DNA of 64,000 bases from contig CAJQPN010000014.1 in NCBI GenBank assembly GCA_905480195.1, forward strand, positions 62,001 to 126,000, in the 5' to 3' direction. The notes beneath the pieces are model-generated. The model made no database searches and was not told the DNA's origin. It saw only the letters and a program-made list of their open reading frames with translations. Positions 1 through 64,000 of this stretch are shown here, in pieces; the first letter of the stretch is position 1; each line of letters opens with the position of its first letter. Source of the DNA: an uncultured Acidimicrobiales bacterium. GTDB taxonomy: Bacteria; Actinomycetota; Acidimicrobiia; Acidimicrobiales; Aldehydirespiratoraceae. The translations under genes and the position numbers were made by a program.

Positions 1-1
1 C

Positions 2-409
2 GACATCGAGCCGTTGGAAGGTGAGCCTCTGGCCTATGCGTGTTCGGTTGACTGTTCGTCGGGTACGTACATCCGATCGCTCGCCGCCGATCTTGGTAAA
101 GCCCTTGGTGGTGGGGCTCACCTTCGTTTGCTGCGCCGGACGTCGGTGGGCGGCTTCGGACTCGATCAGGCGACCACCATCGAGGCGCCGGTGCTACTGC
201 CGATCGGGGTAGCGGTCGCGCACCTCAACGAGGCGGTCGTCGACGCTGCCACCGCCGCTGCAGTTGGGCACGGTCGCGTCCTTTCCCTCGACGACTTGGG
301 GGTGTCAGGCGATGGCCCATGGGCCGTGTTCGACACCGACAATGAGCTCTTGGCGGTCTACGAACCGCACGAGCGCGGTGGTAAGCCGACCGTAGTGATT
401 CCCCGGTAG
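2..409 (+). CDS. truB: tRNA pseudouridine synthase B, C-terminal part (truncated by window start)
   Basis: Reading frame open from window start; 'YACSVDCSSGTYIRSLAADLGKALGGGAHLRLLRRTSVGGF' is typical TruB; followed by ribF as usual. Confidence 0.9.
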   Translation, partial: DIEPLEGEPLAYACSVDCSSGTYIRSLAADLGKALGGGAHLRLLRRTSVGGFGLDQATTIEAPVLLPIGVAVAHLNEAVVDAATAAAVGHGRVLSLDDLGVSGDGPWAVFDTDNELLAVYEPHERGGKPTVVIPR

Positions 410-421
410 CGTTTTGCGGAC

Positions 422-1387
422 ATGGAACTTCTCCGTGACCGCCTAGATCATCTTCCTGCTGCCGTTTCAGTCGCGTCCACGATCGGGGTGTTCGATGGTG
501 TCCACCTCGGACATCAGGAAGTCTTTCGTCAAGTCCGTTCCACCGCTGATCGTCTTGGTGTCGCAGCCGCAGTCGTGACCTTCGACGGTCACCCGGCCCA
601 TGTTGTGCGCCCTGAGTCAGCACCGCTGCTGCTCACCACCCTCGACCAAAAGCTCGACCTCCTCGAGGCGCAGGGCCTCGACTACGCCTACGTCGTCTCG
701 TTCGACGAGGCCCGGGCGGCAACCCCGCCTGATGTGTTCATGCAGGAGGTCTTCGTCGATGCGTTACATGCCAAGGCGATCGTGGTGGGCGAGGACTTCC
801 ACTTCGGGGTTGGGCGTAGCGGCAACGTCGACGGTCTTACGATGTTCGGCGAGTCGGCTGGGTTCGAGGTCCATGCCCTCGAACTGATCCGTCACTCCGA
901 CGAAGCCCGCGAACCAGTGTCCTCAACCAAGATCCGTCGAGCGTTGGCCGGTGGCGACGTCCGTCGGGCGGCTGAGATGCTCGGGCGGCCCTACGAGGTT
1001 CGCGGTGTGGTCGAGGGCGGCGACCGGCGGGGAACCCAGATCGGCTTTCCAACGGCCAATATTCTCATTCCAAACGCAATGGCCTGGCCCGCCGACGCGG
1101 TATATGCGGGCTGGTGTCAGCGCGAGAACGGCGACGTGCATCCGTGCGCGATCAATATCGGTCGTCGGCCGACATTCTACGAGCACGCAGAGCAGTCGCT
1201 TCTCGAGGTTCACTTGATCGATTTCGAGGACGATCTTTACGGAGAGCAGGTCGACGTATCGTTCGTGGAGTTCCTTCGCAGCGAGCGCAAGTTCAACGGC
1301 ATCGATCAGTTGATCGAGCAACTCAAGGCCGATGTTGACGACAGCCGCGTCTTGCTTGCCGAGTCCACGTGGCGGCCTGGCGCTTGA
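422..1387 (+). CDS. ribF: bifunctional riboflavin kinase/FAD synthetase
   Basis: GVFDGVHLGHQ nucleotidyltransferase motif, GxxxGFPTAN flavokinase motif. Confidence 0.95.
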   Translation: MELLRDRLDHLPAAVSVASTIGVFDGVHLGHQEVFRQVRSTADRLGVAAAVVTFDGHPAHVVRPESAPLLLTTLDQKLDLLEAQGLDYAYVVSFDEARAATPPDVFMQEVFVDALHAKAIVVGEDFHFGVGRSGNVDGLTMFGESAGFEVHALELIRHSDEAREPVSSTKIRRALAGGDVRRAAEMLGRPYEVRGVVEGGDRRGTQIGFPTANILIPNAMAWPADAVYAGWCQRENGDVHPCAINIGRRPTFYEHAEQSLLEVHLIDFEDDLYGEQVDVSFVEFLRSERKFNGIDQLIEQLKADVDDSRVLLAESTWRPGA

Positions 1388-1435
1388 CCGGGCCATGGAA
1401 GTACGAGAACAGGTCCAGGACGGAGAGGAACTGAG

Positions 1436-2035
1436 ATGTTCACTGGTCTGGTTGAAGAAATCGGCACGGTTCGGTCCGTAACACCGGTCGGTGACGGTGC
1501 CCGGGTCGAGATCGGCGCTGCCGTCGTCCTCGCTGACGTCGAGATGGGAGCGTCCATTGCGGTCAACGGTTGTTGTCTGACCGTGGTCGAATGGGGGAGC
1601 GACTGGTGGGCAGCGGATGCGGTGCCCGAGACGCTCGACCGCACCAACCTGGGTTCGCTCGGCCCTGGTGACCCTGTGAACCTCGAACGACCACTCGCAG
1701 CCAACGGTCGATACGGCGGCCATGTTGTGCAGGGTCATGTCGACGGCACCGGAGAGGTCCAGCACATCGAACAACTCGACGATGGCTCGTACCTCTTCAC
1801 CTTCTCGCTGCCTGCGGAACTCATTTCGTACGTCGTTGAAAAGGGATCGATCGCCGTCGACGGCATCAGTCTCACCGTTGCCGGGGTCACTCCGACGTCG
1901 TTCTCGATTGCCATCATCCCTCACACCCACGCCGTCACGGCGATGGGTCGGCGTCAGGTGGGCGATACCGTCAACCTGGAAGCCGACGTGCTCGCCAAGT
2001 ACGTCGAACGGCTCGTCCGTCCATCCCTGCAGTGA
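1436..2035 (+). CDS. ribE: riboflavin synthase (alpha chain)
   Basis: MFTGLVEEIG N-terminus and duplicated lumazine-binding domain; GHVVQGHVDG. Confidence 0.95.
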   Translation: MFTGLVEEIGTVRSVTPVGDGARVEIGAAVVLADVEMGASIAVNGCCLTVVEWGSDWWAADAVPETLDRTNLGSLGPGDPVNLERPLAANGRYGGHVVQGHVDGTGEVQHIEQLDDGSYLFTFSLPAELISYVVEKGSIAVDGISLTVAGVTPTSFSIAIIPHTHAVTAMGRRQVGDTVNLEADVLAKYVERLVRPSLQ

Positions 2036-2072
2036 TGCAACCCACCAACCTCGAGGCACCAGAGAGGTTTTC

Positions 2073-3299
2073 GTGAGCGATTTCCCCTTCACCGATATTG
2101 AGACCGCCGCCCAGGCGCTGGCCGCAGGGGAGTATGTGGTGCTCGTCGACGACGATTCGCCCGACGCCACCGGCGCACTTGCGGGTGCAGCTGAGCCGAT
2201 GACTACCGAACGGCTCGTGTGGCTCAATCGTCGTACGACCGGCCTCGTGGGTGTGCCAATGACCGTCGAGCGAGCGAATGCACTCGGCCTCGAATTGATG
2301 GTTGGCGAGGACGAAGCCACCGGACGAGGAGCCTTCACGGTGTCGATCGACCTGATCGAGGGCAACGCGACCGGTTCGTCACCGGCCGATCAGGCCCGGA
2401 CGATCGCTGCGCTCGCTCGCAACGACCTTCGCCCGGATCAGTTCGCCCGCCCCGGCCATGTGTTTCCACTCCGCGCCCGTCCCGGGGGTGTGCTGAAGCG
2501 GGCCGGCCATGCCGAAGCGGTCGTCGATTTGTGCACCGTCGCTGGTGTCGCCCGAGTCGGGGTGGTCGCCGACCTCGCGACCGAAGCGGGCGAGATGATG
2601 GATCTCGCCGCCTCGCGAGCCTTCGCTCTTGAACACGGCCTCAAGTTGGTATCGATCGCCGATTTAGTGCGACATCGCCGCCAAAAGGAGATCCTCGTCG
2701 AGCACTTCGCAGCCGCCCGCCTTCCCACCACCTTCGGTGAGTTCATGGCGCACGCCTATCGATCGGTGGTCGACGGCGAAGAACACGTCGCCTACGTCAT
2801 GGGCGACGTCGAGGGTGGCGAACCGCCGCTCGTGCGAGTCCACAGCGAGTGCCTCACCGGTGACATTCTCCATTCGACGCGCTGCGACTGTGGTCCACAG
2901 CTTCAGACTGCGCTGCAGAAGATCGCCGAAGAAGGTCGCGGCGTGTTGATCTACCTACGCGGTCATGAGGGCCGTGGCATCGGTATCGGCCACAAGATGC
3001 GGGCCTATGCCCTGCAGGACGAGGGCCTCGACACCGTGGATGCCAACTCAGCGCAGGGCCTTCCCGTCGACAGTCGAGAGTACGGCGTTGGTGCAAATAT
3101 GCTCGCCGACCTCGGTGTGACTCGGATGCGGATCATGACGAACAATCCGGCGAAGCTCACCGGGCTCGACGGTTACGGGCTCGAGATCGTGGAGCGCGTT
3201 CCGATCGAGATCCCACCGAATCCTGAGAACCTCCGATACCTCCAGACGAAGCGGAACCGGATGTCACATCAAATCGGTGCCGAGCCCGATGTCGGTTGA
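2073..3299 (+). CDS. ribBA: RibBA-type protein: GTP cyclohydrolase II domain intact, DHBP synthase domain apparently degenerate
   Basis: GTG start at 2073 in frame with ORF 1722..3299; GCHII motifs HSECLTGD, RCDCG, GHEGRGIG; N-terminal RibB fold aligns end to end but active-site motif reads DDDSPDATGAL. Confidence 0.9.
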   Translation: MSDFPFTDIETAAQALAAGEYVVLVDDDSPDATGALAGAAEPMTTERLVWLNRRTTGLVGVPMTVERANALGLELMVGEDEATGRGAFTVSIDLIEGNATGSSPADQARTIAALARNDLRPDQFARPGHVFPLRARPGGVLKRAGHAEAVVDLCTVAGVARVGVVADLATEAGEMMDLAASRAFALEHGLKLVSIADLVRHRRQKEILVEHFAAARLPTTFGEFMAHAYRSVVDGEEHVAYVMGDVEGGEPPLVRVHSECLTGDILHSTRCDCGPQLQTALQKIAEEGRGVLIYLRGHEGRGIGIGHKMRAYALQDEGLDTVDANSAQGLPVDSREYGVGANMLADLGVTRMRIMTNNPAKLTGLDGYGLEIVERVPIEIPPNPENLRYLQTKRNRMSHQIGAEPDVG

Positions 3300-4522
3300 G
3301 AGTCAACTGATGTCGTGACCTGACCCGCCGCGTCCACCGCCGGGTACGTGCGGGTCCACGCATGGTTGAGGCTTCTATCGGAGATGCTGCCTGGAGACCA
3401 GCGGCCCCAAATACCGCCCACCACTGCGTGTGTCCGGTCGTTCCACGCAGCACATGTCGGTTCGGCCACGCGACGCACCACTTGGCGAACGGCCGAGGCG
3501 TGGATCGTATAGCCGGCCCAAACGCCGGGGTAGTCCTTGGTTGCTGACACCTCAGTGACCAGCCCAGTTGCGTGGCGGTACGCCCGGTTGCGGTGGGTGT
3601 GGCCGCTGGAGATGACGAGATCGGGGTTGGCCTCGAACAAGGCAGGCAGGAGATCGCGCGTGTCGAACTTTCGGATTCCGGGAGGCCAGATGTGCGGGTA
3701 TCTCCAGGGCTCGAGGTGGTGATGGGTGAAGATGAACGCTGGTTGCTCGCAATCGACCGCCTGGACCAGTTGCTCGGTCCACTGGCCGAGTCGGCCATAG
3801 CTGTGGCCGGGTACGGTCGAGTCGGCCATCACGATCGTTGCCCCGCCGATGTCGGTCGCATAGACCGGCTCGGGAAAGAGGCCTCGACGCCGAAGTTCGG
3901 TGGTGGCGTCGAGGGAGCCGCGCTTGGCAAACGTGTCGTGATTACCGGGCACGGCGAGGATCGGGATGTGGACGTCATCGAGCAGTTCATCGAAAAGATC
4001 CCATTCCGCAGGCATGCCGAGTTCGGTGATGTCACCCTTGATGACGAGGAGTTCGGCGCCCCACGCCTGAGCCTCGCGCACGGCTGCCTTCGCGCATCGA
4101 AGTGGGTAGGGCTCGACACCGTTCGGTTCTCGGAGTTGGCGGATCAGTCCGAACCCGTCAGCACCGAGATGGAGGTCGCTGATTGTTGCGATCTTTGCGA
4201 TTGGGGGGCCGTCAAGAGCACCGAGCGTGGTGACCAGGTGCCGGGTGATCGGTTGGCCGTCGACCTCGACGTCGACGGCTGTGCCGGTACCGGCAGCGAA
4301 GCCGTCGACGTCGGCAGCGCCGGAGTCGCCGGCCGCACCGATTTCGATCGGCTGTGTCCCGCTCCGGTGGTGGACGTTGAGGCGCAATGGACCATCGGGC
4401 AGGCCACGCCAGGTGAACTGCGCAGTCGTGTCCTCTACCGCGAACACTTCGGTCGGTGAGAGAGCAGTGAACGGGAGGGTCGGAAGTGCGCCTCGTCGGG
4501 TGGTGTCGGCGGCTGACGCCAT
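3269..4522 (-). CDS. calcineurin-like metallophosphoesterase
   Basis: SDLHLG, KGDITE, GNHD, GHTH motifs; start placed at MASAADTTRR. Confidence 0.8.
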   Translation of the reverse strand: MASAADTTRRGALPTLPFTALSPTEVFAVEDTTAQFTWRGLPDGPLRLNVHHRSGTQPIEIGAAGDSGAADVDGFAAGTGTAVDVEVDGQPITRHLVTTLGALDGPPIAKIATISDLHLGADGFGLIRQLREPNGVEPYPLRCAKAAVREAQAWGAELLVIKGDITELGMPAEWDLFDELLDDVHIPILAVPGNHDTFAKRGSLDATTELRRRGLFPEPVYATDIGGATIVMADSTVPGHSYGRLGQWTEQLVQAVDCEQPAFIFTHHHLEPWRYPHIWPPGIRKFDTRDLLPALFEANPDLVISSGHTHRNRAYRHATGLVTEVSATKDYPGVWAGYTIHASAVRQVVRRVAEPTCAAWNDRTHAVVGGIWGRWSPGSISDRSLNHAWTRTYPAVDAAGQVTTSVDSQPTSGSAPI

Positions 4523-4566
4523 GGTTTCGACGTTATGGCCTACCGCCGAACGTGACTGGTCACGAG

Positions 4567-7065
4567 TCATGAGCGGAGCGAACGGCTGAAGCGCTCGTGC
4601 TCACGGCCGCGGAGGCGAGCATTGATTGCCTGACGCTCAAGGTGTTGCTCGACCTGCTTTCCGGCCTGGGGAATCGGGTGGTTGGCGAGAAAATCCGCGA
4701 CCTCGGCGACGAGGTCGGGTTCATCGAGTGCCGTGATTCCCGACAGCATTCGTGGGATCGAGTTGCTCGGGAAACGGCCATCGAGATCAGCCCAGTTGTC
4801 TCGTACGTAAGCCCAGACGTAGCGGTCGACGAAGCGGTTGTGCATCGCCCGGGCGAGCACGTAAGGCGCGTCCTGGGTACGTACCGATCCGTGGCTGATC
4901 TCGGTGAGGAGCTGATCAACTAGTTCGACCGAAGGAAAGTTCGCAAGGGCACGGAGGTTGCGGATCTCGCCCTGAGGATCGTCGGCGGACTGCCAACGGT
5001 CGTGGACCGTGTCGTATTCGTCTTCGCCACCGTTGTGGCTCATGACGGTGAGAGCCGCAGCAGCGAGTGATGCGTCGTCGTGGTCAAGTGCCTCGGCAGC
5101 CGAAGCGATCACGGTGTGGGAGCCGCCTACGGTTCCCAATACTCGCACGAGCGTTGCTCGAAGCTCTCGGGTCCGGTCGTCGTCGTCGACTCCGGGTTCG
5201 CTTCCGACTGCCGCAAGAATGGGCTCGGCGAGCTCTCGCACGGCTGCCTGGAGTGTGGGTCGGGTATCGTCGTCGACGAGTCGATCGAGCCCGTGGAGGC
5301 CGGTACTGATCGCTTGCCACACGTTGAGATCGTCTTCTCCTGCGAAGTGGCGACAGAGGCTCAGGAACTCGGCGGCGGTGAGCGCACCGGCGACGCACGC
5401 GGCCCAGGCGTCGTCGACCACGCTGTGGCGTTCGGCAGGGCTGAGCTGGTCTGGATCGGGAAGTGCGTCGATGGTGATCGCAGTGCGGAGGAAGCCACTC
5501 GCGCCCTCGCTGACGGTGAGCGGGGCACCGGTGATGCCGGTGAGCAGCATCGAACGCTGGTCCATCAGCACCGATGTCGTGCCGCCGGAATGACGGATCA
5601 CGAGCGGGATCGTCCAGGTCCGGTCGTCGGCAACCGACGGGTCGAGCGTGAAGTGGTGTTGCTCGAGTCGTAGGCCGTGGGGGGTGGGGGTGGCGGTCAC
5701 GACGGGATGGCCACCTTGAAAGATCCATGCGTGCATGAGTGCTTGGACGGGCTGGCCCGACACGAGTTCGAGCGAATCCCACAGATCGGTCGTCTTCGTG
5801 TTCTTGTAGGCATGGGTTGCGATGTAGTGCCGCACTCCGTCTCGGAACACGTCTGCGCCGAGGTACTGCTCGAGCATGCGAACGACCGCAGCGCCCTTTT
5901 CATAGGTGAGGAGATCGAACATTCCCTCAGCGTCCTCGGGAGTGAGGACTGGGTATTCGATCGGTCGGGTCGAGGCGAGCGCATCGACATCGAAGGCTTG
6001 GGCGCGGGCGCGGGCGAACGTGTCCCAGACCCGCCAGTCGGGTCGATACGCATCACTGCAACTGGTCTCCATGAAGGTGGCAAAGGCCTCGTTGAGCCAG
6101 ATGCCTTCCCACCACTGCATTGTGACGAGGTCGCCGAACCACATGTGGGCGAGTTCGTGGTTGATTACATCGGCGACCACCTGGAGCTCTGGCTGACTCG
6201 CTTCGTCGGGGTCGACGAGAAGGAGCACCTCACGGAAGGTCACGCAGCCGAGATTCTCCATCGCCCCAAACGCAAAATCGGGGATCGCGATGAGGTCGAC
6301 CTTGTCGGAGGGGTAGGGGATGGCGAAGTAGTCGGACAGCCAGCCAAGGGCGTGCTTGGCCACGTCGAGTGCGAAGTGGGTCAGGTGCGCTTGGCCCGGA
6401 CGATGGACGACTCGGATAGGGATCCCGTCGGCGTCGATCGGCTTGGTGGCTTCAAGCGGTCCGACAACGAACGCGACGAGATAGGTGCTCATGATCATCG
6501 TGGGTGCGAAACTGATCCGCATCCGGCCATCGGATTCAGGCGTACGGTCAAACTCTGCGGTGTTTGAGACGGCCAGATGGTCGGCGTCGACGATCAAGGT
6601 GGTCTCGAAGGTGGACTTGTACTCGGGCTCGTCCCAACACGGGAAGCACCGTCGGGCATCGGTCGACTGAAACTGCGTGGTCGCGATGATGTGTTCGTCA
6701 CCACTGTCGTCGGTGTAGCTCGACCGGTAGAAGCCATGGAGCTGGTCATTGAGGACGCCGTCGAACGCGATCGAAAGTGTGGCTGAACCAGCGGGTAGCG
6801 CGGTGTCGGAGCGAAGGGTCAGTCGTTCGGTCTCGTCGTCGAGTTCGATGCTGACGATGTGCTTGGTTCCAGCCGTCGTGATCGATGCGGCGTGGATCGT
6901 GAGTTCGATCGCATTGAGCACGAGGTGATCGGTGGGTTCGATGATCTCGACGTCGATCTCGACCGATCCGGCGAACGTGAACCCCTGGAGATCAGGAGCC
7001 AGTTCGAGGCGGTAGGTGGAAGGAACCGCAAGACGGGGAAGGCGAGGATCGGCCGGGCTGCTCAT
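4567..7065 (-). CDS. pepN: M1 family aminopeptidase N
   Basis: GAMEN and HELAHMWFGDLVTMQWWEGIWLNEAFA zinc motif. Confidence 0.95.
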   Translation of the reverse strand: MSSPADPRLPRLAVPSTYRLELAPDLQGFTFAGSVEIDVEIIEPTDHLVLNAIELTIHAASITTAGTKHIVSIELDDETERLTLRSDTALPAGSATLSIAFDGVLNDQLHGFYRSSYTDDSGDEHIIATTQFQSTDARRCFPCWDEPEYKSTFETTLIVDADHLAVSNTAEFDRTPESDGRMRISFAPTMIMSTYLVAFVVGPLEATKPIDADGIPIRVVHRPGQAHLTHFALDVAKHALGWLSDYFAIPYPSDKVDLIAIPDFAFGAMENLGCVTFREVLLLVDPDEASQPELQVVADVINHELAHMWFGDLVTMQWWEGIWLNEAFATFMETSCSDAYRPDWRVWDTFARARAQAFDVDALASTRPIEYPVLTPEDAEGMFDLLTYEKGAAVVRMLEQYLGADVFRDGVRHYIATHAYKNTKTTDLWDSLELVSGQPVQALMHAWIFQGGHPVVTATPTPHGLRLEQHHFTLDPSVADDRTWTIPLVIRHSGGTTSVLMDQRSMLLTGITGAPLTVSEGASGFLRTAITIDALPDPDQLSPAERHSVVDDAWAACVAGALTAAEFLSLCRHFAGEDDLNVWQAISTGLHGLDRLVDDDTRPTLQAAVRELAEPILAAVGSEPGVDDDDRTRELRATLVRVLGTVGGSHTVIASAAEALDHDDASLAAAALTVMSHNGGEDEYDTVHDRWQSADDPQGEIRNLRALANFPSVELVDQLLTEISHGSVRTQDAPYVLARAMHNRFVDRYVWAYVRDNWADLDGRFPSNSIPRMLSGITALDEPDLVAEVADFLANHPIPQAGKQVEQHLERQAINARLRGREHERFSRSLRS

Positions 7066-7246
7066 GGCGCGAAGGGTAGTGCTGGTACTGCCAAGACGTG
7101 ATCCGGGTCAGAAACCGCAGTCGATGCCAGGATCGGTCGAGAAGTGATCGCAGGCGGCTATAAGGCTGAAGCGGTCCTGACACCCAAGCTCTCTGCGCCT
7201 CTCAGCGCTAGGGTTCCCGCGTCCCGCTTTTGGCCCGGAGGCACTT

Positions 7247-8233
7247 TTGCGAGTCAAGCCTGACTTACCCCTCGACGCCGTTGGTGTTGGCAATGCGATC
7301 GTCGACGTGATCGCCAACGTCCCAGACGACTTCCTCGTCGAACAGGGCGTGGTCAAGGGCGCGATGACGCTCATCGACACGGAGCGGGCGACGTCGCTGT
7401 ACGCAGCCATGCCACCCGGGATCGAAGTCTCGGGTGGTTCGGCTGCCAACACGATGGCAGGGGTTGCGAGCCTCGGGGGTCGAGCCTCCTACATCGGCAA
7501 AGTCCGAGACGATCAACTTGGGGATGTGTTTCGCCACGACACCCAGGTCGGTGGTGTCGCGTTCGATGTTCCTGCGGCGACCACCGGTGCGCCCACCGCC
7601 CGATCGCTCATCCAGGTGACCCCCGATGGCGAGCGGTCTATGAACACGTTCCTCGGTATCTCCGCACATCTCAGCCCTTCCGACGTCGATGATGCGCTCG
7701 TCGAGTCTGCAGCGATCACGTACTGCGAGGGCTACCTCTGGGATCGTCCCGAGGCCAAGGACGCTATTCGCCACGCCATGAACGTTGCCGCTGATGCTGG
7801 TCGCATCGTGTCGCTGACGCTCAGCGATTCGTTCTGCGTCGATCGTCACCGAGACGAGTGGCTCGATCTCATCGCCGACCGTGTCGATCTCGTGTTTGCG
7901 AACGAGGCCGAGGTCTGTTCGATGTTCGAGACCGACGACTTCGACTCGGCGGCGGTCCAGATCGCTGAACTGGTTGAGGTCGCAGCACTCACCCGTTCTG
8001 CGAATGGTTCGGTGGTCATGTTCGGGGGCGATCGAATCGATATCGGTGTCACGCCGGCTGATCATGTAGTCGACGCCACGGGTGCTGGTGATCAGTACGC
8101 CGCGGGATTCATGTACGGCCTTTCGATCGGCGCAGACCTGATGCGGTGCGGTGAACTCGGGTCGATCGCAGCAGGGGAGGTCATCTCCCACATCGGTGCG
8201 CGTCCTCGTGTCGAATTGGCGACGCTGATCTGA
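7247..8233 (+). CDS. PfkB/ribokinase family carbohydrate or adenosine kinase
   Basis: GGSAANTMAGVASLG and DATGAGDQYAAGFMYG PfkB signatures. Confidence 0.85.
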   Translation: MRVKPDLPLDAVGVGNAIVDVIANVPDDFLVEQGVVKGAMTLIDTERATSLYAAMPPGIEVSGGSAANTMAGVASLGGRASYIGKVRDDQLGDVFRHDTQVGGVAFDVPAATTGAPTARSLIQVTPDGERSMNTFLGISAHLSPSDVDDALVESAAITYCEGYLWDRPEAKDAIRHAMNVAADAGRIVSLTLSDSFCVDRHRDEWLDLIADRVDLVFANEAEVCSMFETDDFDSAAVQIAELVEVAALTRSANGSVVMFGGDRIDIGVTPADHVVDATGAGDQYAAGFMYGLSIGADLMRCGELGSIAAGEVISHIGARPRVELATLI

Positions 8234-8283
8234 GCATTGCGCTGACGCAGGCAGGACCCCGGCTCGGTTGTCCTTGACCGGCC

Positions 8284-8302
8284 GATAATGGTCGTTATTA
8301 TC
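8284..8302. promoter_or_regulatory. palindromic candidate operator GATAAT-N7-ATTATC
   Basis: Perfect 6-bp inverted arms, 5 bp before the TetR start codon. Confidence 0.45.
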
Positions 8303-8307
8303 AGAAG

Positions 8308-8934
8308 GTGGTCCAGCTCACCGGCTTGCGAACCAGAAGCGACGAACTCACCGACCGACTGCTCCAGTCAGCAATCGAGATCTTCACTGAGCGCGGCATC
8401 GAGAAGGCCGGTGTCGCAGCGATCGCTCGGCGCGCCGGTGTCACCACCGGTGCCATCTACAGCCGCTGGCAAGGAAAGCAGGATCTCCTCCTCGATGCCC
8501 TCGATGTCGTGCTGGTTCAGCAGGTGGCAGACCTCTTGGCTGCCGGGCCCGATGCCAGCGCTGTTGACGTTCTCGAATCGCTTGGCGCGCACCTGCTCGA
8601 GCGCGACCCTGCCTCCGATGCGCTTCTCCTCGAGGCGATGGTGACCGCGCGTCGCGATCCGGACTTCCGAGAACTTTTCAACGCTCGAGTACACGACGAA
8701 GAAGGACATCTCGCCAACCTCATCGACAACGGCAAGGAAGCCGGCATCGTCGATCCGGCGTTGTCCACCACCGCCATCGTGACGCTCTGTCAAGCGATCT
8801 CGTTCGGCTTCGTCGTCTTGGGTGCGATCGAGAAGTCCACTGTTCCAGCCGATGAGTGGAACACGGTGGTTCACCGTCTCATCAGCGCTGCGCTTCCTTC
8901 CCCTGTCCTCAAACCTGCCGCAGCCTGCGGCTGA
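8308..8934 (+). CDS. TetR/AcrR family transcriptional regulator
   Basis: N-terminal HTH: IEIFTERGIEKAGVAAIARRAGVTTGAIYSRWQGKQDLL. Confidence 0.9.
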   Translation: MVQLTGLRTRSDELTDRLLQSAIEIFTERGIEKAGVAAIARRAGVTTGAIYSRWQGKQDLLLDALDVVLVQQVADLLAAGPDASAVDVLESLGAHLLERDPASDALLLEAMVTARRDPDFRELFNARVHDEEGHLANLIDNGKEAGIVDPALSTTAIVTLCQAISFGFVVLGAIEKSTVPADEWNTVVHRLISAALPSPVLKPAAACG

Positions 8935-8948
8935 TCGGAGTCCAGCTC

Positions 8949-10157
8949 ATGGCCATCACCGAAAATCATCCGTCCGGTACCGGCGGCGTTCACGGCCTCA
9001 CCGGCTACGACGATCCCAACAACGTCGACCGGATCATGGAGATCGCCAAGGCGAACCAGAATAAGGATGAGCTGATCCATCTGGTCGAAGACAATGCCGA
9101 GGCGATCTTCACCTGGAACTACGACAAGGGTGAGCGTCCCAAGCTCGACAAGCTCTACGAGAAGTCAAAGACGAGCCAGTGGAACGCCACCACCGATCTT
9201 GACTGGTCGATCGAGGTCGATCCGTATGAGGCGCTCAATCTGCAGGCTGAACTGCAGCTTGATCCATCAAACATGGAAGACCCGGCTTCGCCGCTGTTCA
9301 ACTGGGGTGACAAGGAGTGGCGCGAGTTCGGTCTCCAGTCCGCCAAGTGGCGCCTCAGTCAATTCCTCCACGGGGAGCAGGGTGCACTGCTCTGCACCGC
9401 CAAGATCGTCGAGACGGTGCCGTGGATCGATGCCAAGTACTACGCAGCCCAGCAAGTCGTCGACGAGGCGCGCCATGTCGAGGTCTTCGCCCGCTACCTC
9501 GACGAGAAGCTCGGCGGCGGCTATCAGATCAATGCCCACCTTGGCTTGCTGCTCGACGACATCATCAACGACTCCGAGTGGGACATGACCTATCTCGGGA
9601 TGCAGATCATGGTCGAGGGTCTCGCACTCGCTGCCTTTGGCTTCATGCACGATCTCACCGAGGAACCGCTGCTCAAGAAACTCCTTCGGTATGTGATGAG
9701 CGACGAGGCTCGGCATGTGGCCTTCGGTGTGCTCAGCCTCCAGGAGGTCTATCAGGACATGACCACGGCCGAGATCCGACACCGTCAGGAGTTTGCGTTC
9801 GAAGCGGCGCTCCGAATGCGAGACCGCTTCCTCCAACAAGAGGTGTGGGAGCACATGGGTGTCGACAGCCGGACGATGACCGAACGGCTACTCAACGCAC
9901 CTGAAGAAGCGAAGTTGTTCCAACGCATGCTGTTCTCCAAGATCGTGCCGAACTGCAAGAAGCTCGGCCTTCTTGATGCCGGTGAAGGCTGGCTCCGTGA
10001 GAAGTTCACCGAGATCGGCGTGATCGAGTTCGAGGATCTCCCCGACACCGGCGCGGAGTTCATCGATTACGACCTCGATGAGGAACGCTTCGAAGAAAAG
10101 GCGCAGGCGATGCACGAGACTGCCGCCGCGACGGCGATGGGGACCGGCGAGGAATGA
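8949..10157 (+). CDS. ferritin-like diiron protein (uncharacterised oxygenase/AurF- or R2-like)
   Basis: Two DEARH motifs (VVDEARHVEVF, MSDEARHVAFG) plus HGEQGAL and EGLALAAFG glutamates: four-helix diiron pattern. Confidence 0.75.
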   Translation: MAITENHPSGTGGVHGLTGYDDPNNVDRIMEIAKANQNKDELIHLVEDNAEAIFTWNYDKGERPKLDKLYEKSKTSQWNATTDLDWSIEVDPYEALNLQAELQLDPSNMEDPASPLFNWGDKEWREFGLQSAKWRLSQFLHGEQGALLCTAKIVETVPWIDAKYYAAQQVVDEARHVEVFARYLDEKLGGGYQINAHLGLLLDDIINDSEWDMTYLGMQIMVEGLALAAFGFMHDLTEEPLLKKLLRYVMSDEARHVAFGVLSLQEVYQDMTTAEIRHRQEFAFEAALRMRDRFLQQEVWEHMGVDSRTMTERLLNAPEEAKLFQRMLFSKIVPNCKKLGLLDAGEGWLREKFTEIGVIEFEDLPDTGAEFIDYDLDEERFEEKAQAMHETAAATAMGTGEE

Positions 10158-10176
10158 TCCCGTAGCCTTTCGGGTC

Positions 10177-11040
10177 ATGGGATACACCTGCTTCGAGCTT
10201 GAGGAGACGGAGGGCGTCGCCCACCTCATCCTTTCGCGCCCCGACGAACTCAACTCGATGATCCCGTCCTTTTGGACCGAGCTCCCCGAGATCGTCGACG
10301 AACTCAGCGACTCCGGCCGGGCCCGGGTGCTGGTCATCTCGTCGACCGGCAAACACTTCAGCGCCGGCATGGACCTGTCTGTCTTCACCGGCGGTTCGAA
10401 CATCGTTGACAGCGGCGACGCTGAACCGGGGCATCCGAGCAACGAGGTCGGCCGCCGGCGGGCCGTCCTTCGCAGGAACGTGCTCCACCTCCAACGGGCC
10501 TTCTCGTGTCTGGAAGAGGCGCGTATGCCGGTCTTGGCCGCTGTTCAGGGTGGTGCCGTCGGCGGTGCGGTCGACATGGTCACTGCGGCCGACTGTCGCT
10601 ACGCCACCGAAGACGCCTGGTTCTGTATCCAGGAGATCAACATCGGTATGACGGCCGACGTCGGCACTCTTCAGCGACTCCCCAAGCTGATCCCGGATGG
10701 TGTCGTGCGCGAATTCGCCTACACGGGCGCACGGATGTCGGCGGCGCGGGCGAAGGAAGTCGGCCTGGTCAACGAGGTCTACGCCGACCAGGAGACGATG
10801 CTGGCGGCGGTGCACGAGATCGCCGCCGAGATCGCGAGCAAATCACCCCTTGCCATTCAGGGCACGAAGGAGTCGATCCTCTACGCCCGAGATCATTCGG
10901 TGGCGGAAAGTCTCGACTTCATCTCGCTGTGGCAGACCGGTATGTTCCATCCCACCGACATGATGGAGTCGTTCAAGGCACAGGCCGACAAGCGCAACCC
11001 CGTCTTCGACGATCTGAACGAGCAGCGTCGAGGGCTGTGA
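10177..11040 (+). CDS. enoyl-CoA hydratase/isomerase family, delta3,5-delta2,4-dienoyl-CoA isomerase-like
   Basis: GKHFSAGMDL, GGAVGGAVDMVTAADCRYATEDAWFCIQEINIGMTADVGTLQRLPKLI resembles ECH1. Confidence 0.85.
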   Translation: MGYTCFELEETEGVAHLILSRPDELNSMIPSFWTELPEIVDELSDSGRARVLVISSTGKHFSAGMDLSVFTGGSNIVDSGDAEPGHPSNEVGRRRAVLRRNVLHLQRAFSCLEEARMPVLAAVQGGAVGGAVDMVTAADCRYATEDAWFCIQEINIGMTADVGTLQRLPKLIPDGVVREFAYTGARMSAARAKEVGLVNEVYADQETMLAAVHEIAAEIASKSPLAIQGTKESILYARDHSVAESLDFISLWQTGMFHPTDMMESFKAQADKRNPVFDDLNEQRRGL

Positions 11041-11080
11041 GCGCTGCCGGCGTCTCGCAGGCTTGGTCCTCGGATAGGTG

Positions 11081-11662
11081 TCAACGCTCGGCGAGCGTGA
11101 CGTCACCAACCTGAACCAGGGTGGCCGCGATCCACCCACCGAGACCCCCGAAGTCGTCGTCGAGACTCGCGCCATCCTCGAGTCTCGCCTCGTCGAGTTC
11201 GTATGAGCCCTCGTAACAGACCTCGATCGCGTACTCGGGGTCGTTCAGGTCGATGCCGTAGATCGACTCCACCGTGGGTCCTGATCGCGTGAGTGCTGCA
11301 CGCCCGATCGATGGCGACGCAAACGGAAGTGCCTCGAGGACGACTTCGGGATCGGGTGCAGCAGAGAGCCTCTGGCGCCGGAAGACGATTTCGATCTCGA
11401 TGCGCGGTGGTTCGGTGGATTCCTCGTCGACATACCAGCTTCGGTACGCCGCCTGACTCCATGTCGGCCAGGTACAGGCGATGTCGGCTTGCACCCGTGG
11501 CGGTAGTCCCTCCCCAGGGAGGCCATACGAGGTCTGCCAGCTGACGTCGCCAAGGAGGAAGTCGGACTGGAAGCGTTCCTCGAACGCTTGGCGTTCAAGT
11601 CGAGCCAACTCGAATGCGTCTCGCAGGGCGCCGATGGCATCGGTGAAGACGTGGTCAAGCAT
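11081..11662 (-). CDS. hypothetical protein
   Basis: Open frame; start placed at MLDHVFTDAIG; no family recognised. Confidence 0.55.
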   Translation of the reverse strand: MLDHVFTDAIGALRDAFELARLERQAFEERFQSDFLLGDVSWQTSYGLPGEGLPPRVQADIACTWPTWSQAAYRSWYVDEESTEPPRIEIEIVFRRQRLSAAPDPEVVLEALPFASPSIGRAALTRSGPTVESIYGIDLNDPEYAIEVCYEGSYELDEARLEDGASLDDDFGGLGGWIAATLVQVGDVTLAER

Positions 11663-11672
11663 GAAGCCGAGG

Positions 11673-12599
11673 CTAGTAGCCGAGGTTGACGTCGACGGGA
11701 CCGAGAAGATCGTCACCAGCGATCCAACGAGCGACGTTGTCTCGGACGCGATCCGCGATCAGCGGAAGCCCCATCTCTGCGGTGTTGCCGACATGCGGGG
11801 TGATCACACAGTTGTCGAGCTCCCAGAGCGGATGACCGTCGGGCAGCGGCTCGGGATCGGTCACGTCGAGCACGGCCCCTCCGATCGCACCATTGCGTAA
11901 CGCACCGACGAGGTCACCGGTGACGACATGGCCACCGCGACCCACGTTGAGAAGAAAGGCATCGGATTTCATCGCGGCGAGCGCAGCACCGTCGATGATC
12001 CCAGCGGTCTCCTCGGTGAGGGCCAAGGCGACGATCACGGCGTCGGCATCACTGATTGCGTTGTGCAGGTCGCCGGTTGACATTGTGTGTGACGCTCCGG
12101 GGTATGGCGTGTCGCTTCGGCGCACGACCGTCACCTCACACTCGAACGGGGCGATGAGTTTCATGAATGCATCGGTGATGCCACCACCACCGAGAATCGT
12201 GAGCTTGGCCCCACGCAGATCCCGGCCTTCCTGACTCTGCCAACTCGTTGAGCGAACGTAACGAGGGATCGCGCGAAATGACGTGAGAATCGCCGTCAGG
12301 ATCCACTCCGCGACGGGAGCTGCGTAGGCACCCTTGCCGCAGGTCCAGAGGTGATCAGCATCGAGGTTGTGGGCGAACGTTTCGATGCCCGCGTAGGGCA
12401 GCTGGATCCATTCCACGTTCACTCCGGCGTCCAGGATGCCGCGGAAGGCCCCGGCTGCCATGGGGTCGGCGAACATCAAGGCGCTGGCCCGTTCGATCGG
12501 CACGATGGTGCCTCCCGCTTCCTCAACCGCAGCGACCATGACCTCGTGCATGGCGGGGCGAGTTTCGGGTTCGACGGCAATGAGATGTCGATCGGCCAT
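11673..12599 (-). CDS. D-isomer specific 2-hydroxyacid dehydrogenase family protein
   Basis: Rossmann LTILGGGGITDAF, VGRGGHVVTGDLVGAL, DVTDPEPLPDGHPLWELDNCVITPHVGN. Confidence 0.9.
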   Translation of the reverse strand: MADRHLIAVEPETRPAMHEVMVAAVEEAGGTIVPIERASALMFADPMAAGAFRGILDAGVNVEWIQLPYAGIETFAHNLDADHLWTCGKGAYAAPVAEWILTAILTSFRAIPRYVRSTSWQSQEGRDLRGAKLTILGGGGITDAFMKLIAPFECEVTVVRRSDTPYPGASHTMSTGDLHNAISDADAVIVALALTEETAGIIDGAALAAMKSDAFLLNVGRGGHVVTGDLVGALRNGAIGGAVLDVTDPEPLPDGHPLWELDNCVITPHVGNTAEMGLPLIADRVRDNVARWIAGDDLLGPVDVNLGY

Positions 12600-13231
12600 C
12601 AGTCGACTCCGTACTGACGGTCGCCGGCGTCACCGAGACCGGGCACGATGAAGCCGATCTCGTTCAGGTGGGAGTCGATCGAGGCAGTGACGACCCGATC
12701 AACCGCCCCGGCATTGCGCAACAACTCGATGCCTTCCGGCGCTGCAAGCAGGACCACGAGGGTCAACTCGCCAGCCCCTCGATCTCGCGCCTGTGCTGCG
12801 GCGTAGTTGGCCGAACCACCGGTTGCAAGCATCGGGTCGAGAAGGAACACCGTTCGTTCGTTGAGTTGCGGGATCGTGTTCATGTAGACCTCGGGTCGGA
12901 GCGTCGCTTCATCTCGCTTCAGACCGATGAAACCGGTTTCGGAGTCGGGGAGAGCCTCGAGTGCAGCATCGAGCATGCCGAGTCCGGAGCGAAGGATCGG
13001 GACGAGTACGGGCTGGCGGACAAGTTCAACCCCTTCGGTGGAGCCCATCGGCGTATCGATGGTGATCGACTTGGTGGGGGTTGCCCGTGCTGCTTCGTAG
13101 ACGAGGCTGCGTGAGACGCGGTGCAGCAGATCGCGAAACCGAGGGCGATCGGTCGCCGTCGCTCGCATTTCGGTCAGCTGGGCGGCAACCACTGGATGGT
13201 CAATGACGTCGACAAGCACGGTGGTGAGCAT
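12599..13231 (-). CDS. upp: uracil phosphoribosyltransferase
   Basis: RSGLGMLDAALEALP, LLDPMLATGGSA PRPP-binding motif, IPGLGDAGDRQYG-like C-terminus. Confidence 0.95.
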   Translation of the reverse strand: MLTTVLVDVIDHPVVAAQLTEMRATATDRPRFRDLLHRVSRSLVYEAARATPTKSITIDTPMGSTEGVELVRQPVLVPILRSGLGMLDAALEALPDSETGFIGLKRDEATLRPEVYMNTIPQLNERTVFLLDPMLATGGSANYAAAQARDRGAGELTLVVLLAAPEGIELLRNAGAVDRVVTASIDSHLNEIGFIVPGLGDAGDRQYGVD

Positions 13232-13294
13232 GCCACGCCGGAGCCTGACCCTCCTGGTTCGCTGGGCATCGGGGACCCCGTTAGTGTCCTCGTG

Positions 13295-14464
13295 ATGCCG
13301 TTCGGGCGCGGTTCGCTCACCATTGTCTTGGTCACCGCGATGATCGCCTCGACATTCTCGATCTTCGCGCTCGCAGTACTTGCGTCGGCGATCATCGACG
13401 ACCTCGGTGTAAGCCGGACGATGATCGGGGTGATCGGCTCGGTCAATACCGGAGTTGGTGCGCTTAGCGCGCCCTATTCGGGCAAGCTCACCGACCGCAT
13501 CGGGCCACGAAACGCTGTTCTTGCGCTCTTGCTGATCTCCTCGTTCACGCTCCTGCTGATGGGGGTGTCGTCGAATGCCTCGATGCTGATCGTGGCCGGC
13601 GTCATTGGTGGTATCCCACAGGGTTGGGGGAACCCTGCGACCAACGCACTGATCGCTGCCGCCGTCGAACCGGGCAGACGAGGCGTCATGACGGGGATCA
13701 AGCAAAGCGGCGTCACGTTCGCCGTGTTTCTTGCAGGAGCGACGCTGCCCGGTCTCGAGCAGCTGTGGTCGTGGCAGAACGCCTGTCTGCTGTTCGCCGC
13801 CGCCTTTGCGCTCTTTACCGTCGGGGCGTACCTCATCCTCCCGGCCGGGGCCGCCGTCGCGTCGCCGGATGCTTCGACGGAGTCGTCGACGGACCCGCTG
13901 CCTGCCTTTATCTGGCGGCTCGGTCTCTACGCCCTGCTGATGGGGCTGGCATCGGGATCGATCGGGCGGTTCCTGGCACTGTTCACCGAGGAGTCACTCG
14001 GCTTCACGTCGACGATCGCAGGTTTCGCAGTTGCGCTGTCAGGCTTGCTCGGCATGGGGTTCAGGATTGCAGCGGCGCGGCGCGCAGAGCACCGAGTGCG
14101 GCCTTCGACGCTGTTGACGCAGCTCTCGTTGATCGCAGCCGTCTCGTCGAGTCTCCTCGCTCTGTCACCGATGCTCGGCCGGTCACTGCTGTGGCCCGCC
14201 GTTGTGCTGTACGCCCTCGGTCACACCGCCTGGAACGCCGTGATCAATCTCGCAGTGATCGTCAATGTGCCCACCGCGCAGGCTGGTCGTTCGTCGGGGA
14301 TCGTCATCCTCGGATTCCTGATGGGTCTCACGATCGCCGGTCCTGTCGCCGGTCTCATCGTCGACGTGCGAGGCTCCTACGAACTCGTGTGGTGGCTCTC
14401 GATGGTGCTCGCAGGAGTGGCCGCAGTCGTCGTGAAGCGGTCCCCCAATATCGGCGAACCGTAG
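13295..14464 (+). CDS. MFS transporter
   Basis: About 12 hydrophobic segments; GKLTDRIGPRNAV loop motif. Confidence 0.85.
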   Translation: MPFGRGSLTIVLVTAMIASTFSIFALAVLASAIIDDLGVSRTMIGVIGSVNTGVGALSAPYSGKLTDRIGPRNAVLALLLISSFTLLLMGVSSNASMLIVAGVIGGIPQGWGNPATNALIAAAVEPGRRGVMTGIKQSGVTFAVFLAGATLPGLEQLWSWQNACLLFAAAFALFTVGAYLILPAGAAVASPDASTESSTDPLPAFIWRLGLYALLMGLASGSIGRFLALFTEESLGFTSTIAGFAVALSGLLGMGFRIAAARRAEHRVRPSTLLTQLSLIAAVSSSLLALSPMLGRSLLWPAVVLYALGHTAWNAVINLAVIVNVPTAQAGRSSGIVILGFLMGLTIAGPVAGLIVDVRGSYELVWWLSMVLAGVAAVVVKRSPNIGEP

Positions 14465-14474
14465 GAGGTGGCGC

Positions 14475-15323
14475 TCAAGGCGCCGCGAACCCTTGCAACG
14501 GCATCTCCGGCCGTCGCTGCAACCAGTTGTCGGCCGGGTACTCGGCTGCCCCATCGATGATGTGCAGGGTGTAGGCGTGCCGGCTGATTGGTGACGTGTT
14601 CGGCCCGCTCCAGTGGGGGAGCGTGCCGTGCAGCACAACCAAGGTGCCAGCTGCTGCTTCGATCGGCACGAGGGCGGTGGTGGGATACGGCTCGTCGTCA
14701 AAAACGTCATTCGTCGTACCTCCCTCACCGTCGAGTCGGAAGCGACTCTTGACCGGGATCCGATGGCCGCCCGGCATGGCCCAGAGACAGCCGTTGTCGA
14801 CGGTGGCATCTTCGATCGCAACCCAGAACCCGATGACCGATTGCGGCTCGGTCCACAGGAACGTGTGGTCGGTGTGACAGACCACCTCACCACCGATCCC
14901 GGGCTGCTTGAAGATGTACATCGACTGCAGAAGCTTCGGGTCGGCGATCCCGAGGTCGGCTACCAGTGCCGCCATCTCAGCGGTTCGAGAAAAAGCGCTG
15001 AACACTGGATCGAGATCGTGCATGGCGTGCCCGATCTTGTTGACGGCAAGCGGCAACGGGCGAGTCAGTCGACCATCGACGATCGCGCCGTCCTCGAAAA
15101 ACCACCGCACCGTGTCGCCCGAACCGAGAAACCATTCATCTTGGGCGTGGCTCTGCTCGGTGGTGGAGAAGACGCTGATCGCACCTTCGTTGTCGGGGTC
15201 GATGTCGGCCAACAACCCCTCGACGTGGGCCTTGAGATCGGTGCACTGCTGTTTGGAGACGAAGTCGGGAAGGACGATGAACCCATCGCGGTCCCAGGCT
15301 TCACGCTGTTCGGAGTTGAGCAC
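14475..15323 (-). CDS. phytanoyl-CoA dioxygenase (PhyH) family Fe(II)/2OG oxygenase
   Basis: CHTDH iron facial triad, distal HGTLPHWSGPNTSPISRHAY; 3 bp downstream of the permease stop. Confidence 0.85.
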   Translation of the reverse strand: MLNSEQREAWDRDGFIVLPDFVSKQQCTDLKAHVEGLLADIDPDNEGAISVFSTTEQSHAQDEWFLGSGDTVRWFFEDGAIVDGRLTRPLPLAVNKIGHAMHDLDPVFSAFSRTAEMAALVADLGIADPKLLQSMYIFKQPGIGGEVVCHTDHTFLWTEPQSVIGFWVAIEDATVDNGCLWAMPGGHRIPVKSRFRLDGEGGTTNDVFDDEPYPTTALVPIEAAAGTLVVLHGTLPHWSGPNTSPISRHAYTLHIIDGAAEYPADNWLQRRPEMPLQGFAAP

Positions 15324-15326
15324 GTG

Positions 15327-16589
15327 CTATTCACCCTTGCGGTATGGCTGCCCGTTGGCGGCCGGCATGCGGAGTCGTTGGCTAAAGAAGAACAGCACCA
15401 GCAACACGATTAGGAACGGCTGGATATCGATCCACCATGCAGGCACCGTGTCGGCGGCGAGATACCAGAACAGGCAAAGTACTGCGATGGTCGCGGCCAA
15501 GCCGGCGTCGACTCGCCGACCGCGCATCGAGGCGAACAGCGCCACGAGTGCGAGTGCGATCACCATCACGAGCAGCAGGCTGTGTGTCGCTGCACCGTCG
15601 AGGTCGCGTTTGCCGAGGGCGAGTGGGTAGGCAAACAGGAGCGACCCGGCCATGATGCCTGCTGGTCGGTAGTTGCCGATGATGAGTGCGGCAAGGCCGA
15701 TGAAGCCGCGGTTCAGCGTTGAACCCTCAAGGTAAATTCCGTTGAGCTCAGGCGATGCGATGAAGGCGCCACCAAAGCCAGCGAGTGCACCCGATAACAG
15801 CACGGCGACAAACTTGTAGCGGTAGATGTCGATGCCCTGGCTTTCACCCGCCTGCGGATGCTCACCACAGATACGGACCCGCAGGCCAAACCGCGTGCGC
15901 CAGAGCACCCACGAGATCACCGGGACGAGCATGAATGCAACGATCGTGAACAGGCTCAGGCTGAAGAGCAGGCCGCGCAGCGAGTTGGCGAGGTCGGAGA
16001 TGTAGCGGATTTCCCAGTCGCGGACTGCGCCGAGCCCGTCGGGCGATGTCCAGCCCCCCAGGTCACCACCGGCCAGGAACGGCATCGTGAACCGCCCGAC
16101 CCCGTCGAGACGAGGTGACTGGGTGATCGAGCCGCCGTCATAGCCGGTGAAGATCTCCGATGACAGGAAACGGGTGACGCCGGGTGCAGCGACGAGGATT
16201 GCCACACCCGAGATGATGTGATCTACACCGAAGGTCACGGTGGCGATGGCGTGCACCAGTGCGCCGAGACCACCACCAACCATGCCGATCATGAGACCGG
16301 CCCACGGCCCGAAGTTCACGGTCCCCCAGGCGCCGAACCACATACCGAGAATGAGCATGCCTTCGAGGCCGATGTTGACAACGCCAGCACGCTCGGAGAA
16401 GAGGCCTCCGAGGCCGGCGAGCATGATCGGGACCGCCCACCGAAGCGTGGCGCCGGTGGTGCCGCCGTCGGTCAGCAGACCGACATCGCCGGGGGCGATC
16501 CACTGCACGGTGGTGAGCAGAGCGACGCCGCCGGCGCCGTAGATGGACCAGACGAGCCAGGAGGGAAGTTGCTTCAGGATCTGCATCAT
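15327..16589 (-). CDS. BMP/nucleoside-type ABC transporter permease
   Basis: Multi-TM; GLFSERAGVVNIGLEGMLILGMWFGAWG; ORF track frame truncated to first Met. Confidence 0.9.
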   Translation of the reverse strand: MMQILKQLPSWLVWSIYGAGGVALLTTVQWIAPGDVGLLTDGGTTGATLRWAVPIMLAGLGGLFSERAGVVNIGLEGMLILGMWFGAWGTVNFGPWAGLMIGMVGGGLGALVHAIATVTFGVDHIISGVAILVAAPGVTRFLSSEIFTGYDGGSITQSPRLDGVGRFTMPFLAGGDLGGWTSPDGLGAVRDWEIRYISDLANSLRGLLFSLSLFTIVAFMLVPVISWVLWRTRFGLRVRICGEHPQAGESQGIDIYRYKFVAVLLSGALAGFGGAFIASPELNGIYLEGSTLNRGFIGLAALIIGNYRPAGIMAGSLLFAYPLALGKRDLDGAATHSLLLVMVIALALVALFASMRGRRVDAGLAATIAVLCLFWYLAADTVPAWWIDIQPFLIVLLVLFFFSQRLRMPAANGQPYRKGE

Positions 16590-17689
16590 GCGACCTCCGC
16601 CAGACGGGCGGCGGTTCGGGCCGCCTCCTCCCGCACCCTGATGCGGCGCACGACCTCGTAGCCGATCACCGTCGACAAGAGGATGACGCCCTTCATGATG
16701 TCGGCAATCTCTTTCGGGGCTGTGTTCGTCACCTGGAGGATGTTGGACGACGCCTCGAGGAATGCCCACAACAGTGCGCCGAGTGCGATACCGGCAGGAT
16801 GGTTGCGACCCAGCAGGGTGACCGCAATGCCGTTGAAGCCGAGGTAGCCGACAAAGTTCGGGTTGTAGCGGCCCTTGTCCATGATCTCGGCCATGCCGAC
16901 CAGACCGCCGACGGCGCCCGACATCAGCATTGCAGTCATCACCATCCGCTTCGGAGGAATGCCACCGGCGCGTGCTGCAAACGGGTTTGCGCCACTCGCC
17001 CGCAGGTCGTAACCGAACACGGTGCGGTTGATCAGCACGTGGTAGCTGATACCGACCACAATCGCAATCACCAGCACGCCGGTGAGGTCGTTGCGGATGT
17101 CGCCGAAGAGTTCGGGGATGAAGGTGAGGTTCGGGATGATGCCCGAATCGGCGATCGGCTCGGTGCCGACCTTCACGATCGCGATGTCGCCTTTGGCCTG
17201 CCACTCTTTGACCAGCGCGGCGACGAGGCCGAGGGCAACGCCGTTCAGCATGATCGTGGAGATGACCTCGTTGATGCCCCGCTGTGTGTAGAGAAGGCCG
17301 GCAACACCAGCCCACATGCCACCAACGAACATTGCCACGAGCAGGATAAGACCGATGTGGAACACGCCCGGTAGCGCGACTGCCCCTCCAACAAAGGCGG
17401 CAAAGATCGCAGCCAACAGGTACTGGCCCTCGACCCCGATGTTGAACAGGTTCATGCGGAACCCGATGGCGGCTGCCACGCCGGAGATGTAGAGCGGTGT
17501 GGCCCGGTTGATCATCGACACCTGGGTCTCGAGTTTCGCCGCGTGTTCGAACATGTCGGCGTAGGCCGCGAACGGATTCGCCCCGGCGATCAGCAACACG
17601 ATCGCGGAGAAGACCACTGACAACAGGACCGCGCCGACCGGCGCGGCCAGTGTCATGAAGATCCGGCGCCGGAGGGAGTCGTCGGTCAT
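16586..17689 (-). CDS. BMP/nucleoside-type ABC transporter permease
   Basis: Multi-TM; IGFRMNLFNIGVEGQYLLAAI. Confidence 0.9.
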   Translation of the reverse strand: MTDDSLRRRIFMTLAAPVGAVLLSVVFSAIVLLIAGANPFAAYADMFEHAAKLETQVSMINRATPLYISGVAAAIGFRMNLFNIGVEGQYLLAAIFAAFVGGAVALPGVFHIGLILLVAMFVGGMWAGVAGLLYTQRGINEVISTIMLNGVALGLVAALVKEWQAKGDIAIVKVGTEPIADSGIIPNLTFIPELFGDIRNDLTGVLVIAIVVGISYHVLINRTVFGYDLRASGANPFAARAGGIPPKRMVMTAMLMSGAVGGLVGMAEIMDKGRYNPNFVGYLGFNGIAVTLLGRNHPAGIALGALLWAFLEASSNILQVTNTAPKEIADIMKGVILLSTVIGYEVVRRIRVREEAARTAARLAEVA

Positions 17690-19227
17690 GACGCATCCCC
17701 CGCAGTGGTGTCCAGTGCCAGATTGGCACCGGTCATGTAGCTGCCGAGTGCTCGGGCATCGATCTCGTTGGGGTCGAGCACGGCGACGAGTCGTCCCTTG
17801 TACATCACGACGATCGTGTCGGAGAGGCCGATCAACTCCTCAAGATCAGCCGAGATAAGGAGTGTTGCCATGCCGGCCCGACGGGCCTTGCGGATATTTT
17901 CCCACACCGCTGCCTGGGCACCGACGTCGATACCTCGGGTGGGGTGGGCGGCGACGAGGAGCTCGGGTTCAGACGCCATCTCACGGCCGATGATGAGTTT
18001 CTGCTGGTTGCCGCCGGAGAGGGCGTGCGCACTCACGTCAATGTCGGGGGTGCGGACATCGAACTCTTCGCGGATCTTCTCGGTTCGCTCGCGGGTTCCC
18101 GCAGAGTCGAACCAGATGCCCCTCGAGAACGGGGCCTTGGTCTGGTAGCCGAGCGCGGCGTTCTCCCAGAGCGGAGCTTCGAGTAGCAGCCCTTCGTGGT
18201 GGCGGTCTTGGGGCACGTAGCCGATACCGGCCTCTCTGCGGGCCCGGACTGACAGGCGGGTGATATCGCTGTTGTGCAGGATGATCGTGCCGGCGTGGAT
18301 CGGTTCGGTACCCATCACGGCTTCGATCATCTCGTTCTGGCCGTTTCCCTCGACGCCAGCGACACCAACGACCTCGCCGCGGTGGACCCGCAGCGAGACG
18401 TTGTCGACCGAGGGCCGGCCGTTGTCATCGAGAACGGTGAGGTCTCGGATCTCGAGTGCGACCTCGTCGGTGACCGTGCTTGCGCTTGTGGCTGGCGTCG
18501 GCAGTTCGCTGCCAACCATCAACTCGGCGAGATCGGCGGTGGTCACGTCGGTGGGCTTGACCGTTGCGACCGTCTTGCCCTGGCGAAGCACGGTGATGGT
18601 GTCGGCGATCTCGAGCACCTCTTCGAGCTTGTGGTCGATGAAAAGGATGGTGGCGCCGTCGGCCTTGAGTTCGCGCATGTTGCGGAAGAGTTCATCGACC
18701 TCTTGGGGTACGAGGACTGCGGTCGGCTCGTCGAGGATCAGGATCTTGGCGCCGCGGTAGAGGACCTTGATGATCTCGACACGCTGTCGCTCGCCTACCT
18801 CGAGGGTCTCGACGAGGTCGTCAGGGTCGATCGTGAGGCCATAGGCTTCGCCGACCTCGGCGAGATGCTTGGTGGCTACCGCGCGATCGATACGGTTCGC
18901 AGACTTGGTGGGCTCGGCTCCGAGAATCACGTTCTCGAGCACCGATAATTGACCGGCCAGCATGAAGTGTTGATGGACCATGCCGATCCCTGCGTCGATT
19001 GCCTCGCTCGGGCTGGTGAAGTCGACGATCTCGCCGTTCACCTTCATGACGCCTTCATCGGCGGGTTGCATGCCGTAGAGAATCTTCATCAACGTCGATT
19101 TTCCGGCGCCGTTCTCGCCGCAGATCGCGTGAATCTCGCCGGCCTCGACGGCCAGGTTGATGTCGTCGTTGGCGATGACGCCCGGAAAGCGTTTCGTGAT
19201 CCCCGTCAGCTCGATGGCCAGCGCCAT
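17686..19227 (-). CDS. ABC transporter ATP-binding protein with two ABC domains (sugar/nucleoside type)
   Basis: Walker A GENGAGKSTLMKIL; two signature/Walker B regions (VGERQRVEIIKVLYRGAKILILDEPT; LSGGNQQKLIIGREM). Confidence 0.95.
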   Translation of the reverse strand: MALAIELTGITKRFPGVIANDDINLAVEAGEIHAICGENGAGKSTLMKILYGMQPADEGVMKVNGEIVDFTSPSEAIDAGIGMVHQHFMLAGQLSVLENVILGAEPTKSANRIDRAVATKHLAEVGEAYGLTIDPDDLVETLEVGERQRVEIIKVLYRGAKILILDEPTAVLVPQEVDELFRNMRELKADGATILFIDHKLEEVLEIADTITVLRQGKTVATVKPTDVTTADLAELMVGSELPTPATSASTVTDEVALEIRDLTVLDDNGRPSVDNVSLRVHRGEVVGVAGVEGNGQNEMIEAVMGTEPIHAGTIILHNSDITRLSVRARREAGIGYVPQDRHHEGLLLEAPLWENAALGYQTKAPFSRGIWFDSAGTRERTEKIREEFDVRTPDIDVSAHALSGGNQQKLIIGREMASEPELLVAAHPTRGIDVGAQAAVWENIRKARRAGMATLLISADLEELIGLSDTIVVMYKGRLVAVLDPNEIDARALGSYMTGANLALDTTAGDAS

Positions 19228-19255
19228 TCGAGTCCCCCCTGGGTGCGTGTGTGGA

Positions 19256-19300
19256 TTTCGGAAAAAGTGAGCGGGGCCGGGACAGATCCCGGCCCCGCTC
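19256..19300 (-). terminator. intra-operon terminator/attenuator-like hairpin between SBP and ATPase genes
   Basis: Perfect 14-bp arms GAGCGGGGCCGGGA/TCCCGGCCCCGCTC with 4-nt loop (19269-19300), followed on the minus strand by ACTTTTTCC. Confidence 0.7.
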
Positions 19301-19355
19301 TCATATCACGTAGGCACCGACCCTCGAGTGGATCGGGGCCGGTGACCGAGCTGAC

Positions 19356-20405
19356 TTAGGGCTCGGTCGGGACGACGATGTCGCCGTCGACGATCTGCTT
19401 CTTGAAGTCGTCGAGCTGGTCGGCGATGTCGTCGACATAGCCACCTGAAGTCGAGTAGCCGACTCCGTCGGTGGACAGGTCGTAGACCGTGTTGCCAGCT
19501 TCGAAGGTGCCGTTGATGTGCGCCTTGATGATCTCGAACACGGCGTTGTCAACGCGCTTCAGCATCGAGGTGAGGACGTACTCTTGGACCTCAGGATCGA
19601 CGGTGTTGTACTGGTCGGAGTCGACGCCGATGCCCCAGACCTTGCTGCCCGTGGCTTCGCTCTGCTCTTTGGCGGCCTCAAAGAGGCCCGCACCGGTGCC
19701 ACCAGCAGCGTGGTAGATGATGTCGGCGCCCTGCGCGTAGATCGCAAGGGCGGTTTCCTTGCCGGAGGCCGGGTCATTGAAGCCGTCGAAGTTCGGGAAC
19801 TCGGTGATGTACTCCGAGATGATCTCGATGTCGGGGTTCACGGCTTTGGCGCCTGCGATATAGCCCGCTTCGAACTTCTCGATGAGGCCGAAGCAGCACA
19901 CACCGCCGATGAAGCCGATGGTACCCGTCTCGCTCTTGAGCGCAGCGGCAGCACCTACGAGGAACGAGCCCTGCTCTTCGGCGAAGGTCAGACCGGCGGT
20001 GTTGTCACTAACCGGCACGCCTCCGTTGTCGAAGTCGAGCATCGCATCGTCGACAACTGCGAAGTTGATGTCGGGGTTTTCGCCCGATACCGCAGCGGCG
20101 TCGCCGGCGAAGAGGAAGCCGATGGCGAGCACGATGTCACTGTTGTCAGCCTGAAGCTGAAGCAGTTCGGCGCGGTTGGAGCCGTCATCATTGGGTGAGA
20201 CCTTCGAGGTTGCGACCCCGAGTTCGTCGGCAGCCCGGGCGAGGCCGGCAGCGGCGGAGTCGTTGAACGACTGGTCGCCCTCACCGCCGATATCGAAGAC
20301 GAGTCCGACGCTGACGTCTGAGCCCTCGTCGTCGTCACCACACGCGGCAGCGACGAGCGAGAAGGACAGCAAGACCGACAGCAAGAGCAAGAGATGCTTG
20401 CGCAT
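19356..20405 (-). CDS. BMP family ABC transporter substrate-binding lipoprotein
   Basis: Lipobox-like signal MRKHLLLLLSVLLSFSLVAAACGDDD; VGLVFDIGGEGDQSFNDSAAAGL. Confidence 0.93.
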   Translation of the reverse strand: MRKHLLLLLSVLLSFSLVAAACGDDDEGSDVSVGLVFDIGGEGDQSFNDSAAAGLARAADELGVATSKVSPNDDGSNRAELLQLQADNSDIVLAIGFLFAGDAAAVSGENPDINFAVVDDAMLDFDNGGVPVSDNTAGLTFAEEQGSFLVGAAAALKSETGTIGFIGGVCCFGLIEKFEAGYIAGAKAVNPDIEIISEYITEFPNFDGFNDPASGKETALAIYAQGADIIYHAAGGTGAGLFEAAKEQSEATGSKVWGIGVDSDQYNTVDPEVQEYVLTSMLKRVDNAVFEIIKAHINGTFEAGNTVYDLSTDGVGYSTSGGYVDDIADQLDDFKKQIVDGDIVVPTEP

Positions 20406-20422
20406 TGGTTGTTTCCCTCCAG

Positions 20423-20441
20423 GCCGCCCCCCCGGGGCGGC
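20423..20441 (-). promoter_or_regulatory. GC-only hairpin in the 5' leader of the BMP substrate-binding gene
   Basis: GCCGCCCC-CCC-GGGGCGGC, perfect 8-bp arms, 17 nt upstream of the start codon at 20405. Confidence 0.5.
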
Positions 20442-20559
20442 GCATTTGAACCGAGCCGATACGACAGTCGCACCGGAGTCGGCACACCGTATCCCGCGCG
20501 GTGGCAATGTGCGAAGGCCTGTCCCTGGGGAAAACTCTGCGCCCGCGACTTGGGTGCAC

Positions 20560-21522
20560 TCAGTAGAAGACGCACTTCGAGCGGTGCCTCGGCACGGCCT
20601 TGTAGAGCGCGTCGGCACCGAGGTTCCACAGCACGTTGTCGAGGCTGCCACTGGTGAGGTCGGGTCGCCTGGTTTTACGGACTTCGGCAGCGAGTAACTC
20701 GACCGCATGGACGCCACACGCTCGGATCTCAAGCTCCGCTGATGAACCGACCGGAATGTCCTCGACCGCCTCGATCCGCGTGAGGAGCTCGTCGGAGAAG
20801 ACCAGCACGTCGTTCAGCCGCAGAACGTGGGGGACGAGGTTGTCGGCGAACATCGTGAGCTGATCGAGATCGTCGAATCGGCCAAGCTGCGTCCGTCCAA
20901 ATGCGACCGCCAGGTCTTGGACGGTGATCTGAGCTCGCTTGTAGAGCGAAACCGGTCCTGCGATGGGATGATCGTGAACGTCGCGGTAGAACCGCATGGC
21001 TGTGAGCGACTCAGCGAGAGTGGCGGCCGACCCATCTGCCGCCTCGATCACGCCGACGAACGCTCCGTTCGCTCGCTGATCGACGAACTCGGCGAGATCG
21101 GCCAGGGCCAGAGTGAACAACTCCATGAGTTCGTGGGCGGGTGAGCCGTCGAGTTCCTGCCCGAACACAACTGCCCATTCATCGACGGTGTTCGAGAAGA
21201 GCGCATCGGTTGTAATCGCGCCATTGGCGTCGACCCAGTCACGAAGCGATGCAGCGACCGTGTGGTAGCCAGAGTGACCTGGACGTTTGCGCAAGTACGG
21301 AAAGTAGCCCGAGCCGAAGTTGATCGCATCGAGCGTCAGCACGAACGCCGCAGTCGATTCGGCGTTCCCGATCGGTTGCTGACCGGGATCATTGGGCGGC
21401 AAATCGAGGTCGAGTCGGGTTGCGAACGGGGCGATCGCTGACTCGTCGACCCGAACATGGGTCGACACGGCAGCCACTGCGGCACACGACGTCCGGATTC
21501 GGTCGAAGATCGAGGCGGTCAC
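20560..21522 (-). CDS. queuosine salvage protein, Qng1/DUF2419 family (queuosine 5'-phosphate N-glycosylase)
   Basis: MRFYRDVHDHPIAGPVSLYKRAQITVQDL, LDQLTMFADNLVPHVLR, AELEIRACGVHAVELL, C-terminal PRHRSKCVFY align to eukaryotic QNG1 motifs (recalled). Confidence 0.85.
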   Translation of the reverse strand: MTASIFDRIRTSCAAVAAVSTHVRVDESAIAPFATRLDLDLPPNDPGQQPIGNAESTAAFVLTLDAINFGSGYFPYLRKRPGHSGYHTVAASLRDWVDANGAITTDALFSNTVDEWAVVFGQELDGSPAHELMELFTLALADLAEFVDQRANGAFVGVIEAADGSAATLAESLTAMRFYRDVHDHPIAGPVSLYKRAQITVQDLAVAFGRTQLGRFDDLDQLTMFADNLVPHVLRLNDVLVFSDELLTRIEAVEDIPVGSSAELEIRACGVHAVELLAAEVRKTRRPDLTSGSLDNVLWNLGADALYKAVPRHRSKCVFY

Positions 21523-21644
21523 GACGGACGAACGTAGCTTGACGAGCGCTCGACGGCGTCATGGTCTCGCCGGTACAACACGGTGACACCGGTCCGTTCT
21601 TCACCGCGCATGGACCCGAGGCCGAGCCTGCCAACGGGGCAGAA

Positions 21645-23102
21645 CTAAAGCCCTCGGCTGGAGCGCCACGCTGCGTAGGTAGCCAGATGATGCAGCGATC
21701 GGACTGCTCGACTGGCCGATGAGTGACACATCTGGCCAGCGGCGCGCCGGGTCGCCGGCGCCGGATTCGACGGGTCGGCTGTCGCAAGCTCGGTTGCCAC
21801 CACGATCGGCGTGCCGGTGGCGGCGCTGATCTCGGTGGCCGCCTCGGCGTAACGGGTGTCTTGGCGCTCGTGGAATCCGACGATGCGTTCGAGGCCGTGT
21901 TCGGGAAAGAACGGGCCGCTGCGCATCATCGCTGCGGTGTTCGACTGGATCCCGATGCCGAGGAGCACCACACCGTCGACGTCAGGGTGTTCGGCCACGA
22001 GCTGCAGGATCTCGGGCACCGTGTCACGGGTCTCGCCACCTGCCATGTCGATCGGGTTGTTCTTGCTCCACCGAGGTGGGAGCTTCGCGTCGATCGCAGC
22101 CAGGAGATCTTGAGGGAGTGGAACGGGGTCGAGTCGGGTGTTGGCCATTGCGTCGACTGCGGCGACACCATGGCCGCCGACCGTGGTCACGATCACGACA
22201 CGACCTCCATCGGGGAGCGGTTGGGTCGCAAAGGTGGCGGCAGCTTCGAACGCTTCCTCGACGTCGGTTGCCCGGATCAAGCCGGCTTGACGACACATGC
22301 CGTCAAACACTGCATCGTCGGATGCGAGGGCGCCGGTGTGGGAGGCCGCTGCACGGGCGCCGGCGGCCGATGCCCCGCCCTTCACCACGACGATCGGCTT
22401 TCGCTCCGACAGGGGCCGCATGCGGTCGAACATCTCGCGCCCGTTCTCGACGGACTCGACGTAAACGAGCGACACGGCGGTGTGCGGATCGTCGGTGAAG
22501 TACTCGAGGTAGTCGGCGATACCGAGTACCGATGCATTTCCGGCTGCCACGGCACGCGACACGCCGACGCCGGTGTGGTTGGCGAGGTTGAGAAACGACG
22601 AGACGAAGTTGCCTGACTGGCTGGCGATGGCGATTTTGCCTGCCGGTGCGTAGGGCGCCACGATCTGGGCACACATCTTGGCCGGTGTCGAAACGACGCC
22701 TTGCCCGTTGGGGCCGGCCAGCGCGATGCCGAGTTCGCCGCACAGGTCTGCGAGGCGCTTTTCGGCATCGGCGCCCTCCGGGCCGGCTTCGCGGTAGCCG
22801 CCGGCCGCGCAGAACGCTGCGGTCACACCCTTCGCTGCAGCCTGCCGCAACAACCCTTCGTTGATCGCCGGGGGGGTGCAGATGAAGACCATGTCAGCGG
22901 CTCCGTCGGGCACGTCATCGATCGAGCCGAGTACGTCGAGCCCCAAAACGGCGCCCGGCTCGCGCGACACGGGAAACACCCGCCCCTCGTAGCCGCTGCT
23001 GAGGAGGTTGTGCAGTGTGACGAATCCGAACTTGCCGGGATGGTTCGACACTCCGGTGATGATGATCCCCTTCGGATCGAAGAGTGCGGAGAGATCAGTC
23101 AT
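21645..23102 (-). CDS. CoA-binding / ADP-forming acyl-CoA synthetase alpha-like subunit
   Basis: FDPKGIIITGVSNHPGKFGFVTLHNLLSSGYEG; GPNGQGVVS; SHTGALASDDAVFDG. Confidence 0.85.
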   Translation of the reverse strand: MTDLSALFDPKGIIITGVSNHPGKFGFVTLHNLLSSGYEGRVFPVSREPGAVLGLDVLGSIDDVPDGAADMVFICTPPAINEGLLRQAAAKGVTAAFCAAGGYREAGPEGADAEKRLADLCGELGIALAGPNGQGVVSTPAKMCAQIVAPYAPAGKIAIASQSGNFVSSFLNLANHTGVGVSRAVAAGNASVLGIADYLEYFTDDPHTAVSLVYVESVENGREMFDRMRPLSERKPIVVVKGGASAAGARAAASHTGALASDDAVFDGMCRQAGLIRATDVEEAFEAAATFATQPLPDGGRVVIVTTVGGHGVAAVDAMANTRLDPVPLPQDLLAAIDAKLPPRWSKNNPIDMAGGETRDTVPEILQLVAEHPDVDGVVLLGIGIQSNTAAMMRSGPFFPEHGLERIVGFHERQDTRYAEAATEISAATGTPIVVATELATADPSNPAPATRRAAGQMCHSSASRAVRSLHHLATYAAWRSSRGL

Positions 23103-23757
23103 CGGAATCAATCTCCAACAACGCATCGACGGCCACGGGCTTGCCGTCGACGAGAATGAGTGGGTTGAGGTCGGCTGACCGAAGGCCGGGTTCCTCAGCC
23201 CCGACTCGAGCGAGCGCTACGAGCGCAGCGATGATTGCGCCCCGGTCGGCTGCGGGTTCACCTCGGAACTCGTCGAAGAGTCGTTGTGTGGTGAGGTCGT
23301 CGAGCATCTCGGCTGCGTCGACCGTGGTGATGGGCGCCAACCGGAAGCTGACATCTCGGATTGCCTCGGCGAGAATTCCGCCCACACCGACCATCACCGT
23401 CATCCCGAATTGGGGATCGGCGTTGAGACCGGCGATCAGTTCTCGGTTCCCGTCGACCATCGACGACACGAGCACCTCGACCCTGCCGTCTTCGGGCAGG
23501 GCCTTACCGAGCAGTTCGACGCAGGCTGCCCGCAGCGCATCGGCGTCGGCAATTCCCAGCCGAACGAGGCCCCGCTCGGTTTTGTGGGCGATGGCCCGGC
23601 CGCAGAGTTTGGCGACGACTGGGTAGGTAATGGTGGCGTCGGCGCTGACGGCTGCAAGGACCTCGTCAGGGGAGTTTCCGGTGACGAATGGAGAAACCGG
23701 AACGCCATACTTGGCGACCACACGGCGTGACTCGGCTTCGGAAAGGGTGATGCTCAC
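23095..23757 (-). CDS. ATP-grasp / ADP-forming acyl-CoA synthetase beta-like subunit
   Basis: GTG start; YPVVAKLCGRAIAHKTERGLVRLGI, LNADPQFGMTVMVGVGGILAEAIRDVSFRLAPI. Confidence 0.88.
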   Translation of the reverse strand: MSITLSEAESRRVVAKYGVPVSPFVTGNSPDEVLAAVSADATITYPVVAKLCGRAIAHKTERGLVRLGIADADALRAACVELLGKALPEDGRVEVLVSSMVDGNRELIAGLNADPQFGMTVMVGVGGILAEAIRDVSFRLAPITTVDAAEMLDDLTTQRLFDEFRGEPAADRGAIIAALVALARVGAEEPGLRSADLNPLILVDGKPVAVDALLEIDSDD

Positions 23758-23770
23758 GCCGTGGGTTGTA

Positions 23771-24163
23771 TCACGCCGACTTGTCGGGGCGTTCAGCCGT
23801 CGAGTCGAGTTCGACTCGACATGCATCGCTCGCGCCGGGCATCAGGTGGCGGTACTTGGCGATGATGGCGTAGACCGGGCGGGCAACCCAACTGATCGGA
23901 GGCGTGACGATCAGGCGGCCCACGATGCTCCAGACGCCGCCTATTGCGATCAGCGTTCGACCGATACCGCGATGGCCACGGTAGGTCTGACCGGTGGGGT
24001 CGACCCAGTATGCGGCGGTCCTCACGTCGTGCTCGGTCAGGCCGAATTCGGCGAGGTCGAGGATTTGCCACGGGGCGACGCGCGCCTCGTCGGGGAGTCG
24101 GCGCTCGACCCACTCGGCCGAAGAGGTGCAGAACCCGCAGTCACCATCGAAGATCAAGAGCAC
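23771..24163 (-). CDS. DUF393 (DCC family) thiol-disulfide oxidoreductase-like protein
   Basis: VLLIFDGDCGFCTSSAEWVERR; start GTG at 24163 (or 24178). Confidence 0.8.
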   Translation of the reverse strand: MLLIFDGDCGFCTSSAEWVERRLPDEARVAPWQILDLAEFGLTEHDVRTAAYWVDPTGQTYRGHRGIGRTLIAIGGVWSIVGRLIVTPPISWVARPVYAIIAKYRHLMPGASDACRVELDSTAERPDKSA

Positions 24164-24206
24164 GCCCCATTGTCCCACCTGTACCGAAGTTTGCGACACT
24201 GGGGTC

Positions 24207-25919
24207 ATGTATGACCTTGTGATCCGTGGTGGAACGGTCGTCGACGGCACCGGAGCGGCGCCGGTCACGGCCGATGTGGCGATCGACGGCGACCAGATCG
24301 TCGTGGTCGGATCGGTCGATGAGCCCGGGCGACGCGAGGTCGACGCTGACGGCGCATTGGTGGCACCCGGCTGGGTTGACGTCCACACCCACTACGACGG
24401 TCAGGCCACCTGGGACTCGGTCATGCGCCCCTCGATCAATCACGGCGTCACCACGGCGGTAATGGGCAACTGTGGGGTCGGGTTTGCGCCGGTTCGCCCC
24501 GGTGGCGAGGCATTTCTGATCGAACTCATGGAAGCGATCGAGGACATTCCCGGCACCGCACTGCACGAGGGCATCGAGTGGCGCTGGGAGACCTTCGGCG
24601 AGTACATCGACGCACTCGCCTCCCTCCCTCGCACACTCGACCTCGGCACGACCGTCCCGCATGCTGCGGTCCGTGCCTACGTGCTCGGCGACCGATGCCA
24701 CGAGTACGACATCACCACCGACGAGATTTCGCAGATCGCCGCCGTCATGGCCGACGGTGTTCGCAACGGTGCGCTCGGGGTTTCGACGAGCCGCACGGTG
24801 CTGCACGCCAGCAAGCACGGCTTCGAACCGGGGACGTTCTCCCTGGACGAAGAACTGATGGCGATCGCAGACGAACTTGCCGGCGTGGGTCGCGGCCTGT
24901 TCCAGTTCGTGAGCGACAACACGTTCCAACAAGACGAATGGCGCTGGCTCGATCACCTCGGCAAGGTCGGCGTTCCGGTTACCTACACCATGGCGCAAGA
25001 GCCCCATGAGCCGGATGGCTTCCGGGCCTGCCTCGAACGCAACCAGGCATCGAACGAGGCCGGACACTCCATCGCCCCCCAGGTTCCGGCTCGTCCGACC
25101 GGCATGCTCTACGGCCTTCAGTCGAGCATGCATCCCTTCCGTTCCCACCCGTCGTTTCGGGCCATCGCCGACAAGTCGCACGCGGAGATCGTGGCCCACA
25201 TGCGCGACGCCGAGTTTCGCCGTCGACTCCTTGACGAGGAGCCGGCCAGCAAGAATCCCTTCGTCCGCTTCATGGCCACCTCGTTTCACCAGATGTTCCC
25301 GCTGGGTGATCCGACCGACTACGAACCATCACCGTCGAAATCGGCGGCTGCAGTCGCCGAACGTGAAGGCCGCACCCCACAAGAGGTCGTCTACGACTGG
25401 ATGCTCGCCGAGGATGGCAAGGCGATGATGTTTGTGCCACTCGGCAGTTACGTCGATCAGGACCATGAAGCGATCCGGGCGATGATCGAGCACCCGGCAT
25501 CAATCTTCGGTTTGAGTGACGGCGGAGCGCACTGCGGACTGATCTGTGACGCCTCCATGCCTACGTATCTGCTTACGCACTGGGCTCGTGACCGTTCACG
25601 GGGCCCGAAGCTGCCGGTTGAGTTGGTAGTGCACAAGCAGACCCAGGCCACTGCCAGGGTGTACGGGCTGAGCGATCGCGGTGTCCTAGCTCCGGGAATG
25701 CTCGCCGATGTCAACGTGATCGATCACGACCGACTCACGTTGCACAAGCCGTACATGATCCACGATCTGCCAGCCGGTGGTCGTCGCCTCGTCCAGGATG
25801 CTGACGGCTACCTGGCCACGGTGAAGGCGGGTGAAGTTGTGGTCGACCACGACGAGATCACCGATGCCCGCCCGGGCCGCACGCTCAAAGCAACCGACGG
25901 CGGTGTCTTGCGGGTCTGA
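24207..25919 (+). CDS. N-acyl-D-amino-acid deacylase / amidohydrolase family protein
   Basis: MYDLVIRGGTVVDGTG, GWVDVHTHYDGQ metal motif, SDGGAHCG. Confidence 0.88.
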   Translation: MYDLVIRGGTVVDGTGAAPVTADVAIDGDQIVVVGSVDEPGRREVDADGALVAPGWVDVHTHYDGQATWDSVMRPSINHGVTTAVMGNCGVGFAPVRPGGEAFLIELMEAIEDIPGTALHEGIEWRWETFGEYIDALASLPRTLDLGTTVPHAAVRAYVLGDRCHEYDITTDEISQIAAVMADGVRNGALGVSTSRTVLHASKHGFEPGTFSLDEELMAIADELAGVGRGLFQFVSDNTFQQDEWRWLDHLGKVGVPVTYTMAQEPHEPDGFRACLERNQASNEAGHSIAPQVPARPTGMLYGLQSSMHPFRSHPSFRAIADKSHAEIVAHMRDAEFRRRLLDEEPASKNPFVRFMATSFHQMFPLGDPTDYEPSPSKSAAAVAEREGRTPQEVVYDWMLAEDGKAMMFVPLGSYVDQDHEAIRAMIEHPASIFGLSDGGAHCGLICDASMPTYLLTHWARDRSRGPKLPVELVVHKQTQATARVYGLSDRGVLAPGMLADVNVIDHDRLTLHKPYMIHDLPAGGRRLVQDADGYLATVKAGEVVVDHDEITDARPGRTLKATDGGVLRV

Positions 25920-26017
25920 TCGAGAGGATGTCTGGTGGCCGGCGCGCAAACGCCGCCACGATCACGTAGCGGCGCTGTCGGTTTTGCTGGTTGATCTCTG
26001 CTTGCCCGGGGGCAGGA

Positions 26018-26107
26018 TCAGCTGTTGCGGCCCATGTTGGGCTTGCGGCCGTGGTTGGCCTTGCTGCGGCGAACCTTGGCCTTCTTCTTCTGGGTGCGCT
26101 TCGACAT
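26018..26107 (-). CDS. 29-aa ribosomal protein bL37-like
   Basis: Own translation: MSKRTQKKKAKVRRSKANHGRKPNMGRNS*; SKANHGxxPN signature of actinobacterial bL37; starts 3 bp after the SDR stop; below the ORF-track length cutoff. Confidence 0.75.
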   Translation of the reverse strand: MSKRTQKKKAKVRRSKANHGRKPNMGRNS

Positions 26108-26110
26108 GGC

Positions 26111-26944
26111 TCACAGGTTAGCGAGCACGCTCGTGTATCCCTCGCGATAGCTCGGGTACGCCGGCTCCCAGCCAAGGTCGTGAAGTTCGCTGTTGCGGCA
26201 CCGTTTGCCCATCGGATGTTCGGCCGGATCGGGGTCGGGCCCAAGTTCGACTCCGAGCCGGTCGGCCAACCAGCGCAACACGACGTCTCGTGGTGTCGGG
26301 GCGCCGTCGACGGCGATGGCGAGGGCCGGAGGGCTCGGGTGCACGGCACACAGTGCAAGTGCAGCGGCGAGGTCGTCGCGATGAATGCGGTTGGTCCAGC
26401 GATCAGGGGTCCCCGGCGTCACGCCGACGGCGCCGCGGCGCACCTGGTCGATGAGCCGAAGGCGACCAGGTCCGTAGATTCCGGCCGACCGAACGATGGT
26501 GGTCGGAACCCGCGACGCGAGTGTGTTCTCGCCGACGATGACGACTTCTGCCGTCGAACGCGTTGGTGAAGCAACGTCGGTTGCGGTGATCCAGCGACCG
26601 TCGTCGGCGCCGTACACGCCGGTCGTCGAGGTGAGGACAGCGCGAGCCGGGTCCTCTGGCATCGCATCGAGCAAGGCCCGGGGGCCGTCGACATAGGCGA
26701 CCCGATAGCCGGCGTCATCCCGGGTCGGGGGCGCAGTGGTGAAGACCACGACATCGGCAGCCGGCACGTTTTCGAGGGTTTCAGGTTTCGACAGGTCGCC
26801 GATGATTGGGGCGGCTCCGTCGGTCCGGCGACCGGAGCGGTTCAGGGTCGAGACCGGTAAACCGGCTTCGACCAGGGCGGTTGCAAGGGTGAGACCGACG
26901 TCGCCGGCGCCGGCGATGAGGACGTGGGGGAGCGAGTCGTTCAT
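26111..26944 (-). CDS. NAD-dependent epimerase/dehydratase (SDR, atypical) family protein
   Basis: HVLIAGAGDVGLTLATALVEAGLPV Rossmann; TTGVYGADDG; NRIHRDDLAAAL. Confidence 0.85.
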   Translation of the reverse strand: MNDSLPHVLIAGAGDVGLTLATALVEAGLPVSTLNRSGRRTDGAAPIIGDLSKPETLENVPAADVVVFTTAPPTRDDAGYRVAYVDGPRALLDAMPEDPARAVLTSTTGVYGADDGRWITATDVASPTRSTAEVVIVGENTLASRVPTTIVRSAGIYGPGRLRLIDQVRRGAVGVTPGTPDRWTNRIHRDDLAAALALCAVHPSPPALAIAVDGAPTPRDVVLRWLADRLGVELGPDPDPAEHPMGKRCRNSELHDLGWEPAYPSYREGYTSVLANL

Positions 26945-26984
26945 CGGAGGCGACGGTAGTGCCGGCCACGCATAAGCTGCGAGC

Positions 26985-27578
26985 ATGGCGCTCGACCCGA
27001 ACTTTGCGGTCCCGTGGACCGAGATGCAATACGGCACCCGCGAGCAGTACGCCCACCTTGGGGCGGCGTTCGAGCAGCACGCCCGTGGCGCACTGGTCGA
27101 CAACCTCATCAACCTGCTCGGTCTGTTGAAGGGACCAACGCTGGGCTATCAGTGCGACCGCTATTCACACTCGCTGCAGTCAGGTACCCGGGCCTACCGC
27201 AACGATGAGTCGGTCGACATGGTCGTGGCTGCGCTGCTTCACGATATCGCCGACGGGTTCGCTCCTGAGAATCATTCCGATGCCGCAGCGGCACTGCTGC
27301 GACCGTACGTCGACGATGAGACGCACTGGGTCGTCAAGCACCATGGTCTCTTCCAGGGCTACTACTACTTCCACCATCACGACGGCGACCGCAACGCTCG
27401 CGACCAGTACCAAGATTCGCCCTACTACGACCGCTGCGTCGACTTCTGTCACGAGTACGACCAGAACTGTTTCGATCCGAACTATCCGGTCATGGACATC
27501 GAGGACTTTCGCCCGATGCTCGACGAGGTGTTGTCCCGTCCCTCGCGCGTGCCGGGTGTTGCGCCGCTCCCCGGCTGA
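26985..27578 (+). CDS. HD domain protein, possibly PhnZ/MIOX-like HD diiron oxygenase
   Basis: YSHSLQSGTRAYRNDESVDMVVAALLHDIADG; VVKHHGLFQGYYYFHHH. Confidence 0.75.
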   Translation: MALDPNFAVPWTEMQYGTREQYAHLGAAFEQHARGALVDNLINLLGLLKGPTLGYQCDRYSHSLQSGTRAYRNDESVDMVVAALLHDIADGFAPENHSDAAAALLRPYVDDETHWVVKHHGLFQGYYYFHHHDGDRNARDQYQDSPYYDRCVDFCHEYDQNCFDPNYPVMDIEDFRPMLDEVLSRPSRVPGVAPLPG

Positions 27579-27630
27579 ACGTCTGCATCTTCACGTGGGT
27601 GTCGGGAGTGAGACCCGTCTGCGCTCGGAC

Positions 27631-28119
27631 TCAGCCCGCTCGAACTGCATCGGCGTTGTTGTTGAACAACGCCCACTCGCCCCACGTGTTGGTCGGGCAG
27701 GTGAGGATGTGTGCTCGCGCCCGGTCGTCGAATCGGTCCAACCGTGTTGCGTCAGAATAGCTGCCGCCTCCTTCGACTCGTCCTCCCAAGTCGATCAGCG
27801 AACCGTTGGGCAGGACGACCGCTTGGGAGGTGGCTTCCCAGGTCGTCGATGCCGGCCAGACCACCGGAAACGATGATTCGCTGTCGACGATGACGAGGCA
27901 GCCTTCGACAACGGCAAGTGTGCCGCTGATCAGAGCAGCGTCGCCGCCGGTATCGAACGGGAGTGACTGGCGGACGACAGGGCCGTCGAGATTGCCAGCG
28001 GCGATCGCAGGGTCGGAGGCGTCGGTCTCGCCGGGACCCCACATCACGGCCCAGATACCGAGCGCAGTGAGGATCAGTGCGAGCGAGCCGAGCGAGAGCG
28101 CCCTGACCTCGCCGTTCAT
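27631..28119 (-). CDS. hypothetical membrane-anchored protein
   Basis: Single N-terminal TM (LGSLALILTALGIWAVMW); no family recognised. Confidence 0.55.
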   Translation of the reverse strand: MNGEVRALSLGSLALILTALGIWAVMWGPGETDASDPAIAAGNLDGPVVRQSLPFDTGGDAALISGTLAVVEGCLVIVDSESSFPVVWPASTTWEATSQAVVLPNGSLIDLGGRVEGGGSYSDATRLDRFDDRARAHILTCPTNTWGEWALFNNNADAVRAG

Positions 28120-28179
28120 GTCGAGCGACTCATCTGCTGACGAACGCCCTCCGCGTGCGGACCGTGGCCATGCGAGGTG

Positions 28180-28518
28180 TCACCCGAGCAGTTCTGCGCC
28201 GTCCAGGACTACGAGCACCGTGAGCAGGCCGATAATCCCGACATTGATCGCAGTCATCGGCCACTTCCACTTGTGATCGGCTCGGTGGAAACGCCGGATC
28301 GAGACGAGGTTGGCCACGATGGCGGCGGCACCGATCGGCAGTCCGATCCACGGGCCGACTCCGGCCCCGAAGCCGATCAGCGGAAAGACGAACGGGATAA
28401 GGACGTAGGAAAAGGTGCACCGCACCGCCGAGATCAGAACCGATGTCGAGAAGGCCTTCTCGGCATCGACGCTGGCGATATCGGTCGTCGCGGAAGCCGG
28501 GTTCTCGACGTCGGTCAC
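28180..28518 (-). CDS. hypothetical small integral membrane protein
   Basis: GTG start; several TM segments (YVLIPFVFPLIGFGAGVGPWIGLPIGAAAIVANLV). Confidence 0.6.
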   Translation of the reverse strand: MTDVENPASATTDIASVDAEKAFSTSVLISAVRCTFSYVLIPFVFPLIGFGAGVGPWIGLPIGAAAIVANLVSIRRFHRADHKWKWPMTAINVGIIGLLTVLVVLDGAELLG

Positions 28519-28564
28519 GAGCCCCAACGGTAGCCGTGTCGAGGTCGCTAGCCTCGACCCGGAC

Positions 28565-29638
28565 ATGGAACGTTTCGGCTTCGTCGGTCTGCCCAATGCA
28601 GGCAAGTCCTCGCTCTACAACGCGCTCGCGGGCGGCGGCGCGCACGCTGCGCCTTATGCCTTTGCCACTACCGATCCCAACATCGGCGTCGCCAAGGTTC
28701 CTGACCGCCGCCTCGATCAACTCAGCGTGATGTCGCGCAGCAAGGCGACGATCCATGCGGCAGTGCAGTTCACCGATATCGGAGGGCTCGTCGAGGGTGC
28801 CAGCCAGGGGGAAGGCCTCGGCAACGCGTTTCTCAGCCACATTCGCGAGGTCGACGCGATCGTGTTCGTACTGCGTGCGTTCCCCGATGAAGACGTCCCC
28901 GGGCCGCAGGATCCACTCGAGCATCTTCGAGTGGTCGAGATCGAGCTAGCACTCGCTGATCTCGCCAGCGCCGAGAAGGCTCGCGACAAAACGCAGCGGA
29001 TGCTGAAGGGCGACAGCTCGCTGAGGCGCACCGTCGACTTGCTCACAAGGTGTGTCGATACGCTCGGCGAGGGCACGCCGCTCTACCGTGCCGGTCTTGA
29101 TGACGAGGACCGGGCCGAACTCAAGGAGTTCTTCTTCCTGACCAACAAACCGGTCATGGCTGTCCTCAACATCGGCGAAGATCAGATTGGCGACGAGGAT
29201 GCCATCGCTGCTCCCGTCCGAGCAGAACTCGAGGGTGCCGAGGTTGTGCCGCTGTCGGTGCAGCTTGAGGCCGAAGCTGCGGTGATGGCGCTCGAAGATC
29301 GGCAGGAGATGCTTGAGGCCTTGGGTCTCGGCGACGGTGCAGTACCTGCGTTCTTAACGTCGGCCTACCACATGCTCGGCCTTCGGACCTACCTCACGAC
29401 GGGTGAGAAAGAGTCGCGGGCGTGGACCTTCCGCGCTGGATCGACTGCCCCTGAGGCGGCCGGTGTGATTCACACTGACTTCCAACGGGGCTTCATCCGT
29501 GCCGAGACGATCCAGTGGGACCAACTTGTCCAAGCCGGGTCGTGGGCCGCTGCGCGCGAGGTTGGAAAGGTCCGCTCCGAAGGCAAGGACTATGTCGTCC
29601 AGGACGGTGACGTGATGGAGTTCCGGTTCAACGTCTGA
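28565..29638 (+). CDS. ychF: redox-regulated ATPase YchF (OBG-type)
   Basis: FVGLPNAGKSSLYNALAGG; ADENxxxPNIG-like; TGS domain GFIRAETIQWDQLV. Confidence 0.95.
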   Translation: MERFGFVGLPNAGKSSLYNALAGGGAHAAPYAFATTDPNIGVAKVPDRRLDQLSVMSRSKATIHAAVQFTDIGGLVEGASQGEGLGNAFLSHIREVDAIVFVLRAFPDEDVPGPQDPLEHLRVVEIELALADLASAEKARDKTQRMLKGDSSLRRTVDLLTRCVDTLGEGTPLYRAGLDDEDRAELKEFFFLTNKPVMAVLNIGEDQIGDEDAIAAPVRAELEGAEVVPLSVQLEAEAAVMALEDRQEMLEALGLGDGAVPAFLTSAYHMLGLRTYLTTGEKESRAWTFRAGSTAPEAAGVIHTDFQRGFIRAETIQWDQLVQAGSWAAAREVGKVRSEGKDYVVQDGDVMEFRFNV

Positions 29639-29669
29639 CGGCCCACGTCGCCAGGGTCAACGGTGTGAG

Positions 29670-30545
29670 TCAGCCCGTTTCTCCCTGCTGGACCGAGAAG
29701 ATCGACTGATAGGAGCCGTTGTACCAGTCAGGGGCGGCTGGCATGGTGCGACCCTCGATGGTAAGCGTTGGCGGCAGCGACCCTCGCACCAGCTGGTGAG
29801 CACTCCGGCCCGCTTTACCGTTCGTACCGACCCCGAGAAGAGGGTACGAGTCGGCCCGCGAGTAGGTCTGGAGGAGGAGTGGGCGTGAGCGATCCGAGCG
29901 GTTGACTGCAGAACCGTGCACGCAACAGCAGTTGTGCACGGTGACGCTGCCAGCTGGTCCCTTGAGATATGCGGCCCGGTCAACCGACGCGCGGGCGGTG
30001 TCGGCGTCGGACAGCGAGCCCGACCACGAGCCATCGGGATTGCGGAGGTCGTACAGCTCACCGGTATGGCTGCCGGGTACGACGCCCATCGGGCCCATGT
30101 CGTCGTCGACGACGTCGTCGAGGTACACGCCGATCGTGAGTGGCGAGAAGTCAGTGTGAGGCCAGAACTGGATGTCTTGGTGCCATTTGACCTCGTCTCC
30201 ACCGTCAGCCCACTTGATGTTGAGTTTGGAGTGGTGGAAGCGGACGTTCGGCCCGAGGAGTGCCTCGGCGAGGTCGGTGGCGGGACCGTCGAGCGCGAAT
30301 GCTGCAAACGCTGGATCGAGATCGACCGGCGAATGGATCCGTCGTAGACGCGGACGGTCTGATCGGTGATCGGGCTCGGTGTCGAAGCGTCTGTCTCCGG
30401 GCTCGGCGGCGCGCGACTCGTCGACGAGGCGATCCATCGCCTCGTTCAGTCGGCTTAGCCAGTGGGCATCGATGTGGCCCGGTAGAAGCAGAAAGCCATC
30501 GGCGACGTAGCGGTCGAGCGTCGCCGATTCGAGTACGAGAACCAT
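29670..30545 (-). CDS. phytanoyl-CoA dioxygenase family protein
   Basis: KWHQDIQFWPHTDFSPLTIGVYLDD; VHNCCCVHGSAVNRSDRSRPLLLQTY. Confidence 0.85.
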   Translation of the reverse strand: MVLVLESATLDRYVADGFLLLPGHIDAHWLSRLNEAMDRLVDESRAAEPGDRRFDTEPDHRSDRPRLRRIHSPVDLDPAFAAFALDGPATDLAEALLGPNVRFHHSKLNIKWADGGDEVKWHQDIQFWPHTDFSPLTIGVYLDDVVDDDMGPMGVVPGSHTGELYDLRNPDGSWSGSLSDADTARASVDRAAYLKGPAGSVTVHNCCCVHGSAVNRSDRSRPLLLQTYSRADSYPLLGVGTNGKAGRSAHQLVRGSLPPTLTIEGRTMPAAPDWYNGSYQSIFSVQQGETG

Positions 30546-30657
30546 TGCTACACGTTAGTGAACGAGTGCAGTCGGGGTTGTAACCGATCAGGACCCGGGA
30601 GTGTCGAAGGGACGGTGAGTGTTGCACTGAGGTCGAACGGTTCCGCTGCGTTTACAG

Positions 30658-30673
30658 CCTGCCGACCGGCAGG
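30658..30673. promoter_or_regulatory. palindromic candidate operator CCTGCC-GACC-GGCAGG
   Basis: Perfect 6-bp arms 15 bp upstream of the desaturase start codon. Confidence 0.45.
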
Positions 30674-30688
30674 TAGGCTTTCAAGATC

Positions 30689-31627
30689 ATGACGGTGATT
30701 CCCGACCTCCATCTGCGCGAAGCGCTAGCTGAGACGGCCGAGAAGCTGCTCGACCGCCACATTGAGACAGCACAGGAGTGGCATCCCCACACCTACATCC
30801 CGTGGAGTGCCGCAGCGGACTTCCCCGAGGGCTATGAGTGGTCGCCCGAGGAGGCGAACGTTCCGAGCGCCGTGCGGAGCGCCCTGTTCGTGAACGTGCT
30901 GACCGAAGACAACCTGCCCTACTACTTCCGCGATATCGAACGAATGATGGGCCGAGAAGGGGCCTGGGGCGAGTGGGTGCGCCGGTGGACTGCTGAGGAA
31001 GGGCGCCACGGCATCGTGATCAACGGGTACCTCATGGCCACTCGGTCTCTTGACCCGGTCGAACTCGAGCGGGGCCGAATGGCGCAGGTTCAGAGCGGAC
31101 AGGTGCCCGAGCCGCCCTCGTTGACCGAGGGCCTTGCCTACGTGACGTTGCAGGAACTTGCAACGCGTATCAGTCACTTCAACACGGGGAATATGCTCGA
31201 CGATCCGGCAGGCAAGGCCGTGATGCGACGCGTGGCCGCCGACGAGAACCTGCACTACCTCTTCTACCGTGACGCCATGCAGGCGATCTTCGAGATTGAC
31301 CCGTCGGCGGCGGTCATCGCAGTGAACAAGCAGGTTCAGGAGTTCAAGATGCCGGGTACGGGCATCCCGGGTTTCGCGGCCCACGCAAAGGCGATCGCTG
31401 AAGCTGGTATCTACGACTTTGCGATCCACCACGACAAGATCCTGAAGCCGGTGGTCCTGCGCGACTGGGCGATCGAGTCGATCGAGGGTCTCTCGCCGGA
31501 AGCCGAAGAGGCACGCGAAGCGCTTGTGACGCAAATCGGCCGTATCGGCATGCTCGGGCACCGCTTGGCCGAACGCCGCCAGAAGCGGGCTGCGGCGCAG
31601 TCCGACCGAGAACCAGTCAGCGCCTGA
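30689..31627 (+). CDS. acyl-ACP desaturase
   Basis: WTAEEGRHGIVINGYL and AADENLHYLFYRD diiron motifs of plant-type acyl-ACP desaturases. Confidence 0.93.
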   Translation: MTVIPDLHLREALAETAEKLLDRHIETAQEWHPHTYIPWSAAADFPEGYEWSPEEANVPSAVRSALFVNVLTEDNLPYYFRDIERMMGREGAWGEWVRRWTAEEGRHGIVINGYLMATRSLDPVELERGRMAQVQSGQVPEPPSLTEGLAYVTLQELATRISHFNTGNMLDDPAGKAVMRRVAADENLHYLFYRDAMQAIFEIDPSAAVIAVNKQVQEFKMPGTGIPGFAAHAKAIAEAGIYDFAIHHDKILKPVVLRDWAIESIEGLSPEAEEAREALVTQIGRIGMLGHRLAERRQKRAAAQSDREPVSA

Positions 31628-31684
31628 TTCCTTGGCAGCTTTCAGCGGTGGGTGCTGGAGCACCACCGCGGTTAGCGTCGGGGC

Positions 31685-32017
31685 ATGGCCTGGCTGGTGC
31701 ATGAGGGGCGCGTGATCGCCTCGTTGGAGATCGCCGAAAGCCGCAAGAACCGCCGTCGGGGCTTGCTGGGGCGGGAGGGCATTGAGGGCGCGCTCTTGCT
31801 GCGACCGGCGCGCGGCGTTCACACGATCCGGATGCGATTTGCGCTCGACGTCGCCCATCTCGATGGCAATCTTCGGGTGCTTTCCATCACGACGATGGCC
31901 CCGGGCCGTGTCGGCAAGTGGTCGCCCCGGGCTGGTGCGGTGCTCGAGGCCGAGGCCGGTTCATTTCGACGTTGGGGCGTCGAGCGAGGCATGCAACTCG
32001 AGATCTGCGTCGAATGA
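31685..32017 (+). CDS. DUF192 family protein
   Basis: KNRRRGLLGREGIEGALLLRPARGVHTIRMRFALDVAHLD. Confidence 0.8.
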   Translation: MAWLVHEGRVIASLEIAESRKNRRRGLLGREGIEGALLLRPARGVHTIRMRFALDVAHLDGNLRVLSITTMAPGRVGKWSPRAGAVLEAEAGSFRRWGVERGMQLEICVE

Positions 32018-32838
32018 GCGGCGTGCTGACCCTCGTCGCCACCCCGATTGGCAACCTCGGTGACCTGTCTCCCCGGGCCAGTGAGGCGCTCGCGAGCGCC
32101 GACCTGGTCTGTTGCGAGGACACAAGACGCACCGGTTCACTGCTCAAACACGCTGGCGTGCGTGCCGCAGAACTGAAGCGGGTTGACGAGCACACGGAGT
32201 TCGACGCGATCCCCGTCGTGCTCAACCGACTTGCCGCAGGCGAACGGGTCGTGTTGGTGAGCGATGCAGGCACGCCGGGGGTCAGCGATCCTGGTGAGCG
32301 CCTCGTCGCGGCAGCGGTCGCAGCCGGACACGAGGTCACGACGGTTCCGGGCCCAGTGGCCGCGATCGCCGCCCTGGTGGCTTCGGGGCTCCCCACCGGC
32401 CGATTCGTCTTCGAAGGGTTCCTCGCTCGCAGGGGCCGGCTCCGAGATGACCAAGTCGAGGCGATTGCAGCGGAACGTCGCACTGTCATCTTGTATGAAT
32501 CACCGAAACGAGTGGCCGCCACCCTGGCACTGCTCGCCGAGCACTGCGGCGCCGACCGCCGAGCTGTCGTCGCTCGCGAGCTCACCAAGCTTCACGAGGA
32601 ACTCCGGCGCGGAACGCTCGCGGAGTTGGCCGAGTGGGCTGGTGACGGCGTAAAGGGTGAGGTCGTGGTGGTTATCGATGGTGCGCCCGGTCCAGGAGAA
32701 CTCGACGATGCGCAGATCGTCGACCGCCTCTCTGCTGCACTCTCGGAAGGTGTCAGTCGGCGCGAGGCGATCGACACCGTAGTGGCTGAGACCGGAGCGA
32801 AGAAGCGGAGGGTCTACGACCTCGCATTGGAGCTCTGA
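32014..32838 (+). CDS. rsmI: 16S rRNA (cytidine(1402)-2'-O)-methyltransferase
   Basis: LVATPIGNLGDLSPRA, CEDTRRTGSLL, VSDAGTPGVSDPG. Confidence 0.95.
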   Translation: MSGVLTLVATPIGNLGDLSPRASEALASADLVCCEDTRRTGSLLKHAGVRAAELKRVDEHTEFDAIPVVLNRLAAGERVVLVSDAGTPGVSDPGERLVAAAVAAGHEVTTVPGPVAAIAALVASGLPTGRFVFEGFLARRGRLRDDQVEAIAAERRTVILYESPKRVAATLALLAEHCGADRRAVVARELTKLHEELRRGTLAELAEWAGDGVKGEVVVVIDGAPGPGELDDAQIVDRLSAALSEGVSRREAIDTVVAETGAKKRRVYDLALEL

Positions 32839-33220
32839 TGCAGTCCTCCGTGAACGAGCGGTGGAAGCTCGAAGAATCTGCAGGTCCTGTCCCCGCCGAC
32901 GGCGTCGAGGTCGACGTTCAGGCAACGTCTGGAGGCTCCGTGCTCCTCGTCTTTCTCGCGAGGCCTTGACTCGGCTGAAGATGACTCCGGCGGGGTTTGG
33001 TTCTTGGACTCTCGAGTTGTGGCCCTGGTTGGTCGGGCCAGGCAGTTCCGTGTGCAGTCGTTCGAGTTCCCCGGGCGGGCGATGACACCCTTCGGTCACG
33101 AGATCGTCACTGCGAAGGAAGTGACCGCCGAGGATGTGAGCCCGATTTTCGGTTCCGTTCGGGAGTCCATGATTAGGGTAGTCATGCTGTCTTTTCTCGT
33201 GAATACCCCTAGCTTTCGGC

Positions 33221-33254
33221 CGCGATGACAAGGTTTTCGCGATGACAAGGTTTT
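33221..33254. repeat. perfect 17-bp tandem duplication (CGCGATGACAAGGTTTT x2)
   Basis: Copies at 33221-33237 and 33238-33254, directly read. Confidence 0.95.
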
Positions 33255-33293
33255 GTTGTTCGACTGTAAAGAAATCAGTGAATTGGAGTCGTT

Positions 33294-33677
33294 ATGTCTG
33301 ATTACACGTCCAGCTTCTGTTTGTCGCGCGGGAAGGACGCGCACTTCGAACCCATGCACGGATACCGAGACTGGTTGAAGATCCGGGATCTCGGTCTCAG
33401 TGGCGCGACTGATGGCAAGTACGACGCTTGGGTGACTCGTGCGAACGACATGGGTGGGAGCACGGGTCGCCACTACCACAACTACGACTTCCAGATCATG
33501 TACGTGACCCGCGGCTGGGTGAAGATGTACTACGAGGGACAAGGGGAAATGCTTCTCGAGGCGGGAGACTTCGTCTTTCACCCGCCTCAGCATGTTCACG
33601 ATTTCATGGATTACTCCGAGGACATCGAGATCTTTGAACTCGCCTCACCTGCCGACCACAGCTCGATCGACCTGTAG
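33294..33677 (+). CDS. cupin domain protein
   Basis: GRHYHNYDFQIMYVTRGWVKMYYEGQGEMLLEAGDFVFHPPQHVHDF. Confidence 0.85.
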   Translation: MSDYTSSFCLSRGKDAHFEPMHGYRDWLKIRDLGLSGATDGKYDAWVTRANDMGGSTGRHYHNYDFQIMYVTRGWVKMYYEGQGEMLLEAGDFVFHPPQHVHDFMDYSEDIEIFELASPADHSSIDL

Positions 33678-33870
33678 CGCTGGGGCTGGGGCCAACCCCG
33701 ATGACCTGGCCCTTCGTTCCTGGCGTAAAGAATTTCGTGACCGAAAAGTTTGAGCCTTGCGGGTGGACAGACGAGATCTTGGCCGTAGCCCACGGGTCGG
33801 ATCCTTGTTGTTGCGCCGGGTGTGTGGACCCAGGAACGTGGTGTCACACCTGCTCCGTACCATCCGCGGT

Positions 33871-35193
33871 GTGGACCCTGTGATCGTGATCCCCCTCCTT
33901 CTCACCCTCCTCCTCGTAGCGGGCATCGGTGTCGGTACCGGCCTGTGGTTCGCTCGCGCACGGCGGGGGTTCGAGGCTGCAACTGTCGACCGGCTCGCCG
34001 CTGAGTTGTCCGCCCGCCAGCAGGCGCAGGTTGACGGTGTTGTCGAGCGAGTGGTGGCTGTTGCAGGCGAGAGCTTCGACAGCCGTCTGCAGACGGGGGC
34101 AGCCGAACTCGACCTACGCCGCGAAGCGATCGAGCAGCGGCTCGAGCATGCCTTTACGGCCATGGTCGACAAGGTCGAGTCGGTGGACAAGCTCGTTGCT
34201 GAAAAGGTCGGCGGCATGTCCGACACCGTCGGCGAGCGGGTTGGTGGCATGTCGAAGCAGATGGGTCAGCAGGTACAGGTGATGAACTGCGAACTCACCC
34301 AACTGCGGTCCCTCGTCGCTCAACTGCAGAAGGAGCGCGCCCAGCAGCACGGACAGTTCGTCGAGTCGCTTGAGGCGGCGACACGTCAGCAGAAGGTGTT
34401 GGCCGAGACCACCGGACACCTACGCGATGCGCTGGCGAGTCCGCAGACCCGCGGTCAGTGGGGTGAGCGTATGGCCGAGGACGTCCTGCGATCTGCCGGC
34501 ATGCGCGAGGGCGTCAACTATCGAAAGCAGCAGATGATCAAGGGCGGCACCAAGCCTGACTTCACCTTCCTGTTGCCCGACGACAACCAGCTCCACATGG
34601 ACGTGAAGTTCCCGGTCACCAACTATCTCCGATATCTCGAGGCGTCCTCGGCTTCGGAAGCTGCCGAGTTGCGCGAACGCTTTCTTCGCGACGTTCGTGA
34701 TCGGGTCAAGGAACTCGATGGCCGCGGTTACGCCGCCGGCGACTCCACCGTCGGTTACCTACTGCTGTTCATTCCGAACGAGAGCGTCTACGGCTTCATC
34801 CACGAAAACGACTCGACGCTGCTCGACGACGCGCTTGCACAGCGGGTCGTGCTGTGTTCACCGACCACGCTGTTCGCAGTACTCGGTGTCATCCGGCAGG
34901 CGATGGACGCCTTCGCAGTCGAACGTGCCAGCGAAGAGATCCTGCAGTGTCTCGGCGGATTCGGCGAGCAGTGGCGAAAGTTCTCCGAGCAGATTGACAG
35001 GGTCGACCGTCACCTCGACACCCTCACCCGCAGCTTTGGTGAGCTGTCCGGCACCCGCCGCCGCCAGCTCGAACGGCAACTTGATCGCATCGACGATGTG
35101 CGATCCCGCAACGGGGTCGGCGATGAATCTTCGGTCCTCGGCGAAACGTCGCTCCCCGCACTACGAGAGGTGGCCGACCGCAGCGCTGGCTAG
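33871..35193 (+). CDS. rmuC: DNA recombination protein RmuC
   Basis: N-terminal TM, coiled coil, RGQWGERMAEDVLRSAGMREGVNYRKQ, PDFTFLLPDDNQLHMDVKFP. Confidence 0.93.
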   Translation: MDPVIVIPLLLTLLLVAGIGVGTGLWFARARRGFEAATVDRLAAELSARQQAQVDGVVERVVAVAGESFDSRLQTGAAELDLRREAIEQRLEHAFTAMVDKVESVDKLVAEKVGGMSDTVGERVGGMSKQMGQQVQVMNCELTQLRSLVAQLQKERAQQHGQFVESLEAATRQQKVLAETTGHLRDALASPQTRGQWGERMAEDVLRSAGMREGVNYRKQQMIKGGTKPDFTFLLPDDNQLHMDVKFPVTNYLRYLEASSASEAAELRERFLRDVRDRVKELDGRGYAAGDSTVGYLLLFIPNESVYGFIHENDSTLLDDALAQRVVLCSPTTLFAVLGVIRQAMDAFAVERASEEILQCLGGFGEQWRKFSEQIDRVDRHLDTLTRSFGELSGTRRRQLERQLDRIDDVRSRNGVGDESSVLGETSLPALREVADRSAG

Positions 35194-35214
35194 CCACCGG
35201 TAACCTCAGCACCA

Positions 35215-36864
35215 ATGAGCACCCCCGTACTCGTCGCTGTTGCGTGGCCCTATGCCTCAGGGTCTCGTCATCTTGGGCACATCTCTGGCGCGTACCTTCC
35301 TGCCGATGTGTTCGCTCGCCACCAGCGTCTGGTGGGAAACGACGTCTTGATGGTCAGCGGCTCCGACGTGCACGGAACTCCGATCACGGTTCGCGCCGAC
35401 GATGAGGGTGTCACCCCCCAAGACATCGCCGACCGGTATCACCACGAGTTCCTCCGCCAGTGGGATGCGCTCGGCATCAGCTGGGACAACTACACAACGA
35501 CTGGTACGCCTCATCACGCACGGGTCACGCAGGAAATGTTTCTCGAGCAACTCCAAAGCGGGCACATCGACAAGCGCACCAGTGAACAGTTCTACGATCC
35601 GGACGCCGGGCGATTCCTGCCCGACCGCTATATCGAGGGCACGTGCCCACATTGTTCCTATGAGGACGCTCGTGGCGACCAGTGTGACAATTGTGGCCGC
35701 ACGCTCGATCCCACCGATCTGATCGAGCCCCGATCGAAGCTCTCACGAGCCACTCCGGTGCTCCGCGAGACCGAGCACTTCTACTTTCGCTACTCCGATT
35801 TCACCGACGAGATCAGTGCCTACCTCGGTTCCAAATCCGACTGGCGTCCGCACGTACTGAATTTCGTGCGGAGCTGGGTCGATGAAGAGGGCCTGCTCGA
35901 CCGAGCGATCACCCGCGATCTCGACTGGGGGGTCGAGCTCCCGGTCGACGACCTCGGTCCCGGCAAGCGCATCTACGTCTGGTACGACGCAGTGATTGGT
36001 TATCTGTCGGCCAGCCAGGAATGGGCGAGCAACACCGCCGACGTCGACCAGTGGCGAAACTGGTGGTACAACCCCGATAGCCGCCACGTGTACTTCATCG
36101 GCAAGGACAACATTCCGTTCCACTGCCTGTTCTGGCCGGCGCAACTGCTTGGTTACGACCGCGACATCCATTTGCCCGACGACGTGCCGGCCAATCAGTA
36201 CGTAACGTTCAAGGGTGGCAAGGCTTCGGCGAGTCGGGGCATTGGCCTCACTATCGATCAAGGGCTCGAACTGTTCCAGGTCGACGGCTTGCGCTACGCC
36301 CTGGCGGCGAGTCTTCCCGAACAGGCCGACACCGACATCTCGATAGAAGAAATCGCCCGGCGGATCAATGAAGAACTCGTGGCGACATGGGGCAACCTCG
36401 TCAATCGAGTGTTGTCGATGATCAACAAGAACTTCGGCGAGCAGCCGCCAGTCGAGGGCCGAACCGCTGACGACGACGCGGTGCTCGCTGCGGTCGATCG
36501 TGCGCTTGACACTGCGAACGACCACATTGCCAAGGTTGAACTTCGGGCTGGCCTTCGGGCAGCGATGGATGCTGCCCAAGCCGTGAACGCCTATCTGAAC
36601 GCCACCGAGCCGTGGAAGGTCGTGAAAGACGATCGGGCGCGCGGTGGCGTTGTGCTCGGTACAGCGCTCGACGCCATCAACGGTGCTCGCGTGGCGTTCG
36701 CTCCGTACTTGCCGTTCAGCGCAGCTGCGCTCGACGAGTTGCTCGGGCCGGTGACTGCGTGGGAGCGGATGCCGGTGCCGACTGGAACCGTGATCGAAAA
36801 GCCGACACCGCTGTTCACCAAGGTCGACCTCGACACCCTGCTGGCCGATGATGGCAGCCACTGA
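35215..36864 (+). CDS. metG: methionyl-tRNA synthetase
   Basis: HLGH (HIGH), CPHC/CDNC zinc knuckle, GGKASASRG (KMSKS position), WGNLVNRVLSM. Confidence 0.95.
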   Translation: MSTPVLVAVAWPYASGSRHLGHISGAYLPADVFARHQRLVGNDVLMVSGSDVHGTPITVRADDEGVTPQDIADRYHHEFLRQWDALGISWDNYTTTGTPHHARVTQEMFLEQLQSGHIDKRTSEQFYDPDAGRFLPDRYIEGTCPHCSYEDARGDQCDNCGRTLDPTDLIEPRSKLSRATPVLRETEHFYFRYSDFTDEISAYLGSKSDWRPHVLNFVRSWVDEEGLLDRAITRDLDWGVELPVDDLGPGKRIYVWYDAVIGYLSASQEWASNTADVDQWRNWWYNPDSRHVYFIGKDNIPFHCLFWPAQLLGYDRDIHLPDDVPANQYVTFKGGKASASRGIGLTIDQGLELFQVDGLRYALAASLPEQADTDISIEEIARRINEELVATWGNLVNRVLSMINKNFGEQPPVEGRTADDDAVLAAVDRALDTANDHIAKVELRAGLRAAMDAAQAVNAYLNATEPWKVVKDDRARGGVVLGTALDAINGARVAFAPYLPFSAAALDELLGPVTAWERMPVPTGTVIEKPTPLFTKVDLDTLLADDGSH

Positions 36865-37660
36865 GTCGGAGATCTCGGTGCGCTGGATCGATCAGCACTG
36901 TCACCTCGAATCCGGCGCGAGCGGTGCAGAGCAGGTTGCACTCGCCAATGAAGCAGGCGTTGACCGTATGGTCACGGTCGGATGTCATCTCGAGCAGTCG
37001 CAGCAGATGGCGGCGATTGCAGCCGAACATGACGGGGTCTACGCGACCGCCGGGGTGCACCCTCACGACTCGAAGCAAGGGCTCGCCGGTATCGAGGATC
37101 TGCTTCAGCTGCCGCAGGTGGTCGCAGTCGGGGAGGCCGGCCTCGATTTCCACTACGACCATTCGCCGCGCTCGACCCAACGTACGGTGTTCGCAGCGCA
37201 GATCCAGATGGCGCATCGTCATCGCCTGCCGCTCGTGATCCACTCTCGTTCGGCTTGGGACGAAACGTTCGAGATCCTCGATTACGAGGGCGTGCCCGAG
37301 CGCACCGTGTTCCACTGCTTCACCGGTGGCCCCGATGAAGCACGCGAGGCGCTCGCCAGGGACTGTCTGGTTTCGTTTAGCGGCATCGTTACCTTCCCGA
37401 GTGGTCAAGATTTGCGTGAAGCAGCTGCGATTTGTCCACTCGACCGGTTGCTGATCGAGACCGATTCACCGTATCTGTCGCCGGTTCCACACCGAGGAAA
37501 ACCGAATCGGCCCGCACTCGTCCCGCTGGTGGGGGAGAAGATCGCCGAGGTGAAGGACGTGCCGGTTGAAGACGTCGCCGCTGCGACATGGGTCACCGCA
37601 GCCTCGTTCTACGATCTTGATGCGGTTGACCTTGCCAAGGCGGAGTCAATGGCTGACTGA
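36848..37660 (+). CDS. tatD: TatD family metal-dependent deoxyribonuclease
   Basis: IDQHCHLE, GVHPHD, GEAGLDFHY, IETDSPYLSP. Confidence 0.93.
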   Translation: MMAATESEISVRWIDQHCHLESGASGAEQVALANEAGVDRMVTVGCHLEQSQQMAAIAAEHDGVYATAGVHPHDSKQGLAGIEDLLQLPQVVAVGEAGLDFHYDHSPRSTQRTVFAAQIQMAHRHRLPLVIHSRSAWDETFEILDYEGVPERTVFHCFTGGPDEAREALARDCLVSFSGIVTFPSGQDLREAAAICPLDRLLIETDSPYLSPVPHRGKPNRPALVPLVGEKIAEVKDVPVEDVAAATWVTAASFYDLDAVDLAKAESMAD

Positions 37661-37740
37661 GGAGTGCGGACCTGCGCCGTTGACCAGGAGGCGCATCTCG
37701 CAACATTGCGTTTGTGTTACGGCAGCCGTAGCGTTCATCC

Positions 37741-38403
37741 ATGGGCCGAGACGGGTGGCGCGTACGCGTCGGGTTGCGGGTGGCTGCGGTGGTTGCTGTT
37801 TCGGCGGTTCTGGCTGTTCCCGCCGCAGGCCAGTCGACCATCGTGCTCGACATCGACGTCGCCAGCTTCAGCGAACGCGCTGCGGCGTGGTCAGCGGCGA
37901 GCAAGGAACGACGAGCAGCCGATCTCGCTCGCGCCATAGAGCTCGGTCGGCAGGCCGCCGCAGCAGAAGCCGATCGACGGACGAGAGAGCAGGCCGCCGC
38001 AGGTCCCACGCTCGTGACCAGCACAACGATCCCCGCACCGACGACGACCGTCGCGGCCACCCCTACGACCGAATCCATCACCGCGGTCCTGTCCGACGCA
38101 TCGATGGCTTCACCCACAGCCATTTCGCCCTCAGGTGGGCCGAGCGCCGAACAATGGGCTTCGCTCCGAGACTGTGAGTCGGGTGGGCGTTACGACGCAG
38201 TCAGCCCCAGTGGCCAACATCGGGGGGCGTACCAGTTCTCCCAGCCGACGTGGGACTGGGTTGCGAGCTTCGCAAACCCGTCGTTGATGGGGGTCGACCC
38301 GATCGCAGCATCTGCCGAAGACCAGGACGCCCAGGCCCAGGCCCTGTTCGATCGCCAGGGTGCCGTTCCGTGGCCGCACTGCGGCATCTATCTTTCGTCG
38401 TGA
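37741..38403 (+). CDS. secreted resuscitation-promoting-factor/transglycosylase-like protein
   Basis: Signal peptide; C-terminal LRDCESGGRYDAVSPSGQHRGAYQFSQPTWDWV...VPWPHCG; sits in the rpfB position between tatD and rsmA. Confidence 0.8.
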   Translation: MGRDGWRVRVGLRVAAVVAVSAVLAVPAAGQSTIVLDIDVASFSERAAAWSAASKERRAADLARAIELGRQAAAAEADRRTREQAAAGPTLVTSTTIPAPTTTVAATPTTESITAVLSDASMASPTAISPSGGPSAEQWASLRDCESGGRYDAVSPSGQHRGAYQFSQPTWDWVASFANPSLMGVDPIAASAEDQDAQAQALFDRQGAVPWPHCGIYLSS

Positions 38404-39218
38404 CCCACTCCGGCGCCGATATCCGAGCCCTACTCGATCGTCACGGGCTCGCCGCTCGCAAGTCGCTCGGTCAGAACTTCGTGACCGATCCCAACACGGT
38501 TCGCAAGATTGCATCGTTGAGTGGTGTTCGGGAAGGTGACCGGGTGGTCGAGATTGGACCGGGTCTTGGGTCTTTGACGCTTGCGTTGATCGAAGCGGGT
38601 GCCCGCGTGACCGCCATCGAGATGGACGACGACCTCGTACCGATTCTGCGGGAGGTGCTCGCGGGCCACGATGTGCAGATCGTCGCAGGCGATGCCCAGC
38701 AGATCGACTGGGACGAAACCCTCGCTGCTGGCGACAGGTGGTCGCTCGTCGCAAACCTTCCGTACAACGTGGCAACGCCCATAGTTCTCGACCTACTGCG
38801 CAACGTCGCGAAGATCGAGTCGATGCTTGTGATGGTCCAGCTGGAGGTCGCCGAGCGGCTCGCTGCCAAGCCGGGCAACGCTGCCATCGGTATTCCCTCG
38901 GTGTTGGTGGCGTTTCACGGCGAGGCTCGGATCGTCGGGCGAGTCCCCCCGACAGTGTTTCACCCCCGACCTCGTGTCGAGTCGGCTCTGGTTCGGATCC
39001 AACGGCATGCGGAGCAGCCGATCGACGCCGCGTTGACCGAGATCGAACCGCTCGTGCGTGCTGCGTACAACCAACGTCGCAAAATGATCCGCAGATCACT
39101 CGGTGGACTTGTCGGTGAAGCGGCGATCATCGCTGCCGGAGTCGAACCGACGGCCCGCCCCGAGACCCTCTCGCTCGACGACTGGGCCCGCCTTGCGGCA
39201 GCCACGGCCGATGCTTAG
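38400..39218 (+). CDS. rsmA: 16S rRNA (adenine(1518)-N(6)/adenine(1519)-N(6))-dimethyltransferase
   Basis: SLGQNFVTDPNTV, EIGPGLGSLTLAL, VANLPYNVATPI. Confidence 0.95.
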   Translation: MTHSGADIRALLDRHGLAARKSLGQNFVTDPNTVRKIASLSGVREGDRVVEIGPGLGSLTLALIEAGARVTAIEMDDDLVPILREVLAGHDVQIVAGDAQQIDWDETLAAGDRWSLVANLPYNVATPIVLDLLRNVAKIESMLVMVQLEVAERLAAKPGNAAIGIPSVLVAFHGEARIVGRVPPTVFHPRPRVESALVRIQRHAEQPIDAALTEIEPLVRAAYNQRRKMIRRSLGGLVGEAAIIAAGVEPTARPETLSLDDWARLAAATADA

Positions 39219-40183
39219 CGGTTGGCAGCCCAGACGTCGGCCATCTGAGCGAAAAGATCGGTGATCTCAGACTTTTCGGACACGTCATCGAACTCGCGGT
39301 AACAGCTATCGAGGATTGTGACGATCCGCTCGGCGTCGCCCCAGTTCGCGTACTTGTCGAGCGAGACGTCGGCTGCTGCGGTAGCGAGGTCCATGCCGGC
39401 GTCAAAGCAGCGGCGGGCCTCACCGTGGCAGTACTCGAAGTAGGAGCGAATCTCGGCGACCCCGGCGAGATCGGTGATCGGGCCGTGACCGGGGACGATC
39501 GTCTCCGGATCCCACGCAACGATCTGGTCGAGCGCGTTGAGGAGGTCGGGTATCGATCCGGCCCACAGGATCGGATGCCCTTCGACGAACAAGATGTCGC
39601 CGGTGTAGACGGTGGAGCGGCCTGGGACATGCACGAGGACATCACCCCCGGTGTGCGCAGGCCCGACTTCGACCAGGTTGACCGTGGTGTTGCCGATGGT
39701 CCTGGAGAGTTCGCCGGAGAAGGTCGTATCGGGATCGGGTCTGGTGATCCCGCCGAACTGGAATCGTTCGAAACAATGCAGGAAGAACTCGCCCATGACA
39801 CCCATGTCGGGGGCGGCCTCGAGCAGGCCGACCATCATCTCGGGGTTTTCGTGGGCCATCTCCTCGGCGGCGGTGACCGAACAGATGATCTCTGCGCCCT
39901 TTACGAGCTCGTTGCCGTTGCAGTGGTCGCCGTTGCTGTGGGTGTTCACGAGCGTCGTGATGTTGACGCGGGGAAGCGCAGCGGACATCGAATCGAGCAT
40001 TGCCCGGGTGAGCGGGAGGTCGAACAGGGTGTCGACGAGGAGGGCTTGATCCCCGTCGACGATCAGGCCGGCATTGCTCCAACCCCACCCACCGTCGGGT
40101 TGCATCCACGCGTAATTGTCGCCACCGAGATCGAGGAGGCCATGTTGGTACGGGCGAGTACCGAGCTGCAGCATGAACGGCAC
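39215..40183 (-). CDS. MBL fold metallo-hydrolase
   Basis: NTHSNGDHCNGN, GPAHTGGDVLVHVP, YTGDILF, VPGHGP. Confidence 0.88.
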   Translation of the reverse strand: MPFMLQLGTRPYQHGLLDLGGDNYAWMQPDGGWGWSNAGLIVDGDQALLVDTLFDLPLTRAMLDSMSAALPRVNITTLVNTHSNGDHCNGNELVKGAEIICSVTAAEEMAHENPEMMVGLLEAAPDMGVMGEFFLHCFERFQFGGITRPDPDTTFSGELSRTIGNTTVNLVEVGPAHTGGDVLVHVPGRSTVYTGDILFVEGHPILWAGSIPDLLNALDQIVAWDPETIVPGHGPITDLAGVAEIRSYFEYCHGEARRCFDAGMDLATAAADVSLDKYANWGDAERIVTILDSCYREFDDVSEKSEITDLFAQMADVWAANR

Positions 40184-40197
40184 CGTAGTCTGCGGAC

Positions 40198-40917
40198 GTG
40201 ACTCGGCTCGTGGCTCCCGCCAAGTTGACTCTCCGTCTTCGCATCACCGGCTTACGAGACGACGGGTATCACTTCATTGACGCCGAGATGGTCTCGCTCG
40301 ATTTCCACGACCTGCTTGATGTCCGCAGCGGTTCGGGGCTCGCGATCGAGGGTCCGGCTGGTACCGACTTCGTGGGTCCCGACGACGACAACCTCGTCGT
40401 CCGAGCGCTCCGGCTAGTCGACCGCGATGCGGCAGTTACGATCCACAAGCGCATCCCTGCCGGAGCGGGTCTTGGGGGTGGCTCCTCCGATGCGGCCGCG
40501 ATTCTTCGCTGGGCTGGGTTTGTCGATCTCGAGGCTGCAGCAGGTCTGGGCGCCGACGTTGCGTTCTGTTTGGTCGGTGGTCGCGCTCGGGTTACCGGGA
40601 TCGGCGAGAATGTCGTGCCGTTGCCCTACGTCGAGCAGACGTTCACGCTCGTTACGCCACCTGTGTTCTGCTCGACCCCAGCCGTCTACGCCGCCTGGGA
40701 CGAAATGGGAGGTCCGACGGGTGACAACGGCAACGATCTTGAGCCGGCTGCACTCGTTGTTGCGCCGGAGTTGACGCGCTGGCGCGACGAACTGGCCGAA
40801 GCAACGGGTCAGCGACCCCGGCTTGCTGGAAGCGGGTCGACATGGTTCGTCGACGGAACCCACCCAGAGGCGGGCCGCGTGGTCACGACGGTGCCAGCCG
40901 AGCAGCCGACAGATTGA
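40198..40917 (+). CDS. ispE: 4-diphosphocytidyl-2-C-methyl-D-erythritol kinase
   Basis: APAKLTLRLRITGLRDDGYH; PAGAGLGGGSSDAAA. Confidence 0.93.
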   Translation: MTRLVAPAKLTLRLRITGLRDDGYHFIDAEMVSLDFHDLLDVRSGSGLAIEGPAGTDFVGPDDDNLVVRALRLVDRDAAVTIHKRIPAGAGLGGGSSDAAAILRWAGFVDLEAAAGLGADVAFCLVGGRARVTGIGENVVPLPYVEQTFTLVTPPVFCSTPAVYAAWDEMGGPTGDNGNDLEPAALVVAPELTRWRDELAEATGQRPRLAGSGSTWFVDGTHPEAGRVVTTVPAEQPTD

Positions 40918-40971
40918 ACGTCACGACAAAGGAGGTAACAGCGGACGGCGCAAACCGCTCGCCGGAAGACC

Positions 40972-41061
40972 TCACTTCCGCTGGTGGCGCGTCCTTCGGA
41001 GCATCTTCTTGTGCTTCTTCTTGCGCATACGTTTGCGGCGCTTCTTGATCAGTGAACCCAC
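40972..41061 (-). CDS. 29-aa ribosomal protein bS22 (AURKIP1/COX24 type)
   Basis: Own translation from GTG: MGSLIKKRRKRMRKKKHKKMLRRTRHQRK*; matches actinobacterial bS22 pattern MGSxIKKRRKRMxKKKHRKLLRRTRxQRR; below the ORF-track cutoff. Confidence 0.9.
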   Translation of the reverse strand: MGSLIKKRRKRMRKKKHKKMLRRTRHQRK

Positions 41062-41078
41062 GGCAGGCGACGCTACCG

Positions 41079-41114
41079 GCTCCGCGCCGGAGCGCCACCC
41101 TTCCGGTGCTCCGG
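41079..41114 (-). promoter_or_regulatory. mutually exclusive hairpins in the bS22 leader
   Basis: GCTCCG (41079-41084), CCGGAGC (41087-41093), GCTCCGG (41108-41114): the middle segment can pair with either flank. Confidence 0.4.
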
Positions 41115-41248
41115 ATATTTCGTCGCATGGCATCGATCATCGGATTCTGGGTTGGGCTGTCGCCGCAGCGTTTGTCGAACGTGAAGGGTCGTCTCACCCT
41201 CCTGGTGCGCCGCTGACGCCGTTCGGCCGCTACGGTGACCCGGCGCAG

Positions 41249-41324
41249 TGGCCCGTAGTTCAATTGGCAGAACGTCGGCCTTTGGAGCCGAATGTTGCAG
41301 GTTCGAGTCCTGCCGGGCCAGCCA
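41249..41324 (+). tRNA. tRNA-Gln (anticodon TTG), CCA encoded
   Basis: Acceptor TGGCCCG/CGGGCCA, anticodon arm TCGGC-CTTTGGA-GCCGA, T arm GCAGG-TTCGAGT-CCTGC. Confidence 0.95.
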
Positions 41325-41381
41325 CTCGCGCGTCGCTCGCGCGCCGTATGATGCAGACGGACGCGAGTGAGGGCCACGGGG

Positions 41382-42365
41382 ATGCAACTGCTCAACCACA
41401 AGAAGCTTCACGTTGTCGCGGGTCGGGCCACCCAAGGGCTCGCCGCCGACATCTGCAGCGAACTCGGTGTTCGGCTGGGGACACCGGACATCGCCGAGTT
41501 CGCCAACGGCGAGATCCACGTCAAGTACAGCGAGTCGATTCGCGGCTCGGACGTCTTCATCGTCCAGACCCACACTGAGTGGGAAGGCCGCTCGATCAAC
41601 GACCAGATCATGGAACACCTGATCATGGTCGACGCCGCCAAGCGAGCGTCCGCAAAGCGAATCACCGCGGTTGCGCCCTTCTATGGCTATTCGCGTCAGG
41701 ACCGCAAGGCATCGGGTCGCGAGCCGATCACGGCGCGACTCATCGCTGATCTCTTCGCGGCTGCCGGCGCCGATCGACTGATTTCGGTCGATCTTCACTC
41801 CGGGCAGATCCAGGGCTTCTTCGACGGCCCGGTAGACCATCTCACGGCCATGCCCGTGCTGATCGAGTATCTCAAAGCACACAACGACGGTGACATGGTG
41901 ATCGTGTCGCCCGATGCCGGCCGCATGAAGGTCGCTGAGCGCTACACCAATCTTCTTGACGCCGATCTCGCCTACGTCCACAAGAGGCGCTCGACGGAGG
42001 AGAAGAACGCAGTGGAAGCCAAGGAGATCATCGGTGATGTGAAGGGACGCACCTGTGTCCTCATCGACGACATGATCGACACCGGTGGCACCATCTGCGC
42101 AGCAGCTGAACTGCTCCACGACTACGAGGCCAAGCGGATCATCATCGCCACCACACATGGCGTGTTCTCGGGCCCTGCGATCGACCGAATCAAGAACGCA
42201 CCGGTCGAGACGGTGCTCGTCACCGACACCTTGCCGCTGCCGAGCGAGAAGCAGGCCGACAAGATCACGGTCTTGTCCGTCGCTCCAATCATCGCCCAAG
42301 CCATCTCGGCGGTGTTCGAAGACACGTCGGTCAGCGAGATCTTTGGCGGAAATCACCTCGCCTGA
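41382..42365 (+). CDS. prs: ribose-phosphate diphosphokinase
   Basis: FANGEIHVKYSESIRGSDVFIVQ, YGYSRQDRK, DLHSGQIQGFFD, IDDMIDTGGT. Confidence 0.95.
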   Translation: MQLLNHKKLHVVAGRATQGLAADICSELGVRLGTPDIAEFANGEIHVKYSESIRGSDVFIVQTHTEWEGRSINDQIMEHLIMVDAAKRASAKRITAVAPFYGYSRQDRKASGREPITARLIADLFAAAGADRLISVDLHSGQIQGFFDGPVDHLTAMPVLIEYLKAHNDGDMVIVSPDAGRMKVAERYTNLLDADLAYVHKRRSTEEKNAVEAKEIIGDVKGRTCVLIDDMIDTGGTICAAAELLHDYEAKRIIIATTHGVFSGPAIDRIKNAPVETVLVTDTLPLPSEKQADKITVLSVAPIIAQAISAVFEDTSVSEIFGGNHLA

Positions 42366-42459
42366 CCCGGGTGGCGCTGCACTACACCCCCGATAGTCTT
42401 ATCGATCGGCCCAAGTCCGGGCTCGTATTTTCGCTGTGCCCCTCCAGGAGCCGAATCCC

Positions 42460-43125
42460 ATGTCTGAACTGCTGCTGAGCGCCGAATCCGGGCGCAAGGA
42501 AGGCACCCGCCCGTCTCGTCGTCTCCGGCGTGAAGGCAAGGTCCCTGCTGTCGTCTACGGTCTCAACACCGACCCGCTCGCGGTCTCTATCGAATGGCCG
42601 GCGTTGCGCAAGGCGTTGACCACCGACAGCGGTCTCAACGCCCTCATCACCCTCGACATCGACGGCGACAAAGCACTCGCCGTCATCAAGGATCTGCAGC
42701 GTCACCCCGTTCGCCGCGACGTGATCCACGTCGACTTCCTGCGTGTCACCGAGGACATGACGATCGACGTCGAGGTCCCAATCATCCTCGAGGGCGAGGC
42801 TCGCAACGTCACGATGTATGACGGCATGATCGACCAGTCGATGTACTCGATGACCGTCTCGGTCAAACCGACCGATGTCCCGCAGCAGATCATCGTCGAT
42901 GTGACCGCCCTCGAACTCGGTGAGACCATCAAGGTCGCCGACATCAACCTGCCGGCCGGTGCGTCGAGCGCGATGAACCCCGAGGAGACCGTCGCAATCG
43001 CTCTCATCACCCGATCCACCCGTGAAGCAATCCGGCGTTCCGAGGAGTCCGAGGCCAGCGACGCTGCCGAGGGCGAAACAGCGTCCGACGCGGGTGACAA
43101 CGACGCCGACGGCGACGAGGGCTGA
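42460..43125 (+). CDS. rplY: 50S ribosomal protein L25/general stress protein Ctc
   Basis: RREGKVPAVVYG; HPVRRDVIHVDFLRV. Confidence 0.93.
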   Translation: MSELLLSAESGRKEGTRPSRRLRREGKVPAVVYGLNTDPLAVSIEWPALRKALTTDSGLNALITLDIDGDKALAVIKDLQRHPVRRDVIHVDFLRVTEDMTIDVEVPIILEGEARNVTMYDGMIDQSMYSMTVSVKPTDVPQQIIVDVTALELGETIKVADINLPAGASSAMNPEETVAIALITRSTREAIRRSEESEASDAAEGETASDAGDNDADGDEG

Positions 43126-43145
43126 CCTTCCGGCCCGCCCGAGAG

Positions 43146-43757
43146 ATGGTGCGGCGCAAACACGAACGATCGGGTACCCCGGCCGACCTTCTGGTCATCG
43201 GTCTCGGCAATCCCGGCGATCAGTACTCCCAGACGCGGCACAACGCAGGGTTCTGGGTCGTCGATGAAGTCGTCCGTCGTCACGGGGGACGACTTCGTCG
43301 TGGCCGGCGCGACCACGCTGAGAGCGAAGTCGTGCGAGTCGGCGACAAGACCGTTGCGGTCGCGGTGCCGGTCACGTTCTACAACGAGGCGGGCCGGGCC
43401 GCCGGAGCGCTCGTCAAGCGACACGGGATCACCGACCTGTCGCGGCTGCTCGTTGTCCATGACGAACTCGATCTTCCGGTCGGCCGAATGAAGCTGAAGG
43501 TGGGGGGCGGGTTGGCGGGCAACAACGGTCTCAAATCGATCCGCGCTCACCTCCGCGCTGATGGGTTCTCGCGGCTTCGTATCGGAGTGGGTAAGCCCGA
43601 GCCTGGCGCCATGACAGGTCGCGACTGGGTGCTCAAGCGGCCGGCACGCGCCGAACGTCCGGTTCTGGAGCGAGTGGTTGCGAACGCGGCCGACGCAGTG
43701 GAGTTTCTTGCGGTGTCCGACATCGAAGCCACAATGAACCGCTTCAACGTCTCCTGA
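43146..43757 (+). CDS. pth: peptidyl-tRNA hydrolase
   Basis: LVIGLGNPGDQYSQTRHNAGFWVVD; VHDELDLPVGRMKLKVGGGLAGNNGLKSI. Confidence 0.95.
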   Translation: MVRRKHERSGTPADLLVIGLGNPGDQYSQTRHNAGFWVVDEVVRRHGGRLRRGRRDHAESEVVRVGDKTVAVAVPVTFYNEAGRAAGALVKRHGITDLSRLLVVHDELDLPVGRMKLKVGGGLAGNNGLKSIRAHLRADGFSRLRIGVGKPEPGAMTGRDWVLKRPARAERPVLERVVANAADAVEFLAVSDIEATMNRFNVS

Positions 43758-43762
43758 TCTCC

Positions 43763-46700
43763 GTGCCTGACCCCGCCACAGCTCCGCTCCGCGACCTTCT
43801 CGATCGACTCAGCGACGATCCGTCGATCGACGCTGCGCTCGGTCGCCGCAAACCGGTGATCGCCATCGGTGACGCCGGGCGTGCGCTGGTGCTGGCGGGC
43901 CTCGTCGCAGCGTCCGACCGGCGGCCAGTCCTCGTTGGTACTGCCACCCAGACCGAGGCTGAACGCCTCGCGACCGATGCCGGTGCCGTGCTTGGCTCGG
44001 ATCGGGTCCTGCACTTTCCAGCGTGGGAGACCTTGCCATTCGAACGGGTGAGTCCGGGAGTCGAGACGATGGGCCAACGTCTGCGCGTGCTCCACCGGCT
44101 CAGCTCGGATCGTCCACCGGCGCTCGTCGTGGCGTCTGCTCGAGCGCTGGTGCAGCGCATCGATCCCGCTGCGGTGATCGAACCGATCGTGGTACGCCCC
44201 GGCGATCAGATCGATCCGGTCGAACTCGTCAAGCGATTGGTCGTGCTCGGGTATCGCCGTGAAGGACAAGTTGAGCATCGAGGCGAGGTCGCCGTGCGAG
44301 GTTCGATCGTCGATGTCTACCCGAGTACGGCAGATGCCCCCGTCCGGATCGACCTGTGGGGCGATGAGGTCGATCGGTTGACCGAGTTCGCGGTCGCCGA
44401 CCAGCGCTCGACCGTGGCCGTCGACCAGGCGGTGCTCTACCCGTGTCGCGAGTTTCGGCCGACCGAGTACCGACGGGCGAAGGCAGCCGAGCTGGTGCAG
44501 ACCGAGCCGTGGGGACGCGAGCAATGGGATCGTTTCGCCGACGGAACGCTCTTCGACGGCATGGAGTCGTGGTTGCCGTGGCTCGTCGATGGAGAGCATC
44601 TGTTGACCGATCTGATCGGGAGCGACGGCCTCATCACCTTTGTGGAGCCACGGCGCGTGCGTGACCGGGCAGCCGAGATCATCGCTGAGGAAGCCGACCT
44701 TGCGTCGTCGCTCGCTCGAACTTGGGACGTCGCCGCTGACGAGGTCCATCGTCTGCATCTGTCGTTCGATCGTCTGTTGGAACGAACCGATGCGGCGGCG
44801 TGGTCGGTGCTTGCGACGCCCGACCAGCCGTCGACACCCGTTGTCGCCTCGTCCGGCTGGGAGCCAGTCGTCGGCGATCTGACGCCAACCGTTGCGCGGA
44901 TACGTTCGCTGCTCGACAACGAGTACACCGTCGTTGTCGCCGCCGATGGTGAAGCGAGTGCGCAACGACTCGCCACCCTTTTGACCGACCAGGGCCTTTC
45001 GTTCACCGCCACCGATGCCGCTCGGAGTGGAGGAGTGGTTGTTGCACCGCTCGACCGCGGCGTCGTGTTGCCCGATATCAAGCTTGCGGTACTCGCAGAG
45101 TCCGACCTCACCGGACGGCGCCGCACTCACCGTCCGTCGCGTCGGCGCAAGCGCGACACGCAGCGGTTCTTCGAGGACCTGCGTGAAGGCTCGTTCGTTG
45201 TTCACCACCAGCACGGTGTCGCTCGGTTCGGCGGCATGGTGACGCGAGCGATCGGTGGCAACGAGCGCGACTATCTGCTGCTCGAGTATCGAGGTGGCGA
45301 CAAGCTCTATGTGCCATCCGACCAGATCGAGTCGGTCCGTCACTACACGGGCGGCGACACGCCGACGCTTTCGAAAATGGGTGGCGCCGACTGGCACCAG
45401 ACCAAGGCAAGAGTCCGCTCGGCGGTCCAGGAGATCGCACAGGAACTCGTGGTCCTCTATCAGCGTCGGGTCACCACAGCGGGTCATCCGTTCGAACCCG
45501 ACACTCCATGGCAGCGCGAGTTCGAGGCCTCCTTCCCCTTTCAGGAGACGACCGATCAGGTCAACGCCATCATCGATGTCAAAGGCGACATGGAGCAGCC
45601 CACGCCGATGGATCGACTCGTTGTCGGTGATGTCGGTTTCGGCAAGACCGAGATCGCGTTGCGGGCTGCATTCAAGGCGATCCAGGGGGGTAGGCAGGTT
45701 GCGGTGCTCGTGCCCACCACGCTTCTGGCCCAGCAGCACTTCTCCACGTTCTCCGAGCGGATGGCGGCGTACCCGATCCGGGTCGAGGTGCTGAGCCGCT
45801 TCCTCACGAACAAGCAGGCCAAAGTGGTCACCGACGGTCTCGAAGACGGCTCGGTTGACCTCGTGATCGGTACCCACCGACTGCTGAGTGACGGTGTGCA
45901 GTTCAAGAATCTTGGACTGCTCGTCGTTGATGAGGAGCAGCGTTTCGGCGTCTCCCACAAGGAGCAGATCAAAGAGATCCGGCACGATGTCGACGTTCTC
46001 ACGCTCACCGCGACGCCGATCCCCCGCACGATGGAGATGAGCCTCACGGGCATCCGCGACATGTCGTTGCTCAACACCGCTCCCGCTGACCGTCAGCCGA
46101 TCCTCACCTACGTCGGCGAATACGACGACCAACCGGTGGCCGAGGCGATACGTCGCGAGTTACTGCGGGAGGGCCAGGTGTTTTTCGTGCACAACCGGGT
46201 GCGCGACATCGAACACGTGGCAGCCAACCTTCGCGATCTCGTTCCGGAGGCCAGGATCGCGATCGCGCACGGTCAGATGGACGAAGGGACGCTCGAGCGA
46301 GTTGTCATCGACTTCTGGGAGGGTCGCTTCGACGTTCTCGTGTGTACCACCATCATCGAATCGGGCATCGACATGCCCACCGTCAACACCCTTGTCGTCG
46401 ACCGAGCCGATCTTCTCGGGCTGGGGCAGTTGCATCAGCTGCGAGGCCGTGTCGGGAGAGCCGGTCAGCGGGCGTATGCGTACTTGTTGCACCCGCGCGA
46501 TCGGGTGTTGAGCGAGGAGGCCTACGAGCGACTCAAGACGATCGGCGAGGCGACCGAGCTTGGCTCCGGGTTCCGCATCGCTATGCGTGACCTCGAGATC
46601 CGAGGCGCAGGCAACCTCCTCGGTACCGGTCAGTCGGGCCATATCGCAGCTGTCGGCTATGACCTCTACTGCCAGATGGTCACCGAGGCGGTCGGCGAGC

Positions 46701-47230
46701 TTCGCGGCGAGAAGCCCGTGGAAGCCGTCGAGATCGCCATCGAGGTTCCCGGCGATGCGCACCTTCCTGACGACTACGTGTTGAAGGAAACGAATCGGCT
46801 CGAGGCCTACCGTCGCCTTGCGTCGATCGAGACGCTCGACCAGCTCGACGACGTCCGAGCCGAGTGGCTCGACCGGTTCGGTCCGATCCCGCCGCAGGCA
46901 GAGGCGTTACTGCAGGTCGGCCGGTTGCGGGTGGAATGCGTACGAACCGGTGTCCGCGAGATCACCGTCACGAAGGGGCCAGGGTTCGGTGGGCCCGATC
47001 ACATCGCTCGTCTGTCGCCGGTGCGCCTTCCCGACAGCCGTCAGGTGCGGATGGAACGGCTGTACTCGGGCAAGGGCTCGGGTAATGCCGCCGTCTACAA
47101 GGATGCAATCGGCGAATTGCAGTTGCCGATGCACAAGAAGCGGGGGGCTGTCGTCGATCAGCTGGTCGAGGTGATGGCCGACCTGATCCCCGACAGACCT
47201 GATCGGCCCGATAACCTTCACAGTCCGTGA
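43763..47230 (+). CDS. mfd: transcription-repair coupling factor
   Basis: [56 protein letters not shown]-like helicase motifs; 1155 aa. Confidence 0.97.
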
Positions 47231-48189
47231 GCACTGATTCGCCCTCCTCTCCCTCGAACGTCCGGCTCGGCCTGACGATCGTCGCCCTTGCCGGGGTGAT
47301 CGTTGCGATCGCCTTCGCATGGCTCAACGAACGTGGCGATGATGCAGCCGTGGCGAGCTTCCTCGACGAAGAGTTCACTGCAGGCGAGCTTCACGAGATC
47401 CTCGAGTCGCTGCCGCCCAACATTCCGGCTGGGATTGACCACGGCACGATGGGCAAGGCGTTGCCAGGCCAGGTGATCACCCAGTGGGTCCAGTACGCCG
47501 CGCTACGGGCTGAGCTCGCTGACCGGGGTTATGTCGCCGACGATCAGGATCGCGCCACAGCCCTCGCCGCAATGGCCAACGACCCCACGCTCGACCCGTC
47601 GTCGGGTTTCGGTCGGTTCCTGATCGGGCTTCAGGCCGAGATTGAGCTCGCCAACCGGTACGCAGCCGACGAGGTCGGCTCGGTCGCCTTCGAGCCGCCC
47701 GAGTATCTGTGTTCGACACACATCCTCTTCGAGTCCGAGGAGGACGCGCTCGGCTTCGCCGCTCACATTGATGAGGGCTACGACTTCGACGTGTTGATGA
47801 TGGAGTACCGCGAGGCTGCCATCGGTTCCGGCGAAGACCTCGGTTGTGTGGCCAGCTCCACCTTCGTGCCGGAGTTCTCCGACGGGGCTCGTGCCACCGG
47901 CGTCGGTATTTCTGCGCCGGTCGAGTCGCCGTTCGGCTGGCACGTGATCCAGGTTCGCTCGATCGGTCCGCTCGCCGCTGACGTGCACCCCGAGATGGAC
48001 CCGGTCTCGATCGATGCGTTGTTGCAGAGCGCAGCCGAAACGGTGAACGAGGCGGCATTCGGCGAGGTGCGACGAGCGCTCGAGTCCGGCGCACTTTCCC
48101 GGCTCGGTGTTGGCGACGACGTGTTCGTCGATCCGCGCTACGGACGTTGGGACGCAACGAGTCTCACCGTCCTGCCGATCGGCGGCTGA
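47227..48189 (+). CDS. membrane-anchored parvulin-type peptidyl-prolyl isomerase (SurA/PpiC-like)
   Basis: N-terminal TM; STHILFESEEDALGFAAHIDEG; SPFGWHVIQVRS. Confidence 0.88.
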   Translation: MSTDSPSSPSNVRLGLTIVALAGVIVAIAFAWLNERGDDAAVASFLDEEFTAGELHEILESLPPNIPAGIDHGTMGKALPGQVITQWVQYAALRAELADRGYVADDQDRATALAAMANDPTLDPSSGFGRFLIGLQAEIELANRYAADEVGSVAFEPPEYLCSTHILFESEEDALGFAAHIDEGYDFDVLMMEYREAAIGSGEDLGCVASSTFVPEFSDGARATGVGISAPVESPFGWHVIQVRSIGPLAADVHPEMDPVSIDALLQSAAETVNEAAFGEVRRALESGALSRLGVGDDVFVDPRYGRWDATSLTVLPIGG

Positions 48190-48194
48190 CGTTT

Positions 48195-49643
48195 GTGGGG
48201 CGACTGACGATCGTCGGACTGGGTCCGGCTGGCCCCGAATTGATCACGCCCCAGACGCAGGCTGCGATTGCTGCAGCCGACCAGGTCTGGTTGCGCACCG
48301 CCCGCCACCCGGCCGCCGTCGGTATTGATGCCGGGTCGTTCGATGCGGTGTACGAGGCTGCTGACACGTTCGAGGATGTGTACGCCGAGATCGCGGCTCG
48401 GTTGATCGCTGACGTTGCGAGCAGAGACGAGTACTCCGTCGTCTATGCGGTACCTGGCTCGCCACTGGTGCTCGAGCGCACAGTCGAGCTCCTGCGGGCT
48501 GAGGCCGAGGCCGGTCGCCTCGTCGTCGATGTTCTTCCGGCGGTCTCGTTCCTCGACACCGTTTGGGCGCGTCTCGGGCTCGATCCGGTGGAGGCAGGCG
48601 TGCGCCTCATCGATGGGCATGCCTTCGCCACTGCAGCTGCCGGTCAGACGGGCCCGCTCCTGGTTGCACACACGCATGCGAACCACGTGTTGAGCGACAT
48701 CAAGCTCGCCATCGACGAGCCGCCGGCTCGGGCAGTGCTGTTGCAGCGGCTCGGCTTGCCCGACGAGGCGATCGTTGAGGTCGAGTGGTCCGATATCGAC
48801 CGAGCAGTTGACGCCGACCATCTGACATCGCTCTTCATTCCGGAACTGACCGAGCCGGTCGCGCACGAATTCGCCCGGTTCGACGAACTCGTGCGTCTTC
48901 TTCGCGAACAGTGTCCGTGGGATCGTGAACAGACCCATGCGAGCTTGCGACGTCACCTCCTCGAGGAGACCCACGAGGTCCTGGAGGCACTCGACGCCCG
49001 GTCGGTCATCGACGACGATCTCGATGCCCCCGATCTCGACGAGCACCTCGTCGAAGAGCTTGGTGATCTGCTGTACCAGATCTTTTTCCATGCCCGTCTC
49101 GGGGCGGAGCGGGGCTCGTTCACGATTGCTGACGTTGCGCGGGGGATCCACGACAAGCTCGTCGTGCGCCATCCACATGTCTTTGGTGATGTCGAGGCGA
49201 CCGATGCTGCATCTGTTTTGCCCATCTGGAATGCAGCGAAGGCGCAGGAGAAGAAACGTGAGTCGGCGATGGATGGCATCCCTGCTGCACTTCCTGGCTT
49301 GACCCTCGCAGCAAAGGTGCAGAAGCGGGCTCGCAGCGCAGGGTTCGACTGGGAGGGTGGCGTCGAGGTCGCGTATGCAGACGTCGAGGCCGAACTCGGT
49401 GAGGTTCGCAACGATCCGTCCGAGCACGAAGTCGGTGATCTGCTCTTCGCCGCAGTCCAAGTTGCTCGCCGGCTCGATGTCGATCCCGAGGATGCGATTC
49501 GGGGGGCGGTTCGTCGCTTCACCTCACGGTTCCGACTCGTCGAGGCGTTGGCCGGTGATGCGGCTGCTCTCGAAACAGCCGACGAGCGTCAACTCGCTGA
49601 GTGGTGGTCGCAGGCAAAAACGCACGAAGCTCTGGCAGACTGA
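48195..49643 (+). CDS. mazG: nucleoside triphosphate pyrophosphohydrolase MazG with N-terminal tetrapyrrole-methylase-like domain
   Basis: LTIVGLGPAGPELITP methylase motif; CPWDREQTHASLRRHLLEETHEVLEALD, EELGDLLYQIFFHA. Confidence 0.93.
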   Translation: MGRLTIVGLGPAGPELITPQTQAAIAAADQVWLRTARHPAAVGIDAGSFDAVYEAADTFEDVYAEIAARLIADVASRDEYSVVYAVPGSPLVLERTVELLRAEAEAGRLVVDVLPAVSFLDTVWARLGLDPVEAGVRLIDGHAFATAAAGQTGPLLVAHTHANHVLSDIKLAIDEPPARAVLLQRLGLPDEAIVEVEWSDIDRAVDADHLTSLFIPELTEPVAHEFARFDELVRLLREQCPWDREQTHASLRRHLLEETHEVLEALDARSVIDDDLDAPDLDEHLVEELGDLLYQIFFHARLGAERGSFTIADVARGIHDKLVVRHPHVFGDVEATDAASVLPIWNAAKAQEKKRESAMDGIPAALPGLTLAAKVQKRARSAGFDWEGGVEVAYADVEAELGEVRNDPSEHEVGDLLFAAVQVARRLDVDPEDAIRGAVRRFTSRFRLVEALAGDAAALETADERQLAEWWSQAKTHEALAD

Positions 49644-49739
49644 GGGCCTCGAGCGGCGGAAAGACCGTAGTTCGCGCGCTCCGCGCGAGATCCATCACCC
49701 TTCGCGCGAGGAGCAATAACCTTGCGGGTGAGCGAGTAG

Positions 49740-51041
<1,302 letters not shown>

Positions 51042-51043
51042 CC

Positions 51044-51358
51044 ATGGCAAAGCAGACCGCGGGTGAGCGTCGACCGTTCTGGTCCAGTGTCGTCGTCGGT
51101 GGATTCATGTTGGTGTCGACACTTGTCGTGGTGGGGTTGTTGGCGTACATCCCGGTCACGCAGTACTTCGAGATGCGGGGCCAGTTGGCCGAAGCCGATG
51201 CCGAAGCGGACGCACTCGAAGCTGCTCGTCTGGAGGCGCAGAGCAAGCTGGTTGATGCGGAGAAGCGGAATGCAGAACGGGCTCGTTGCTTCAACACGTG
51301 GGTCCCGATCGGCGAGGAGACCTACGTAGTGCAAGGGCTCCTCACCTGCGACGACTGA
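51044..51358 (+). CDS. septum formation initiator family protein (FtsB/DivIC-like)
   Basis: Single TM plus short coiled coil directly after eno, as in other actinobacteria. Confidence 0.75.
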   Translation: MAKQTAGERRPFWSSVVVGGFMLVSTLVVVGLLAYIPVTQYFEMRGQLAEADAEADALEAARLEAQSKLVDAEKRNAERARCFNTWVPIGEETYVVQGLLTCDD

Positions 51359-51374
51359 TCAGCTCGTCGGTTGT

Positions 51375-51818
51375 TCACCAGATACGACACGACCGCCGTT
51401 GAACCGGTGTGGACGTGACCAGGTTGGTGATCGTGTCCCCCAGATCCCAGAAGGCCTCGATCAACCCGTCGAGGTGAGCGAGGTCTCGGCACCAGGCCCG
51501 CACGACATGGCTCTCACTGCCGGTGACTCGGTTGCACTCGATCACCTCGGGTAGCGACGCTGCGAGCGCGTCGATCTCAGGTGCTTTTGACCCTGCGGAG
51601 TGGATCCGGATGATTGCCAGGATCGGCGAGCCCAGCGCAGCCGGATCGATCGTGGCCGTGTAGCCCGTGATCACGCCGGCCCGTTCCAGGCGGCGGACGC
51701 GTTCGGTGACGGCAGGGGCCGAGAGTCCGACCTGCTCTCCGAGGTCGCGATAAGAGATCCGCCCGTTGTTCTGGAGTTCGTCGAGGATTTGCCGGTCGAT
51801 CGAGTCGAGCATGGCCAA
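51375..51818 (-). CDS. Lrp/AsnC family transcriptional regulator
   Basis: LDSIDRQILDELQNNGRISYRDLGEQVGLSAPAVTERVRRLERAGVITGYTA. Confidence 0.93.
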   Translation of the reverse strand: MAMLDSIDRQILDELQNNGRISYRDLGEQVGLSAPAVTERVRRLERAGVITGYTATIDPAALGSPILAIIRIHSAGSKAPEIDALAASLPEVIECNRVTGSESHVVRAWCRDLAHLDGLIEAFWDLGDTITNLVTSTPVQRRSCRIW

Positions 51819-51937
51819 AACCGTACTATGAAAAGAAAGGCGCTAGGGAATAGATGCCATGTAAAAAAAGCAATTGAACCTGTAAATCCATTGAGAAACA
51901 TACTTTCAGAGGAACAGGCATTCGTATCATTGGTTTC

Positions 51938-52084
51938 ATGAGTAGCAACAACGAACCCCACACCCACTTCAAAGAACTGCTGGAGGCCTGGAATCGTCAC
52001 GAGGACCTGCGGCGCAATGGCGCCGCCGTGAATGACCTTGCAGCGTCACGCTTCGCGCTCGATCGGTTGCGCCTCACCCTCTGA
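51938..52084 (+). CDS. hypothetical 48-aa protein
   Basis: Own translation MSSNNEPHTHFKELLEAWNRHEDLRRNGAAVNDLAASRFALDRLRLTL*; divergent from lrp; not in ORF track. Confidence 0.4.
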   Translation: MSSNNEPHTHFKELLEAWNRHEDLRRNGAAVNDLAASRFALDRLRLTL

Positions 52085-52154
52085 GGCCCGATCACCATGC
52101 CCGGCGGGTGCTTCGTCCTGGGGCGCTCAGCCATCGCAGGCGTAGGCTGGGGTT

Positions 52155-53261
52155 GTGAAGGAGCTTTTCAATCCGCTCGACCGGTGGCTCGGTTCGGCCA
52201 CGCCGGCCGCCATCGCTCGAGTCATCGATCTCGACGGCTCCGGTCCCCGTCTTCCGGGGGCGGCGATGGCGGTCACTGTCGACCAAGATGTCCGCGGTTC
52301 TGTGAGCGGTGGATGCGTCGAGGGCGCCGTCGTGATCGAGGCACTCGACGTGATCGAATCTGCTACCAACCGCGTCGTCAGCTTCGGCTACAGCGACGAT
52401 GAGGCCTTCGCAGTTGGGCTCACGTGCGGTGGCACCATTCACCTCTTCATCGAGACGTTCGATCCGGCTGACTGGTTCGAACCACTCAAGGCCGATGTTG
52501 CGGCTGAGCGAGCAGTTGCGTTGGCTACGGTCATTGAGGGCCCCAACGCAGGTCGAAAGCTGCTGGTTCGAACCGACGAAGCTTCCGGTCCGCTCACGAT
52601 TGGCAGCCTCGGCGACAAGGGTCTCGATCGGGTCGTCGAGCGCGATGCTCGGGGCGAACTCGCAGCGGGCCAATCAGGTCTTCGGCACTACGGTGAGCAT
52701 GGCGAGGCCCGAGAAAGTGACGTCTCGGTCTTCATCGAGTCGTTCGCTCCACCTCCTCAAATGCTGATCTTCGGGGCAGTCGACTTCACGGCGGCACTGG
52801 CCAGGGTCGCCAAGGTGCTCGGTTACCGCGTCATTGTCTGTGACGCTCGCGAGGTCTTCGCCACCCGGCAACGGTTTCCGATGGCCGACGATCTCGTCGT
52901 CGACTGGCCCGATCGACTCCTGACCGAGCTTGGTGAGGGCCTCGGGCCGCGAGACGCCGTTTGCATCCTTACCCATGACGCCAAGTTCGATGTTCCGGCG
53001 GTCACCGGGGCGCTCGCAACCGACGTCGGTTACATCGGGGTGATGGGCAGCCGGCGCACTCACGACGACCGGACGAAACGTCTCGTCGACGCCGGTGTCG
53101 ACGAAGCGGGGTTCGACCGGCTCCGCTCGCCGATCGGTCTTGATCTCGGCGCACGGACGCCCGAGGAGACCGCCATCTCGATCGTTGCAGAGATCATCGC
53201 AGAACGAACCGGGCGGACCGTCACGTCGCTGTCGGCGACGACGGGGCCGATCCACGACTGA
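52155..53261 (+). CDS. XdhC/CoxI family protein
   Basis: GSVSGGCVEGAVVIEA; YIGVMGSRRTHDDR; IGLDLGARTPEETAISIVAEI. Confidence 0.92.
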   Translation: MKELFNPLDRWLGSATPAAIARVIDLDGSGPRLPGAAMAVTVDQDVRGSVSGGCVEGAVVIEALDVIESATNRVVSFGYSDDEAFAVGLTCGGTIHLFIETFDPADWFEPLKADVAAERAVALATVIEGPNAGRKLLVRTDEASGPLTIGSLGDKGLDRVVERDARGELAAGQSGLRHYGEHGEARESDVSVFIESFAPPPQMLIFGAVDFTAALARVAKVLGYRVIVCDAREVFATRQRFPMADDLVVDWPDRLLTELGEGLGPRDAVCILTHDAKFDVPAVTGALATDVGYIGVMGSRRTHDDRTKRLVDAGVDEAGFDRLRSPIGLDLGARTPEETAISIVAEIIAERTGRTVTSLSATTGPIHD

Positions 53262-53263
53262 GG

Positions 53264-53746
53264 TCAGCTGGGTTTCGGTGGCGGCGACGTCGGCTGCGTC
53301 TGCACGGCACGCACATGAAACGACTGTCTCCAGTCGACATGGGTCGTTTCGTCGATCGACAACTGCCAGGTGTAGCTCTGTCCCGGTTGGACCGGGAGGG
53401 TCGGAAACGTGATCGCAAGCGGCACCGAGAGGGGAGTGCCGGCCTTCAATCCCGCGGGTCGGCCGGCCTCGAAGCGCCCGTGCACCACGAGTGGTTGTTC
53501 GTTGATCGTCACTGGGTGGCCGTCCTCATCGAGGAGATCGAGCCGCCACTGATGGTTCACGTTGGCCCGATCCCACGGAACCTCGATGCGTATCGCGACG
53601 CCCAGCGGTTGGGGTCGGGGCCCGATGACCGAGACACCTCCCCCGAGGATGTAGAGCTTGCGATCGGCCACCTGGGCGGCATCGGCGAGCAGCATCGTGA
53701 CCCGAAGCATCGGTGGGGTTGAGACGGGGGGAACAGTCGGGTCCAT
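53264..53746 (-). CDS. hypothetical protein (DUF6941-like)
   Basis: LLADAAQVADRKLYILGGGVSVIGP...; immunoglobulin-like beta-rich sequence. Confidence 0.65.
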   Translation of the reverse strand: MDPTVPPVSTPPMLRVTMLLADAAQVADRKLYILGGGVSVIGPRPQPLGVAIRIEVPWDRANVNHQWRLDLLDEDGHPVTINEQPLVVHGRFEAGRPAGLKAGTPLSVPLAITFPTLPVQPGQSYTWQLSIDETTHVDWRQSFHVRAVQTQPTSPPPKPS

Positions 53747-53763
53747 GTGGGCGACCCTAGGCT

Positions 53764-54372
53764 GTGTCGGTGACCGAGTCCGACCACGTCGAAACCAAGC
53801 CGTACGAACGTCATCGGTCGATCGCTGCAGTGATCCTCGCAGCAGGAGCGGGATCTCGCTTTGCAGGAAACGAGCACAAACTGCTCGCCGAGATCGACGG
53901 TGTGCCCATGGTTCGGATCGTCATCGACGCGGCTCGGGCAGCCGACGTCGATGAGGTCGTGGTCGTCAGCGGCGCGATCGACCTCGAATCGCTCGTGCCC
54001 GACGATGTGACGCTTCTCCACAATGAACTCTGGGAAGACGGGCAGGCGACATCATTGCGGGCCGCTGTCGCCTACGCAGAGATGCGAGGGCACAGCGCGA
54101 TCATCATCGGGTTGGGAGACAGCCCCGGTGTGACGTCCGAGATCTGGAACGCTGTCGCAGCGGTCGACAACGATTTGGTGTCGGCTCGGTACGACGGTGA
54201 TCTGCGTCCGCCGGTCAAGTTGTCCGCGGCGATGTGGGCCGGCCTACCGGTGAGTGGCGACGAAGGCGCCCGTGCGCTGATGCGGGCTCGTCCAGATTTC
54301 GTGCGGCCAGTGCCGGTTGAGGGAAACCCCCACGACATCGACACACTCGAAGACTTGCGGCGTTGGAGTTGA
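53764..54372 (+). CDS. nucleotidyltransferase family protein (MocA/CoxF-like molybdenum cofactor cytidylyltransferase)
   Basis: AAVILAAGAGSRFAGNEHKLLAEIDGVPMVR; LGDSPGVTSEIWNAV. Confidence 0.85.
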   Translation: MSVTESDHVETKPYERHRSIAAVILAAGAGSRFAGNEHKLLAEIDGVPMVRIVIDAARAADVDEVVVVSGAIDLESLVPDDVTLLHNELWEDGQATSLRAAVAYAEMRGHSAIIIGLGDSPGVTSEIWNAVAAVDNDLVSARYDGDLRPPVKLSAAMWAGLPVSGDEGARALMRARPDFVRPVPVEGNPHDIDTLEDLRRWS

Positions 54373-54373
54373 C

Positions 54374-55012
54374 GTGGAGTTGAGCGACACGTTCTCTATC
54401 GCTCGTCCGTATGACGATGCCTGGCGGCTCTTGCACGATCCGAGCCGCCTCGCCCCCTGTGTCCCTGGGGCACAGCTCACCGCGGTGCACGGCGACCGCT
54501 ACGACGGCATCGTCTCGGTTCGGCTCGGCGTTCTCGCCGCCCGCTTCGAAGGCAGTGCCACGTTTGACTTCGACGATGATCGTCGCCGGATCATCGTGCA
54601 AGCGGCCGGCGCCGGCAACCACGGTTTTGCCGAGGCCCACATCACGGCGCGGCTTGAGCCGTTGTCAGACGATTCGACGCAGGTCAATGTCGATACAGAT
54701 CTCCAGGTCGGAGGTCGCTTCGCTCAACTGAGCCGGGGGGTCATCGCCGAGGTGTCTACGGCACTCACCGCCCAGTTCGCCGGCAACCTTGCGGCGTCGA
54801 TCGATGTTGAACGGCACCTCGGGAGCGACGTATTCGCTTCGGCTGGGGGAAAGCGGATCGAGATGCCCGAGCCCGAGGCCCTCGATCTGCTCGATGCCGC
54901 TCGTCGTCCGATCATGAAGCGCTTGATCCCGCTGGCGATGTTGCTTGCGCTGACCAGGCCTACTGTTCGGCGCTTTCGCCGGCGTCGAGTCGGACGAACG
55001 GCGGGCCGATGA
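54374..55012 (+). CDS. SRPBCC/CoxG (carbon monoxide dehydrogenase subunit G) family protein
   Basis: DTFSIARPYDDAWRLLHDPSRLAPCVPGAQLT; LQVGGRFAQLSRGVIAEVS. Confidence 0.85.
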   Translation: MELSDTFSIARPYDDAWRLLHDPSRLAPCVPGAQLTAVHGDRYDGIVSVRLGVLAARFEGSATFDFDDDRRRIIVQAAGAGNHGFAEAHITARLEPLSDDSTQVNVDTDLQVGGRFAQLSRGVIAEVSTALTAQFAGNLAASIDVERHLGSDVFASAGGKRIEMPEPEALDLLDAARRPIMKRLIPLAMLLALTRPTVRRFRRRRVGRTAGR

Positions 55013-55506
55013 ATCAACAGCTCGATCCCGTGGCTGATCGCCTCCGTGTCGCCGAACTACTCGGTCGTGAGCCCGCAGGCGCCTTCGAGGTCGTAGTGCG
55101 CAACGCCGATGGTGATCCGGTGGTGCTGCGGAACGCGCCGATCCTCGACAACGGTCGGCCGATGCCCACGCTGTATTGGTTGGCGGGCGAGTACGAACGT
55201 CGAGTCGTGGGGCGAATGGAAGGTGACGGCGGCGTACGACGAGCCGAGGCCGAGGTGGGGCTCGAGGCGATTGATGCGGCCCACCGCCGGTATGCCGCTG
55301 AGCGCGACGCCGAGATTCCTGTCGATCACGACGGCCCGCGCCCGTCGGCTGGTGTGGGCGGCACCCGAAAGGGCGTGAAGTGCCTCCACGCGCACTATGC
55401 GTGGTATCTCGCAGGTGGTGATGATCCGGTCGGCCGGTGGGTCGCCGAACGGTTCGCCGAATACGAAGACCGCCACGACCTTCCGGAGGACCATGCCTGT
55501 GCGTGA
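55009..55506 (+). CDS. DUF501 family protein
   Basis: RNAPILDNGRPMPTLYWLAG; GTRKGVKCLHAHYAWYLAGGDDPVGRWV. Confidence 0.9.
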   Translation: MNQQLDPVADRLRVAELLGREPAGAFEVVVRNADGDPVVLRNAPILDNGRPMPTLYWLAGEYERRVVGRMEGDGGVRRAEAEVGLEAIDAAHRRYAAERDAEIPVDHDGPRPSAGVGGTRKGVKCLHAHYAWYLAGGDDPVGRWVAERFAEYEDRHDLPEDHACA

Positions 55507-56407
55507 GTCGGTCGCTGCCATCGATCTCGGGACCAACTCGACTCGTCTCCTCGTCCACGATGGCGAGCAGACGCTCGAGCGGTTGATGACGATCACTCGT
55601 CTCGGCCAGGACGTCGAACGTACGGGCCGGTTGGCCGACGAGGCCATCGAACGGGTCCTCGCCTGCCTTCGTGAGTACAAAGAAGTCATGGATCACTTCG
55701 GCGTCACTCGGGTTCGCGCTGCGGCAACGTCTGCTGCCCGCGACGCCGCAAACTGCGACGCCTTCTTTGACGCAGTCGAGCAGGTGGTTGGCGCACGGCC
55801 GGAGTTGCTGACGGGGCTCGAGGAAGGACGACTGTCTTTTCGTGGGGCCACCGCCGATCTCGACCCGGCAGACGGCCCGTTCTGCGTCTTCGACATCGGA
55901 GGTGGCTCGACAGAGTTCGCGTTTGGTACCGACGAGGCCGAGGCAGCAATGTCACTCGATATCGGATGTGTGCGGCTCACCGAGAAATATGTCGAGCACG
56001 ACCCTCCGCGGCCCGAAGAACTGGTCGCCTGCCTCTCGATCACGGAGGCCCACCTCGATGATGTCGCTCGAGAGATTCCCCAGACCTCGCACTCCCGGAC
56101 CTTCGTCGGGCTTGCCGGTACTGTCTCGGCGGCTGCGGCGGTCGAGATTGGTCTGGAGCACTACGATCGCGACCAGATCCACCACTTCCGCCTCACCAGA
56201 GAGGCAGCAGAGGACGTCTATCGCACGCTCGTCACCGAGAGCCGCGAAGACCGCGTCCATAACCCGGGCCTCGAAGAGGCACGTGCCGATGTCATCGTTG
56301 GTGGCATGTGCATTCTCGTGCGCATCATGCGGTACTTCGACATTGCGGAACTGGTGGTGTCGGAATCCGACATCCTTGACGGGTTGGTTCTCTCACTCCT
56401 CGACTGA
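55493..56407 (+). CDS. ppx: Ppx/GppA exopolyphosphatase family protein
   Basis: VAAIDLGTNSTRLLV; FDIGGGSTEFAFG; GLAGTVSAAAA. Confidence 0.93.
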   Translation: MPVRESVAAIDLGTNSTRLLVHDGEQTLERLMTITRLGQDVERTGRLADEAIERVLACLREYKEVMDHFGVTRVRAAATSAARDAANCDAFFDAVEQVVGARPELLTGLEEGRLSFRGATADLDPADGPFCVFDIGGGSTEFAFGTDEAEAAMSLDIGCVRLTEKYVEHDPPRPEELVACLSITEAHLDDVAREIPQTSHSRTFVGLAGTVSAAAAVEIGLEHYDRDQIHHFRLTREAAEDVYRTLVTESREDRVHNPGLEEARADVIVGGMCILVRIMRYFDIAELVVSESDILDGLVLSLLD

Positions 56408-56439
56408 TTCGCCACGCTGGCATCACAGCGGGGCGTGGT

Positions 56440-57228
56440 TCAACCCCGGACGGGGGGCGGGTCGCTTGGTGGGCCGGCGAACAGTTGTGCCTTCTCCAGC
56501 CAGTCGGTGGCGATGTCACCGACGAGCTCAAGGTCGGTTTCTGCCAGGTTTCGACGCTGCGAGGTGACGAGGCAGAAGTCGAGCGCAGACCCGGTGACCG
56601 TGGCGTCGGCATCGTCGGGCCCCCAGCTCCAGGTGTCGCCGCCGGGTGACGTGAGGGTGACTCGGACCTCTCCATTCGGAATTTCGAGACGGCGATTGAT
56701 GTAGGTCCAACCGCGCGTGATGTAGCCCAGCTGGGCGATGTGGCGTAAGCGATCCGTGGCTGGGCGGTCGGCCCCTACGGTGTCGCAGACGTCCTGGCCG
56801 TGGGCCCACGCCTCCATGAGGCGGGCGGTCAGGAACGATTTGGCCCCCATCGAGGGGCCGTACCACTCAATACGGGCGTCTTCTGCGCACGTTGCCGCCG
56901 CTTCTGAGAGTTCGTTGCGGTGATGGCGCCAGTGAGTCAGCAGCTCTGCGGGAGCCATCGCACGAGACGCGCCGAGCGTCAGCTCGTCGCCATCGGCGCG
57001 AGACATCAGATCCTTGCGGTGGGCTTCGAATGCTTCGGGGTCGCGGATTGCGAGCGCAGCGGTCATGTCGAAGAAGGCGAGGTGACCGATCTGGTCGCGA
57101 ACGGCCCAACCCGGTGACGGCGTCGGCAGCTCCCAGAGATCGTCGCTGAGGTCGGCGACCACGGCATCAAGCGCCGCTTGTTCGGCGATCAAGTCGGCAG
57201 AGACGGACGCAACGGTCGGCTTGTTCAT
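56440..57228 (-). CDS. TIGR03084 family / maleylpyruvate-isomerase-like (DinB/mycothiol) protein
   Basis: DLWELPTPSPGWAVRDQIGHLAFFD; MEAWAHGQDVCDTVG. Confidence 0.85.
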   Translation of the reverse strand: MNKPTVASVSADLIAEQAALDAVVADLSDDLWELPTPSPGWAVRDQIGHLAFFDMTAALAIRDPEAFEAHRKDLMSRADGDELTLGASRAMAPAELLTHWRHHRNELSEAAATCAEDARIEWYGPSMGAKSFLTARLMEAWAHGQDVCDTVGADRPATDRLRHIAQLGYITRGWTYINRRLEIPNGEVRVTLTSPGGDTWSWGPDDADATVTGSALDFCLVTSQRRNLAETDLELVGDIATDWLEKAQLFAGPPSDPPPVRG

Positions 57229-57475
57229 GATCGCAGTGTTGCACGCCGTGAATCGACGGAGAGACCGCGGTTGAGGAGTAGGAGGCCGTGACAGGGCATG
57301 ACCGTAACGAGGCTGGGGGAGTCGAGGATGCCCATCCGGGCAAAGGCTACGCTCGCCAGATGCCAGATCGCCCGACGGCTGAGTGGTTACTCGCCCTCTC
57401 GACCGGTGACGAAGGCTGCCGGACTGCTGTCAGGTTGGTGCCGGTCGCCATGGTCTCGCGCCTCAACGGGCATCG

Positions 57476-58684
57476 ATGACTTCCGGGGAACGCACGGAGG
57501 CGAACCTCCGGGCCTACGCGATCCATCAGCGAGTCGTCGGATCGTTGTTCTGGCTCCCCACCGTGCTCCTGTACCTGATCGACCAGGTCGGACTCACTCA
57601 GGCACTGCAGCTCGGTGCCCTCTACTACCTGACCGTTGTCGTTCTCGAGGTGCCATCGGGCTGGTTCAGCGATCACGTCGGACGGGTCGCAGCACTTCGG
57701 GTCACTGCGGTGGCGTGGGTCGGTTGCCATGTGCTGTTCCTGGTGGGTGGCCTCGGACCGATCGCCGGTGCTCAGGTCTTGTTGGCTGTCGGTTACGCGT
57801 TCTTGTCGGGCACGGACTCGACTTTTCACTTCGACGTGCTCGACGCCGACGGGCGGTCGTCGGAGTTCGAAAGCCGTGAGGCACGGGTGCGTACCGGACT
57901 CCTCTATGCAACGGCGGTCACGGCGATCGTCGGCGGATGCCTTGCGCTCGTCGACCTGCGGCTGCCGTTCGTTGCCGCACTCCTTGCGGCGGCAGTGCAG
58001 CTCGGCGCAACAGTGGGTATGAGTGAACCGCCGCGTTCGGCTCGACAGGCGAGCTTCGCCGCGGATCTGCGCTCGATCGCCGGTCATCTGAGGCGTCCCT
58101 TGCTGGCCTGGGTCACCATCTACGTCGTGGTGGAGGTCGTCCTCATCCATCTCGTGTCCGAGTTGGCGCCGCCGTATCTGGTGATGGTCCTCGAACGCCC
58201 GACCGACGATCCAGCCGGTGCCGCAGTCATTGCCGGTCTCTTGGCCGCCACAGTCGCCGCGATCGGTGGCTTGTCGCTGCGCTACACCGAATCGGCAAGA
58301 CAGCGCTTTGGGGTTGGTGCGGTCCTGCTTGCCTTGGCATCGGTGACCGCAGCAGCGTCTGTCGCCATGGCTCTTTTCGTGTCGTTTTTCGTCTTACCGC
58401 TGGTCGTTTCGCGCGGAGTCCAGATGGCGGCGACCCAGGTCATGGTTCCCGGCATCATTTCGCGACGGGTGGAGCAACACCATCGAGCCACGATGTTGTC
58501 GGTGACGTCGCTGCTGGGCCGCTGCACCTACGCAATGGTGCTCCTGGTCATCGCAGCTGAGCACCTTCCGCGCGTTCTCGACACGGCCGCGATGGTGGCA
58601 GTAGTCGCTGCCTTGCTGGCGGTTGTCACGGCGATTCGCCCGAGTGTCGCTGCCGAACTCCGCGCCGATCAAGACGCAACCTGA
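57476..58684 (+). CDS. MFS transporter
   Basis: About 12 hydrophobic segments; EVPSGWFSDHVGRVAALR. Confidence 0.85.
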   Translation: MTSGERTEANLRAYAIHQRVVGSLFWLPTVLLYLIDQVGLTQALQLGALYYLTVVVLEVPSGWFSDHVGRVAALRVTAVAWVGCHVLFLVGGLGPIAGAQVLLAVGYAFLSGTDSTFHFDVLDADGRSSEFESREARVRTGLLYATAVTAIVGGCLALVDLRLPFVAALLAAAVQLGATVGMSEPPRSARQASFAADLRSIAGHLRRPLLAWVTIYVVVEVVLIHLVSELAPPYLVMVLERPTDDPAGAAVIAGLLAATVAAIGGLSLRYTESARQRFGVGAVLLALASVTAAASVAMALFVSFFVLPLVVSRGVQMAATQVMVPGIISRRVEQHHRATMLSVTSLLGRCTYAMVLLVIAAEHLPRVLDTAAMVAVVAALLAVVTAIRPSVAAELRADQDAT

Positions 58685-58767
58685 GATCGGCCCCGTCGCC
58701 GAGCGTATGGACCGTTGCCCGCTGGGATAATTCGCACGCTTGTGGATTACCCAGTACGGTCGGTCCT

Positions 58768-60446
58768 ATGCCCCAAACGTTGCTTGCGCCGGCCATGCGG
58801 TCGGCGCTCGACACCAGCAGTGATCTCTACCTCCAGAACCGAGAGGACATGGGTGAACTGCTCAACGTCCACGACGACCTGCTGGAGCTGGCGGCCAACG
58901 CCGGTGGCGAAAAAGCCATCACCCGCCACCGCGAACGGGGAAAGCTTCCCATTCGCGAACGCATTGCGGCTGTGCTCGATCCTGACACTCCGTTCCTCGA
59001 GATCACGCCACTGGCCGGCTACGGCAGCCAGTACCACCTTGGTGGCGGCATGATCGCCGGCATCGGGATTGTGGCAGGGACCGAGTGCGTGATCATGGGA
59101 AACGACCCGACGGTGGCTGCCGGTGCGCTCACGCCGTACGCGTCGAAGAAATGGATGCGAGCACTCGAAATCTCCCGAGACAACCGCATCCCCTACATCA
59201 GTTTCGTCGAATCGGCCGGCGGCGACCTTCGTCCCGGCGGAGGTGGCGGCGAACGCCCATCACAGGACGAGAATCCGCATGATGCGATCGGTTCCGCCGT
59301 CATCCCGCAACACTTCGCCGAGTCGGGACGGTTCTTCTACGAGATGATCGAACTCTCGAAGCTGAAGATCCCGACCGTGTGCGTGACGTTCGGGTCGTCG
59401 ACAGCCGGTGGTGCGTACCAACCGGGCCTCAGCGACTACAACATCTTCATCCGGGAGCAAACCTACGCGTTTCTCGCTGGTCCGCCGCTGGTGAAGATGG
59501 CCACGGGCGAGATCGCGGATTCCGAGACGATCGGCGGGGCGCAAAAGCACGCCGAGGTGTCGGGGCTCGCCGAGTACCTCGCCGAAGACGAGATGGATGC
59601 GATCCGAATGTGCCGCGAGGTGGTCTCACATCTCAACTGGCGGAAACCCGACCCAGCGCCGAGCCTCGCCGGCGAACCGCCGGCCCTTGATCCTGACGAA
59701 TTACTCGGTCTCGTCGGCAAGGATCTCGGTAAACCACTCGACATTCGTGAGGTGATCGGTCGGGTCGTCGATGGCAGCCGGTTCGAGGAGTTCAAACCCC
59801 GTTTCGGCACCTCGATGATCTGCGGCTGGGCATCGATCCACGGCTATCCGGTGGGGGTCCTCGGCAACAACGGGGTGATCTATCCCGACTCGGCGCAGAA
59901 GGCAGCCCATTTCATCCAGCTGTGCAACGCCATCGACACGCCGCTCGTGTTCTTCCAGAACATCACGGGCTACATGGTCGGAAAGGACTTCGAGGCTGAC
60001 GGGATCATCAAGAAGGGCTCACAGATGATCAACGCGGTCACCAACTCGACGGTTCCACATCTGACGGTGATCGTCGGCTCGTCGTATGGTGCCGGCACCT
60101 ACGGCATGTCGGGCCGGGCCTTCGGTAACCGGTTCACGTTCTTGTGGCCCACCGCCAAGATCGCCGTTATGGGGCCGAAGCAGATCGCCGGGGTCATGGC
60201 GCAGGTCCGGCGTGGTCAGGCCGAGCGGCAAGGCGTCGATTTCGACGAGGAAGCAGATGCCGAGATCGTCGCTGCCCACGAGGCTGCCCACGACAAAGGA
60301 TCGCTCGCGCTTCGGGCCACGGGTGCCATCAGTGACGACGGCATCATCGACCCGCGAGACACCCGCGACGTGCTCGGCATATGCCTGAGCGTCGTCCGCA
60401 ACCGCCCGATCGAGGGCGCCGCAGGGTACGGGGTGTTCCGACTGTG

Positions 60447-60447
<1 letters not shown>
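58768..60447 (+). CDS. acyl-CoA carboxylase carboxyltransferase (beta) subunit
   Basis: FVESAGGDLRPGG; FGSSTAGGAYQPGLSDYNIFI; GSSYGAGTYGMSGRAFGNRFTFLWP (MCC/GCC/PCC beta-like). Confidence 0.93.
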
Positions 60448-62407
<1,960 letters not shown>

Positions 62408-62411
<4 letters not shown>

Positions 62412-64000
62412 TCCGAATCGCAAACTGCTCCGGCTTCTACGGCGACCGCCTGTCGGCAGCGAAAGAGATGGTCGAGGGTGGTCCAATCGATGCCCTCACC
62501 GGGGATTGGCTGGCCGAACTGACGATGCTGATCCTGGCCCGAACCCAAGCGAAGCATCCGGGTTCGGGTTTTGCCCGTACCTTCGTGACCCAGATGGAAC
62601 AGGTGATGGGAACCTGTCTCGACAAGGGCATCAAGGTCGTGTCGAACGCCGGTGGCCTCGATCCCGATCACTGTGCCGAAGCGGTGGCCGACGTGGCCGA
62701 AACGCTTGGTTTGAACCCAACGATCGCCTACGTCAACGGCGACAACCTCCTGCCCCGGCTTGAGGAACTGCGTGAAGCCGGTGTTGAGATCATCGACCTT
62801 GAGACGGGCGGACCAGTAGCCCCACTCGACTACATCTCGGCCAACGCCTACCTCGGGGCGTGGGGTGTCGTCGAGGCCCTCAACATGGGTGCCGACATCG
62901 TCGTGACCGGCCGGACGACCGATGCTGCGATCGTGGCAGGACCAGCGGCGTGGCACCACGGCTGGGCCCGCGACGACTGGGATGCGATGGCTGGAGCCGT
63001 CGCTGCGGGGCATGTCATCGAGTGTGGAACCCAGGCGACTGGCGGGAATTATTCGTTCTTCACCGAGATTCCGGGGATGGAGCGAACCGGCTTCCCGATC
63101 GCAGAGGTCGAGGCCGATGGCTCGTCGGTCATCACGAAACACCCTGGTACGGGTGGGGCGGTCACGGTAGGCACCGTGACGTCACAGCTGCTCTACGAGA
63201 TCGGTCCGCCCGGCTACCTGGGACCCGATGTCACCAGCCGTTTCGACACGATGACCCTCAGCCAGGAGGGTCCGGACCGGGTGCGGATCAACGGAACAAA
63301 GGGTGAGCGTCCCCCCGAGACTCTCAAGGTGTCGATGAACGCATGGGGTGGATTCCGCACCGATGTCATCGTGGCCCTCACTGGGCTCGAGATCGAAGCG
63401 AAAGCAGCCCTCATCGACGCAGCGTTCTGGGGTGCGGCCCCGTACCGACCGGACAACTTCGAGAGCGTCAGCCGTTCCGTGGTCCGTACCGATCATGTCG
63501 ATCCCGTCTCGAACGAAGCGGCCACCGCGCAATGGCGACTCACGGTGAAGGACGCTGATGAGCGAAAGACGAAGTCGCTCGCCCGGGGCATGAACGAGCT
63601 CGCGCTCGCAACCATCCCCGGCATGTACGGGTTAGCCGGTGGGGGAGCAGGCAAGCCGTTCGGGGTGCACACGTCCGGCCTGATCTCGGCTGATCTTGTC
63701 CCGCAGCACGTTGTTGTGCTCGGCGGTGAGCGTACGGTCGTCGAGTCGGTCGCCCCTGCCGGTGACACTGTGGTCAACGCCCCGCAGTTCGACCTTGCGC
63801 CGACTCCGGCCGGCGAGACGCGCCGGGTTCCACTCGGCACCATCCTCGGCTCTCGCTCAGGCGACAAAGGGGGGAACGCCAATCTTGGCGTCTTTGCCCG
63901 GTCGGTTGCGGCGTACTCGTGGATGGCAGCGCACCTCTCGACAGACCAGTTGCGCGAATTTTTGCCGGAGGCTGCAGAACTCGAGATCGAACGGTTTGAG
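62408..64000 (+). CDS. acyclic terpene utilization AtuA / DUF1446 family protein (truncated by window end)
   Basis: Own translation from GTG overlapping the previous stop (GTGA): VIRIANCSGFYGDRLSAAKEMVEGGPIDALTGDWLAELTMLILAR...; LGSRSGDKGGNANLGVFAR C-terminal AtuA motif; no stop before 64000, so absent from the ORF track. Confidence 0.9.

Follow-up and report, generated by a model that had tools for sequence, protein, structure and literature searches.

Proteins of the RibBA type unite a 3,4-dihydroxy-2-butanone 4-phosphate (DHBP) synthase half (RibB) with a GTP cyclohydrolase II (GCHII) half (RibA), and members in which one half is altered are already known. Plant RIBA3 (AtRIBA3 in Arabidopsis, LOC_Os05g38570 in rice) is a full-length RibBA that has lost DHBP-synthase activity through substitutions but remains active as a GCHII (PMC3509567; PMC10964609); plants also keep the bifunctional RIBA1. 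RibBX of A. baumannii (PDB 6mnz) is a two-domain RibBA relative whose degenerate half is the C-terminal GCHII. The bifunctional RibA2 of M. tuberculosis (PDB 4i14) has an intact DDEDRENEGDL loop and is needed for riboflavin. In S. meliloti and B. abortus, where RibH2 is present, riboflavin can be made by a RibBA-independent pathway (BrbF and a hypothetical RibB2): wild types keep RibBA, strains without ribBA stay prototrophic, and the predicted RibB2 was not found (PMC9478397).

The ribBA gene considered here lies in a window of 64,000 nucleotides from an uncultured Acidimicrobiales bacterium of the family Aldehydirespiratoraceae. Its product shares the two-domain architecture of M. tuberculosis RibA2, its best match in sequence and fold, and it resembles plant RIBA3 in kind: it is full length, with DHBP-synthase residues substituted and GCHII residues kept, although no orthology with the plant clade is claimed. 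The original prediction had pointed to split loss among plant RIBA homologues, and RIBA3 is indeed the closest precedent. Unlike the plant case, the apparently dead copy is the only RibB, and it is found in bacteria with F420 genes; unlike RibBX, the affected half is the DHBP synthase; and unlike Sinorhizobium and Brucella, the known RibB appears dead in natural genomes that retain GCHII. The explanation that we regard as probable is that this RibBA acts as a GCHII with a dead but folded N-terminal DHBP-synthase platform, kept by demand for cofactor F420 after the other activity was lost. The features of the locus, in window coordinates, are the following:

422..1387, forward strand: ribF, riboflavin kinase/FAD synthetase (NF004160, 338.9 bits, above cut-off)
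1436..2035, forward strand: ribE, riboflavin synthase, intact by sequence (NF006767, 233.8 bits, above cut-off; alignment; dN/dS)
2073-3299, forward strand: ribBA, GTG start, 408 aa, full-length RibBA
2073..2678, forward strand: degenerate DHBP-synthase (RibB) domain, residues 1-202 (PF00926, 196 bits; tally of conserved positions)
2151..2180, forward strand: rewritten loop 1, DDSPDATGAL for DEDRENEGDL, residues 27-36 (alignment)
2700..3296, forward strand: GTP cyclohydrolase II (RibA) domain, intact by its motifs (PF00925, 243 bits; TIGR00505 above cut-off; zinc cysteines)
3269..4570, reverse strand: metallophosphoesterase-like gene closing the rib locus (synteny)

The two halves of the protein differ sharply. 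The GCHII half reads as intact: the motifs HSECLTGD, RCDCG and GHEGRGIG are retained, as noted at the outset, the zinc-binding cysteines 260, 271 and 273 are invariant in a 30-sequence alignment, and the TIGR00505 ribA profile scores 246.5 bits against a cut-off of 205.85. The DHBP-synthase half covers the whole PF00926 profile, but scores 196 bits against 281-302 bits in intact relatives, a deficit of about 85-105 bits, and it falls below the TIGR00506 ribB cut-off (155.9 against 177.45 bits). The catalytic loop reads DDDSPDATGAL in place of the DDEDRENEGDL of active enzymes, GHTEA has become GHAEA, and the conserved CE has become AD (VADL); all of these changes, noted from the sequence at the outset, are present in the alignment. 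Outside the loop, the window protein has lost Cys60, Arg107, Thr147 and Glu167, the last replaced by Asp, and all sampled members of the genus have lost Cys60, Asn80, Thr86, Ile102, Ala104, Arg107 and Arg177, which the earlier account had not listed. A set of 21 intact homologues shares 76 conserved positions; the eight genus members sampled all keep 42 of these, none of them keeps another 17, and the remaining 17 are mixed. The losses are concentrated in loop 1, where six of nine conserved residues are gone in every sampled member, compared with 11 of 67 elsewhere (Fisher p = 0.003). An assembly or sequencing error was considered as the cause of the rewritten loop and rejected: the nine genus genomes come from several projects and agree.

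The altered positions include those on which catalysis depends in characterized enzymes. Residues 30, 31, 33, 35 and 146 correspond to V. cholerae Arg38, Glu39, Glu41, Asp43 and His154. Mutation of Glu39, Glu41 or His154 abolishes activity of the V. cholerae enzyme, and work on the V. cholerae and M. jannaschii enzymes places Arg38 in contact with the substrate phosphate, with Glu39, Glu41 and His154 needed (PMC5228156). Across the genus the Arg38 site is Pro or Glu, the Glu39 site Asp, Glu, Gly or Thr, the Glu41 site Thr or His and the Asp43 site Ala, so that among the equivalents at 30, 31, 33 and 146 only His146 survives throughout. The four substitutions originally read in the loop (R to P, E to D, E to T, D to A) thus hold for the window, but the second is no fixed change: position 31, a magnesium-ligand Glu in active enzymes, is Asp in the window and Glu, Gly or Thr in other members. 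Such free variation would be unexpected for a metal ligand and makes residual ordinary catalysis unlikely. From these residues we infer that the DHBP-synthase half is catalytically inactive. The retention of His146, Arg143 and Asp106 counts against a dead domain.

No second RibB was found in the nine genomes of the genus, the complete-genome check that the original prediction had called for. RibBA is the single PF00926 match in its own genome, and all nine carry the rewritten domain at full length with one match each. The same prediction held that a non-catalytic domain was under selection rather than in decay. In its favour are the genus-wide, full-length retention, the rewritten loop, a predicted fold that is kept, and dN/dS well below 1: 0.07-0.17 in close genus pairs and 0.21-0.30 in distant pairs, the latter rough, with dS near saturation. 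The alignment to close relatives is also gap-free, as had been claimed, although M. tuberculosis RibA2 is two residues longer near position 168. An AlphaFold model built from window and locus sequences places the domain on the DHBP-synthase fold, with segment 80-101 poorly predicted, and matches M. tuberculosis RibA2 (4i14_A, TM 0.83 by target) as well as RibB structures. However, the dead half changes faster than its partner (the ratio of its dN to that of the GCHII half is about 1.6-3.4 in distant genus pairs, compared with 1.0-1.6 in intact relatives), and it is largely deleted in the sister genus; slow erosion and retention therefore coexist.

This erosion can be followed through the family. 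In a census that takes in a few incomplete genomes, RibBA is intact in 10 genomes, dead but full length in the nine of the genus, reduced to two fragments in G014 and without a match in 31. At the same locus (truB-ribF-rib-pepN) the relatives form a graded series from intact RibBA through the dead full-length domain, a scar of about 120 residues and a scar of about 10 residues to RibA alone. Both scars occur in the sister genus: in G014, RibA is preceded by about 120 residues of RibB scar (L028:694-1761, reverse strand), and in G021 RibA is joined to some 10 residues from the beginning of RibB (scar of this length at L224:8223-8942, reverse strand). In G014 the scar sequence is DGDLPESEGVL; the window and its closest relatives likewise have Pro at the Arg position, which is consistent with a shared first step. 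In a tree built from four neighbouring proteins, the window's genus groups as sister to the scar-bearing genus (bootstrap 88); an intact genus and a RibA-only genus branch next, so the RibB domain has probably been lost more than once.

What holds the GCHII half in place is suggested by its company. FbiC joins 5-amino-6-ribitylaminouracil (5-A-RU) to tyrosine to form FO (PMC8498797; PMC12240317). The RibA-only relatives G009, G014, G017, G018, G021 and G024 keep RibD and FbiC and are missing RibB, RibH and RibE, so GCHII there probably persists to make 5-A-RU for F420. Above-cut-off FbiC is found with RibD and CofD in eight of the nine genus genomes and in all sampled family members that keep RibA; FbiC and GCHII are both missing in G010, G011, G012, G020 and G039. 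Relatives without FbiC are also without GCHII, except the genus member G001, which has GCHII and no FbiC match in a genome that is 85% complete. FbiC occurs without GCHII in G030 (closed) and G019 (fragmented), and the example of G030 shows that the link is not strict. This closed genome of the same order (G030:C1) has FbiC at 448 bits and CofD, a weak RibD_C match and no match to GCHII, RibB, RibH or RibE. G010, an assembly of three contigs, carries a riboflavin synthase alpha gene (L239:9643-10287, reverse strand; 241 bits); GCHII, RibB and RibH were not found there, and lumazine salvage is possible.

Demand for F420 is most likely the reason that GCHII persists in the family, and the pattern suggests that RibBA of the genus now mainly feeds this cofactor. 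In the proposed mechanism, the GCHII half would open GTP, RibD and a phosphatase would carry the product to 5-A-RU, and FbiC would turn this into the deazaflavin core of F420. DHBP-synthase activity would have been lost in or before the genus ancestor, with F420 demand retaining ribBA thereafter, and the dead half would probably have been kept because it helps the GCHII half to fold or assemble; we infer both this platform role and the flux to F420.

The rest of the riboflavin pathway has not followed RibB in this genus. Besides one RibB match and one GCHII, the genome of the window encodes RibD with its deaminase motif, RibE, RibF, FbiC and CofD. The ribE gene is under purifying selection, with dN/dS of 0.06-0.12 in close genus pairs and 0.07-0.09 in distant pairs. 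Between ribBA and the metallophosphoesterase-like gene, the intact relatives G013 and G016 carry ribH (RibH1), immediately after ribBA; it is absent from this gap in the window and in G004. Lumazine synthase is represented instead by RibH2 (NF009084, 206.7 bits against a cut-off of 160; matches to the Brucella and Mesorhizobium structures PDB 2obx and 1t13), present in nine of nine genomes at a location away from ribBA. In the window's own genome (G000:C51) this Brucella-type RibH2, the sole lumazine synthase of the genus, lies at L216:9558-10004 on the reverse strand inside a purine-catabolism cluster. The cluster comprises a xanthine-dehydrogenase-like protein, SsnA-like and 8-oxoguanine deaminase amidohydrolases and, in most members, a NUDIX protein, in an order largely conserved across the genus. 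RibH1 and RibH2 genes adjoin in one riboflavin operon on a plasmid of another actinobacterium, Tsukamurella (NZ_LR134460.1, L259:6516-7438). The DHBP step alone is thus without an enzyme in the genus. In contrast to the RibA-only relatives, the genus has RibH2 in every genome and keeps RibE under strong purifying selection, which suggests that lumazine is still made and hence that F420 may not be the sole use of 5-A-RU.

Two alternatives, both compatible with a dead domain, concern where the riboflavin of the genus comes from. In one, RibH2 would draw its C4 unit from a DHBP synthase not homologous to RibB or from another donor, and RibE would complete the synthesis, giving 5-A-RU two uses; in the other, members of the genus would be auxotrophic for riboflavin and import it, and RibE and RibH2 would serve otherwise, for example in handling scavenged lumazine. 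We rate the former as a serious contender, somewhat short of an even chance. RibD, RibH2, RibE and RibF are all present, RibE has the low dN/dS given above, and it is the RibA-only relatives that have lost RibE and RibH. RibH1 does most riboflavin synthesis in M. smegmatis, but RibH2 can sustain it without RibH1 (PMC12240317), and the prototrophy of ribBA deletions in S. meliloti and B. abortus, where a second RibB was not found, offers a parallel (PMC9478397). Against it, the pathway is lost in the sister genus and no candidate enzyme was found. The neighbours of RibH2 (a thioesterase-like protein, an FMN-dependent lactate-dehydrogenase-type oxidase, a NUDIX hydrolase and purine-catabolism genes) include no obvious DHBP synthase, and RibH2 neighbourhoods elsewhere, plasmids included, share no common candidate. 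Tentatively, the C4 unit would come from no RibB homologue, and a new DHBP synthase or donor feeding RibH2 and RibE would be the RibB2 activity postulated for Sinorhizobium and Brucella; the gap in the genus matches the problem stated for those organisms (PMC9478397).

Auxotrophy is possible, though we would not expect it. The pathway has been lost from the sister genus and from most other members of the family, so uptake must exist in the family, and in G010 riboflavin synthase is the sole rib gene found. However, a search of the family for known uptake signals gave no PF04973 match (PnuX/RibM), no FMN riboswitch and no convincing ECF S-component, and RibE and RibH2 are strongly conserved. 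The readings are close, with a C4 source slightly favoured over salvage because RibE is constrained. Continued synthesis of DHBP by the rewritten domain, with an altered active site, is improbable. The domain is constrained, keeps His146, Arg143 and Asp106, as well as Thr100 in most members, and has Asp at the Glu167 site; but the metal-ligand position 31 varies, the sites of Glu33 and Asp35 are Thr or His and Ala, single changes at the equivalents of 31 and 33 inactivate the V. cholerae enzyme, and the sister-genus scar argues that the activity is dispensable.

A RibBA with a dead DHBP-synthase domain is thus of a kind already known through plant RIBA3; what is new is its occurrence as the sole copy in bacteria, the erosion series, the F420 context and a sharply posed missing step. 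With its only RibB apparently inactivated and RibA, RibD, RibH2, RibE and RibF persisting, the genus offers a natural setting in which to examine riboflavin synthesis without the known DHBP synthase; an alternative enzyme was predicted, though not found, in a 2022 study. Annotation by domain match would score these genomes as complete for DHBP synthesis, which matters where auxotrophy is predicted from gene lists. The family displays, at one locus, the stepwise loss of one activity by point inactivation, internal deletion and near-complete excision, and it suggests that genomes which have given up the second half of the riboflavin pathway can retain the first half on account of F420 synthesis.
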